A stretch of DNA of 64,000 bases from positions 2,502,501-2,566,500 of the forward strand of contig CP126191.1 in NCBI GenBank assembly GCA_030272155.1. Reading direction: 5' to 3'. Below the pieces are notes generated by a model. It did not search any database. It saw only the letters and a list, made by a program, of their open reading frames with translations, and was not told where the DNA came from. Source of the stretch: Tetradesmus obliquus. Its lineage: Eukaryota > Chlorophyta > Chlorophyceae > Sphaeropleales > Scenedesmaceae. The position numbers and the translations under genes are program-made. Each line of letters begins with the position of its first letter. The first letter of the stretch is position 1. Below are positions 1-64,000 of this stretch, piece after piece.

Positions 1-1380
1 GCCTGCAGCTGGTGGGCATGCCACACGGCGAAGGCAGGCAGCCCCTTAGACGCTTTCGAGTTCACACCCATTTTAAAAATGATAAATAATTAGTGCATTC
101 ACAACTAGGCTGTGTGCCTGCCCCTGCGTGCTCGTGGCAGCTGTGACTCGTCGATCTGCCGTTGGCTGTAAGTGCTCATCGTCCGCCCATGCAAACCTAA
201 CAAACGAGACGAATACTGCTGAACTCTGATGTGGATGCGACAAGGGAACGCGAAACGGCTTGTGCCATGGTAGGGTGCACCAGCAGTCCAAGGTTGAATG
301 CAATACCCTTGCCCTCACACTGTGAGGTACATACCAGCGGCACTAAAGCTGCGCCAGCAACCCTGGGAACCGCATCACAACCAGCGACGTTGCAACTTGT
401 GCCGAAAATATGCGCGGTATGTTCATGGAGTCTGTGCAATGCCTGTGGTACTACCCCTCATTCCTCTCCCTCTACCCTGGAATGACGACAAGGTTTGTGC
501 TTGTTCAATTCGCAGAAGCAGCGGGCAGGCCTCGTGTCTGCCACTGCAATCCACTCTTGACCCCTGCTTGCGATGCACACCGTCACAGCGCAATTGCACG
601 GTGCAATGCACACTGGCAGCCGCTGCCAGTACTAGTGTTCGGACACTGCCGCACATGTGCAAGCAAGAACTTTACCAGGCTATTTAAAAGGTTGCCATCA
701 ACAAGCATGATGCATGTTTGAGAACCTGTATACGCACGTGCGTACGTGCACAACCATCTATTGGTTGCTTGCAAGTCCGGTGGAACTCCTGTACGCTACC
801 GCAGCAGTGACTGCGGAGCAGCAGTACCACTGACATCAGATGGGGACGCTGATACTACATCCGAGACCTTTGCCAAAATCACTGTGCATTACTGATCATC
901 CTAGATCTGGAAGGTTGACCCTTACGTATCGTTTCGCCCTCCGCTGCATGCTCTGCACAATTGGGGTGCAAGACCAGGAGCAGCTGCTGATCCAGCACAG
1001 CTCCCAGCGGACGAGCAAATACAATATTGGTTCCATATACACACAGATGGTAAAAACACTGCTGATCCTTAGTGCACCGATTGCAAGGCGGTACGTGACA
1101 GGATTAGAAGTGACAGGTGTTGTCCACACGAGGTCCCCACACACGTGGAGCATTTTAAGAGGCAATACAAGCTCTTCATTACAAGTTTCTGCTGTTATCT
1201 TCGGCGCCTGATACGCACGCCACCCTTACCGCCCACTTATCTGCTGTTTTACTGTTTCCCCCAACCCCCATCTTTCTGTGGCTCGCAGCCTCAGTTCGAC
1301 AACTAATATAACTTCGATGGAGTAGGCTGCAGCCATAGCATGTAGGCAGGGCCCAGCAGGGGCCGCAGAGCGCTTGGAGG
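1..1380. other. Upstream gene-free stretch
   Basis: No gene is supported here. The open frames are short, overlap each other on both strands and show no recognisable motif; the longest with an ATG (840-1211, +, 123 codons) matches nothing I know. The last 100-200 bases before 1381 probably hold the promoter and 5' UTR of the TPR gene, but no TATA box or other core element stands out. Confidence 0.5.
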
Positions 1381-4300
1381 ATGGCCGAGAGCTCTTTTGG
1401 CCAGCTGCAGCGCAGGCTATCACTGAAGAATGGACCGGGAGCGCTGATTAGTCCTCCAGCAATATTGGTGCAACATGAGGACGACGACCTTGATCGGCTG
1501 GCCAAGCCCATACTCACCAGGAGGAAGGACTTCATTGACAAGGAGGAGGAGGCCCGTAAGAGCCCCAACAGGGTGCTATACTTCCGCAGGAATGCCGATT
1601 ACGACCGCCTGATTGAAGTCTGCAGCCGGAAGTTGGCAGAAAACCCCCGCAATGTGCGGGCGCTGCTCATCAGGGCCTCCTCAACCCTCAAGAAGGGTAA
1701 GTGTTGCTGGCTATCCAGCGTTTGACTCTGCAAAGCAAGCTGCAGCTGAATGTACTGTAATCAGCACTGGAAATACAGCCAAGATACACTGCTTGACAAC
1801 GCAGCGGCATGCACAACAGCACACCTAGACCCCACCCCCGACTGGCAGCATCCAGTCGCTAAGACCATCTTTCAACAGACAGCGAAACCGTCACAACAAC
1901 AGCAGCCGCGCGTACAACTCTGTTCAATAGCATGACTGCGGTCCGCATGGCATGGTTGCAGCCTGTTTGGTCTGCTGCTGCCAGCTCCACTCCTACGGCA
2001 GCTCTGATCCACCGACCTTCAGTAAGATTTGAACGCCCTGCAGTGCGTGCCAACATTGCTTTTGGCTGAACCCTTTCTCTGTTGGTACATGTGCAACTGC
2101 AGGCGCGCTAGAGGCCTCGCTAGCAGACTACAATGCAGTCCTGCAGCTGGAGCCGCGCAATGTTGATGCGTTGTACTACAGGGGCACAGTGTCTGAGAAG
2201 CTCGGCAAGCTGGATGAGGCCATAGCAGACTTCACAGCAGTGCTTACACTTGACCCCAACCACATCAAGGCATCCTATGCGCGCGGCGCTTGCAGGAACT
2301 TGAAGGGGGACTTTGCCTCAGCCATAGGTGCGGTTGCGCGGGGAGCAGCGGCTGCAGCAACAGCAGCAGCAGTTGTAGCTTATGCCAGCAGCAGTTGGTG
2401 ATTGGGTTCACAAGCTCTTATCTCTGTCTGAAGCGGGAGCAAACCAGCGCAGCTAGGCAGCAGCGGCTGGCTGTGGCAGAAAATATGTACAGTGGGCAAC
2501 TGATGCACTAGCTGCTGTAACAACAGCAGGGCACAAGCGCAGCTTCATGTCGAAGCGCTGGTTGTTCGGGCTGCAGGCTGCATTCGCATGACGAGCAATA
2601 GCACCTCGTACGCTGGGTGCTGGCTCAGCAACAGCTTTCCATTCTATCTTACTTTGCATGCTGGTGAATATACACCACATCAGAATGCACGGCAGCGAAC
2701 GAAACGACAAGACACCTTGGCATCCCTGCATGTTGCCTTGCAGATGATTACACCTATGCGCTGGAGCGGGACAGGAAGCCAGCCAAGAGTGGCAGGAGCA
2801 GGGGCAGCAAGGGCACCAGCTTGCGGGAAGGCCTGCTGTCGCGCTCCACGCTGCACACCGGCAACTCTGATGCAGCCAGCGGCGGCTACAGCGGGCTCAA
2901 CTCCATCAATCTGTCCAACTGCACCTCTCTCACCAGCAGCGAGATGGCGTCGCTGCACCTGCACAGCGAAAATGATGGTGAGCGGCCAGCGGGTGGCCGG
3001 CAGACAGCAGTGTTGCTGCAGGTTGATGACAGCTCCAGCATGCCAGAACAGCACAATGCCTCAAGATGAGTATGCGCCCCATGCATTGGAGTGTTCTCTG
3101 GGCATTTGCAAGTTTTCTGCATGGTGGACTGTGCTGTGCTCGTTGCAGCTGCGGCTCAATGCCTGCCATTGTTGGTGCTGCTTGCAGACTACCTCAAGTC
3201 CAGCTCAAACAGCCCCACTTGTGCCTCGCCAGTGCACCAAAGCAGCTTCCGGCTGTTTGACCCGCAGCGAGGCAGCACAGGCGCAGGCTCAGCGGCAGCC
3301 TCAGCATGCAGCTACAACAACAGCAGCGCGGGCAATGGCTCAAATGCAGGCATCCAGGGCAATGCAGTGACGCCTCCATCGCTGTCAGCGCCCACTTCAG
3401 CGCGCGGCATGAGCAATGGCGACGGCTCGTACAGTGGCGGGGGCGGCAGCAGCCAGCGTCAGCAGCAGCAGCAACAGCAGAAAGCGCGGCAGCCCTCTTT
3501 GGAGGGCTCCCCTGCTGGCCGCGAGGGCAGCGGCACCGGGCCACTGGAATACGGCTCACCGCCTCTGGTGTCACGCAGCGGGTCCTGGTCAACCCTGAAC
3601 CCACAGCAGCAGCAGCAACAGCAGCAGCAGCACGGCGGTGTCGCCGGTAGCGTCGCATCCATACTGTCGCGGCCTCCAAGCGCGCTGGCTGGGCAGCCGC
3701 CTGCCGCAGCCGGCAGCGGCGGCAGCGCCAGCAGCGGCAGTGGCAGCAGTAGTAACCTAGAAGCAGACCCCGCGAAACGCTCAAAGCTGGCAGATTACTA
3801 CCATGCACGTGGTTATGCTGCGCGCAAGCAGGGCAACTTCAAGGGGGCGGTGGAGGAGTACACTCGTGCTCTTGCGCTGAGCCCAACACACTTCAAGGCG
3901 CTGTTCAACCGGGGCTTCTCGTATGACAAGGTGCGGCCAGCAGCCGGCTGGCTGCAAGCATGCATGTCAGTGCCGCTCTGCATCTGGCTGGTGGTTGCTG
4001 CTGCTGTACAAGGCTCCCACATGCCTATCAACACATTCGCTTGGCATCCAAAAACCTGGTGTTGGCTGATGGCTAAGCGCATACTCCACAAACTACGTGT
4101 TGATTGCACCTGCCTCTGTACCTGCCTGCCATGTTATGTAACATGCTGTGTCTGGTGTATGCTGCTGGCTGCAGCTGGGCCAGTACGACAAGGCCATTGT
4201 GGACTACACGCGCGCCCTGGAGGTGGACCCCGCCAACAGCTTTGCCTACTACAACAGGGGCATCACCAAGGACCGCATGGGCGACTTTGAGGGCGCCGTG

Positions 4301-6260
4301 GCAGACTTCTCGTCAGCCATCGCGCTGGACCCCAAGAACGCCGACTTCTACCACAACCGGGGCTTCTCGCTGCGCAAGCAGGTGCGCAGCTGGCTCAGCG
4401 GTGGTCATGATGCCCGTATTGGGAGTGGCAGTGGCGCTAGCAGCTGGTGCTGCTGGGGATGGGAGGGTAGCAAGACGATCTGCTGGTGCCTGGGCAGGTG
4501 CTCCTTGCTTTGTCATGCACACCATTTGTGCCTCGCCTCACACCTGGCCGCCATGCTCTGTGTTCTTGCAGGGCTGCTTCAAGGCTGCTATTGAGGACTA
4601 CACGCAGGCCATCGGCCTCAACCCGCGCCACTGCCGCGCCTACTACAACCGCGCCTTCAGCCACGACAGGCTGGGCCAGTACGAGGAGGCGGTTGCGGAC
4701 TACAGCCGCGCGCTGCGGATAGAGCCCGCCAACGCGACAGCGCTGCACAACAGGGGCAGCTTGTTTGAGCGGGTGGGCAGGTGCGTGGCGCTGGCTGCTG
4801 GCTGCTGGCTGCTACCCTCCCGCTCACCGCGAGTGTGCCAGTACTCAGGCGCAGCTGCTGTGTGCTGTGTGTGTGTGTGGTGTGATGCGAGTACTCTTTC
4901 CTCTGCCGCTAGTGCTGCTGCCACTTCACACCTGCTGCTGCTGCTGCTGCTGCTGTGTTGCTGCGCTTGCGCAAGCAGGCTGCAGGAGGCGCTGCAGGAC
5001 TTCAGCGCAGCCATTGCCACCGACCCCTCAGCAGCACTCAGCTTCAACAGCAGGGCGCTGCTGCTGGAGCGGCTGGGCCAGCCAGAGGCGGCGCTGTCAG
5101 ACCACGACGCAGCAGTAGCGCTGGATCCTGAGGATGCGGGCTACGTGAAGGCGCGGGGGCTGTGCCACAGGACCCTGGGGCAGTATGAGGCAGCAGCGCA
5201 GGACTTCACCAGGTGGGTAGGGCTGGTTGCAGGAGCAGCACTTGTTGCCAGCGGGCAGTGGTAGATGCGCCTGGCTGCAGCTGTGGATATGGGGTAGCTG
5301 GCAGTGCTGCAAAGCGTGGTGCTGAACGCGCCGCACTGTGTACTTTGTAAGCTGAAGAGGCTGCTTGCCGCGTTGACTATGCTGACCTAGCGCTTGCTGC
5401 CCTGCTTGGACTGGGTGCGCATTGTTGTATGGCCAGGCTGATCGAGCTGCTGCCTGACGACCCCAGCGGCTACAGCAACAGGAGCTACGCATTTAGGAAG
5501 CTGGGCGACTACGAGGCAGCAGTGGAGGACTACACCACAGCGCTGGCGCTCACCGGCAGCGGCAGCACGCGCCTGCACAACAACAGGTGCGGGCCGCATG
5601 CTGCATGTACGGCATGCACAGGGGTGCCACCCAACCGTCCAAACAGCTGCCCGCCTATGTGTCTGCTGCCTGCAAGTGCCGGCACCCAGCATCTGCTTGG
5701 TCACTCGTTTTCTCTCCCCTCTGCTTGCGCTGCTGTTAATGATTCATATTGTACTTCTGCCATGCAGAGCGTACTGTCTGGCCAAACTGGGCCGCTACCA
5801 GGAAGCCATTGCTGACTACGATGCTGTTGTGGCGCTGGACCCCAATAATGTGCACGCCTTCCACAACCGCGGCATCAGCTACGACAAGCTGGGGCATTTT
5901 GAGGCTGCTATTGAGGACTTCAACCGCGTGCTGCAGCTGGAGCCCAACAACAGCGTGGCGTTTTTCAACCGCGGCAGCACCTACGACAGCCTGGGCATGC
6001 ATGATGCGGCTATTGCGGACTTTGGGCGGGCGCTGGAGCTGGACCCAGGCACGCAGCAGCAGCAGCACCACGGCAGCGGGTGCGGCAGCGGCAGCGGCAG
6101 CCCGGGCCCGGACCTTGTGGCAGCTGCAGGGTGGCAGCAGCACTCGCCGCAGATGCACCTGCAGCAGCAAGGGAGCCCTGCAGCACGCAGCAGCAGGTCT
6201 GGCGGCAGCAGCCTGTCGCTGGGGCAGCAGCAGCAGCACTGCTATGCGCGGCATATGTAG
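1381..6260 (+). CDS. TPR repeat protein, 936 aa, 9 exons
   Basis: Exons: 1381-1696, 2103-2327, 2744-2977, 3188-3930, 4175-4381, 4572-4780, 4979-5212, 5437-5586, 5768-6260; all phases close and the stop is TAG at 6258. An N-terminal block of three to four TPRs lies at about residues 70-195. A low-complexity Ser/Gly/Gln-rich linker follows at about 196-455, with two poly-Q runs. Then come twelve nearly perfect TPRs at about 458-866, with the usual NRG, LG.YEEA..DY and LDP signatures, and a Q/G/S-rich tail. TPR solenoids bind other proteins and are not enzymes. The NRG-type spacing resembles large TPR proteins such as TTC6 and prokaryotic-style TPR arrays, but the partner and compartment cannot be read from sequence. 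No signal peptide or membrane segment is visible. Exon borders in the second block tend to fall between helices, so the array probably grew by exon-sized steps. The start is the first ATG of a long open exon; an upstream non-coding exon is possible. Confidence 0.9.
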
Positions 6261-8279
6261 TGTGCGGCAGTGCTGTGACACCTCTCAGCAGCATGCGCTG
6301 CGTCTGTTCTTGATACAGCAGGAGCTGACTGCCTCCAGCAGATGCAGCTGCTGCAGACAGCATTAATGCAGATGGGTAAAATTCATAACGGGGAACTTGC
6401 CAGCGCAAGAACTGTGAGCTGTGATGGTGATTGTGATTGTGACAAAAATCAGTGTGTACATTGTGAAGGCTTGCGGCATTCCCAAGGTGCTGCACGTTAA
6501 CACAGCACACAATTGAGAGTGTTGGTGTCTGCAACTTTTTATAGCATTTTTAGGAAGCAGGAGACACGATGAGTTATGAGTAGCTAGATTGGGTGACTCC
6601 AACAGTATTGCAGCATGCTGTAGCAACTTGTTGCCGTTATGCAGGGCAGCTTGCACAGCATGCTGTTATGTGCGTTTGCGGCATGCACGCCACCTGCTGA
6701 CTGAGCAGTGTAGGGTGCAAGCACAGCACACTTGGTTCTGCACAACTCTAGTCTGTGTGTACCAAAGTGCCTTTACTGGTTAACTGTAGTATGTGGGTCG
6801 CATCTAGATAGTTCGTGCCAGGTTGCTTAGATATAGTAGGGGTTTGGGGTGTTGCTGCTTGCACAGTGTCACTGGCACGTGTCGGCATGTGGTGTGAACA
6901 GCCGTTAGCTCTCCTTGCAACAGTGCTGGCTGTTGTCGTGGTACGTGCTTACTGGCTGTTGCTGAGCAGCAGGGCAACGCGGCTGCCTATTTTGGGAACG
7001 CGCTGTCAACGTGCTACATAATAACGGTGCTTTACCAGCGGGCAATAGCTGGAGGGCAGTTAGGCTGTGACTGTATGCAGCCTTCTCTGTGTGTTTGTAT
7101 GTATGTTTGTTTGCAGCTGCACATCTGCACCTGGGCTGCTGTGTTTTTTGTGTGCCTGTGCGACAGTGGTCGTGTTGTGTCACATTAGGACAGCACTGCC
7201 TGTGTACTGGAGATCCAGGCATTGCTGCCTAAGTGGAACATGGATTTGCTAATGAATTGCTTGTTGAGTCTGCTGTTTACCATCATGGCACCCTGGCAGC
7301 TACACATGCACCTGACATGCATGGCTGGCTAGGTGGTTACTAGTGACAAATCCGGCAGCCGCAGGCCGGCAAGTTGAACAGCGATGCTTGGACTTGGCAA
7401 AATGCTGAGCTTTTCAAAGTTCACTGTGAATACCGTTTTGCTGCCTCTTCACTGTGAACTTGTTGTGCAGATTGCACGTGTCCTGCTCAACCTCATGCAC
7501 AAGTAATGCATTCACTCATGCAGCAGCCAGTCCATGCTTGCACTTTGTTACTGTTTGATCACAGCCAGGATCATGTTGATGGCTTGGCTTTTCATGGAGC
7601 AAAGAACTTGCGGTACAACGTGGCCAACTGCTCACTGCAACAAAGCAATGTCACAGTGCCTTCTCTTGAATAAGAGAGCTGTTACTGGATTGTGTTTCAG
7701 AGGTGGAGGAAGGATGCCAGCCAGAAGCCATACTGCTGCCATGTCATCATGCTGACAATGCCATGTGTTGTGCAGCAGCATGCCAGCAAATCTAGACGTT
7801 GACCTTATGTGCAGCAGCCAGCACACCAGCGTGAAAGGGTGTTGCTAGAACTTATTTGTCCATGCAGCGGTGCAAGATGGCAGCCCCACACCAGAAAAGC
7901 ACCCAATGGATGGCCGTTTGCGCAGTGGGAGTTCCTTGCTGAAGTTGCTGAGACCTGGGTGATTGCACCCTGCGTCAAGGTGTAATGAGCAGCAACAGCG
8001 GGACAGCATTCAACCAGCAAGCTTTCTTGTAGACCATTCAACCAGCTGATATTCTACTCCAACAAGCTGGGTGTGCAACCTCGGCAGTTCACTTCCCTGC
8101 CCTTGCTGTCTTGACATTCCGTCAGTCGAGCTAATTGCAGCAGTTATTCTTATGATCTACTGTTAACATGACTTACCACAGCTGTCTAGCTAGCCCTGCA
8201 GCTGGGGGTGGCTGAACAGCTGCTTCGGAGCCAGCAACGCACCCTTGCCACGCTCACACCGACAGCGCTGGCTTTGAAG
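6261..8279. other. Gene-free stretch between TPR and kinase genes
   Basis: This should hold the 3' UTR of the TPR gene and the promoter and 5' UTR of the kinase gene. Only short unconvincing open frames are present on either strand. An open frame runs in from about 8208 in the kinase frame but has no ATG before 8280. No clear polyadenylation or TATA signal was found. Confidence 0.5.
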
Positions 8280-11254
8280 ATGCAAAACAGCGAAGGAGAT
8301 GTCAATGGAGGTGCAGTAGTGGTAGAAAAACCAGTGCGGTGGAGCAAAGATAGGTTAGCCAAGCTAGAAGACTTGGAACTGGCACTGGATGCAGCCGTGC
8401 ATGTCAACCGCTACCTTAACAAGGAGATAGAGGCGGTGGTGCAGCAGCTACAACGTGCAGAGCAGGAGAGGCATGCCTGGCAAGAGCATGCACGGCGCCT
8501 GGCAAGGCAGCTGGCCAAGTACAAGCGTGCTGCTGCAGGTGTGGGATCTTCTGCCAAACCTCCTTGGCATGAATTGTGCAGCAACAGCATGGCATAAGTG
8601 ATGCTGGATAACTGAATTGGTGCTGTAATCATTACAGACATGAGGCAGCGCAGCTGCACTTGCACTTTTGCCACCCCTACATCATGCAGGGACCCCAAGT
8701 TGGGGTGGTTGGGGCCCTCAGCAACCCTAGTACAGATGGGGGCAGCCATTGCTGACGTGCTGCGCGTCTTACTGCACCTGCCTGCTCCTTCACCGAAAAT
8801 ACAGGCAATCAACAACAGCAGCAGCAGCAGCAGCAAAGGCACACTGTTGAAGAAGCAGACGATCCCCAGCTGCAGCAGTTGGCAGATGAACTAGCGCAAC
8901 TCCCACACAGCAACGGCAGCCAGGACGCAGCAGCAGCAGCTGATGCCGACCTGCAGCAGCAGCAGCAGCAGCAGCAAGCGCTGGTGTCGCCTGGGGCTTT
9001 CCCCTGGGAGGACATGTTAGACAGCATCAACACCTTGGTGCACAAAGGCAGGGAGGCGGGCTGGCTGGCAGCACCTTCAGAGGTGAGCAGCAGCTGCAGT
9101 TGTTGGTATCTGAGATATCTTTGCAGGAATGGATTCTGCAAGGCTGCTGCCTTAACTACTGTGACTTCAGGTGTGTGGCTGCAGGCATGCTGTGGTGTCA
9201 ACAAGCTGATCGTTGTAGGCAGCTTGCAGGACACCTTTGAGTGCTGCTGCTTACCATGTGCCGGTCTGGGTGCTTAGTTGGCAACACCAGGCCAGTCTGG
9301 CCTGCTGCAGTGCTGCTCACACAACTACTAAGGCCTGCTGATCACAAAGCGTGCATGCAGCTGCATGTTCAACATGGCAAGCAGAATAGCGCTCTGTGTC
9401 ACACACTACAGCATGGCAGCAGCAGGCATGGCGGCCGGACAGCCATACAGGGACTTGTCAGTCAGCACGCCTCACAAAATGCCCCAATCAACAGGTGCTG
9501 CTGTCTATTGTTACATCCATTTCTGCCGTATCATAGGTCAAGATGGGCAACGTGTTAGGCCAGGGCGCGTTTGGCACAACGTACATGGCGCACTGGCGGG
9601 GGGCGCAGGTGAGATACACAGGAGCAGCGCTGCCGCTGATGCTTCAGAATGCAGACTCCTAGGCTTACTGTGCTGGGCAGACACATATGTGTCCACACAT
9701 ATCGTCTGACATCAGCTCGCTTTCAGCATTTCAGTGCCTTGACAAACATTGTTTGACCAGAAATCCAGACTGGCGGCATCGCTCTATGTGTTAATGCCCC
9801 TGATTGCGCTCGCCAAACCCCACATGTGCTTCAAAGCAGTTGCGCTAGTGCCAGTGCTCCAGCATCTCCTGCAAGCAGCAGTTCACGCCTGCAGCTGTCT
9901 GCAGCCGTGCTGCACTGTTTGTCTTCAGCTGTTTCTGCCTCTGCTGCGCCTCTGCTGCGCCTCAACCCCTAAACTTCACATGCAACTAACACTGCGTGCA
10001 CTCTCTCTTTGGCGCAGGTTGCTGTCAAGTGTGTGACAGTTCGCAGTGAAGCTGAGCTGCTCAACTTCCTGCGGGAGGTGGAGTGCCTGGCAGCGCTGAG
10101 GCACCCCAACGTGGTGCCCTTCCTGGGCGCTGTCCTGCAAGTAGGTGCCAGCAGCAGCAGGGCAGCCGGTATACGACGGCACATGCAGCAGCTGCTTGCT
10201 CTTCAGTCGCACTGGGTGCTGGGAGGCGTTTGCGCGTTGGATGGCGGGAAGCGCAGCGTGCACTGCCGCTGATGTGTCTGTAGCGCGGCAGGAGCAGCAG
10301 CAGCAGCTGCGGCAAGTCCTGAAGTGGACTGCGCCGCTGGTTGCCAGCATCCTTCTGGTTTGTGCCTATTTGATGCCATTGGTTTGCATCCTCTGCCGTC
10401 CTGCTACTGTTCGTTGCTCCACCGACACGCTGCGGTTGCCTTTGTTGCCACACTTTTGGCTGCTTGCAGGACCAGGGCAGGTGCTGGCTGATCAGCGAGT
10501 TCATGCCAGGAGGCACGCTGGCGCAGTGGCTGCATGGCGACAAGGGGCCCCTGGGGCCCAACAAGCCGCTGCTGCAGCGCGCGCAGCGAGCTCTAGATGT
10601 GAGTGCGCACTGTGTGTTGTGATTGCGCATGCGCTGGTTGAAGCTTGTTGTTCACAAACAGAAGTTGCTTGCTCGATATTGCACAAGCAGTGAAGATGCG
10701 TTGTGCAGCACAGCGGTCATGTGTTGTTTGGTTAGGCGGAGCAAACCAATTCATTCCACCTTGAGTGAGGTGTCATACCATGTAGATACACAGCCCGCGT
10801 GCATGCTTACGTGTGTGCACGTGTTATTGCTGCTGCGGCTGCCGGCAGGTCTGCCGCGCGCTGGCTGCGCTGGAGGCTTGCGCGCCGCCGCTGCTGCACC
10901 GCGATGTGAAGCCCAGCAACGTGTTCATGGATGGCAGCGGCACTGCACGCCTCGGGGACTTTGGCCTTGCAAGGCCCATGCCTACCAGCAGAGCCACACT
11001 GACTGGAGAGACCGGCACATACCTCTACATGTCGCCAGAGATGGTCCGGTGAGCGCCTCGCTGGCTGCGAGGTGGCTCCTGCTGAGTTGCTGGTGTGCCG
11101 CTATGGTGGATATTGCGTGCTTCGCTTTTGCTGGTCACTTTCTTCCGCCCGCCCGTCTCCGCTTCCTGCTTGCCACTACTTCCTGCAAGCACGAGGTGTG
11201 CGTGTGCATGGCTGGACTGTTGCGGCTGATCATTTTGCTGATGTCAGTCTCCCC

Positions 11255-11293
<39 letters not shown>

Positions 11294-12393
11294 CTGCTTT
11301 CTTCTACTTCCTGCAGGCACGAGGTGTACGACAGCAAGACTGACGTGTGGAGCTTTGGCGTGCTGCTGGCTGAGCTGCTGACGGGGCACATCCCGTACCA
11401 GCACACCTTCATGACGCCGGTGCAGGTGCGCCGCTGCAGCGCAGGGCATGCAGCTAGTGTGTTTGTATGTCAGGGCGTTTGGCTGCCAGAGCACTTTGGT
11501 GTGCTGCTGCAGCGCAGCCCAGGGCATGCAGCGCCCTGCATGTAGCGCAGTGCAGGGCATGCAGCTAGTGTGTTTGGTCAAGTGTGAGGGTGTTGGGCTG
11601 CCAGAGCACTTTGCGAGATGGGCGTATGGCCACAGCGCAAGTGTGTGCGAGCCGTGGCATGCAGTGCGAGGCATGGCCTGGCTGTAGTGCCAGGCGCTGC
11701 CGTGCTGAGCTGCATGCACTCAGGCCTTGCTGCCCAGGTCATCAGCCCTTTAGCCATGCTCCAATCGCTTGTCTTCCGCTGACATGCTCAGCTGGTGTCG
11801 TGGGTTTTCGTGATTCTCTCTGTCTGTGTGCTGCTGCTGCTGCTGCGTCTGCTGCTGCTGCGTCTGCTGCCAGATCGCCATGGGTGTGGCTGACGAGAAG
11901 CTGCAGCCGCTGCTGCCGGGGCAGCTGCCCACGGAGCTGCTGGTGCTGTGCCACGCATGCTGCGACTTCGACCCAGACATGCGGCCGGGCTTCGCCACAC
12001 TGGTGGAGGAGCTGGAGGGGGCAGTGGCCACGCTGCAGGTGCGCTTTCAAAGTGTGCGGCGGTTGCTGGGTTCATGTTCGTCTGAACCTCTGTCGCAGGG
12101 TGGATGCCGTACATCAGGTCTACATCTGCTGTGAAATGGGGACAATCTTGTGGATGTAAAGCCAAAGCAATAACGCGATCGGTCCCAGCTGGTTGGTTGT
12201 GGCGAGCCGTGATCAACCTGGTAAGAGTTCACAGCACGCTGGTGTGTGTTGTTGCGCTGACTTCTGTGCTGGCTGCTGCTGCCTGCAGAAGGATGCGGAG
12301 GCCGCTGCTGCTGGCGGGCTGTTTGGGCGGCTGCGGGGCAACAGGAGCATACCCAGCAGCTGGGCGAGTGTGTTGGGGCAAGTCGGCAGCTGA
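8280..12393 (+). CDS. Ser/Thr protein kinase, TKL-like, with N-terminal coiled coil, 479 aa
   Basis: Exons: 8280-8538, 8805-9082, 9537-9608, 10018-10140, 10470-10598, 10849-11048, 11317-11425, 11874-12038, 12289-12393 (stop TGA). Residues 20-85 form a charged, probably coiled-coil helix. Residues 88-150 hold two poly-Q runs. The kinase domain covers about 180-440. It has the glycine loop GQGAFGTTY (about 187-195), VAVK with the ATP-binding Lys207, a helix-C REVE, HRDVKPSN with catalytic Asp306, DFG at about 324-326, a YMSPEMV activation-segment end, DVWSFGVLL and a final RPGF. All catalytic residues are present, so an active enzyme that phosphorylates Ser/Thr is expected. The HRDVKPSN and GT-YMSPE patterns fit the TKL/Raf-like group common in green algae; a MAPKKK-type role is possible but unproven. 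A short basic tail follows. No membrane segment or signal peptide is seen, so it is probably cytosolic. Introns 6 and 7 contain local duplications. Confidence 0.93.
11177..11199 (+). repeat. Copy of a 3' splice site plus exon start inside kinase intron 6
   Basis: These 23 bases match the true acceptor and first bases of exon 7 (11307-11329) at all but one position. The change converts CTGCAG to CTGCAA at the splice site itself. It is a decayed duplicate of an exon edge 130 bases upstream of the used one. Confidence 0.7.
11436..11613 (+). repeat. Direct repeat in kinase intron 7
   Basis: Blocks at about 11436-11499 and 11550-11613 share GCAGGGCATGCAGCTAGTGT followed by a similar stretch ending in CTGCCAGAGCACTTTG. 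A third partial copy of the GCAGGGCATGCAG part lies between them. The unit is about 114 bases and has no coding sign. Confidence 0.7.
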
Positions 12394-13392
12394 CGGGGAG
12401 AGTGGAGCAGCAGGCGAAGAAGATTGCCGAAGAGTTTGAACAGTAGCACCCATGACAGCTTGCTAGCAACAGGCGTGGGAAGAGGTTGGGACATGTGTCC
12501 GTGTGTTATCTGAGTTGCTGCAGCATCAGCACAGCTCAGCTGCCAATATATACAGGCCGGCTGTGGAGTAGCTCCACGTGGTTCACAAGTGACCTGTGGG
12601 TCTGGTTTTGATGTGGCCGCTGGGGTGTTGCAGCCAGCGACCAATTGGATGTCTGGCCGTCTGGCAAGGCCCTGCAGTGACCTTGATTGAGATGCATGAG
12701 GCAGCGCGCAGCAGTTTAGCCAACTTGCCAGCTATTTGTGTGGAGCTCTGCATGCAGTAGCGCTTTGCGCTGCATACTTGTGTAAACTTGATGGATTGCA
12801 GTTGCGGTTGCTGCAGGATCGGCTGGGCTGTGTCTTGAGATAGCAGGCATTAGGCCATTGCAGATGGCACATTGGCCACCACAGATGCACTGCATTGATT
12901 TGATTTATCACATATGGTTCATTGAAGCAGTGATGTGAGCTATCAGCAGCCTGTTGTGTCAATGGCAGAGATGTTCGGACAAGGGATCCCACGGTTGTTC
13001 AAAGTGTTCAAGTAAATGAACAGCACATTTTCCTGCCTGTCACAGTCGCTGTGCCGTTGCTGCACAAACCTGAGTGAAAGGCACTACTTCCGAGCCCATA
13101 TAGTGGCATTGTTGTCCGGTTCTGTCAAGTTGCCGGCCTAGCCTGACAGGTGACCATGACATGGTGTGAACAGCACTGCCTTGTAACCAGACGATGACGC
13201 CTAACAGCTTGAACGGAACATGCAGCAACACTGGTTACACGTAATGTTAGCAGCATTATATGTTCTACGTAGCAGCGGCGTAGACTGTTTACGTGGGACG
13301 TTGGCAGTAGTATGCACTTTACGCACAACCGACCTCCTATAAGGGTCAGAGGAGCTGAAGGCGTTTGCACCACCTTGAACCAATAACATTTA
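12394..13392. other. Gene-free stretch between kinase and aldolase genes
   Basis: Presumed kinase 3' UTR and aldolase promoter/5' UTR. I see no open frame with recognisable content, no TATA box and no upstream exon that would add a plastid transit peptide to the aldolase. Confidence 0.5.
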
Positions 13393-13609
13393 ATGATAAT
13401 GCCCATCCCAGCAGATGATGCCAGCCTTGCGGAGGTCGCTGCAGCTCTGGCAGCACCAGGCAAGGGCCTGCTGGCATCTGATGAGAGTGTAGGCACAATT
13501 GGCAAAAGGCTGGAGAAAGCAGGGCTTGTGAATGACGAGGTGAGTGGCTTTGGGGTGTTTGGATCTCAGTGAGCACAAATGTGCATTGGCAGTCTGCTTC
13601 TGCTTCTGC

Positions 13610-13644
<35 letters not shown>

Positions 13645-16084
13645 GCGCTGCTGCTGGTGCAGCTAGCCGTATCTAAAGCATGCAACACCGCGTCGCCATA
13701 CAATCTGTAATCTGCAACTGTCCTTATCCTCTGCTGTCAAGCCCTTCTTTTGCTCAGCTGCCCCCTGCTGTTGCTGCTTGCAGGAGACCCGCTGCGCTTA
13801 CCGAGAGCTGTTCTACACTGCCCCAATTGGCAAGGCTGGCATCAGTGGCGCCATCATGTTCAAGGAGACACTGCAGCAGGCAGCAGCAGACGGCACGTCT
13901 TTTGTGGACTGCTTGACGCGCCAGGGAGTGATGCCAGGCATAAAAGTGGACGAGGTGAGGCTGCACACACATGTCACCTGAAAAGCTGCGAGCTTTCTTA
14001 CATGAGCAGCCGCCGTGCATCATCTGGTTGTTAAACTTGATCAGCAGCCGTAATCTGCAGGCTTTACTTGTGTACTAGTTGGCTGCCTGATGCAGCACAC
14101 CGGCACCTATCTGTCACGGCAACGGCATGCTGCAAACATGCTGTGCTTGTGCCAATTCCAACACATGATGTGCAGGGCCTGCTGCCCTTTGAAGGCCATG
14201 ACCTGGCAACTTGCGAGACCTCCACACGCGGCCTGGACACGCTCGCAGCAGCAGCAGCAGGCTACCGCCAAGGCGGCGCGCGCTTCGCCAAGTGGCGGGC
14301 CGCGCTGCGCGTGGATGCTTCCAGGGGCTTCCCCTCTGAGCGGGCTGTTGAGTTGAATGCGCAGCAGCTGGCGCAGTATGCGGCAGTCTGCCAGGCAGCA
14401 GGTGAGGCAGGGAAGCAGGGTTACATCGGTGTATTCATGCGGCCGCGCTGCGACAGCCGCCTGGTCAATTAGGTAGCTGCAAGCAGGTCGGGCGGCAGGT
14501 GAGGCAGGCATGCTGTGCACAACAAGATGGGCTCCTTGGCAGTACGTAATGCGGTACAGATGCGGAGCATTCAGGTGCAATGCTGGACGGGTTGAGCAGC
14601 GCTCCTGTTGCCTGCAGCAGCATACAAACACAGGCAAGCCGGCATGCCACCATGATCTGTTGTATTTACCGCAGCAGCGGTGCAGTTGAGCACAGTGCTG
14701 GTAGTTGCTGCTGACACCCAACGCAACACTCACAGCCCTTTGGCACTTCTTTTGGCACTGCTGCTCTCGCCGCAGGCCTGGTGCCTATTGTCGAGCCTGA
14801 GGTGCTGATTGATGGTACGCACAGCGCAGCGGAGTTTGGTGCGGCCAGCGAGCGTGTGATTGGCGCGACTGTGGCGCAGCTGTGGCGGCAGGGTGTGGCG
14901 CTGGAGGGCTGCCTGCTGAAGCCGCAGATGGTCATCAAGGTGCGCTTGACCAGGAGTTGACTACTTCGGCAGTTGTGAGAAGGATGCTCCGGCATACAGA
15001 GCATGCGTTTGCGCTGGCTAAGCAGTGCGTTGCAGTGTGCGGAGTATGGCGCAGTGACACGCAGCGGTGACATGCGCTCGTGGTGTGGTGTGCTTCAGCA
15101 CTGCTGGGGAGGACAGCATCGCCTCAACTGTGCAGGTCAGTGCTGCAGCACACACCACAACCATGCTGCAGCTTGGCGCCAGGTGTATGGAAGCATGCGA
15201 TTGCTGTTCCACTGCACGCAGCTGTTGCAGCTGACACACCGTGCATGTTGGCGTGATGTGTGCAGGGCGCTGACGCTGCTGGTGGGCGCGCTGCGCCTGA
15301 GGAGGTCGCAGCCGCCACGCTGACTGTGATGCGGCGTGTGGTGCCTGCTGCCATCCCTGGCATAATGTTCCTGTCAGGGGGGCAGAGCGAGGAAGAGGCC
15401 ACGCTCAACCTCAATGCGATCAACGTGATGGTGAGCAAATGAGCTGTTAAGGATAGGCAGTGATGTGTGGGCGCAGCTGTGTGCGCATGGTGCATCTGCT
15501 ACCACTTTGTGGCTAACTCTGCACCGGCAATGCATGCATAGTGTGCTTGGGAATGTGCCAATGTAGTCGATTTTCACCTGCCAATGCTTGCGTATTTGAT
15601 CCTTAAGGTGCTTACATTCTGCAAGCGTAGCAATGCAGCGCACACGCCGTGTGCTCGCACTGCTCCAGCACTGCTCCAGCATTGCTCGAAGGTGCGTCAC
15701 CATGCATATCCTGTTTGAGTGCGGCCTTTGCACTACAATTAAGATTACGCTGGCTGACCTGCACTGTCGGTGCTGCTGATCCCGTGATACCTGCAGGCGC
15801 AGCAGCAAGGCAAGGCGCCCTGGTCGCTGTCCTTCAGCTATGGCCGTGCATTGCAAGCCAGCGTGCTTAAGATCTGGAGTGCAGACAGCAGCAGAGCAGC
15901 AGAGGCAAAACAGATGGCGGTTGCGCTGGCGGCCGCCAATGCAGCAGCAGTGCGCGGCGCGTATGACGCAGCGGGCAAGCACCCTTCGGTGACGTCAGAC
16001 AGCAGCTTGCGCGAAGCGTTCAGGGGCTGGCATGGGCCCACAGCCTCTGCGCCAGCAGCAGCTGCAGCGGCAGTCGCGCAGTAG
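13393..16084 (+). CDS. FBA: Class I fructose-bisphosphate aldolase, 386 aa
   Basis: Exons: 13393-13539, 13784-13954, 14176-14401, 14776-14939, 15266-15430, 15797-16084 (stop TAG). The enzyme reversibly splits fructose 1,6-bisphosphate into dihydroxyacetone phosphate and glyceraldehyde 3-phosphate through a Schiff base. By comparison with muscle aldolase, the visible active-site set is Asp30 (LASDES), Lys103 (GIKVDE), Lys145 and Arg147 (FAKWR), Glu188 and Glu190 (VEPE), Schiff-base Lys230 (LLKPQM) and the phosphate-binding GGQS at 274-277. The signature LKP[SN]M has Gln at the variable position, and the conserved C-terminal Tyr is absent; the protein ends in an Ala-rich tail. From the ATG at 13393 (a second in-frame ATG lies at 13399) there is no transit peptide, so as modelled the enzyme is cytosolic; an unseen upstream exon could change that. 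A TGTAA element, the usual green-algal polyadenylation signal, lies at 16228-16232, 144 bases after the stop. Confidence 0.95.
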
Positions 16085-17175
16085 TTGTATAAGACGAATT
16101 TAGTTGTGCCTGCAGGCACTGGCTGAGCTCAGCGAGTACCTAGGACTCCTGCAGTGTGCATTTTGATTTTGTGGATGAGACCACTTATTTGGCAGCATTT
16201 AGCTGCGCTGGCTTGTAGGGTCAGGTCTGTAACGCGCACATGAATGCATGCTGGATCAGGTGCCAACACAGAGCCAAGGATTGCCCAGCACTGCTGAACT
16301 TCACTCTGATGGAGGTGCCACTAGTCCTGCATGATGCATCGCAGCTCTGGCTGGTCATTTGCAACTTTCTATCAGCCATTGGCTTTGAGCAGCTAACCTG
16401 CGTTGAAGGGAGTTCAGCGATTCTCAGGAGCAGGGCTCTGTCAGGCTCTTCGCCCGTTCACGTCACTGATCACCATCCAGGGGCCCATGAACGTCAGGCA
16501 ACAATACGCGTAGCATCAGTTTTGAACAATTGAACATATATACCCGAAAACGGGCCTGTTGGAGACGTTCGTTGTTCGTGACTCTCTCCCCAAGCTGGAC
16601 CCGTGAGCATTCGTTACAGCATTTGTCTGATAAAGTATCCGATCAAAAACATTATTCAACTCAACAAACGACTGGTTGATGATTCGAGGTAGCTGGGACT
16701 AGGTGGGTGCTTGCTTGGACTCCTGCACAGCATTGGCATTGCCTCTCGCCGTCCGCTGCTGCAGAGTCCCAATGCATTTGTTTGTTGTACAAGTCTATTT
16801 ATGCGTCACTAATGCAACACAAGCAGCCACGGCCCACGTGACTGGTGGGCCTGTGCAGCAGCAGGCCCAGTCCAATGCTGCTGCATGTCTTGCGTCCTGC
16901 TGTTGAACCTGTATTCTTACATCCTTGCTTCTGCACTCTGTTCTCTCCTCTGTAACGCATACAACGTAGCAGTACTGGTGCAAACGCAGTGAAGTGCACA
17001 GCCTGGTCTGACGTGCACCTGGCAAGGCAGGCTGTTGCAGGCACAGCAAGCAGAAGCAGCGCAGAGCAACTGCAGCTGCTGTCTCCTGCAAGACGATGCA
17101 GCTGCTTCAGAAGCAGCAGTAACGTAGTCCCAATCTCTCTGCATCAGCTTGCCATAACCAGCAGCAGCATTGGGC
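16085..17175. other. Gene-free stretch between aldolase and EDR2-like genes
   Basis: It contains the likely aldolase polyadenylation signal (TGTAA at 16228) and the upstream region of the next gene. Only short unsupported open frames are seen. Confidence 0.5.
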
Positions 17176-17967
17176 ATGGAGCAGTTCAAAGCTCCTCCCC
17201 TGTTGGAGGAGGAGCTGTTTAAGCACACTGTGGTTGCTGACTATGTTGTCAACCGCACGGTGCGCCTGTACAGCGACTGCTTTGTGACGCTGGAAGACCC
17301 GGTCAAGAAGCCTGATGACTTCCGGGTGTTCCCGCTGCACCATGCAGGTGTGTGCAGGTGCAATGCAGATGCAACTCACCGCAGCAACACAGACAGGCAT
17401 GACCACATGACATACTCACGCGCCATCCTGCAACACGCTCTGCAACGCACGTGCACCTTGCGTATGCGTTGTTATATGTTCACATCAGCTATGGCAGTAC
17501 AAGCCACTTTGCAGCTGGCAGTGGCACCGCATCGCTGCTGCCAACCTGCACGCTGCTCTCAGCCAACATTGTGACATGTTACGTGTGTTACATGTGCTGC
17601 GCGCAGCTGCGCTGGTGCCTCCCACCAAGGAGGGCATTCAGCGCCGCAAGCGCCACATACGCCCCAAGGGAGTGTACTCGCTCACAGCACTGGCTGCGCT
17701 GCGTGGCAAGGGTCAGCCAGTGGAGCTGGTGCGCTATCATAAACAGTAGCGCTGATCTTTAAGTTGGGGATCAGTTGATGCAGCAGATAACAATGCTGCT
17801 GCTGCTGCTGCTGCTGTAAGGAATCTTGGCGCTGTGATTGAGTTTCAGATACTACTGCTGCTGAGGAGGAGGAGCAGGGGCGATTGAAGCAGCTGATGCT
17901 GAGAAACAGTGGCTCCTGCATGCTGCCTACTGCACTTGCAGCGGACACGTTGCGGCATTGCGACCAT

Positions 17968-18003
<36 letters not shown>

Positions 18004-18091
18004 TGCTGCAGTACACGTTTAAACTGGAATGTGATGGGGCATGGGACTTCCGCTTCTGCTTTGAGACATTGGAGCAGGCACAGGTGAGTGG

Positions 18092-18163
<72 letters not shown>

Positions 18164-18464
18164 ACTAGCACGGCTTGCTGCTGGCTGCATCCACCCTGCT
18201 TGATGGTACAGTGAAGTCACATGCTGCACTGTGGCTGCATGCAGGCAAGGTCAGGGCAGGTCGTGATGTTTTTGTTGAGATTTGTGCACCCTGCTTCTGG
18301 AAACACTTGTTGACACACCCACATCATAATTTTGCTCAACAGCTTTGTGCTTCACCCTGCTCTGGCCTGCCATCTGCTTGTCCATGCAGCGCTGGCATGG
18401 CCAGTTGTCTGCCATCATTGCAGCCCTGCAGGCAGCAGCAGGCGTATTGCCCAAACCCGCAGTT

Positions 18465-18503
<39 letters not shown>

Positions 18504-21406
18504 CGCGAGCAGGGCAGCGAAAGAGGCTCGGAGGCCTCTGGCGCTGCGCGGAGCTCATATGCAGATGCCAGCCGTGGGCGCGGCATGCTGCAAGGTGGGT
18601 GAGATGTGCAGCGCTGATCAATTCGAGCAGGCTAGGTTGGGTGGCTGTTGCGGGATCAGTAAGTGATGCGCAGCTTACTGTTTTGGGAGGTGGTTGACTG
18701 CACAGTTGTAGCGCTAGTTCGTGCAGTGCCATGTGCAGTCAGCAGGGGCGAGCAGTCAGAGGTGCACTGGCTATCACGCGCAACAGCTCCGAGCAGGGCA
18801 ATGGCAAGGGAGCGAAAGGGGTGCTTTTAGCGCGCTTTTGCAAACAAACAGAGACCATGTGTGCACATGCAGCAGGGTGCAGTTGCGTTGCAAGAGGTCG
18901 TGACACAGAGTGCACTACCAGCATGTGCTTTTACAGCAGCTGCAAACTCCTTGAAGGATGCTTGCTACGCAGCTGCAACTCATAGCTGCGCTGTGGCGTG
19001 CTGGACGTGGCAAGTGCTGCATCGCCATGTTGCCACACACTATATCGTGAACAGGTGGAGGGCGTGGAGCCCAGGGGCGCCATCCCTAGCCACATACACC
19101 CTCTCCAGCCTCAACTTACTCAGGAGCTGCAGAGCGGCCTCAGTACTCATACACTCACTCACTCACTCTTCGTTGCGGTGTGTGCTGCAGGCGGCACCTT
19201 CAACAGCCACAACATCCTGCTGTCCACAGGCTCATTCTCAGAAGATGACAGAGATGAGGATTGGACCAAGGTGCGTGGTGAATCCATTGCACACATGCAC
19301 AGTGCGCCAGCAGCTGCTTGCTTCCCAGAAGGGTACCACTGATGAGCACACAGGTTCAGCTGTGGCGACTGCTGTGCTATGCGCTGCGCACGTGCTCAAG
19401 GTTGCTCGGAGAACTAGCTGAGTCTCTGCTCAACTGCCTGGTTCAACCTCTGTGCGCTGTTGCTGCTGCTGCCGCCACAGCTGCTGAATGTGCAGCCTGG
19501 CACGCCCAAGCGCCGCGCGCAGCAGCCGCGCTGGGTGCCCTACACGCACAGCAACGGCCTGGCCATCTACCAGCACCAGGGAAAGGACAGCACCAGCGCC
19601 AGCGGCAAGGGAGGAGAGGAGTACATGGTGCGGGCTCGCTACGCAGCAGGGTTGTTTGTTTGGTTCTAGTGTGACTGCCTGTGCATACATATGCTTGCAG
19701 GAAAGTCATCTGCATGCCATCCATGCTTGTGTCTATGAGCGTGGAGGTACATGCGCAATGATGCTGTACCGCACGACTCTCAGCATCACATTTTGCTCCG
19801 CTGGCTTTAGAACTGACCTCGCCGTCCTGCATAATCGCAAACACGCTTGGCTGCAGGTGTCTGCGGTGATCCGGGGCCCGCCTGGTGACGTGCTGCGTGC
19901 GCTGCTTGACCCCGGCAGCGCCACCACCATCCTGGGGCCTGCGCTGGAGGTGGAGGTGCTTGAAAGCACACCGGGCCGCCAGGTGCGGGGGTCCAATGGC
20001 GCCTTCTTGCCTTGTCCTTGGATGGTTGTCTTTTCAAAAAGTCACAACTTGGGAAATTTGCAGTAGTGCCAGGCTGGAGTTGGAGGTGCTGGAGAGCACA
20101 CCGGGGCGCCAGGTGGGGTCAAATGGCGCTGTCATGACTTTTTGAGAACGTCTGGTCTTTAATGATGTCAAAAAATCAGGAAGCCTGCAGTAGTTGTGCC
20201 TGCACTGGAGGTGGAGGTGCTGGAGAGCACACCGGGGCGCCAGGTGCGGCAATGTTGTACTGCTGCAGATGTTGTCATTGGTGGTGTTACATTGTGGCAG
20301 TGCCGCCACCATCCTGGGCCTCATGCTGGAGGTGGAGGTGCTGGAGAGCACACCGGGGCGCCAGGTGGGGATCACATGGCGCTTTCATGACTGTTTGAGA
20401 ACGTCTGTTTGAATGATTTCACAAACTTGGGATGCTTGCAGTATTTGTGCCTGCGTTGGAGGTGGAGGTGCTGGAGAGCACGTCGAGGCGCCAAATGCAG
20501 CTGCAATGCATACCATAGGTCAAACGCTGTCACTGCGATTGTTTGAGGGATTTTGTTAGGCTTGCAGTGATCGGGTGTCACTGCCTGTAGCTTTGGAGGT
20601 GCATTAGGAGGCAGCATGCACAGCGGCTGGCAGTGTTGTGCGCAAGCTGCTGTGCGTTGTTGGTGCTGTTTGGTGGGCTGCTGGTTTTAATGCTTGCAGG
20701 CAGGCTGGCTTCTACTCCTGACTGTGCAGTGCTGCCCCGGTCATGTGCCAGCTATGACAGCAGACCTGCCTGCATGGCTCGAAGCACTTTCGACCTGTGT
20801 TCCTGCTACTGCCGCCGTACTGTATGGTACAACTTCACAGGTGATGCGCATCCAGGTGCAGGCGCTGGGCAAGACCGCTGCGCTGTTCAGGCCGCGCGAG
20901 GCGGTGGTGCAGCGGCTGCTGAAGAAGGAAGATGACGGCGTGTATGTGGTGCTGTTCAGCAGCGTGGACGCATACGACGCGCGCGCAGCCCTGGCACACG
21001 AAGGTGCGTTGTTATGGCGTTGCTGCTGCTGCTGCGGTTGTGTCCGCCGTTGCTGGTGTATGGTTCCGTATTTGTCTGGCTAGCAGCGCCTTGTCGGCCA
21101 TATGCTTTTTGCCTAGTTGCAGTACTGTTCACGGGTGACGAGCTGCTTAGCGGTGCCAGGTGTATTGGCCTCGCTGCTTGTTGGCGGCGTGTATGTGGTG
21201 CTGTTCGCAGCGTGGACACGTATGATGCACGCGCAGTACTGGCACACGAGGGTGCGCGGTTGGGCTGCTTTGGTTCTCGCCAGTTCACATCAGCCGTTGC
21301 TGGTGTATGGGTCCAGTTGCGTCTGGCTGGCAGCGGCTTGATGCCAGCACCAGTGTTGCGTGGTTGCTGGGTGTGGCTGCAGTGCTTGTTTACTGCTGCG
21401 CTTTGC

Positions 21407-21454
<48 letters not shown>

Positions 21455-24400
21455 CTGCAGGTGTGATTGAGGAGGCTGAGGGCCTGGGCAGCAGTGCGCG
21501 GCTGACGCACCCCATCCGCTGCCGCGTGTCGGGAGGCTACACCATCAGCAAGCTTCAGGGCTTCAGGGGAGCAGACAGCCCAGAGAGCCTGCTGACATGC
21601 ATCCTGCAGGTGCGGTAGTAACATGATAGCGTCGTCAGCACAGTCGTGTATAACAGCGGGCTTTTCACATCCTGCAGGTGCGTTAACAACATGATAGCGC
21701 TGTCAGCACAGTCATGTATAACAGCGGGCTTTTCACATCCTGCAGGTTAACAACATGATAGCGCTGTCAACACAGTCGTGTATAACAGCGGGCTTTTCAC
21801 ATCCTGCAGGTGCGTTAACAACATGATAGCGCTGTCAACACAGTCGTGTATAACAGCGGGCTTTTCACATCCTGCAGGTGGGCGTTGCGCCCACGCTAAA
21901 CGTAACTCTGCTAGCGTGCATCCTGCAGGTGCGGCCTGCGCTGAGCATAACACACGATTGTTAACAACAGCGGGTCATGCCGCAGTGGCTTGTGTGCACC
22001 CTGGCGGCACGGTGACCTTGCTGCGTGGGTGCCGGCGCACACTAATGCACTGAGTTTGGAGTGCGGCAAGTCACAGTTCATCAGTCTTTTCAGTGCTTTT
22101 CAAACTGCGTGTTGCAGGTGAATGACATGGGCGGCTGGCTGAACCGCTCCCACCCGCTGTTCCGCGCTGTGGACTGGTGGAGTGGTGGGGCCTATGAGGC
22201 CTTCCTGCAGCGCATGCTGCTGGGTGTGACGCTGGTGCGCGACGTGGTGGAGAACAGCAGGTGGGTTTGACTGTGTTTGACTGGGTTTGACTGGTTGGAC
22301 TTGTTTGACCTGTTTGACTGGTTTGGCTTGCATGGTGCACGACGTGGAGGACAGCAGGTGGGTTTGACTGTTTTGATCTGTTTGACTGGCTTGAGTGGTT
22401 TGGCTTGCAAGGTGCGCGATGTGGTGCAGAACAGCAGGTGTTCTGCTGCTGCACTCAACTCGTTCAACAGACTGACTTGTGCGACGTGAGTAGGAAGTGG
22501 GCAGCTTACAACTACTTGCATGCTCTGTGTGTATGCTTTGTGATTGGTGGGAGTGAAGTTTGGCCTAAGCGGTTGTAACATGCATGAGGTGTTGCCTTCA
22601 CATTGCGTTTATCATATGCTATGGCAATGAATCATGCACCAAAAGGCGCGAAGCATGCACCCATGGCAATTTGCCAACGGTGTGCTGCTGTGCCATCATC
22701 CCTGGCTGCAGGTTTGCGGTGAAGCAGCCTGCTCTAGACTTCCAGGAGCACCAGCCAGAGCAGGAGCAGGAGGGAGAGCAGCTGCAGGAGGCAGGCGCAG
22801 CCCCTGGACAGGCTGGCAAGGTGCGGCAGACTGTGCGCCGTAGCATTTGTATAACAGATATAAACATTTTAAATAAAAAATTAAAAAGGAAACCTTTTTT
22901 GATATGTATTTTTAGAAAGATATAATATAAAAAAATTCAGGAAAATAGAACACTGTGCCATCCATGCCTTGCTGCTGCGTCGAGCAGCGCGGCAATGAGA
23001 GTGAAGTCAGCTTTGCACAGGCCTGCCACACCCACACACCTTGTGCCTGCACTGCCATCCCCACGGCCTGCTGCATTGTTTCACCTCATCATCTTATGCA
23101 CATGAGTTGCCGCTGTGCGCTTCACACCCTTGTTCCTTCCGCCCCTCAGGCCCTGCCCAACCTGCGCACCAGCACCTTTGTCATGCGCCAGGCGGCAGCC
23201 TCAGTCGGCGTCGCCTCGCCTTTCGCTACAGCCGCCGGCCCACCTTCCTCTGCCGGATCCTCTCCAACCGCATCATTCCGCCCCAACAACAGCATCAGCG
23301 GCAGCGGCGCAGGAAGCATCCCTGGGCAGCGCCTGCTCATGCGGCCCAGCAGGCTAGCTAGCCAGAGGCTTCCAGGCAGTGGCGCGCTCAGCATTGGCTT
23401 GAGTGGCAGCGGGGTGCAGCGCATCGGCTCTGCGCTGGCGCCTGCTGCTGAGAGTGACCTAGAAGAGCCGGAGCCAGAGTTCAAGCTGCCTACGTGAGTT
23501 ATGACTGTTACTATTCGTGGTTTGACAGTCAGGTTATTGCCAGCAGCACCTACAGCGCGTGCACTGTTGCCATCAAACCACTCAACTGCGCCACCAAGCA
23601 CGCAACGCATGGGGCAGAACCTTGTTGCTGCACAATTTTGACGGGTTGGGCTTATGGTTTGGTAGGTGCTGTGTGCTGGCGGACCCTGCCTTGCTGCTGA
23701 GCTGGTGCAGAAGAGGGCTGCAGCTTCCGTTGACAGCAACCTGTGCTTACTTCACACTGCATCATAGAGCTCTAAACCCTTTGAGTTTATGCGGCTGGGC
23801 GTACACCTTGCCTCTGCTTTTTCTTTCCACTGCACCTTTTCCATATGCAGCAAGTACTACCAGGAGATCCACACCCCGGGTGCTGACGCGCCCTTCAAGC
23901 TGCGCGGCCCCACCTACCTCAGCGATGGCCGCAAGGTGCCTGCGGGCCAGCCGCTGTTTGAGCTGCTGGGCATGGAGGTTGTGGACGTGGGCGGGCCGGG
24001 GCCCTGCCCACACATCTCACGCTACCTGCCCAGCGTGAGGTGAGTGAATAGTGAGGGTGCAGGGGAGGGCTTGTTGTGCAGGCAGGGGAAAGGGCCGGTG
24101 CTGGGAGGGCCTGGGGTGGGAGAGCTGTGCTTGCAGCTCTTTCCTCCCTCAAGGTTTGATGGGATGTGCTTGCTGGGGAATATTATGCCGGCGGTATGCG
24201 GGGTTGCTTGTAGGGTGCAGCCGTAGCTGCAAGTGGGAGGGCGCTTTTTGCTCGAAACTTAAATGCACGACTGCAGCTTCCAAAAGGTCCCAGCAGCGTG
24301 CAGCCCGCTGCAACACGCCCTCTACATGACGCAATTCATAGTAACAGTGTGACGCGCGCCACCCGCGTCACGAGGGGGGTGACAAAGGTTGATCACTGCC

Positions 24401-24659
24401 CACCTCTGCTCGTGCTGACTTTACCATGCCTGCTGCCTGTGCCGTACCTGTTTTATCTTCTGTCCCCGCAGGCGCAGCAGCAAGCCCTTCCTGTTTGTGT
24501 ACAACCTCATGGTACCAGGGCCGCCCACCATCTGCTGCGTGTTTGTGTTTGGCGCGGACAGCCACCCCAACGCGCTGGGGTCCCCGCCTGACGACCCTGA
24601 GGAGAGCAGCAGCTGGACGCCATTTGACTTCCTCATGTACAGGTGAGGTTGCAGAAGAC

Positions 24660-24696
<37 letters not shown>

Positions 24697-25997
24697 GGTT
24701 GCTGCCATGCTGGACGCCCTTCGACTTCCTCATGTACAGGTGATGCGCAGCAGCGGGTCAGTGATGAGCGTTGTTGACAGGCCCCTCACACGAGCTCTGT
24801 CTCTGTTGCGCTTGGAGTTGCAAATGAGGAGAGCAAGGGCTTGCCTGCTTCTCATGCGCAGGACTTGTGAGTTGGTGGACGCAGTAAGGGTCACTGCCAT
24901 GCTGTGCGCCGCTGGAGGGCTGTGAGGAGCTGAAGTCATGTGCATGCTGCCCACCTCCTGTGGTTGGTCTACTGCTGCTGCACCGCAGGTTCCTGCAGGG
25001 CGATGACGAGGCGTGGAGCAGCAATGGCTTTTTTTGATGTCGTGCACCATGCAGCAGGCTAACAGTCATGTGTTTGGTTGTCTGGTGCGCCGCAGGTTCC
25101 TGCAGGGCGATGACGAGGAGCGGCGCAGCATGTTCAAGATGATTCCTCGCGTGGCTGAGGGCTCCTGGGTCATCAAGCAGAGCGTGGGCAGCACGCCTGT
25201 CATTATTGGCCGCAAGCTGGGCACCAGTTTCCACATCACGCAGAAGTATGTGGAGGTGGCGGTGGATGTGGGCAGCAGCAGCACCGCGCAGTACATCACA
25301 GGCATGGTGAGGCGGCCTGATTTCTTGACTGCTGATTTTATTGCGTGTTTGTTGTTGTTGGTGGTGGTGCTGCTGCCGCTAATGGCGGTGGATGTGGGCA
25401 GCAGCAGCACCGCACAGTACATCACAGGCATGGTGAACCGGCCTGAGTTCTTGAGTGCTGGTCTGATGCATTGTTGTTGGTGGTGGTGGTGCTGCTGCTG
25501 CTGCTGTTGGCGGTGGATGTGGGCAGCAGCAGCACCGCGCAGTACATCACCGGCATGGTGAGGCGGCCTGAGGTCTTGACTGCTGATTTGATTGCGTGTT
25601 TGTTGTTGTTGTTGGTGGTGCTGCTGCTGCTGCTGCTGTTGGCGGTGGATGTGGGCAGCAGCAGCACCGCGCAGTACATCACTGGCATGGTGAGGCGGCC
25701 TGAGTTCTTGACTGCTGATCTGATGGCATGTTTGTTGTTGGTGGTGCTGCTGCTGCTGCTGCTGGTGGTGGCGGATGTGGGCAGCAGCAGCACCGCGCAT
25801 GACATCACTGGAATGGTGAGGCGGCTGGTAAAAAGCAGGCGGGGTCTTTTAATGGCGGCTGTGCAGGGCCAGTGGCGGTATTGGGGGGCATAGGACTAGG
25901 GTGTTGGGTTTACAGAGCGTGCGCTGTGTGGGCAGGGTCAGCTGCAGGGGTAGGTAGCTGGCGCCTGCTTCACGACTGCTGCCTGCACGTTTGTTGG

Positions 25998-26056
<59 letters not shown>

Positions 26057-26151
26057 GTGGTGTTGCTGCCTGATCATGTGAGGCGGTGGGCACGGCCTGG
26101 TGCTGGACCTGCCTCTCGGCTGCTGACTGCATGTGCTGCTGCTGCTGCATG

Positions 26152-26214
<63 letters not shown>

Positions 26215-26734
26215 ACGTGCTGTGCCTGCTGCTGCCCGGTCAGGTGCGCGGCGGTGCACGCAATCTGGTGCTTGACCTTGGTCTGGTGCTGGAGGGGCAC
26301 CACAGCTGGGAGCTCCCTGAGGAGCTGCTGGGAGCAGTGCGGTGAGGCGGCCTGTGTAGAAGACAGGCAAATACAGCAAACACGGCATGTTTGATGTTCA
26401 AAGAGTTTGCTGTCCTCAGCGGAAGTGCTGCGAGTCAGGGTGTTCACCTGGTGTTGGGACAGTGTGACGACTCCAGGCAGTAAACCACCCGTCAGCGCCG
26501 CATGCGTGCATGGACACACAATGCGCCTGCTACTGGTTACATGTTGTGTGTGGTTGGTTGCAAGCCAGCATAAACTTCGCGTCATCTGACACAGGTACCT
26601 CATGCTGCTGCTGCTGCAGGGTGATCCGTCTGGACCTGTCTGCTGCCTCCAAGCTGGACGACAGCAGGGAGGTGCCGCTGCGCATCGTCAGCAGCGAGCA
26701 GCCGGCAGACTCTGCTGAGTCAGCAGCAAGCTGA
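17176..26734 (+). CDS. EDR2-like protein: PH, START and DUF1336 (EDR2_C) domains, 871 aa, 17 exons
   Basis: Exons: 17176-17347, 17607-17728, 18012-18083, 18390-18594, 19191-19270, 19481-19627, 19857-19982, 20841-21003, 21461-21609, 22118-22260, 22712-22820, 23150-23493, 23851-24039, 24472-24642, 25096-25306, 26244-26341, 26620-26734 (TGA). Every junction keeps phase. Residues about 10-150 form a PH-like domain, split by intron 2 and followed by a poly-Ala run and Ser-rich linker. About 245-470 is a START lipid-binding domain, including EDDGVYVVLFSSVD. About 500-610 is a low-complexity linker. About 615-850 is the DUF1336 domain, with PFLFVYNLMVPGPP, FKMIPRV, GSSSTAQYITGM and LPEELLGAVR. The order and size match plant EDR2 (about 720 aa), a membrane/phosphoinositide-associated regulator of defence and cell death. 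In an alga only lipid binding at membranes can be inferred. An open stretch at about 19053-19135 could be an optional extra exon; the model closes without it. Seven of the 16 introns carry copies of exon edges, and intron 11 holds AT-rich foreign-looking DNA. Confidence 0.92.
18092..18163 (+). repeat. (TGC)24 microsatellite in EDR2-like intron 3
   Basis: An uninterrupted run of 24 triplets starts just after the intron donor at 18084. A shorter CTG run (about 17969-18000) closes the preceding intron immediately before its acceptor at 18011. Confidence 0.95.
19939..20498 (+). repeat. Tandem array of the START exon end, five copies
   Basis: The last 44 bases of exon 7 (19939-19982, encoding LEVEVLESTPGRQ) recur downstream in the intron, ending at 20112, 20243, 20364 and about 20494. 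The first three copies keep the CAG|GTG donor; in the last it has become CCAAATG. Spacing is 130, 131, 121 and 130 bases. The filler between copies is also related (tracts around TTTGAGAACGTCTG and an AATGATGTCA/AATGATTTCA element). Confidence 0.9.
21186..21340 (+). repeat. Duplicate of START exon end and following intron, 248-bp shift
   Basis: 21186-21256 copies the end of exon 8 (20938-21003) including its GTGCG donor. 21291-21340 copies the intron sequence following the true donor (about 21044-21093). The copy has lost one base within the coding part, so it could not be spliced in without a frameshift. Confidence 0.85.
21408..21451 (+). repeat. (CTG)n tract before an acceptor
   Basis: About 15 triplets run directly into CTTCTGCAG, the acceptor of exon 9 at 21461. 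The tract takes the place normally held by the polypyrimidine stretch. Confidence 0.85.
21600..21928 (+). repeat. 64-68-bp tandem array seeded at a 5' splice site
   Basis: The exon 9 end and donor (ATCCTGCAG|GT at 21609) recur with the boundary at 21677, 21745, 21809 and 21877, plus a short copy at 21928. The units contain AACATGATAGCG, ACAGTCGTGTATAACAGCGG and CTTTTCAC. Spacing is 68, 68, 64 and 68 bases. The copy at 21745 lacks the bases GCG after the GT. Confidence 0.92.
22225..22440 (+). repeat. Three copies of an exon end with TTTGACTG minisatellite
   Basis: The end of exon 10 (GACGTGGTGGAGAACAGCAG|GTG, boundary 22260) recurs at boundaries 22357 and 22437. The intervening DNA is a degenerate run of TTTGACTG/TTTGACTGG units (about 22265-22326 and 22363-22400). 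Confidence 0.88.
22846..22955. other. AT-rich insertion, possible organelle-derived DNA
   Basis: About 110 bases inside EDR2-like intron 11 are overwhelmingly A and T, while both flanks are normal GC-rich intron. The block includes a perfect stem AAAAAGG-AAA-CCTTTTT (about 22884-22900), like the 3' stem-loops of plastid or mitochondrial transcripts, followed by further A/T runs. The + strand stays open through it (end of a frame stopping at 22925), but the match to any organelle gene is not recognised. Confidence 0.55.
24709..24739 (+). repeat. Copy of the exon 14 end with donor
   Basis: It repeats 24612-24642 (encoding WTPFDFLMYR) with two substitutions, followed again by GTGA. It lies 97 bases into the intron, after a (CTG)11 tract at 24663-24695. 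Confidence 0.85.
24982..25023 (+). repeat. Copy of the exon 15 acceptor and start
   Basis: The true exon start (25096 on: CGCAG|GTTCCTGCAGGGCGATG) is preceded 108 bases upstream by an almost identical acceptor and exon start. This one is an exon-start duplicate; most others in the gene copy exon ends. Its sequence diverges after GACGAGG. Confidence 0.85.
25255..25818 (+). repeat. About 126-bp tandem array of the DUF1336 exon end, five copies
   Basis: The true exon 15 end (boundary 25306, encoding VDVGSSSTAQYITGM) is followed by four copies with boundaries at 25432, 25557, 25689 and 25815. Spacing is 126, 125, 132 and 126 bases. The first four copies keep ATG|GTGA and the neighbouring CGGCCTGA; the last keeps the donor but has CGGCTGGT. 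Between copies lie GTT/GGT/CTG triplet runs, so parts of the intron read as open frames with hydrophobic Leu/Val stretches. Confidence 0.93.
25998..26053 (+). repeat. (CTG)n microsatellite, EDR2-like intron 15
   Basis: About 18 uninterrupted triplets in the sense orientation, in the same long intron (25307-26243) as the 126-bp array. Confidence 0.95.
26152..26213 (+). repeat. (CTG)n microsatellite close to the exon 16 acceptor
   Basis: About 20 triplets ending 30 bases before the acceptor at 26243. Shorter CTG runs precede it at about 26113-26150. Confidence 0.95.
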
Positions 26735-29085
26735 GCCAGTTGATTGCATCATTGCATTGCTGGCAGCTGTCGTCGCGCCGCGGCACAGCAGCCAGGCAAC
26801 TGGCAGTACATCATGCAGCGGCAGCATGGCTGCAGGTGGCTGAGATGGGCTTTGTGAGGCAGCAGCACTTGCAAGCATGGCAAGCACAGATACCCATGCC
26901 GCTAGCTGCGTGTTTCCTTGATATGTGTGTGGTTGCACTGCTTACAGTGCTGGCCGGATGTTGACGTGATGGCACTCTGTGCCACCCAAGCCATAGACAG
27001 CAGCTGAGATACCGGCTGCGCAAACGGCTGGGGATAAAAAGCAACTGGAATTGATGGACTTGCGCGGGTGGTTTCGATCGCCCAAACGAAGGAAAGACTG
27101 GGTACAATTACTACTACCCCCCATGAGCGGATTAGCGGCTCGCTGGGCTAGTGCCTGGGGGCGGGTTCAGTCCCGAAAGTGTATTGTATTGTATTGCAAA
27201 CAGACAGGCCTGTCCTTCTCTGATTTGCGCACGAAAGAGCATGGGCTCAAGCAGGCTTGCCTGCTTCTGATGCGTAGGACTTGTAACTTGCACGCACAGG
27301 CAGCGCTGTCAGGCTGTCAGCCACTGGAGGCCGCTGGCGTGCTGGTGTCTGCACCTGCCGTGCATCACCCTGCAGGCTGTTTGCTATCACTTGTCAATAT
27401 TGATTTCCCTGCGCATACATGTCGGCCAGATGAGCCAAATCTTTTCCATCCTCCCACTCTTTGAAAGCCCGTTGCATTACCATACTGTATGCATGCATGA
27501 CAGCCCAATCAGGAAGACTGCCAATGTGCAATGCAAACAGGGCTGATGCGCATCATCATATTGCGCATGTACGAAGATTGTGTGTTGTTAGGTGGCACAC
27601 AAAATCCAGGCGGGGTTGGCCAAGTAACATAATGTGCACGATACTTTCAAAGGCATCATGGGTGAAAAAAAGGCATCATGGGTATGAGCATGTATGCATG
27701 TCTGCTGTCGAGTGGATCAAGCCGCAGTGCGGCACAGAGCAGCAGCGTGCCGCAAGTGCAGGCATGCATGCATCCATGCACATGCCATCTGCTAAGCAAG
27801 AGGTGCTGCTGCCAAGTGCCGCAACAGCCATGCAATTTATCACGCGTGCGTGCATACATGCCGGCCCAGTGTTCAGCAATGCATCGCCATGCAACTGGCG
27901 GTTGCAACGGATACACCACATATAAAGCGGCGCACGCTGCTGCCATGCTGTCTCCCCTGCAGCATTGCTGCCGCAACTGAAGCCAGAGGTCTCTGGCTGG
28001 AAGCTGCAAGCGGCGTATCTCCAGGCGAGCCTGACAGCCTTGCGCAACGCAACCGATGCTGTTTGTACATATGCATCTGTTGTGGGTGTTCATCAGCGCT
28101 GGTGCACAATATGAAAATGAGGTGTTGCGGCTGCCCCAGTAACCCCACATGTGAGCTCCAGAAACGCACCCTGCCAGTGGCCTGCCATGGCATGCCGTGC
28201 AAGTCATTCATAGGTTAGATTCATACAGCAGGCATATTTACCTGCTTGAACCGCTGCCACATGCATTTGCACAAGCCAACGTGTGTGCTTTCTGTATGTA
28301 CAGCAAAGCACACACAGGGCCAGTAAACACAGCAACACCAGCGAGCGCAAAAAAAGTGTGCCACAGTACGTACTGTAGTACTGTAGTAAACTACAAGTGG
28401 GCAAGGCTTGGGCCGGTTTGTCAGGCCGCTCCTGTGCTCATTGTAGCTGCACAATGAACAACAGCAAGCAGTGCATGCATGCAATGCAGCGATGCTCTAT
28501 TCATGTTGTTTTTGGTGTGTAGAAAGGGGCGGCCTGAAAGACAGATTCCATCACCACCCAACAAAGCTGTCCCCCGTCTCGTTAAATGCTGAAGGCTGCA
28601 ACAGCCAGAACATAAACCAAAGATACAGTTTGATATTGACAACGCCACCCTATAACCAGCACCCCTTCATCCTGCAAGCCCCCGACCACTGGGATTGCAG
28701 GCAGCATGCTGCGCAGCATGTAAGCTAAGCCTTGCGTGATGCCATCAGCAGGTGCAACATAGTGGCACATGCCTTGAATACAAAAGCAGCAGGGGCGCAG
28801 GTTGCCTGATGCCAGAAAGGGCAGCACTGTGCGTCAAACACCAACATTAAATCACACCCGCTGCTGCCTGTCTACCAGTGATGCATGTGACCCAGTTGCG
28901 TTGCGCCCCGTGATTAAACGCACCCTATGCGACCCATCACGCCATAGGGACTGCACGCTGCACCAAATCGTGCACCATGCGTCCTGCCAGCCAGTAAGCC
29001 ACACACCGATATGCCTGCCCCACCAAACCTCGCCCCATCCCCATCAACTGCTGTTCAACAGGATTGAGCATCAGCAGCTTGCTTC
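26735..29085. other. Gene-free stretch between convergent EDR2-like and receiver genes
   Basis: Convergent 3' flanks. It contains a TATTG triplet repeat near 27182 and a 41-base stretch (27250-27290) similar to part of EDR2-like intron 14 (24833-24874). The open frames on both strands (for example 27461-27925 +, 27656-28207 -) have no recognisable content. The palindrome CAGTACGTACTG lies at 28364-28375. Confidence 0.45.
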
Positions 29086-29226
29086 CTACACATCAAACAG
29101 CACACTTTGCTGCATCCTAGGAGGTGCCTGCACTGCTGAGTGCTGCTGCTGCTGCTGGTTGCATACGCTGCTTGGCACCGCGGCAGGCTGCTGCCGTATG
29201 CTGCTGCTGCCGTACGCTGCGCTGTC

Positions 29227-29257
<31 letters not shown>

Positions 29258-30295
29258 AGGGGGCTGCCTGGTGGGGAGGGCGTTGACTGCAAAGAGCTGC
29301 GCAGGCCTGTGACATACTTGGTCAGCATTGCCAGCAGCTGTGCCACAGTAGGCATCTTTTCCTGCAAGCACATCAACGCAAGCAGCACGGCATACGTGAG
29401 CAAGCAAGGCATGGAGAGGCAGAAAAATCCTGATCCTGCAAGGCGCAGCAAAAGCTGCAACGACAGCTATACTTTTCAGCATAAAAGAACACTGCACATG
29501 CTGCTACTGCTACTTGTTGTGCTGTGGTAGTGGCGAGTGATGCCCAAGTGACACTTCAAAACCTACGAGCTCACCAGCAGATCATCGCAGCCGCTGCTGA
29601 GTGCTGAGCCCGCCACTGTGTCATGGCTGTGCCAGATTTCCTGCGGGCTCAGCGCAGTGCATGCCACTATCGGCACGCGCGCCCATGCTGACACAGCCTC
29701 TAAGCCCCGCAGCCGCTTTGCTGTCTCCCAGCCATCTAGCACAGGCATCTGTAGGTCCAGTAGCACGCAGCTGAGGGCTGGCTGGTGGAAGATGAACTGC
29801 TCGATTGCTGCGAGGCCGTTGTCTGCTTCGACTACTTCGAAGCCCAGCTTGGTCAGCATGCGCCCCAGCACCAGCCTGTTCAGGCGCATGTCATCCACCT
29901 GCAGGAACAGGGTGCAAGAGGAGGGTTTGAAGAGGGAAAGGGGGCCAATAAAGAAGTAACAGAGAAGCAACTGGCAATAACGGCATGAATGTGCAGGCAG
30001 GTGTAGGGCTGTACTGGTGCGAGGGAATAAACCCGGCAGGTGCTTCAGGAATGAGAGTCATGCTTGGAGGTGATGGCCATCCAAGACAATAGCCAGTGCT
30101 TCTGGCGGTGTAACATCTAGATGAGCATATCTGATGGCTACACCATGTCGTCTAAGTGCTATGAACTGGCATTTGAATTGTGGTGCTGCCATGCAGCAAC
30201 GGTCAGAGAACTACCCCCTTCCAGCTACAGCACCAGACCTTCCTAGCCCTTACCAGTAGGATCTTGTGAGCCAGCGCGAAGCAGTCCCGCCCCAT
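29086..30295 (-). CDS. Stand-alone response-regulator receiver protein, 213 aa
   Basis: Minus-strand exons: 30295-30254, 29898-29575, 29361-29086 (stop TAG at 29088-29086). The receiver domain covers about residues 11-140. The Asp pair is Asp16-Asp17 (LLVDDMR), the phosphate-accepting residue is Asp62 (LLDLQMP), the switch Thr is Thr95 (VACTA) and the conserved Lys is Lys124 (LEKM, where most receivers have LxKP). The last two exons join exactly in this motif, which supports the splice model. The rest is a Q-rich tail with no DNA-binding or kinase domain. Such proteins take a phosphoryl group from a histidine kinase or phosphotransfer protein. No histidine kinase segment is recognised upstream, but the frame stays open past the chosen ATG to an acceptor at 30358. 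The first exon could therefore be internal and the protein the C-terminal part of a larger hybrid. The start is uncertain. Confidence 0.75.
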
Positions 30296-32309
30296 ATCCC
30301 CATGTACAACTGCTTTAGCCAGATGTTCAGGCACCCCCTTTGTGAAGTTTGGTGTGGCTGCAGCTGCTGTCGAGCAGTGCACGTGGATGTGAAAAAGTGC
30401 TTCAACACAGCCGGATCACTGTCAACTGACGCTGATACATCCCTAATTGAAGGGTTAAATGACGGTTGACACGTTCTTAGGCGGTTCGGGGAGTGTCAAG
30501 GCGATCGATGAGAGTGCACAGTCGGACAGCAAAAGTCAATTCAGTGCATATGTGTGCAACAGTGAGTAACATCTGTGGACTTTGAAAATTGACCTAGAAC
30601 AAATGTTGTCAGCTGCTCTTACGCTGTATGCTGCCCTGGCTGACGAGGTGCGGTAAAGCACATCGCGTTACAGAATCAGAGGCAATCCAGCAATTACCAG
30701 TGATGTTGCACACGAAGGTGGTGAGTCGACGTTCGTAATACGTTATCAGCATCATAGTAGATTGGGATGACGCAGAAACGGGCTTTCAGAGTTGGGTCAC
30801 TGATCGTCGTACGGCCTGCGGTGGTGCGGCAGTACAAGCACAGGGCGGCTGGTCTCCAGCTCGACTAAGGAGCTAAACACCTTTTTGCGCCTAAAAGCTT
30901 TATTTGAGCACTGCATGTGCCCCTCTGCGGCCAAAGGTCGGTTGGCACACTGGATGCTGGTCCAATGGGTCATCAGTGCAACAATCAACAACGTAAGGGT
31001 ACATGCCGTGCATACACTGATTTGCGTTTCACCCTTCATTCATCTGTTGTCAAGGTACTGTGTGATTGAGAGACCCAGGGCACCTGAAGCACCGGCTGGT
31101 CAACAGACATGCTGGTCATGCGGCATGCCGATGCAGGCTGCAGCCTGCACTGCAGGCACAGCTTGCAAGGCAACGGCTCTTGCTCAGCAACCCCAATGCT
31201 AGCAGTTCAACTGCTCTCAAACCACCGTCAAGGTCTTTGTGACGTTGAAGATCATACGCTAAAACACGGCGGAGAAGAGTGCGTGATGCAAGTAGGGCGA
31301 GTTGGCAGTGCGTGCCAGTCTGACATGCACGCCTGCAGTCACTTCACTGCTGCTGGTGATGGTGTGTGACGGCGAATGCAACGCAGCTGCTATACCACAA
31401 CAGTGCCTGGAGAGTGCCGTTCTGGCACGGCTGTACCATCTCCGGCGGAAGTCCTGCGGTCTGGCACTTAATACCGCCCCACCGTAAGCTGAGCAAGCCG
31501 TGAACCCTTCCGCCCCAACTGACGCAGTGACCCGGTCAGTGACAGGAGCAGCGGAGCAGGCAGTGTCGAAGCATTTTCTGCTGATATGTACCACAGATGG
31601 TGAAAGATCGTATTTTTAGCAAATGATTGATACCCAGATGAGGGGGTAACCGTGCAGGCAGCCGCGACCGCGGCGTGTGCTGTGACGTGCTCCTCGATGC
31701 TGTCGCAGTGTGCCCGATGCGTGACATTCTTCACTCACAAAGTGGTTTTGAAGTCAGTTTCGTTGTTTTGGATGTCCATGCTCTGCCATGCAGATGCTGA
31801 GTACTGTACACGCATGAGCAAGCAGTAGCACTGCTCGTGCTGAGCACGACAGGACTAGAGGCTGCGAATGACAAGGCATTTAGTATTATGCAGGGTTGAT
31901 TCCATGTTCGTATTTTGTTTAAGCAACATTGTATCTCAGCATGCTCCGCAGTTTCACCACAGCTAATGTGTGGGTGTCCAAAGTTCTGAAAAGCAACAGC
32001 AGGGCCCACTGGGCATTGGGCTGCTGAACAGCGCCCTGGGCTGCAGGCATGCAGAAACGTCCCTTGCAAAAGGTGCGAGTGACAGCAGCTTTAGACGCCG
32101 TTTACGCTTTATAACCCATTTATCCTTTGTAAGGGTTTGTCCTTTGAGCAGACGGCGAAGCCTGCAATGTGGCAGAGCCATGGCCATGATCTGCTGTGCA
32201 CCGCCATGCTGTCAGCCACTGACCGTGCTAGCTGGGTGGCAAGTCACTTGTGCTGCTGCTCGCGCTGCTGTGTCCATCTGTTTCCTCTTGGCTTTGGTTT
32301 ACTCATGTT

Positions 32310-32360
32310 CACTATGGTCACCGAGATGTCCAGCTGCATGTCCAGGCATGTCCAATGGCA
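32310..32360 (+). repeat. Left arm of a 51-bp inverted repeat
   Basis: It reads CACTATGGTCACCGAGATGT and continues as GTCCAGG/CATGTCCA motifs. The reverse complement is found at 35003-35053 with one mismatch. Confidence 0.9.
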
Positions 32361-35002
32361 CCAAGTCGTGTCCAGTTGGTGGGTTTGCATGTCCAGTTGC
32401 AGGTCACTGGACTGGCAGTCTGCCTGCAACTGGACATGTGCTGCTGCTGATGCATTGTACGCTCGAAACCCGGCTGAAACGCCGCAAGTAGATGTTATTG
32501 CATGTATGCCGCTTATACTGTGTTACTGAACAGCAAGCACGTCAGCTGGCCAGCCCATGGGCTTGCTGTAGGGTTTGTCGATATCACGTCCGCACCGGCT
32601 TGATATTCACACCAAAGTGTGCGAGATGGTAAAGTCTCTTCCTATTAATCAACAGTTATGGTGTCTTATGGCACGACAGTGCCTCACGGCGAAGATCAGC
32701 ATGTCACTATAGCATTGCACCGCTTCCCCTGCTGCCGAAGCAACAGCCTTTCCAAAACCATCGTGTACATCAAATGAAAAACGTTTAACGGCTCGTACAG
32801 CCCCATTGCGTAATGCAGCAAGGTATGTCATGTGTTAAAATACAAAATGGCCAGATGGCATACGCCGTGAACTTTTCATCTACTGGCAAGCATACAGCTG
32901 CAAATGATGATCAAATGATCACTGCTGACACATTACAGCGATCGCACCTGTGTCGCGCACTGCAGCTGCGTTGCATATGGTGCACGGGGCTGAAACAGAC
33001 TGCGAGCGCGTGCCCACTGGCAGAGACCATCGCTGAAAGCGATCTTGAATAACAACAGATCAATGCGGTTATTGAGCGTTTGTCAGGCTGCAGATGCCTG
33101 CTCATTGAGCAGCAGCAGTCCTTGAAGCACTATGCAGCTGCAAGGTTGATCCTGCAGGACATCAATGCTGTAGAAAGCGCATGGAGCTGCTACTGCTTAT
33201 CTTGATACTTTGATGACATGGTGAGCGACTCTTACCCAGATCAGCAGCGGCTGTAACGACAGCAACAGCCCTGCTGCTGCTAGGGCGCCCAGCTCACAGC
33301 AGCAGCAGCAGCTACAGTTGCAGCAGTGCAGCAGTACTGCCGCAGGAATGATCACACCATCACCAGATCAAGATCAGTATCAGATGCAGCAGCATCAGCC
33401 GTGCTATGTCAGCTGTAGAGGCTGGGTGCATGCAGGCTGTCCACAGGTGCGTTGTGTGTTACCTGCGCTGCTGCTGCTGTGTGCAGGCTCCCGCCAGTTG
33501 CCCATCTCCCAGCATCACAGGTAGGTCAGAATAGAAAACAGGTAGAAGGTCACAGCTGCTGCCGCTGCTGCTACTGCTGCTGCTGCTGTGAAGTGACAGC
33601 TCTCCCAATTAAGAGCATGTGGCTTGCTGTAGGGCTTGTCGTGATCATTCTTGGCAACGCGCACATGAACATACGCACGCAGCAGACAGCGTGCCCAGCA
33701 GGCCAGCAGTTGCATAATGTGAAACGTGCTTGCGACGCACTTCACACACACCATACTTGCTCGCAATGCCCCCCATGTGGTGTGCGCGCCACCCATCCAG
33801 CTGTTTCTCCCTGCGCGCATGGGTCCTACTTGATTGCAGTCAGCATGGCGCCACTGTATCTAGTGCAGCAGCAGACAGCCTGCTTGGAGACCGCATGTGC
33901 GATATATTGACTTGAGACCTCTGTTGGTGCGCAGACCTTCCCTGTAGGGACACAGGGGCCGACTGTCCGGCAGCGTGGCATGGCTGATGCACTTCCTGGT
34001 GAGCTTGAGCGGTGTATGGCAATGCAAGCAGTTTGCCTCATATGTGCGATTCAGCGGCAGCGATTATGTTGGTGCTTAAGACGCTGCTGCTCTGTAATGT
34101 TGCATGTAGTGGTACGTGGTGGGCGCCAATCAACGCGCAAATTTGCTTTTGTTTAAACGCCGGTCGGCCCAGACCTTGATTAAGATAACGTCAACCTCAA
34201 CAAGTGCCACATCCTACACTGCAGCATGCAAATCCAAGTGTAGCTGCTATGTTTCTGCTGCACTGCTGCAGGGGTGTTCTTTGAAACAACCGCTACACTT
34301 GTGATCAATGCAGGCAGTGGCAGCCTGCCAACTCGCAGCTGCTGCCGGCTACGCAGACACCAGTGCGCGATCTGCAGCTGCTGGAACTTATATGTTTTCG
34401 TTGTCAGAAGGTGGCATGCAGCAGTAGTGGCAGCTGGTGCATTGCTGTGCTGGCGCTGCCTGCAACAGGATGCACAGTAAATGCAGTTGCGCGTGTACTG
34501 CCATAGGCATAATCTGTACAAGTGGTAGAGACGCAGTCTCGTCAATGCAGTTCTTGGCAACTTTTCCGTGTGGTGTCCTCACTGCTTATGTTGTGATTGC
34601 AGCAGCTGGCCATGGGTGCCTTTGCTGTCATGCAGCAGCTGCGTGCTGTTGATGTTGCTGTGATTGCAGCAGCTGCCAGCTTCTGTTTGTGTTGCAGCAG
34701 CTACATGCTGATTGTGTTACAGCCCATGGGTCACTTGCGCACTTAGCAGTTGCAGCTGCAGTGACTTGGTACCAGGGGGTCGAGGGCGCCAACCCAAGCA
34801 CCTCGACCTCGCTGTCCTGCCGCGAACACTTGTTTACTGCATCAAACACATTGAGATAATGGTAATATTGCAGTTTATGAAAATCCAGTTGCCGTGTCCA
34901 GTACCGTGTCCAGTCACCTACTCAATGTCCAGCAGCACACTGGACATGGCCATGTCCAGTCTCACACTGCACATGCCATGTGGCATGTCCAGTTGCACAC
35001 CA

Positions 35003-35053
35003 TGCCACTGGACATGCCTGGACATGCAGCTGGACATCTCGGTGACCATAGTG
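35003..35053 (-). repeat. Right arm of the 51-bp inverted repeat
   Basis: Inverted counterpart of 32310-32360, 2.64 kb away. It sits at the right end of a cluster of TGGACATG/CATGTCCA boxes (34895-35034). Confidence 0.9.
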
Positions 35054-35441
35054 GTTTCACCGGCATCACTGTTGTGGTTTGCAATTTTCACACCCAGCAG
35101 TGTTGGCAATGCTGTTGAGGGCAGGCACAACATGCAAGCCAGAGTGGCCTTGACAGCAGGCACAGAATCAAACCTGGAAGGAGTTGAGGTCGACGGTGGG
35201 CATGGTTCAGGAGTGGTAACCTAACAGACCCTGATGTCATTTGCTGCTGCGGGATCTACAGCCACAGCTCAACAATCCACGCCAACAGCAATTCAAACGT
35301 CAAGGCATTACAGCACTTCTGACACCACTTCTGAAATGTGTAACACACCATAGGCTGGCTGTACACACCTGGTGCCACTGCTGCTGTTGTGCCCTTACTG
35401 CTGTCTGTCTGCGTGCAGTCTAGTCCTGGAAAAAGTTAAAA

Positions 35442-37357
35442 ATGCTTAACAGCAGATTAAATAAACTGCAACCACACGGATCGTCAACAGCAGGTCTACC
35501 CAGGCCTGTGCAGCGAGCAGCATGTTTGAAAGTGCAGTGCAGCCTTGGCAGCAGCCCGCAGCAACCACGCAGCAGCAAGCCGCTGCAGCCCGAGGCGCAG
35601 CTGGAACAGCAGCAGGAGCGACTAAGCAGACTCGTAGCGCTGTCGAGCAAGTTGCCCAATCAAGCAGACCAGCTTTGGGACCCTTCTGACCGCAATGAGG
35701 AGAAGCTCATCGTGCTGGAGAAGCCAGCCACGCGCAGCATATCAGATCTAGACTATCTTAGCGTAAGTACATTGTATAAGCTTTAGTATGTTGCACGGCT
35801 TGACACGGCAGCACCCTGACCTGCTGTGCTCCTGCTGCTGCTGCACTGCTGGTGTTACTGTGTGCCTGCAGGAGCTGCTAGCCATCCAGCAGAACGATGG
35901 GCCAAAAAACCTAGGGTTCTTTGGCACAAGGAACATGGGCATGACACATCAGAAGCTGGTAGAGATCCTCAGCTATGCCATGGTGTCGACAGTAAGTGCA
36001 TCTGTACGCACACGACCAGCAGCCCACAGCAGTGCAGTACTACTCAGTACAAAACACAGAGCATTCACTGCAGCATTGCTGACGCACACAAGCTGGTTAG
36101 CCCCATTCACGCCAACAACAGCAGCAGCTGCTTGGTGAGGCAGCACATGGCAGCTGCGATGGGTGTCGTCGCAGCACATATATTGCACCGTTCCTGAGCA
36201 GTTGCTGTAGCAGCTGAGCGTGCTGGCACTGGCAAAGATCGCACTCACCACACTTCCTGCTCAGCACCACCCCGATGTCATCATTGTGCTGCACCTGCTG
36301 CTGCACACGCCAGGGCAACCACATATACACGTCTGGCGCCACTGGCACAAACGCTGCAGTGATCAAGGGCGCGCTGCGCGCTGAGGCGCCAGACCTGCTG
36401 ACAGTGATCCTGCCTCAGAGCCTGTCGCGGCAGCCGCAGGAGTCGCAGGAGCTGCTGTCGCAGGTGCGCATGCTGCTGCTGCGGGGTGAGCAGCTGTGCT
36501 TCAGCTGGTGCAGACACAGCAAGCAGCAGCTGCAGGCAAGCTGTGGGGTGATGATCTGCTGTGGCTGGCAGCAGCTAGCAGTACAGCAGTGGGGGCACCA
36601 GCGACAGCAGCGGGTGATGCAGAGGCATGCAGGGGCTGCAATGGCGTTTGCAGGAGCCAGCATGCAATGGCAGCGTGGGTGCGTGCTGTTGAGTCCACTG
36701 CACTCGCTGCAGGCACGCCGGTAAGGTTCAGCAGCAGGGGCGGCCATGATTCAACGACTGTGTGTGGCACAAGCTTACTGGATACATCGGCTGTGGCAGC
36801 AGCTGGCGCACGTGATGTGCACTGCGCCGGCACCAGCGGCGGCAGCAGCAGCAGCAGCAGCAGCTCAACTGCACCATCACTAAAGGCAGCTTGCTTGCTT
36901 GCACTGCCGGCTGCGTTGCAGGTACAAAACGTAGTAGAGATGCCGGAGCACGACAAGCTGTCGCTGATGGATGCAAGCAGGTGGGGTGGCTGCAGCAAGC
37001 ACTGTCACCTGCGATCAGCGTCAAAGCCTTGGCAAGCGGCAGCACAGCCAGCTGCTGCTGTATACCAGCAGAGCATGTACGCTGCACTGCACCAGTTGTC
37101 ATCTATGTCGATGCACTCACAGCACAGCCGGCAAACAGGGTGGGCATGTGCACGAGATTTCTTGCTGCCAGTTAGCGCCAGCATCAATCTGCATTCTGTT
37201 CCTCTGTGTGCACATGCGCAGATTCTGCAACCGCGAGATCATCAGCAAAGTGCAGCAGGTCATTTGCTTCGCTTTCCACGACAGCAGATTGCTGCTGGAG
37301 ACGTGCGTGGAGGCAAAGGACTCAAAGAAGATCGTCACGCTGTTCTACCTGGACTGA
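35442..37357 (+). CDS. Plastid-type DprA/LOG-fold protein (annotated in plants as DNA recombination-mediator protein A), 261 aa
   Basis: Exons: 35442-35762, 35872-35991, 36314-36463, 36922-36980, 37222-37357 (TGA). Residues 1-50 are rich in Ser, Arg and Gln with few acids, ending near VQCSLGSS, as in a chloroplast transit peptide. The conserved body begins around residue 110: FFGTRNMGMTHQKLVEILSY, then IYTSGATGTNAAVIKGAL, the LTVILPQSLSRQP segment, VQNVVEMP and the C-terminal VICFAFHDSRLLLETC and IVTLFYLD. I recognise this as the family conserved in cyanobacteria, algae and land plants. It has a Rossmann-like nucleotide-binding fold related to DprA and LOG proteins (the GTRNMG and SGATGTN loops would form the phosphate site). 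The in vivo function in plastids is not established. The ATG at 35442 opens the first coding exon. Three introns are over 200 bases. Confidence 0.9.
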
Positions 37358-38295
37358 AGCAGCGGCAGCAGCAGCAGCAGCAGCAGCAGTAGCAGCAGCA
37401 TATCATCCATTAACACAGGGCTGAGCTGGCAGCAGCAGGCTACTTGCTGTGGGGTTGTGCAGCCGGCATGGCTATTTTAAGCAGCAGCCAGGCAAGTGGC
37501 CTGTGTCCTGGGGTGTGGGGTGGGCTGGTGCGCAGTGGGTCAATGGTCCTGGGCTGCTGTGTGCAGTGCAGGCTGACACTGATTTTGTGCGACAGCCATG
37601 TGTCATCATCATGTTATCATTCTTGTCATAGCAACAGCCATGTATAACAGCAACCTTTTGCATGCTGCCACCGTTGCAAGGTGTGCATTGGGTGGAGAGC
37701 GGCTAGCTAGCCACTTGAGTGGCTGCATCGTGTAGGTAGCTTCCACCAGTGTCACGTCACTTGGTGGGAGCCATGGCACGACTCCTTTACAGCAATACGT
37801 GGTGGCTATGTCAATGCGCGTGCCCTGCAACCGCTGGCACTGTTGAGGACATAACCATCAGCGAAGCCGCTGGCAATCTGCCTGTGACACTTGGCAATGC
37901 TAGGCACACAGCCGTTGTAACACTGTGATCACTTCAGTACTACTAAGTATGGACATCGTGCGTTATGCTCATGATGAGACTGCAGGCACTTTGAGGTTGA
38001 TCGGTCAAGTCGTCAGGTAGCAGTGATGCAGGCAGGAATTAACCACACGTCCAGGCCCTAGGGGCAGAGGGATGACTGATGTGTCACAGGTTCTTGTCAT
38101 ACGTTCTCTGTCAAGCACGACGCAGTAGCATACCCTCACAAAGTGTTTAACACGGTCCATCTAACGTGTTCACACGCCGATTGCTTGGTGATCTCTTCAT
38201 TTGAGGCTGCCTTCCGCTGGCGTGCAAGTTTGTCGCGGGTTTCACTGGAAGAGAAAGGCTCGTTCAACTGTCGACCTAGAAAACCAAGATATAAG
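37358..38295. other. Gene-free stretch between DprA-like and Cys-rich genes
   Basis: 3' UTR of the DprA-like gene, with a (CAG)n run at about 37367-37398 just after the stop, and the promoter/5' UTR of the secreted protein gene. A TGTAA lies at about 37916 and could be a poly(A) signal, though it is more than 500 bases after the stop. Confidence 0.45.
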
Positions 38296-41200
38296 ATGAC
38301 GCCAACACGATCCAGTTCGTTGCAGCTGGGCGCTGCCTGCATGCTGCTGTTCGTGTTCTTCTCCAGGTAGGCGCAAGTTTGACCAGAGAGGCAGGACACA
38401 TGGGCTACACTCCTGCCCAATCACAGACGCTATAAGTGGTTGCGAGCACGACTATGACGCTATATACCTGCAACGGCAAGCGAAGCTGCACAGAGCTGGC
38501 GTAGCGCTATGTTGTAGGCTTTTGCAGGCTGCTGATCAGGGGCACAGTAGTTGCACCAAATGCTCATGTAGCTGCTTTTGTGCAGGGTGGCAGCCCAGAC
38601 GTGCACGGACACCGCCAGGAACGGGCAAGAGACAGACTGTAAGTGAAGCGATGCTACGAGCAGTTGCAGGCCGCACACATGGCTGAACCTGATGCATTAA
38701 CCCAGGCTGTGGGCAGCCGCTGCAGTACAGCAGCGCATGCTGGCAGCACCTTTGCTTTGCTAAGCCATTGCAGCATCGAGGAGCACTTGGTTGCAGATCC
38801 GTGTGTAAATAGCCCAGTTGGCCGCAATCAACCTCAGCACGGGTCTGGATACATGGCGTGCTGTTGCCATGCTGCTGCTGCTGCAGTGAACTGCGGAGGG
38901 CCTGTCTGCCCCAAGTGCCTCACCAACAGGATGTGCCTTGTCAACAACGACTGCCTGAGTGGCAGCTGCGTGAACAGCCGCTGTGCAGAGCCCCCGCAGT
39001 GCTACAACAAGGTGAGCAAACAGCAAGCAGCAAAGGCATGCTGCCATGCCGTGCCGCAAGTCTGCAGTGGCATGCAGCCTACTGCTGTGGCATAACAGCA
39101 TGCCCAGGTCAGTGGCAAAGTGATTGTGCTTGCATGTTGACTGCTGGTTGTGTGACCCGCTGCAGGTGAAAGACAGGAGGGAGACAGATGTCGACTGGTG
39201 AGTGGCAGCAGCAAAAGCAGCAGCAAGTTGACTTGAGCAGGTCAAGGGCAGTTTGTAGCGTATTGAAGCAGCACAATGAAACCCGCACGGTGTGCTGCAG
39301 CAGCTGTGCATTGCGCTTGCGCACCTTCCTGCAAGTGAGTCACCCCGCAACCCCTTCAGTTGTTGACACACGTGCCACTTCTTGCTCCTGCAGTGGCGGC
39401 GGAGAATGCTTTGAAGCCTGTTGGTTTGGCAGGCAGTGTGCCGGCACATGGGATTGCAGGTGACTGGCTGACGCAACCAACAGCGCTGCTGGAGCTCTGA
39501 ATCACTGTTGTTGCATTTTTTGGCACCGATGCGTGCACCAGGGAAAACAGTAGCTTTGTGATTGGTGTTCAAACCCTGCGCTGCAACAGAGTGGCAACGC
39601 TTGCTCCATCCACGCATCATGGCAGCATTCAACAAAAGCTTGCAAAGCAGCAGCACATCCCAAAGGGCGAGTGTGTGTGTGCTGACGCAGCTACATCTTC
39701 ATGTGTGTTGCAGGAGCCGCATCTGCAGCGGCGGCTTGTGTGTGGAGGCACCCACCTGCGCAAATGGCATCAAAGACGGCAGGGAGACTGGTAAGCGCTG
39801 TGTGAGCAGCAGCGCAGCAGCAACAAACACGCCGTGCGTGCTTTCGCGCTGGATTATGATGCTGCTGCCCGCCATCTGGTGCAGCCTGCACACTGATTGA
39901 TGACACACCACAGCAGCAGCATAACATAGCATACAGCGTCATGACCGCGCAGACCTCCAGTTGCTGCCAAGTTCATGTGTCGGTTTGACCTTGTGTACTG
40001 CTGCTGTCTTCTACTGCTGCTGTCCAGACATTGACTGTGGCGGTGGCGGCTGCCGGGCGCTGTGCATGCGGACACAGGCCTGCATCGACTTCAGAGTGAG
40101 CCCGCAGCGCAGCAAGGCGCACAAGAGTCTGTAGTGCTGCTGATGCAACAGCTACCGCTGTCAGAATGCAGTTTCTTCGTTCTGGCATATGGCATATGCT
40201 AAACTGTTCCATGCGAAGGGGTTTGTCTGTGCAGTGCTGTTGAGCAGTGCCCTAGTGCCTTGTGAGCTGGCATGCGTTTGACAGCACCAGCCTGGGCTAC
40301 GCAGCAGCTGCAGCATGCCAGCGGCTACCTGTACACTACCTGCCTGACAACAATGCTCAACCGCATGCCATTGTACGCTATTTGCATGCAATGAATGAAC
40401 TTCAACGTGTGGATGCTTCCTGCTGGGTGTTCCTGCAGGACTGTGCTACAGGCGTGTGCTCAGGCGGCATCTGCAGGCAGGCCGCAACCTGCACCAACCG
40501 GGTCAGGGATGACAATGAGGGGGATGTAGATTGCGGGCAGGTCTGCGACAGGCAGTGCGGGGTGGGCGGCACCTGCCAGGCTGATGGTGATTGCATCAGC
40601 GGCGTCTGCAGGAATGGCCGGTGCCTGGACGCGCCGACGTGCAGCAACAACATCAAGGATGGCAGGGAGACAGGTGCGAGTGGCTGAGCGCTGGTTGCGC
40701 GACTCTGGCAGCAATGCATGACAATGTGCCAAGCGGGCGGTGACCACATGTTGACAGGGGCAACATTGCTCAGGATGATGAGGCCATCCCAGTGCTATGC
40801 TGGCTTGTTCTCAACCGAGTAATGAGTGCTGCATGGTGCTGCAGTGCAGCCCTTATAACAAGCACTGCAGCTGGCCCCTGCAGTGTGCAAGCCTGTGAAT
40901 ATATTGGCTGACTAGCTGGCACTTTGACTGCTCCTGACTGGACTGCTGCTGTTGCTGCTGCCTGTTTGCTGTTGCTGGCTACTACGCTGCCGCCTGCTTA
41001 CCATTCAACTTGATGTGAGCAGACATCGACTGGTGAGTGGCTGTGCGGCGACAGTGATGTGCAGCGTCAATGCGCGCCTGCACACCTGGTGCTGCAATAA
41101 GCCGTCTGTTTGATGTGCAAAGGAAATGGCAGCATTGTGCAGCTAGCAACAGCAGATCCTAGCGCAAGCAGCTGCTGTAAGTCCGAGCTCTGCTGTGCCC

Positions 41201-42908
41201 AATCACCATGTGTCGGTGGTGTGCACACGAACTGGGTTTGCTGTTGCCTGGGGCCTTTGCATGGCATCTACCGACTGCCGTAAACACACAGCGGTAGTGC
41301 TGTGTACCACTACCAGTTTCACCCTAGCCTGTCACACCATATGGTACACATCAGTAAGGGAGAGCACAACGATGCTAATTGCACTAATGCCCCCCGCATT
41401 CCTGTCTCGCGATGTCCTGTGGCTTGCAGCGGTGGTGGCGGCTGCAGCGCTGCGTGCGGTGTGGGCCAGAGCTGCGGCTCTACTTGGGACTGCAGCACAC
41501 GCACCTGCGGCACCAATGGACAGTGCCAGCAGCTGAGCTCCTGCACAAATGGCATCTGGGACACTGCCACAGAAGGTGCACTGGACTGCGGCGACAACTG
41601 CGCCAGGCAGTGTGGTGTGGCCAGCACCTGCCGCATCAACGGGGATTGCATCAGCAGCGTCTGCAGCAGCGGCAGGTGCACGGATGCCCCGACTTGCAGG
41701 AACAGCATCAGGGATGGCAGGGAGACAGATGTGGACTGGTGAGCAGGGGTGCAGGCTGAGTTGCTGCTGCACACCAGGCTGGTTTGTGTGCAGTAGCCCT
41801 TATCAAGCAGTCATGTCTGTGCAAGATTACTGCTCATGCCGCTCTGACTGCAGCAATGTATTTGGATCACCAGCACTATCGACAGCAGCGATGATGCAAG
41901 CACAAATATGTATGTGTGCTTTGGGAACAAGCCAGTGCAGCCCACATGAGCAGCGTGTGTGCTCGCAGGGCCAGTGCCCACTTCAGGTGTCTTGATGCCT
42001 TGCTTTGCTTTACAACATGGCCACCGAGCTTGCAGATTGGTGTACAGCAACCACTGACATGCCACACTGCCTCATGTTGTGCGCAGTGGTGGCGGCGGCT
42101 GTGGCGCAGCTTGCCGCATTGGCCAGGCTTGCGCCACCAACTGGGATTGCCAAGGGACAGCCATCTGCACAAACCGTGTGTGCACCGCCCCCCCCGTGCC
42201 CAGCCCTTCCCCTTCCCCCAGCCCCTCTCCTGCACCTCCTGAGCCCACTTGCACAGACGGCGTGAGGAATGGTGAGTGACTATGGGCTGCTTGTGTTACC
42301 AGCACTGACCTGCAACAGGCTGTGGGTCTCACACACAGCTGGCTGATCGGCAGCTGTTCCTGTGGCGGTAATTCGTCCTGTGGCAAGCATTGCTGTGTTC
42401 TGCAAACCAGTGGTAGCTGGGACTTTGCACAGCAGCGCTCTCGCTGTGGATGATCACCGATCTGACCGGCTGCCACCTCTGCTGCTGTATTGCAGGGCGG
42501 GAGACAGATGTAGACTGGTGAGCAGTATGTGCTGGCAGCTGACAACAAGCCAGCAGCAGAGCATGCAGTGTACCATGTGCATACATGTGGTGTTGCGTGC
42601 TTTCCTGCATGAGACACCATACAGGCCTCAAGCAGCATGCCCTGAGAGGCTCCGCAGCGCTTCCATTTTATGCCAGCATTGGGAATGTTACGGTACGCAG
42701 CACAGTTACTTGGTGTATTGTGTTCCTGTGCGCTCCTTTTCGCTTGTAATGTGCTGGCCATGATGGCAGTGCCAACTAACTTTCCTGCGACTGTGGCACA
42801 CCTGTTTGCTGCTGCCGCTGCAGTGGTGGGCCGGACTGCCCTGCCTGCCTAGGCCAGAGGCTGTGCTGGGACAACAGCGACTGCCAGAGCAACCAATGCC
42901 TCTTCTGA
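38296..42908 (+). CDS. Secreted modular cysteine-rich protein with eight ETDxDCGG modules, 445 aa, 13 exons
   Basis: Exons: 38296-38366, 38586-38638, 38887-39011, 39166-39197, 39394-39459, 39714-39790, 40028-40095, 40439-40673, 41023-41032, 41430-41738, 42087-42271, 42496-42517, 42824-42908 (TGA). Exon 1 encodes a signal peptide (MTPTRSSS, then LGAACMLLFVFF). The rest is eight modules of pattern C-TNGIRDGRETDVDCGG-C-C-GxxC-DC-SGxC-C. In total 64 of 445 residues are Cys, implying heavy disulphide bonding. A (SP)n-type stretch, VPSPSPSPSPSPAPP, lies between modules 7 and 8 and is typical of hydroxyproline-rich algal wall glycoproteins. Similar DGxETDVDCGG modules occur in extracellular proteins of algae and bacteria. 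I infer an extracellular-matrix or cell-surface role; the ligand is unknown. Introns fall again and again inside the ETDxDC motif, so modules spread as exons. Exon 9 is only 10 bases and exon 12 only 22. The last module ends the protein with no anchor. Confidence 0.9.
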
Positions 42909-45612
42909 GCTGAGCGGTAGCTGCAGCAGACACTGGGACAGCAAGGATGCTGCCATGCAGACACAGTGCAGGCTGATAGTGCAGCGTGCTAAGAGCATTG
43001 CAGCATCATGATGGTCAGCGCGGCGCAGCTGCCAGCACACACTGCTGCTCTTGAGACTGGCTGAAGTTGCAGGATGGAGGAAGGCAGCAGCACTGCATAC
43101 TTTGGTCAACGCAACTGCTCACTCGGTCAACTCAACCTCTGCCCTTGGTCCGTGAAGCTGCATGACCAGGGGCTGGCAACGGTGTTGGCGGCATGTAGAT
43201 TTGTGTACCTTTGCCATCAGGCACAGGTTGTGGCTTAAGGTGGCGCTTGCGGAGGGTGAAGGTCACCTGTTGTTTGCCTACAGGCTTTTTGTAACTGCGT
43301 GCTGTGTCTTTGGCGTGTACAGCGCCGTGCATTTCGTCATTGCTGTGGTACTGTTGAGTGTTGCGGAAGGGTGACTTCCAATGGCCAAGGTTGGCCCTGC
43401 GCAGCTGGCTGCAGCGGCGGCCCTGCAGATGCATGGTTTGAGTTCACACTAGCATATGAACAGCTTGCATTGACAAATCAATTGATCAGTTGTAGAGTGA
43501 GGGGTGGTTGCTGCCTGCGCAAATCCATTCAATATTGGATTGATTGCGCAGAGCGCTGTTGTACCTGCTTGGGAGGATACTATGGTCTAGTAGGCCAACG
43601 TGGCACTGGCACTTGAGTGTGATCGAGCTTGATCATGAAATAAGTTTGCTGAGCACTTGGCAGCTCCAGGGATTACGTCCACCAGTTGGCGACAGGCACC
43701 AGCAGTGGAGACGCTGCAATTTAGTATTACCATCTACTAGTATACCACGTCGCTACCAAGGATGTGTTGCTGCAGTGCAGCAGCGCTCAGGCTTGCGTGC
43801 TGCTGGCATTGCTGGCCTTGTCGCAGAGCAATGCCACTGCTGGCATGTAGAGTGCAGCTGGCTGATGTAAAGAATTACTCTTTTTATGGCTCCTGGGTCC
43901 CCTAGAAGCGAGGTAAATGCATATATATGCATCTAGCTGCTGGTCCAGCATGGACCAAGAGGCCCGGCCCCCGCCTATATCTCATGATGCTCCAAATGGC
44001 CTGTCGTTCAGCCCAGCTGATGCAGTATGATGCAGATACTAACTAGTAGTTCTAGGTGTCAATGACCATCAACTGCTTGCAGCATCTGCATGGCCTGCAG
44101 ACGGCCGCGGCGTGCCTGAGCCTGCTTGCATCAGGGATGTGGAGGAGCCTTCTGGCCAGGCTGGGCTCAGCGCAGCTGCTGCAGCCGCTTAACGTTAAGC
44201 GACTGTCAACAGTGGCCGCATCGTGCTAAACTGATCCGGGAATTCCTGCCTTTGAAGGCGCTCATCTTTGCAGTGCCCACACTGTGACAGCCGGGCTCAG
44301 CCAGTAAGAGTCTCACAAACTCTGTTTCAACCCAATGAACCCTGACCCAGTGGCTGGGGATGCTCGCCAAGCCAGCCGACCGACAACTGGAGAGCCTCAG
44401 ACACATTTTCACATTTTGGAAGACATGTATGCTATGTGGACGGTTCACCGGGTCACAAACAGTCTCGGACTGTGCAGGCAGCCGATGGGCTGGCCAGCCT
44501 GGTGAAGTGTTGCAGATGCAGCCACCTGCTGGCTGTCACCAGGCCGCCTGGTGACCTCAGGGCCTGAGGGCAGCAAAGTGGTGAGATCACAGCCGCCTCA
44601 TGGTAGCCTGATGCTTACGTCTCTGTTTTAGGCCGAAAGTTTTCGTGCGCGATGGCTGCTCATAAACAGACCAGGTTGGGTCCCCCGAAGCAACACATAA
44701 ACGAAGGCGTGCTGACACCCTTCAACGAAGGCGTGCTGACGACAACGAAGCTCTGCATGTCTTGCATATTCGTGCGTCTGCTGAAATTTATAAATACATA
44801 ATTAGATCATAAATGCTGCGTCTGTAAGTGCTCTGCGCATGGCTAGTGTAGTGATAAGCTGCTGAATCTACGAGAAGAGGTGCCAGCCAGGTGTTTGGGC
44901 AAAGCGACGGACCCAATGGTTTTATTAGATATAATTAAGCGCTAGTGCGATGCACACCCCTCCAGCAGGAGTTTGATGGTCGAGTCAGCGCTACAGGGCA
45001 GGTTCGCCTCCTGACATGCCCTCAGTGACATTCTTGTTTGTTTCCCACGTCGCTCATACACCAGACACATTCTGTCTTGCATTTGCATCCTGAGCAGAAT
45101 TTTCAGGTAAATAAGACCATAACAACCCGATTAGCTCCGCAATATACTTGTTCACCTACGTCCACCCCCAGCAGCAGCATCACTATAAGGTGCAGCAGCA
45201 TCCACAACAAGACAAGCTAACTAGCAAGGGTGTGTCTTCCATCAAGTGCGCGCATGTGCAAGCTCGCCCTTGGTCGCCACTCCTCTCGAGCAAGCCAACT
45301 CCAGGCCAACACCTGGTGAGCCTACGGCTGTGCGGCCTGAAAACGTTCAACATACTGTGCTTCTGCTGGTATGACCTACTGCATGATTGGAGAGCTGTCT
45401 CATCGCCTGACCTCATCTCTTGTTGATTACTTCACACGGCTAGCAAGACTCTGTAGGCGCTATACGGCGGCGATTAACGTTCCTGCTGTGTGGTTCGGCA
45501 TAAACACGGCGATCTTTGCGAAGATCGAGGCTGACCATGCGCCTGTGCTTGTGTTGCGTGCTTGCGTGAACTCGCCTTTCTTGACAGGGCGGAGGCAAGC
45601 CTGCCCAACGCC
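42909..45612. other. Gene-poor stretch between Cys-rich and SBP genes
   Basis: The left part is the 3' flank of the Cys-rich gene; the right part should hold the SBP promoter/5' UTR. A 16-base direct repeat ACGAAGGCGTGCTGAC lies at about 44701-44741, and a TATATATGCAT palindromic run at about 43919-43932. Apart from the doubtful minus-strand frame listed separately, nothing is supported. Confidence 0.45.
43132..43434 (-). other. Doubtful minus-strand open frame, 100 codons
   Basis: ATG to TGA without interruption on the strand opposite the Cys-rich gene. The C-terminal half is Lys/Arg/Pro-rich (for example LRKRHLKPQPVPDGKG), with a composition more protein-like than its neighbours. No family is recognised and no flanking exon is convincing. 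It could be chance or a remnant of a mobile element. Confidence 0.2.
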
Positions 45613-47361
45613 ATGGAGCTGTCATACCTGGAAACGCAAGACACGATGACAACTGATCAGCAGGAGATGCCTGCTGCAACAGCCAGGCCCAAGCCCAAGC
45701 GCATGTGCCAGGTGGGTGCTGAGTTGACAAGCGGCACCGCGTGCAGCATCACAGAATGCGCCAGGGCTGCCTATGTCGACGATATGGCCCAGCTCGATTC
45801 AACATCTTGTTGTTATGTGACCGACTGGTCCAAAGCAAGCGTGATACGTGCATGCTAGTCCTTCTGCCGGCTGGTCTGCCGGCCCTGGTGCTGTCAGACG
45901 CGTCCTGAACTCCTTTGCGCTGCTGCTTGCTGCTGCAGGTGCCGGGCTGCACTGCTGACCTGGAAGCCATTGGCAAGCCCTACTGCTGCATGAAGCGCAT
46001 CTGCCCAGTTCACATGAAGGTGGGGCAGTGCACCAGCACACACGCACAAGTCATGAGCGAACACACACATCACAGCGCCCTGAACATCGCCTGCGCGCTG
46101 GTCTGCAGCGCATGCCTGTGCTTTTCCCTATAGAGCACTGCCCAGGACACTGCTAAAGGCATGCATCTCCACCATGCTGATTGCTTGTTGTTTGTTGTTG
46201 ATTATCCGGTGCTCATGCGTTGCACGCCTCTTTCCCTGCCCTGCCCTTGCCACCCTTCAGGCTGACGTCATCCCCATGTGTGACCAGTACATGCGCTACT
46301 GCCAGCAGTGCGGCACTCTGGAGCAGCTGACCCTGTTTGAATCCGATAAGCGCAGCTGCAGGGACAGCCTCGGCAGGCGCATCAAGCGCCCGGCGCAGCC
46401 GGAGCAGAAGCGCGAGCGCCGCAACAGGCGCCAGGTCAACGCCGCCAGCAGCAACGACGCCAGCAATGGCAGCTGGGGCTTCCCTGCAGCAGACACAGCA
46501 GCAGCAGCAGCAGCTGCAGCCATGTGCGACACAGCGGCTGACATGAACGCATGCTGGGATGCATCGCTGCTGGCTGGCACAACGCTCCTGCCCGGCAGCA
46601 GCTGCTGGGAGGCGAGCGCTGCCACAGAAGCAGCCAGCTGGGCCAACGATTGGCTGGACCTTCCTGCAGCAGCAGTGCTGCCTGCAGCTGCTGTGACATC
46701 CCCTGTCCACACTGCATCAGATGTGGCAGCTGCAGACCCTGCTCTGACAGCCGAGCTGCTGGCACCTACAGCAACAGCCGCAGCTGCACCTGCGGCCGCT
46801 GCCGCTGCATGTGCCACTACTGCGGCCATGCCTTGGCAGCAGCAGACCATGCAGCAGCATATGCAGCTGCAGCCCATCTGCACGCGGGGCCTGGGTGCCC
46901 CAGCTGCAGGCATCAGCAGTCCTCTTGGCACCAGCTGTGACAGCAGCGACAGCTTGGACCCTGCAGTGCAGGAGCTTGAGCAGTACATGCTGCAGGAGCT
47001 GGCGGCTGCAGGCGTGCTGGCACTTAACAGCAGCAGCAGCGCGGCGCCGGTGCCGCAGCCACCAGCAGCAGTGCCAGCAGCAGCCCCACTGCAAGCCCAG
47101 CTGAGCTGGCCTGCTGCGCAGATGCAGCAGCAGCAGGCGCAGCTGGTGATGCCAGCTCTGCAGCACCAGTGCAGCGGTGTGTACGCACACGCGCAGCAGC
47201 AGTGGAGCAGGCCCTCTGCTGCACCTGCTGCTGCTTGCCAGCAGCACGGCATAGCCATGGGCGCGCCAGCGCCTGCTGTTATGCCCAGTGCTGTGCCAGC
47301 GGCTGTTGCAGGGGTGCTGCAGCCACTGCAGCATGCTCGCACAACTCCAGCGGGCTGCGAA

Positions 47362-47396
<35 letters not shown>

Positions 47397-47514
47397 TGCA
47401 AGCCGCCGTGGCCGCAATGCACATGTCATGGCGCAGCTGCAGGATAGGCTGTATGCGCTGCAGTCTCAGATGGAAGACATGCAGCTGATGTTGGGACTGC
47501 TGCAGGACTGCTGA
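45613..47514 (+). CDS. SBP-box transcription factor, 477 aa
   Basis: Exons: 45613-45711, 45939-46019, 46261-47514 (TGA). The SBP DNA-binding domain covers about residues 31-110 and is split by both introns. The first zinc site is Cys32-x4-Cys37 with Cys55-x2-His58. The second shows Cys74-x2-Cys77 and Cys93 (CQQC ... KRSC), but the His normally three residues after the second Cys is Glu81 here. Basic residues follow (RRIKRP, KRERRNRR) and form the usual overlapping nuclear signal. The remaining 350 residues are Ala/Gln-rich with many short poly-Ala runs, ending in a probable coiled coil (AQLQDRLYALQSQMEDMQ). SBP proteins bind GTAC cores in promoters; in green algae the best-known member, CRR1, controls copper and hypoxia responses. 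Nothing here shows which genes this one controls. The ATG at 45613 is the first ATG in the exon; an additional 5' coding exon cannot be excluded because the frame is open to about 45562. Confidence 0.88.
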
Positions 47515-50500
47515 ACCTGCAGTGTTTAAATTTGGTGGATGTCACAATCACCATATGCAACATACGAGATGGTGGGCAGTTGTTTGGAGGCTTGATGCTG
47601 AAGGTGTTGCTAGGTGCAAATGCATGGTGGAGTGCTCGTGTTTTTTTCCCGGTCTGTACGGATCATGGATATAGCGACTGTGCAGGGCTGTTGATACTGA
47701 CAAAGCGTAAAGGTTGTTAATACTGACAAAGCGCATGTGACGCCTGGAGTATGTTGCAGATGCCACATACCCTGTGCATACAGTTGGCTTGTTTGCGTGG
47801 CACATGTTGGATAGCAATGCGTTAAACAAAAGGAGCTGAGCTAGGACACCAGCCGTGTTTGTGTTCGCGGCGCGTCATTGTGCGGGATCTGTCTGTCCAG
47901 CAGGTTGAGTATTGCGCAAGAGATGTTTGTGCTAGTTTGGCAGCCTTATAACTGTGGTGTAGCTCAGCTGCTCAGGCTGCAGCCTCACGCCTGTCCACTT
48001 GGCTGCTTTGCCTCGGGGCCTTGGCAGGAGAGCCAATAACGTGGCAGGTCTGGTGCGCATTGGGCTTGGCTTGGTTTGGAAAAGCCGCCCATGCTGACAA
48101 GAGATCTAGCCTCATGGTGTTGTGTTGTTTAGACTTGCCAAACTAGAGTGGTCCAATGGTCCCAGTAGTCACTGTCCTCAGCTGTCCAGGACTTGTCTGC
48201 TGCTGGTGCAGACATGGCAGATGCAACTGTATGCTGCCAGGTTACCATACATCAGCTTACTTTTGCTGCTGATGGAGATAAAACGTGCAGGTAGCACAGT
48301 TTGTGTCTGTGCCAAACCCTGGTGTCAGGTGGTTTCACCAGCCTCACTAGGGGCTGATTGTCTTCGGCTGGAGAAGAGAGCAGTGCACAGCAGCAACTCT
48401 GTCTGTATCTTGTTGGATGTATGCCAGCTGCATGGCATGCTTCACCAGCACAGCACCAGTGCTGGTGGCTGTGATAGCGCCACTGGCAGGCAATGGCAGT
48501 GCCACTGCCAGTCGGCATGCTTCTGACGCAGGCTTACTCCTTGAGACAGAGCCGATGTGTTTATGCGCGAGGTTGACAAAGAGCTCGTGTGTTGACATGT
48601 GTGAATGACAAAGAGCCGGTGTGTAGATGGGTTGGGGCGTGCTCATTTTCAGCGCCCCGCCCTTCTGGCGCATGCGTCCTTGTTAATAACAAATGTGCAA
48701 GGACGTGAGGGTGAGCACTGCTGAGTGTGCAGTGTGGCACCATAGCTGGCGTGTTCTCCTGCTGCCCAACACATGTCGCAGACATTCCAGCTGCTGTAGA
48801 GGTCAGTTGTTGCGGCTGCAATGGTGTGTGCGCGCTTGCTGCTGTTATCTTTGCAGCGTATGCAGTCCTGGTTGCAGAGCGCGCGGCAGGCGCGCTGGTT
48901 GCCGCTGGCACAGAGAGGTGTGTGGCTTAATGCAGAGCCTGCGAGGTTTGCCTGCTGGTTCTTGTTTCAACTGTTGAGAGGTGAAAGCTTCTACTCTGGG
49001 TGCCTTTGGGTGCTGGCATTTGTGCTGCAAACAATGAACAGCACATACACACCGCAAACACAGTGCCAGCGGCAGCAACAGTTTCATGGTATGTTGGGGA
49101 CAAAACCTTGTTGAACGATTTGTTGTGTTGTTTTTGCATAGGTGCCCCATGGTCTGGCTTTGCTGCGCGATCAGACCTGGCAATAGCATAGTGGCTGCTG
49201 GCAGTCGGCCATGTGCTGGCTTTCCTTGCGCTGTGGGACGAACGTCGTTACAACTTTCAGCTACGCATCATTGCACAAAATAAAACAGTTCCAGTGAAGG
49301 TATGACGGAAGTGGGGGGAGGGGGTGCTTTGCTACTAGCTGTAGTACAGTGCTGGCTCCTTTCTGCGCGTGGTGGAAAACCACGAACTGTGCAGTCGTCT
49401 ACCATTTGCAACACGCCTGTTGCTGCACCTGGTTTAATCAATGCTGCCAGCACGTGGAGCTAATACCGTGCCAGCACTGCAGCAGCAAGATTAGTATTAC
49501 CTGCTGTTTTGCATCATGAATCTACGAAATGCTCTTGGCATGTGCATGTGCAGGTTGGTGTGTGTGGGCATGTGCTACGAGGCGGCGTGGTTTCTTACGT
49601 GTGCACATGCATGTGCAGCAATGCATAACAGACTGATTCCAGAGCCATACACCTAGCCAGTGCCCGACACCCCTGGTTTGCGTGCTGACATCCCCGTCTG
49701 ATTACGCTGAACAGCAGCTGTTGACAGAGACCTTGCTTGCGGATGCATGCAAGTGGCTTGTACATCTCACCCTCCTGTTTCCTCTGCATGACATGCACAC
49801 GCACCCAGCTGTTTCACGCTCTGTCCGGCGGTGCAGCTGCTGTAGCGTGTGTACTGCAACACGAACTACACTGCTGTTGGCGACATACTGCTGCCAGCAT
49901 CTGTGCTGGCGCACACATTTGGTGGTTGACATGAAGGAAGGTTCTTTGCAATTAGCCAACGAATGCTCTGGGTGGTCTGTGTTTGTGGCTTCCTGGTCAA
50001 TCAACGTGCTTTTATGGCACGCGAGTGCGCTGCTTTTTTGTGGGGGTGAGGTGGCGACCCTGGTGTGGATGTGTTTGCTAGATGATTTGGTGTGGCGTGG
50101 GTCCTGTTCAGCTGTCTGTACGAGATCTAGCAATACTTGTTTGCTTTGTTGCAAATGTGTATAGCCGCGTAATGCTGGGTGTGTGCTGGGGACCTGGTTT
50201 TTCCGACACAGCATGCCGTGCATTGCTTGCGCCATGCATGCAGCTGCATGCATGCCGCGCACATCGTGTGAACGGGCTGCTAACTGCTGCTTGAAAAGTG
50301 CGGCCTGCAGGCAGAGGCACCTACACGCCTGCGGGGCACAGGCAGTTGGCTGCATCGCTCGCATGGTTGCTTGCAGCCACGCCAGCTGAACTCTGTTGGA
50401 ACCACAGATATGGGTTTCAGTTCTTGCGCGCTGCTTCAGATGGTATTCCTTGGCCTGGAGCGGGTTACCAGGCTCTGCGCCAAGGCTAGCAGTGCCGGCT

Positions 50501-51888
50501 GTCCTGGCTGCTATACCACTGGTTCTTTTGTATCACATGGCGCGCTGATATGTACATGCATTGCCCAATGTCTGCATGAATGTTGTGGCCCAACACATTT
50601 TGATGGTGCAATGCTGCTGGCACTGGCTGGTGTGCCACACCACTACAGTGTAGTGCCACTGTGGCATGTTGCCCCTGAGTTTGCTTTCTCCAAAAGGCAT
50701 GTTGCCCCTGAGTTTGCCCAATTGTGCTGTGGTAGCGAGCCAGTAGGATTCCGTCCCCCCTGGTAACAAAAAAAAAACGTTGTTTGAGAGATCTGGCAAC
50801 AGGTTGATCTTACTTTTTGGCTTGACAGTGGTCAGGCTGGCTCACTCAAGTGAGCACAAATCATCCTGCAGACACCACAGCTTGTGACATTCGGCTGTAT
50901 TTTGACGCAGGTGATACTCTCTGGTAACTTGATTATCCCTATTCCAGAGTAGAGGAGAGGGGGAGTGAGATGATGATGCAGGTTGGGCGCACGATAAAAA
51001 GCACCAGATCAAGCTTTTTTTTCAAGATCAAGCTTTAAGGAGACCAGCTCACGTTTGGCCGCAGGCACTGCAGTACCATAGCATGTGTGTTACCTGCAAT
51101 TCTTTATTCTAGCGTGCTGTCAGTACTGTGCACACTCAGTCGGACTGACAAGGAGAACAATGAGTTCATCCAACAACTTGTGACTCCTCATCGGCAGGTG
51201 CTGTCAACTTGTGATACAGCAGGAGTCACAGTGGAACAAGTTTGGCCTTGTAGAAGAGATCGGCAAGGTGCAGTGGGAAACAGGGTGGCATCCGAAACTA
51301 TGAGTCGAACAGTCTGTCACAGACGCCACAGTGTGGGATCCACTGCACTGCCATAGGTGATCGGCCTGGATCCCCGTCAGATTCGGAAGCCTCGGTGACT
51401 GCTGCCCATCGATCCTTATCTTTGCAGGTTGACACTCAGTTTCAAATAAGTTTCGGTTTTACCGAGAGGTAGGTCCGGTAATGCTAAATAGAAGTACGCA
51501 CTGACGACGTCAGGGTGTGCCCACCACCACAACTTGTTCACAGAGGGGGTGCACTTGCATATCCTCATCTGGTTTAAAAGTGCACGTCGTCATAGGTTGG
51601 ATCCATTACTAAAAAGAAATACGGTCCGTCCGTCCGTCAGTCAGTCAGTCAGTCGGTCAGAAGCCTGGCTTAGGACCTGGCCGTTGAACCCCAGGGCGTC
51701 TGCGGAACTCCGTGAACACAGCAGTGCAGCGTCGTATCAAGATCAGGTTTTTTTACCGCACACCTATGAGATGCAACGACTTGCGATCAGCGCTGTTCCT
51801 TAATGCTGCAGTGAACTGCTGTCGCGGTTGTACCCACCAAGCACTGCGTCATTGACTGTGGAGTTTGAAGGATGCGTCTAAGCTGTAC
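47515..51888. other. 4.4 kb gene-poor stretch
   Basis: The + strand is visibly rich in G and T from about 47.5 to 50.7 kb and contains no recognisable protein. A 23-base direct repeat (GGCATGTTGCCCCTGAGTTT and following bases, 50667 and 50697) is followed by an A10 run at about 50767. GTCC/GTCA tetranucleotides occupy 51622-51660. The right end should contain the promoter of the chimeric helicase gene. Confidence 0.45.
51622..51660 (+). repeat. GTCC/GTCA tetranucleotide microsatellite
   Basis: About four CCGT units switch to about five CAGT units, a compound tetranucleotide repeat without coding capacity. Confidence 0.85.
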
Positions 51889-54296
51889 ATGAGGTGGTGG
51901 ACAGTGATCAGCGTGATCTTGCTGGCCATCACTGCCACGGCTGCAGCAACCACCACACCCAACAGCAGGGCGTCTCTGCAGCGGCAGCAGCACGCTGCGA
52001 GGCAAGCAGATCGCGATGATCGACACGAGGAAGGTGAGTGGTGTCGGTATGGATGTTGTGCGGGCACTGATGTCTTCAGAATGTTCGCGAACTTATGCAG
52101 AGCGAGCAGTGACCGTCACTGTGAGGCAAGGTGGGCTGCGCTAAACGCTTCCATTCCTGCTGCCGATTGTTGATATTGCAGTGGGAGTTTCACCCGCTGC
52201 AATTGGAGCTCCACTCGCCAGTCCACCTGCAACAGATGCAGCTCAGCCAGCAGCAGCTCAGACACCAGGTGCGTCAACAGCAGCAGCACAGCCAGCACAA
52301 CAGACGATGCTGGAATGTTGGAATTTCCATGAAAGCAGCTTCTGGACGTTTGATGTTCAGCTTGACGTCTTCCAGCAGCTCATGTATGATGTTGCCTGCC
52401 TGCCTGCCTGCCTGCCTGCAGGTGCTGCCACAGAGCCAGTGGGCCAGCTGCCACCCAATGTTCAGCAGCGGCAGCAACAGTTCCTTGCCAGCATGCTCTC
52501 TGCACCGCAGCCTGTGCAGTCTGCCTACCAGAATGCGCTGCAGGTTATGCAGCGGCGCTTGCAGGAACAGGCAGCAGCCCGTGCTGCTGTAGCAGCAGCA
52601 GCCCAGCAAGCGCGTCCAGCAGCCCAGCAGGCGGGTGCAGCAGCCCAGCCCCAAGTTACCACTGCATCAGCGCAGTTCTTGGCAGAGGTGACAGTGCCTG
52701 AGCAGGGGCACCCGCACCGGCCAGTCCTTCTTCCAGCTCGCGTGCTGCGGGTGACATCTCAGCAGCACCTGCAGCAGGTGCTTGCTCAGTTGGAACATGA
52801 GTTTGACGTACCGCTGCAGTACTCCGTGCAGTATCTGCTGCCAGCAAAGCCACCCATGCAGCCGCAGCTGCCGCCTCAGCAGCCGCCTGTGCAGCCACAG
52901 CCTCAGCTGCTGCCTCAGCAGCAGACTGTGGCACGCGCAGAGACAGCATCACAGCAAGAACGCCTGCGGCACGAGTTTGTGCAGCAACTGGAGCAGCGGT
53001 TTCAAGGCAACGCCACCTCAGACCTGCCCGGCACAGGTGAGCCGGCATCTGGCACTGCAGTAGGCTAATGTGGGCCAGTGCAGTGGGCTTTGGCGCATTG
53101 CATAAGGCTGCAGTGGCCTGCGCAGCAGGCAGCATGGCAATGCAGAGTGCTGCAGACTGCCGCCAAGCAGCTGTGTGCGAGCCCTAGCATCCCTGTGGCC
53201 ATTGGGCAGTCAAGCTAAAGGTCCTGCACTGTGTTTGCTATGCCGCTTTGCAGGTGCTGCTGCAGGCAATGCAGGCATGTTACTCGGTGCTGCTGCTGCC
53301 GTTGCGGCAGCTGTTGGTGCCAGTGGCGCAGCTGCTGCAGCAAACCCCGCCCGTCGCCGCAATTGGGTGCAGAATTTGTTTGCCCGTGTGCAGCGTGATC
53401 AACAACAGCGGCAAAACCGGCAGCAGAACGCAGATGCACAGCGTGGCAGCCGGCGCCTACAGCAGCAACATTGGCGCGCCAACCGCGGTGAGCAGGAGGC
53501 TGCTGCAGACAGGGAGCGCAACAGGCAGCAGCAACAGCAGCACCGTGCTGACCGCAGTGAGCAGGAGGCTGCTGCGGACAGGGAGCAGAACAGGCAGCAG
53601 CAGCAGCAGCGGCGTGCCAACCGCAGTGAGCAGGAGGCTGCTGCTGATAGGGAGCGCAACAGGCAGCAGCGGCAGCAGCAGCGTGTCCGCAACAAGCCAC
53701 TGTACAAGGTTGAGAGCCGTGTGTACAGCAGTGCTGACTCAGTGGTGCGCGGTGAGCAACAAGGTCACCTGTATCCACCAGAGTTTTTGAACACTCTGCG
53801 CATGTCTGGCTTGCCGCCACACAAGCTGCGCTTGCACGTTGGGTGCCCTATCATTCTGCTGCGCAACATGTCTGCAGGATTGGCGAATGGCACACGCATG
53901 GTGGTCACGAAACTCATGGACAACTTCATCCAGGCAAAGGTGGCCACAGGCCCTGTAAAGGGCCGAGTGGTGTGGCTGCCACGCCTGAACCTGCAGCCCT
54001 CTGATGCACAGGCTATGCCTTTTGATATGTGCAGGCGCCAGTTTCCAGTGCGCGTTGCATATGCCATGACAATCAACAAGGCGCAGGGGCAGACCCTCAA
54101 GGCAGCAGGTGTGTACCTGCCTCGCCCTGTGTTCTCGCATGGTCAGTTGTATGTTGCCTGCTCGCGGGTTGGCATCTGGAGTGCCCTCAAGGTGTTGGTG
54201 GTTGGGGGCTTCCGTGCAGCTACTGCGGCTATTGCAGCTGGTGTGTACACTAAGAATGTTGTGTATCGTGAGGTGTTCCAGGGCATCGGGGTTTGA
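51889..54296 (+). CDS. Chimeric gene: signal-like N-terminus, Q/A-rich repeats and Helitron/Pif1-type helicase C-terminal part, 629 aa
   Basis: Exons: 51889-52033, 52182-52268, 52422-53036, 53254-54296 (TGA). The N-terminus WWTVISVILLAITATAA looks like a signal peptide or anchor. Residues 50-282 are Ala/Gln/Pro-rich, partly helical. At about 290-310 there is a second small-residue hydrophobic stretch. Residues 345-430 hold three to four repeats of RANRSEQEAAADRERN with Q runs, a linker style found in Helitron proteins. Residues about 430-629 match the end of a Helitron RepHel/Pif1 helicase: LYPPEFLNTLRMSGLPPHKL, the NGTRMVV loop, motif V AYAMTINKAQGQTL and motif VI LYVACSRV. The Walker A/B part, the Rep HUH nuclease and the zinc finger are all absent, so it cannot work as a full transposase or helicase. 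It is either a 5'-truncated element captured by another reading frame or a decayed copy that still reads open. Intron 2 (153 bases) has no stop in frame and could be retained. Confidence 0.6.
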
Positions 54297-54610
54297 GCTT
54301 CACACTGGGCACTGGAACAGTGTGCTTGAGGAACTCGGCCCTGGAGCTCTGGCATGTATTTATAATCTATCATGCTGCAGCTGCAGTGGTTGCGGTAGCT
54401 GCAAATGTCACATGCTGCAACAAGCCGCTGGCCGCGTTTTGCTTATGTAACACACCAACTGTAGCTGGTGTGTAGACGCAAGATGTTGTGTAACATGAGG
54501 TGTTCCAGGACGTTGGGGTATGAGCACCACACTTGGCACTGGAGCAGTGTGCCTAAGATACTCAATAGATGCCGCTCTGGCATAAGTAACTATGCTATAT
54601 GCGTGCAGCT
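54234..54610 (+). repeat. Tandem duplication of the 3' end of the helicase-like gene
   Basis: The last codons plus 3' flank (from AGCTGGTGTGTAC at 54234 to about 54376) recur about 227 bases on (54461-54610). The second copy carries many substitutions, including loss of the frame. It shows GTTGTGT, GAGGTGTTCCAGG and TGGCACTGGA-type matches. Confidence 0.85.
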
Positions 54611-55021
54611 GCAGTTACCAAAGCTGCCTCACACCAAAGGGTTCGGACAGATGTCAGGCCACCTTTGTCCCGCAGCAGCACACCTGAACAACACAATGCA
54701 CCTCCATGCCTGTCTTCCGTGCCAGATGCGAGTGGCGGAGCCACGGGTAACCACTAGTGCCAAGTAAAAAAAATGCCAAGTGCTCATTGAGCTTTTTAGC
54801 GACGACTCCTCCGGCCAACCCCTGGGGTTTGCAGCTTGTGGTGTTTGCCTTTTGACGTCGCAGCCTAGTGCTCAACGCGGAGCACGGTTTCCAACTACTT
54901 TCTGCAAGAAATTATAGGGTGAACGAGAGCATGCGAAATAGACGACACACTGGCATATGAAGCTGTGACGCTGTCGGTAAAAGCGACGTTGAACAACAGC
55001 TAACCGCATAGATAAAGCATT
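54297..55021. other. Gene-free stretch before the cyclin gene
   Basis: It contains the second copy of the helicase-gene tail and an A8 run flanked by two TGCCAAGT octamers (54758-54781). The cyclin promoter should be at the right end; no TATA box is clear. Confidence 0.5.
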
Positions 55022-56892
55022 ATGGTGTTGACATGTTTTGAGTTTGAGGAGGTAGAGTGCGTGGGAGAGTCCCTGGATAGCTGCGACCAAGTTGACTTTT
55101 ACAGCCAGCGGAAGCGAGGAAGCGATGGAGTAGAGACTCGCTGCTATGAGGTAAGCTACAACATTGCTTCTGAGTGGCGCAGATTTGTCTGGCACGGCTT
55201 GCTGGCCCAACCCGGTCATGGGCTGACGAGCTTATCCAGGCTGGCGCGAGCTTGCGCCTGACGCTGATGCTGTTGGCCCCAGGTGCTGCAAGATGGGGAT
55301 CAATACCTATCCCAGGACACCTGCTTGCAAGCACGCATATGCGGTAAGTGGGTGCGCGCCAAGTTCCTGAGCGGCCTGATCGCCCTGTTGTTTGAGCCGG
55401 TTGTGCACGGAGCTCTTCTAATCGACAATACTTTCTGATCCGCAGATGACGAGGACCACAGCGAGACGTTGTTCAGCTCGGCATCGCTATGCTTGCCCCA
55501 GCAGCGACCAGTGGTGCCCGCGAATGCCATGCAGCAGATGCTGCAAGCCGAGAAGGTGAGAACCGTTCGTCGAGGACGATTGCTTCATTGCATTCACTGG
55601 CAGTGCCTCACCGTTGCTGGTGATCGCGGCCTGAACAGTAGCACTGACACTCACCCACTGCTCACCTGCAAATGTGTCCTCATGTGCAGGAGGCCTGGTC
55701 TCGCAGGTCCTGTTGGCAGGACATATCCGCCAGTGACAGGGCTTCGCTGGTAGACAGCGTGACGCGCACAGCAACACAGCTGCAGCTCTCCAGCGACGTG
55801 CTGTTCCTGGCTGTGGCGTGCCTGGACAGGGTCCTCTCGCTGCGCATCATTGCATCAAAGCAGCTGGACACTGCTGCACTGGCGTGCCTGTGGATTGCAG
55901 CCAAGTTCGAGCACTGCGTGGTGCCACCTGCAGTGCACTTCCTGGCTGCTGCACAGGCGGACTTCACATCGCCTGCTGCTCGCAGGCTGCTTGTGGACAT
56001 GGAGGCAGTCATCCTCAAGGTGTGCTGCTGCTGCTGCTGCTGTAATGGCCGGCTCCTCAACATTCTGCAGCACATTGGCATTGTGTTGCTTGTGCGTGTG
56101 CTTGCATGCGCGCTTGCGTGCTGCGTGCAGGGCAGCTAGTCTGTCGCAGCAGTTGCCAAGCAATGCAACATGTTCACAGCCTTGCACGGACTTGCAGGAG
56201 TTCCTGCAAGTGGACGTGCAGGGCTGTCCAAGTTGCGCACGCACTCACATGCAGCACTGGCTTGCAGCACCCGCGAGGAGGAAGGAGCACACAGTTTGAG
56301 CGCAGTGACTTGTCTGCCGGCTTACATGACTTCTGCTGCGCCTGCTGCATGTACCCAGGCATTGGACTACCGGGTGTGCACCTCCCCCACCAGCAAGACA
56401 TTCCTGCGGACTACCTTTATACAGATGCAGGCGCAGCTGCAGCAGCAGCATGCAGGACTGCTGGGCAAGCAGCAGCACAGCAGCAGCAGCAGCAGCACCT
56501 CTTCTGCAGCAGCCGCTGCAGCTGGCCAGATCGACCCCCGCCTGTACTTCTGTGCGTCGTACCTGGCAGAGATGTCGCTGCTGGAGAGCAAGCTGGCGCC
56601 GTTCCCGCCGAGCCAGGTCGCAGCAGCAGCCTTCGCGACGGCCAACCTGCTGGTGCCGGGTGCGCTGCGTGATGCGCAGCTGCAGCAGCTGACTGGCTAC
56701 AGCCTCGCACAAGTGAAGGAGCCCATGACGTTCCTGCTGTCTGTGCACCATGTGCTGTACCAGGGCAGGCACCTGCCGCTCACACGCATGTATGAGACCG
56801 CACGCAAGTACAGGCATGCCAGCATGTGCCGCGTGGGGCTCATCCCAAGCATCACCAGCACCACTGACCAGCGCCTGCGGCTGTACCAGTAG
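55022..56892 (+). CDS. Cyclin (A/B-like two-fold cyclin box), 387 aa
   Basis: Exons: 55022-55150, 55283-55343, 55446-55555, 55690-56019, 56359-56892 (TAG). Residues about 101-208 are the N-terminal cyclin box: CWQDISASDRASLVDSV in place of the usual MRAILVDWL, then LAVACLDRVLS, and KQLDTAALACLWIAAKFEH as the LASKYEE-type helix. After the last intron the text resumes as ALDYRVCTSPTSKTFLR, joining VILK exactly where cyclins have VLxLLDY/FRxxxPT. The C-terminal cyclin fold follows (YFCASYLAEMSLLES ... PSQVAAAAFATANLL ... MYETARKYRH), interrupted by a Q/S-rich insertion at about 235-255. Cyclins activate CDKs. The subtype is hard to fix: the C-terminal fold resembles CYCA/CYCB, but the first box is diverged, and no destruction box (RxxL..N) is evident in the N-terminal 100 residues. 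No signal or membrane segment is seen. Confidence 0.88.
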
Positions 56893-59800
56893 GCGCTGCA
56901 GCAGCGGGGGACAGCAGCTACACCTGCAGCAGCTGGCCCGGGCTCTGTGCTTGTGTGTTACGCAGCTGCAAAGCTGCTGTTACGGCGGTTTGGGTCTTAA
57001 CTGTGGTCCAGCAGGGTTGGGCTGGGTGCACATGCAGCACGCTGCAGATTGCATCGAGTTGCATTGAGTTGCGCGGGGGTGCTGGTGGTATGTTGGTCAC
57101 ACTGCCAAGAGATTGTCTTGGTGGTTGGGCTGGTCCGGCCTGGTCTGGGGCGCATTTTGGGGCACAGCTCCCTTGCATGGGCGATAGAGTGATGGATTGG
57201 CTGTGGCCGAAGCAGGGCCAGGCAGCCTGCAGATTGCGATTTGTGCCGCATGAGCATGTCTGCCCTTGCTGTGGTTTAGCAAGGGCGGGTGACCTGCTCT
57301 GCAACCTGCCGTCATCACTACCGTACAGATTACATTGAAATGACATGCTTTGCCCCCATGCGTCATCATTGTGGTGTTATTATCTGGCAAAGGTTGTTTA
57401 AGCAGCGCACCAGCAGCAGCAGCAGGCGTCCTTGGCTGCTTACGGCAGTGTGGGCGTGTTTGTTTTGGGGTCTGACCAGCATATGCTGTGGTGCCACGCG
57501 CATGTGTGCAATCTGTTTGCGCACGTGCTGGCCGGCAGCCGTGGTTTGAGGGACCTTGAGACAGCGCACATAGTGTGGCTTCGCTGGCCTGTTGGAATGC
57601 TCCATCTTGACTGAAGTGGCTGTGGCATGGCTTGTCAGCATCCACTGGTCAAATGGCCTACTCCTTCAGTTGCTGCTTTGTAGATATGCATGCCTGACAT
57701 TTTTTTCTAACAATTGTGTGATCCGTTGCTGGTTGCTTGGCTCCAGGGCACATATGTGGAGGCAACCCAGAAGTGGGCATGCAGTCTGTGGCGCTGTCTG
57801 TCTTCTTGTGATTATGTGTGTTGTTCTTCCTGATCAGATGCTTGCTTTGGCGGACAGCTGCTGCAGCCAACATTGCGCTGCGGCGGTCGTCAGCAGTTCT
57901 GAGTGTCACGGCTCAGGACATTGTGTCGGTGCTGACGCCACTTTGTTGTGCGAGTGTGGTGCTGTTGGGCGATTCTTGAATATGGGCGGTCTGAGTCCTG
58001 CACTGGCTAGATGGCCCCATGCTGCATGCTGCTGTGTGCCTGTGACGCTGGCAACAGAGGAGGTGTGCTGGGCTGCTTGCAACACAAACGCATACACACA
58101 CCCTCACGCTTGCACTCACACACATCTTCACTTGTGTCACACACCAACAGCGTGCATGGCCTTGTGAGTCCAAAACTGCATCGTGGGCCATCTGCAGGCT
58201 ATTAGCGGGCGTGGGCTTGAGTGGGTGCTTATGTTTGCAAGGTTTTTATCTCTAGCTAATTGTTGACATTGTGCATTGCCCTGTTCAGTTGATGCGTGTG
58301 GCTGGGCATGTACTGGCCTGCGCATCTGCGTGGTTGGTGGTTGGTCAATTTTTGTAGGCAGTGGCACTGAACAGCTGCACCTGCAGCTGCGCTGAGTCAC
58401 CTGCGCTTCGCTTGTTGCTGTTGAGCAGGCCTGCACACCCACACCGTCCCACAGATGTTAGGTGGTGGGCTTGCCTTGTTGTAGTGGCCTGCTGTGCCTG
58501 CTTTGAGGAGTCAGTGTTTTCTGCTGTTGGCAGTTAATGGGCCAACACTGCAACCGAGCTGCATGCTGCTTTGCTGCGTCTGCATCTGCAATCTTCGTGG
58601 ATGTGTGGCTGTTCTTGGCGTCATGGTTGAGAGCCAATTGACATATGATGTGTGTGCAGCTAAGAGTGTTCACGTGTGGGTTGGACTTGTTACTGTGGAG
58701 CAGGGGGGCTGGTCTTGTCCAGTGCCTGTGCTTGAACCCCATCATACATTCGACGGTTGTGTTCATGCAGCTCAGAGGCCACTGACAACATAAGGAGGGT
58801 TGGAGAGTATGCTTTCTACGTTGTGAGATGCTCACTCTGGGATCGTATGCTGCATGCTTTGGGTTGTGTATTGGCAGCAGCTGGCTGTGCTCCTTGACAC
58901 CTGGACAGTGGGGGCACTGCGGACCCGGCACTTGCTGAGACCCAGCGCCCCACCTTGCAGGTACTGAGGTACAGCCAGGCTTTCCCGTATGTAGTTTCTG
59001 GTAGCTTGAGGAAGGTCAGGGACGTGCTACCCGGATTGCACTCTGTGTGTTCTGGGCGTGTTGGCTTGTTCTGTGTTGTGCTGCCACACCTTTCAACGCA
59101 CCCTTCCAGCTGCAGGGCCATCTGCTGGCTGGTGCTGTTATAGGGGCGCATCCCATCACTGCGCATGCATGCAGCAGCATGCTGCGATGCATTGTCATGC
59201 ACACCACCAAATCATACGGCTAGATGTGCTGCCCTGGCCCATTGTGGCAGATGTGACGTTGCATTCGTGCAGTTCGTTCACCAGCCCTGTTTTCAAATTT
59301 TCTAAGGTCCCGTTGGTGTGTGACCCCTTTGTACTGTGACTTGCGTGATGCAGTCTCAGTCCACTTCTGTTCAGCTGCAACTCTCTGGATGTGCATTGAG
59401 GCCCTGGCCATGCGGTATCTCTGAGCTGGCGGCCTGAGTATCGGGGCCCCCTTGGGCGTGTGTACTTGCTCAAGTGGGGTCAAAGCACTACTGCACTCCC
59501 GCATCAGGAACCTGTGAAATCGGCAGCATGCCATGCATTGGGCAGTTCTTCAGGCTTTCTTGCAACAGTCCTGAGGGGCAGACTGTTGTGGTTGTTGCCG
59601 AGTGCAGCAGCTGCTGTCTAATGCTTGCTGGCTTGTCCCAGCAGGCACCAAAAACTTGGCCTGAAACATGGCACTGTGGGTTTTTTTTGTACTGTGTGCG
59701 CGGCACTTGGGCATGGGAGGCTTGTTGGCCTGCAACAAGCCCGAGCCGTTGTTCAGCTGCGTTGTGGGTAGCTACTTTCTCGCTGAAGCTAGACCAATTG

Positions 59801-62800
59801 CATCTCTTGTCCCGGCAGGTAGCAGCTGTGTGCTACAGGTGCTTGACGCACAGCTGGAGGAGGTGTAGCAGTACTTGCAGACATGGTGAACGCAGCCTGG
59901 CTGCTGTGCAGCAATGCCTGCCACTTTGCTGTGTGGCCAGCAGCAACATAATGTCTGCTGTTCAGCAGCCGGCTCATGTACGCTGTGTTCTTTGGCTGGT
60001 CCGTCGCTGACGCGTTGTCAGCTGGCGCTGCAGTCGTACTCGCATCGCAGTTAGGGAGTGGCCCGTTGTGCGTCAGAACTGACGGGGCCATCCCAATTGG
60101 AACAGGTGCATTGCATAACTAGGCTGCCTGCTTGCCATCACACTGACACCACTGAACCTATACGCTGCAATTTCACACAGTTGTGATGCAAGTTTGGCTG
60201 TGGTGCGGGCTGGGGAAGGACTTTGCAAGCTGTGTTTGTTAGGGCTGCTCCTGTGTGAAGGGCCAGCTGTATCAGGCGTTGCCAAGTACTGCTGGCATGG
60301 CGTGTTGAGGAGGTGCCATGTTGGGAGGGAGTTTGGTGGGGTGGCCTGAAGAACCACAGCAGTGTGCGGCACAGGTTGCACACTGCTGAGCTTAGCTTGC
60401 AGCTGTGCCTGCGCAACGAGAGGGGCTTGGCAGATGTGGCAATGCTCTGCATATACATGTCCCCAAGCGCGCCTCTCGCGGCCTGCTGCACACTGCGTCA
60501 CCTCTTGTGATCACTTGGGGTGACGATGAGATGCTTGCACAGCTCTGCACACTGCCAGGGCAGCGCTCCCTGCAGGATGCTTCTCTTGTCGTGTAGCCCG
60601 TGGCCTACTTGACTAGTAGAGTTGCCTACTTGTACACTACTTGACTAGCCAGAACTTTGGTGGCTACATGCAGGGCCGGTCAACATGCGGCTGCACAGTG
60701 CGTGCTGCCCCATGCAGATGCAGGCCTCTGCTCTGCCGTTTAGTGTTGCAGTAGCGAACTTAGAACGTGATTTGCCACACAGTCATCCTTCAACTGCACT
60801 GCTCAGCAGAGCTGTGCATGGTGTGCTTGAACAGGTTGCACTTTGCTGCAGTCCCAGCATGGAGGTTTGCTGTTTCCTTTGTTTTGGCAGTTTGCACGCA
60901 CACTTGCATGAAGCACGTCTCGGCGGTGCACAACAGAAGAGCAACAGAAGAGCTCGTAGGAAGAGTTGAAGGATTTTGGCACAGGGCCCGGTTGCTGAAC
61001 AGCTCAGCTCTACAGGGGCACCCTCAGCCAGTCGTTTTCAGGTGCGGCTCAGAAGGCCTTGTTGGGGTCAACTCTGGTTTGCTGTGCTTGCGTCTGCCGT
61101 CATGGAGCAGGGAACGTGGCGGCGGGGCAAGCACTGATGTGTTTTGATGTGGCTGCTGCTGCTGTGTCGCTTCTTGGTGGTTGTGCCAACAATCGACCAA
61201 TGTTTGGCTGGGCACACCCACTACATGGGCATCAGCAGCAGCACACTGCATGGCATGTGAGACCGGAATAAACATCATCATCATCATCAACTGCCCGGAG
61301 CGCGCATGCTGTGCATCTCCAGCAACGTATACTGCATACAAGATACCTGTTGATCAACCGTTGCTGTTGTTGTGTGATGGCATGCGTGCAGCTGCATGGG
61401 CAACTTCAACCATACATTTCCAGCGCGCATGATGGTTCTGCTTGTTACAACTTGCTTTGGTTTGTATAACCAGGCAAGGGGTGCGCTCTGTCGCTGCAAG
61501 CAACAGTTTGCAGCATGTCTAATGCACGACGCAGTGTGACTGCCTGCTTGTCTCCCTGAGGTACTTGCTGCCTGCAGGCAACAGGGTCGTTGGGCATTCA
61601 TTTTGTGTAATGGTATGCTGCATGCTGCAGTTGCATCGAATGAAGCTTGGAGGCTGGCACAGCTGCATTTCACGTGCCCTTTAAGGGCATGCTGCAGGTT
61701 TTTGCTGTTACGGTTGTTGTGAAGGCTGTACTACTTTGAGGACGCAGGGCCTGGTGGCAGGGGTCACAAGGTTCGTGCGGGTGTAGATTGCGTGGCTGTT
61801 CGGGGTATTCTTCTGCTGGTTGCTTGTTGTCTTGGTTGGTTAACCACACTGCACTACCTGTTCCGAGTGTCCTCTGAAGCTCAGGGGAGGCGCATGCATG
61901 CACTGTCCTCATGGCATGCTGCACGGTTCAGGCGACATAACAGTTACTTGCCACTTGCATACGTTTTCACCTTTGAGCATGCTTGCAACTGGTGATCACC
62001 ATTGAATACTCAACAGTACAACAGGGAGCGGCTGCGCTCTTTGCATGCTGAACTCGGTTGTTCAATTGCTGGCAAGTTCTGAGTGCTCTTGTGGACAAGT
62101 TCAGTGTTGTGCCGGCACCTGGCTAGTTTACAGGCGCCGTGTTCTTTTCGCTGTGTCTGGTTACTCATTGTCAACTTCCTGCCAATCGTCGTACATATGT
62201 ATGCTTCATGTGCTGGTCACGCTGCGGCTTATTTGCCGCAGCTTCACCAGACGCGCACAACTGTTGTGGCTGATCTGCCCATCCATACATTGTGCATCTT
62301 CAGTTGTTGCATGCACGCTCCTCTGAAGGCTGCACCAAACACCATTGTTGCTCTGTTATCGGATACATACACATATGACGCCAGCTGTCTTCAGGGTATC
62401 GTTTGCGGTGCACCAGCCTATGCACCTGCATGCCTCTGACAGGAGAGCATTTGTTGCATGCGCTTGGCAACTCCTCCTTCAACCGAGCAACAGGAGTATG
62501 TCGTGCATTGGCGCCAGCCTCCAGTTGCCGCAGCTGCCAAACCATGCACAGGTGACTGCTCCTGCTCATAGTGTTGCAATGCATGAAGGCCACTTGTTGC
62601 ACACGTGGGGTATTCATGGGGTATTACGCATTGCAGCACGCGGCGCAGCACAGCTGTGCCAGCCTGTTGTTGTCGGCGACAATCAAGTGTTTGTCAGAAG
62701 GGCGCGTGCACCTGCCGCGGCGCAGCGCCTCTTGTCAGATTTCACACCTGCAGGCTCTACATCTGCAGGTGCTGCCAACTCAATCGGTGTGGTGTACTGG

Positions 62801-64000
62801 GAGGGCGTGCAGTCTCTGCGCATGGAGCTGCTTCATTGTACTGTTGCAGCAGCCCTGTGGCATGGCTCACTGAGTAGCAGGTGCTGTGCTGGAGTCGCCG
62901 TGGCGCTCCCGTCACGCCGTTTTGCACCGGCTGCGTGCGATGTCTCAGAGTATGCAGGCAGGGCTGCGGCCAGTCTTGCTGCATTGACGGCTGCGCAGAC
63001 AACTTGGAAACACTGTCTGCTGCTGAGTGTGGGTGTTGCATGGAGGGTCCCGACGCAACTCTTGTCATTTTCTGCTGTGCTTGGCTGTGGGTGGGGATAT
63101 GCCTGCCGCCTGCACGTTTCCATTCAGTGGGAAGAGAGGCTACTAGTACTGCGTGGATGATGTGACAGCTGATGATTTCTGGCGCGCTGTACATGCGAGT
63201 GTACACGAACGTGATACTCAGCACACCCTGTGCCTTCTTTGTTATAAGAGATGTGGAATGGTATGGAATTGCTGCTTGGGCTCCGTGTGAAATCACGCAG
63301 GTGTCCAGTGATTGCTAGCTTGCTACTTGCAGCACCTATTGAGGTGGCCTCAGCTGTGCACGTGCATTGTGCATGCAAGGAGGAAACCAATTGATATGTG
63401 TTGTCCGCTGATGGTATGTATGCTTTTCTGTGATCCTGCCCTGTAGACCTCTTTCACTGCATCCGCCTCGATGTCTCGTGTGCCACCCTGCTTGCGGCGC
63501 ACGCATCTGCAAGACTGTGCACAGCTTGAACCAGCACCTGTGCTCTTGCCGCCAGCTGTGCTGTGCTGATTTGCAGCTGTTCAGCGCGCACCACGCTAGC
63601 CAATTGTGTACTGCTGGGTGTGCCCATCTGCACGACTCGCCTAGCCCCAGGACTGCGTGCTGCACATGGCAGCGGGAGGGTGTTAAGCACGCTGCATTGA
63701 GCGTGCCTTCTTGTTGGATTATCTGTCTGCTGCTTTTGACTCGCAATGTGTGCGGCAGCCACGCACTTGCTGTGCTGGCTGCTGCCGCGTGGGATAGTCC
63801 CGCACTGTCTATTTGCTGCTTTGCGCAGCGCAGCTCGGCTGCGGTGCTGCAAGCATGCGCTGTTTTCACTGCAAGCCGCATTCCTGCTTGCGTACCAAGC
63901 CGCCGTGCACTGTGTCCTTGCTACAACCCTGCTCTAGCATGCCCTCGTGCTGCTTGCAGCCTTGGCTAGCCCTCTCTTCCATGTGGCTTGTGGTCGAGTT
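56893..64000. other. 7 kb gene-poor stretch to the window end
   Basis: No recognisable protein is found. The + strand has a long-lasting excess of G and T from about 57 to 63 kb. Small features are a CA-rich run (58080-58150), a CTACTTGACTAG direct repeat (about 60608-60650), a CAT-triplet run (about 61275) and many short unsupported frames on both strands. The longest clean open frame is listed separately. This could be a long non-coding transcript, a large intron or 3' UTR, or a decayed mobile element. Confidence 0.4.
62375..63160 (+). other. Unassigned open reading frame, 261 codons
   Basis: It runs from ATG at 62375 to the stop at 63158-63160 without an intron, the longest clean frame in the 7 kb terminal stretch. 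The predicted protein is Ala/Leu/Cys-rich with no recognised family, no clear signal peptide and no repeat. Its length is unusual for this gene-poor DNA, but its composition also follows the local G+T bias, so chance is possible. Confidence 0.2.

Follow-up and report, generated by a model that had tools for sequence, protein, structure and literature searches.

Recurrent Exon-Edge Copies Carrying Putative Decoy Splice Sites in the Introns of an EDR2-like Gene and Other Genes of Tetradesmus obliquus

The window analyzed here is a 64,000-nucleotide stretch of the Tetradesmus obliquus genome (C1:2502501-2566500; the genome comprises 104.7 Mb in 17 contigs), and positions within it are counted from its first letter. 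An EDR2-like gene occupies 17176..26734 on the + strand, the strand of all window features described below. Our curated splice model contains 17 coding exons that encode an 871 aa protein in a single open frame, with GT-AG at 16/16 introns, and the C-terminus of the protein is an EDR2_C domain (PF07059, E=1.5e-52). The intron numbering of the original prediction is that of the curated 17-exon model. Copies of an adjoining exon edge are found in introns 7, 8, 9, 10, 14 (one from the donor side and one from the acceptor side), and 15; we refer to these copies as decoys. An extra micro-exon at 19701-19746 was considered and rejected, as its apparent end lacks a GT donor in the right phase and it has no counterpart in the paralog protein described below; a shorter version of it is possible.

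Repeats were detected with Tandem Repeats Finder (TRF), a direct-repeat search, and a scan at lags 25-600. In intron 7, TRF and the direct-repeat search reveal an array at 19914..20501 in which the exon 7 end and its donor (original border 19982) are followed by four copies with borders at 20112, 20243, 20364, and 20494, giving spacings of 130, 131, 121, and 130 bp; the GT is lost in the last copy. Intron 8 carries one copy of the exon 8 end and donor (border 21003) within 20933..21340, found by the direct-repeat search and the lag scan at a lag of 248 (247-249). This copy falls into two pieces, 21182-21206 and 21207-21256, and its intron part matches once more at 21290-21340. The intron 9 array (21600..21880; TRF, lag scan) is built of 64-68 bp units that contain CTGCAG|GT. 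Its first unit reaches back 10 bp into exon 9 (border 21609), so that exon sequence makes up only 10 bp of the repeat and this event is weaker than originally described. The exon 10 end and donor (border 22260) recur in intron 10 at lags of 97 and 177 (22234..22440; TRF, lag scan). In intron 14, the lag scan places a copy of the exon 14 end and donor (border 24642) at a lag of 97 (24616..24743), and both of its differences from the exon are synonymous. On the other side of the same intron, the acceptor and exon 15 start (border 25095) have a copy 107 bp upstream (24975..25130; direct-repeat search, lag scan). Lastly, the intron 15 array (25257..25825; TRF and direct-repeat search) repeats the exon 15 end and donor (border 25306) in 125-132 bp units, with copy borders at 25432, 25557, 25689, and 25815 and spacings of 126, 125, 132, and 126 bp. 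All seven exon-edge events that had been predicted in this gene (7/7) are thus present in the sequence, with the spacings that had been given. Coding repeats were rejected as a general account of the decoys, since spacings such as 130, 131, 121, 97, 107, and 248 are not divisible by three. An HMM gene finder nevertheless calls several decoys as exons.

The original prediction proposed a recurrent process, and we examined its extent in a 314-kb sample consisting of the window and 250 kb from C1, C2, and C3. Genes were predicted with a small home-made HMM gene finder that was seeded on the EDR2-like gene and self-trained on the window and the sample, yielding 508 predicted introns with a median near 260 bp. 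On the EDR2-like gene itself, it recovers 31/32 curated borders and adds 13 extra ones. For scoring, a span had to separate one exon of at least 60 bp from the next such exon and to measure 60-1500 bp itself; shorter exons were passed over and the curated model was used for the EDR2-like gene, which left 319 scored introns. Segments scoring at least 20 at lags 25-600 numbered 45, 13, 7, and 60 in the four stretches, and 35 of the window's 45 lie inside the EDR2-like gene. The same scan at control lags of 20,025-20,600 returned 0 segments of that score in all four stretches. When exon edges were aligned to their own introns (319 introns, 638 tests), 26 matches were obtained, 23 of which extend to no more than 5 bp from the exon edge as predicted; alignment to unrelated introns, with ∼3 times as many alignments, gave 3.

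Among the 319 introns, 19 carry donor-side copies, 11 carry acceptor-side copies (4 introns count in both groups), and 4 contain only intron-internal pairs. Genes in each of the three additional stretches (C1, C2, and C3) also contain exon-edge copies, in agreement with the recurrence that had been proposed. The expectation that mostly the donor would be duplicated holds inside the EDR2-like gene (donor:acceptor 6:1) but not outside it, where the 303 introns include 13 with donor-side copies, 10 with acceptor-side copies, and 4 with intron-internal pairs only. The predicted borders look wrong in three of the listed events (C1_4.0 64882, C1_4.0 13998, and C2_3.0 86335). Some C3_2.0 events may have been counted from predicted exons that are decoys themselves, an effect that higher exon cut-offs lessen. 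The affected introns are clustered: 5/16 in the EDR2-like gene, 6/9 in one C3 gene with modest matches to NAD-binding/epimerase families (PF13460, PF01370), and 3/11 in a second C3 gene, versus 9/283 elsewhere. Simple-repeat content did not differ significantly between introns with and without events (5.7% vs 3.5% of bases, p=0.23). In two C3 genes, the 3′ flank holds a copy of the end of the last exon together with its stop codon (C3_2.0 border 7822, lag 265; border 48868, lag 156), which shows that a splice site is not required for an edge to be copied.

We read the exon-edge arrays as tandem duplications. Homology extends along the whole unit, spacer included, in 9/10 arrays that have two or more scorable decoys, the best pair in each reaching z 4.9 to 21 against shuffles; the tenth (C3_2.0 border 47988) fails with z -1.4. 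These 10 arrays are those that pass the length filters of the test, and only introns 7 and 15 of the EDR2-like gene were scorable. Introns 9 and 10, which failed the filters, are tandem arrays by TRF. Nearest lags span 61 to 293 and fall at 93-143 bp in 21/30 cases. A dispersed element or introner was tried as an explanation and rejected. Queried against the whole genome with very common words skipped, the intron 7 array hit nothing but its own sequence and the exon next to it, with no similar copies at unrelated loci. The corresponding search with the intron 15 array gave 55 matches (40/84 candidates scored), and, besides the array itself, the listed matches center on its CTG-rich parts. Similarly, a search of the 314-kb sample with 8 spacers, for DNA from which they might have been copied, returned only self, array, and CTG-type matches.

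These observations suggested to us that the copies probably arise because local tandem duplication recurs and selection on the protein then sorts its products, with the decoy splice sites as by-products. Short local tandem duplications would arise repeatedly in genes here, probably via replication- or repair-based slippage. Units lying inside an exon would damage the protein and be lost, while units that straddle a splice or stop-codon edge would keep one intact exon and place the spare edge, with a splice site that looks functional, in the intron or the 3′ flank, where it could persist. Further rounds of duplication would then produce arrays and longer introns. The mutational mechanism, the role of selection as the main filter, and the use of the exon-adjacent splice site are what we infer from these patterns.

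The original prediction held that random duplication would not center on exon borders so consistently, an argument that proved largely wrong. Predicted introns measure about 260 bp at the median and most units are 93-143 bp long, which means that a unit placed at random will often cross a border; exon-interior units should be lost because they change the protein. A geometric null with unit lengths taken from the observed lags, uniform placement, and exon-interior units purged gives 46% border-spanning events, and 50-53% once ageing and detection are added. We observe 30 border-spanning calls in 26 introns versus 4 introns with internal pairs only, against ∼52% simulated, which could instead point to a mutational process that targets exon-intron junctions, as the original prediction suggested, for example through transcription- or splicing-coupled breaks or through template switching at the recurrent CAGGTG motif. 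Such targeting would also fit the concentration of events in a few genes and the several matches that end 4-10 bp beyond the border, although these match ends are equally explained if the real exon and its splice site are conserved. Outside the EDR2-like gene, 23/28, 18/22, 14/19, and 9/14 events are border-spanning at exon cut-offs of 60, 80, 100, and 120 bp, with one-sided p values of 0.001, 0.004, 0.051, and 0.27 against a simulated share of 0.525 that was generated at the 60-bp cut-off alone. (The cut-off and splice-dinucleotide analyses use spans up to 2000 bp, that is, 323 spans with 5 intron-only.) The excess outside the EDR2-like gene is therefore not robust, and its fall to 9/14 with exons of at least 120 bp, the two stop-codon edges copied likewise, and the occurrence of intron-only duplications all weigh against junction targeting. 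We regard it as rather unlikely as the main account of the pattern, and a moderate residual excess, or some extra targeting of splice junctions, as possible.

We next asked whether the decoys are preserved or decaying. The decoy splice sites that had been predicted are present as putative sites: GT or AG is kept in 39/45 decoys, the two stop-codon ends being left out, about as exon identity predicts (p=0.83 versus exon identity squared). Codon positions were compared over 27 events, including the two stop-codon ends and dropping pairs in which at least 95% of the copy lies in predicted exons. Differences specific to decoys fall at codon positions 1, 2, and 3 in 15, 10, and 20 cases, without a significant third-position bias (p=0.12 for the third position versus one third). 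Single-decoy differences number 13, 11, and 47, a third-position excess against an assumed 45% (p=0.0005). This excess would fit decoy edges that are maintained, either because they are functional, as splicing regulators or alternative micro-exons, or because repeated exchange with the constrained exon homogenizes them. Between decoys, neither being the real exon, the exon-derived part is more alike than the spacer in 10/10 arrays, again as maintenance would have it, but this advantage is partly ascertainment, which inflates exon-part identity, since a match is what delimits the exon part. Maintenance would also account for donor events in which the exon part is kept and the following intron is unrecognizable. 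Among 13 donor events, hand-picked for an exon identity of at least 0.88 and at least 56 bp of intron in the unit, two of them with doubtful borders, the following intron lacks clear homology in 5/13. Simulated loss of this homology was 0/78, and with short indels 3/128, 6/101, or 7/91 (p 0.0001 to 0.007); long intron indels (mean 10 bp), however, reproduce the exon/intron contrast (27/93, p=0.53). Set against decoy-specific changes that show no significant third-position bias and splice dinucleotides kept only as expected, maintenance appears quite unlikely to us, and we read the decoys as neutral decay beside a constrained original. On this reading, exon copies stay recognizable for longer than intron spacers because the real exon changes slowly.

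The age of the introns was addressed with a paralog. Of the PF07059 loci elsewhere in the genome, 11 were listed and one, on C5, was compared using predicted borders; its predicted protein shares 311 identities with the EDR2-like protein over 693 aligned residues. Introns 7, 9, and 13 have the same position and phase in the C5 paralog, and intron 12 has a counterpart of the same phase one codon off. For introns 10 and 15, the predicted paralog introns lie 4 and 2 codons away in a different phase, and for introns 8, 14, and 16 none is found within 6 codons. The paralog introns at positions 7 and 9 are 266 and 284 bp long, compared with 858 and 508 bp in the EDR2-like gene, and the 9 kb of the paralog contains no local repeat scoring at least 18 at lags 25-600. 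Since short, repeat-free introns sit in matching position and phase at both sites of the paralog, the arrays of introns 7 and 9 most likely expanded old introns, and the creation of new introns that had been suggested is not supported for these two. The protein across junctions 7, 9, 14, and 15 aligns with the paralog without an insertion at any of them, and this continuity makes it most likely that the real mRNA uses the exon-adjacent site, that is, the 5′-most donor and the 3′-most acceptor. Gain of the introns themselves by tandem duplication of AGGT-bearing exon segments (the Rogers model) finds some encouragement in intron 9, where every 64-68 nt unit holds CAG|GT and could stand as an entire intron, but that model requires copies at both ends, the copies here sit inside introns, and introns 7 and 9 recur in a repeat-free paralog, so we consider it very improbable. 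An assembly error, in favor of which we found no point, is extremely improbable, given that the copies differ among themselves, GT-AG and frame are intact at all 16 introns, the pattern recurs in the three additional stretches (C1, C2, and C3), and the contigs seen are megabases long.

Support for local tandem duplication sorted by protein-level selection comes from whole-unit homology in 9/10 arrays, the simulated border share of 50-53%, the copied stop-codon edges, a donor:acceptor ratio of 13:10 outside the EDR2-like gene where equality is expected, decoy-specific differences without a significant third-position bias, decoy dinucleotides kept as expected, the age of introns 7 and 9, and the lack of dispersed matches. 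It leaves the clustering of events (5/16, 6/9, and 3/11 versus 9/283) unaccounted for, and the border excess, the 10/10 exon-part similarity, the 5/13 donor events without clear homology in the following intron, and the third-position excess in single-decoy differences also count against it. A more speculative proposal, which we think unlikely but worth stating, is that hot-spot genes copy exon edges and splice sites at ∼130-bp steps, and that exchange with the exon keeps the copies similar while the spacers decay. If true, constrained exons would give rise to families of decoy splice sites and sustain them.

Several known systems bear on these arrays. In the potato RdRp gene, a tandem duplication across an intron-exon boundary is reported to have copied the splice site and made a new intron (Ma, Lan and Niu 2016, PMC4974935). 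The units described here likewise span an exon border and copy its splice site; unlike that case as reported, introns 7 and 9 at least appear old and grown, and copying affects both donors and acceptors across many introns, frequently several times over. The same paper relates that tandem duplication is tied to intron gain in fission yeast. Drosophila TD introns, in which tandem duplication around AG|GT is tied to intron gain (PMC2891723), share the AG|GT-centered duplication, whereas introns 7 and 9 here seem to pre-exist, with the copies inside them. Vertebrate repair-mediated duplications are also short, local, and sometimes copy exon-intron borders; Table 2 of Pace et al. 2009 (PMC2671141) gives 4 "partial exon/intron" donors in a set of 824. 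In contrast to those few, 7-8% of our 319 introns (23-26) are affected, mostly by direct tandem copies, although the genomes and methods are not comparable one-to-one, and some genes here have many events, unlike the vertebrate duplications as described. Pol alpha-primase fill-in at breaks, which generates small tandem duplications in experiments with human and mouse cells (PMC8355091), is a possible source of short tandem units such as these. A search of open-access titles and abstract openings, a scope that most subscription papers fall outside, returned no description of gene-wide exon-edge arrays.

Arrays of this kind mislead gene finders, as the decoys called as exons by our HMM illustrate, and they show a simple route of intron lengthening. 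Each event further serves as a natural experiment on how splice sites are chosen: conservation of the protein implies use of the 5′-most among up to five similar donors and of the 3′-most among similar acceptors. If RNA confirms exon-adjacent use, the splice site together with about 30-50 bp of exon edge would not by itself decide the choice here.

A second gene with exon-edge copies clustered in many introns, as in the EDR2-like gene, lies on the contig C3 (G000:C3:2042936-2048868; L033:2936-8868) and is predicted to encode an NAD-binding/epimerase-type protein. Copies were found in 6/9 of its scored introns, and the end of its last exon is also copied, stop codon included.

Window genes other than the EDR2-like gene contain local duplications of two further kinds. 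Those within predicted introns, at 54233-54563 and 11436-11613 (lags of 227 and 111-115 bp, respectively), lack an exon part, and the in-frame tandem repeats within predicted exons, at 53460-53685 and 5864-6047 (units of 69 and 102 bp), look like ordinary protein repeats.

The EDR2-like gene has a GC content of 55-60%, apart from a short AT-rich patch in intron 11 (22850-22950). Long CTG/GCT runs occupy its introns at 18092-18163, 21408-21458 and 25998-26235, and a genome-wide search found similar runs at many other sites.

In intron 9, the array units (21600-21880, + strand) carry CTGCAG|GT, and the end of exon 9, donor included, recurs once more as an 18-bp copy at 21917-21934. Because of this motif, each unit could be one whole small intron, separated from the next by a zero-length exon, an arrangement that would resemble recursive splice sites.
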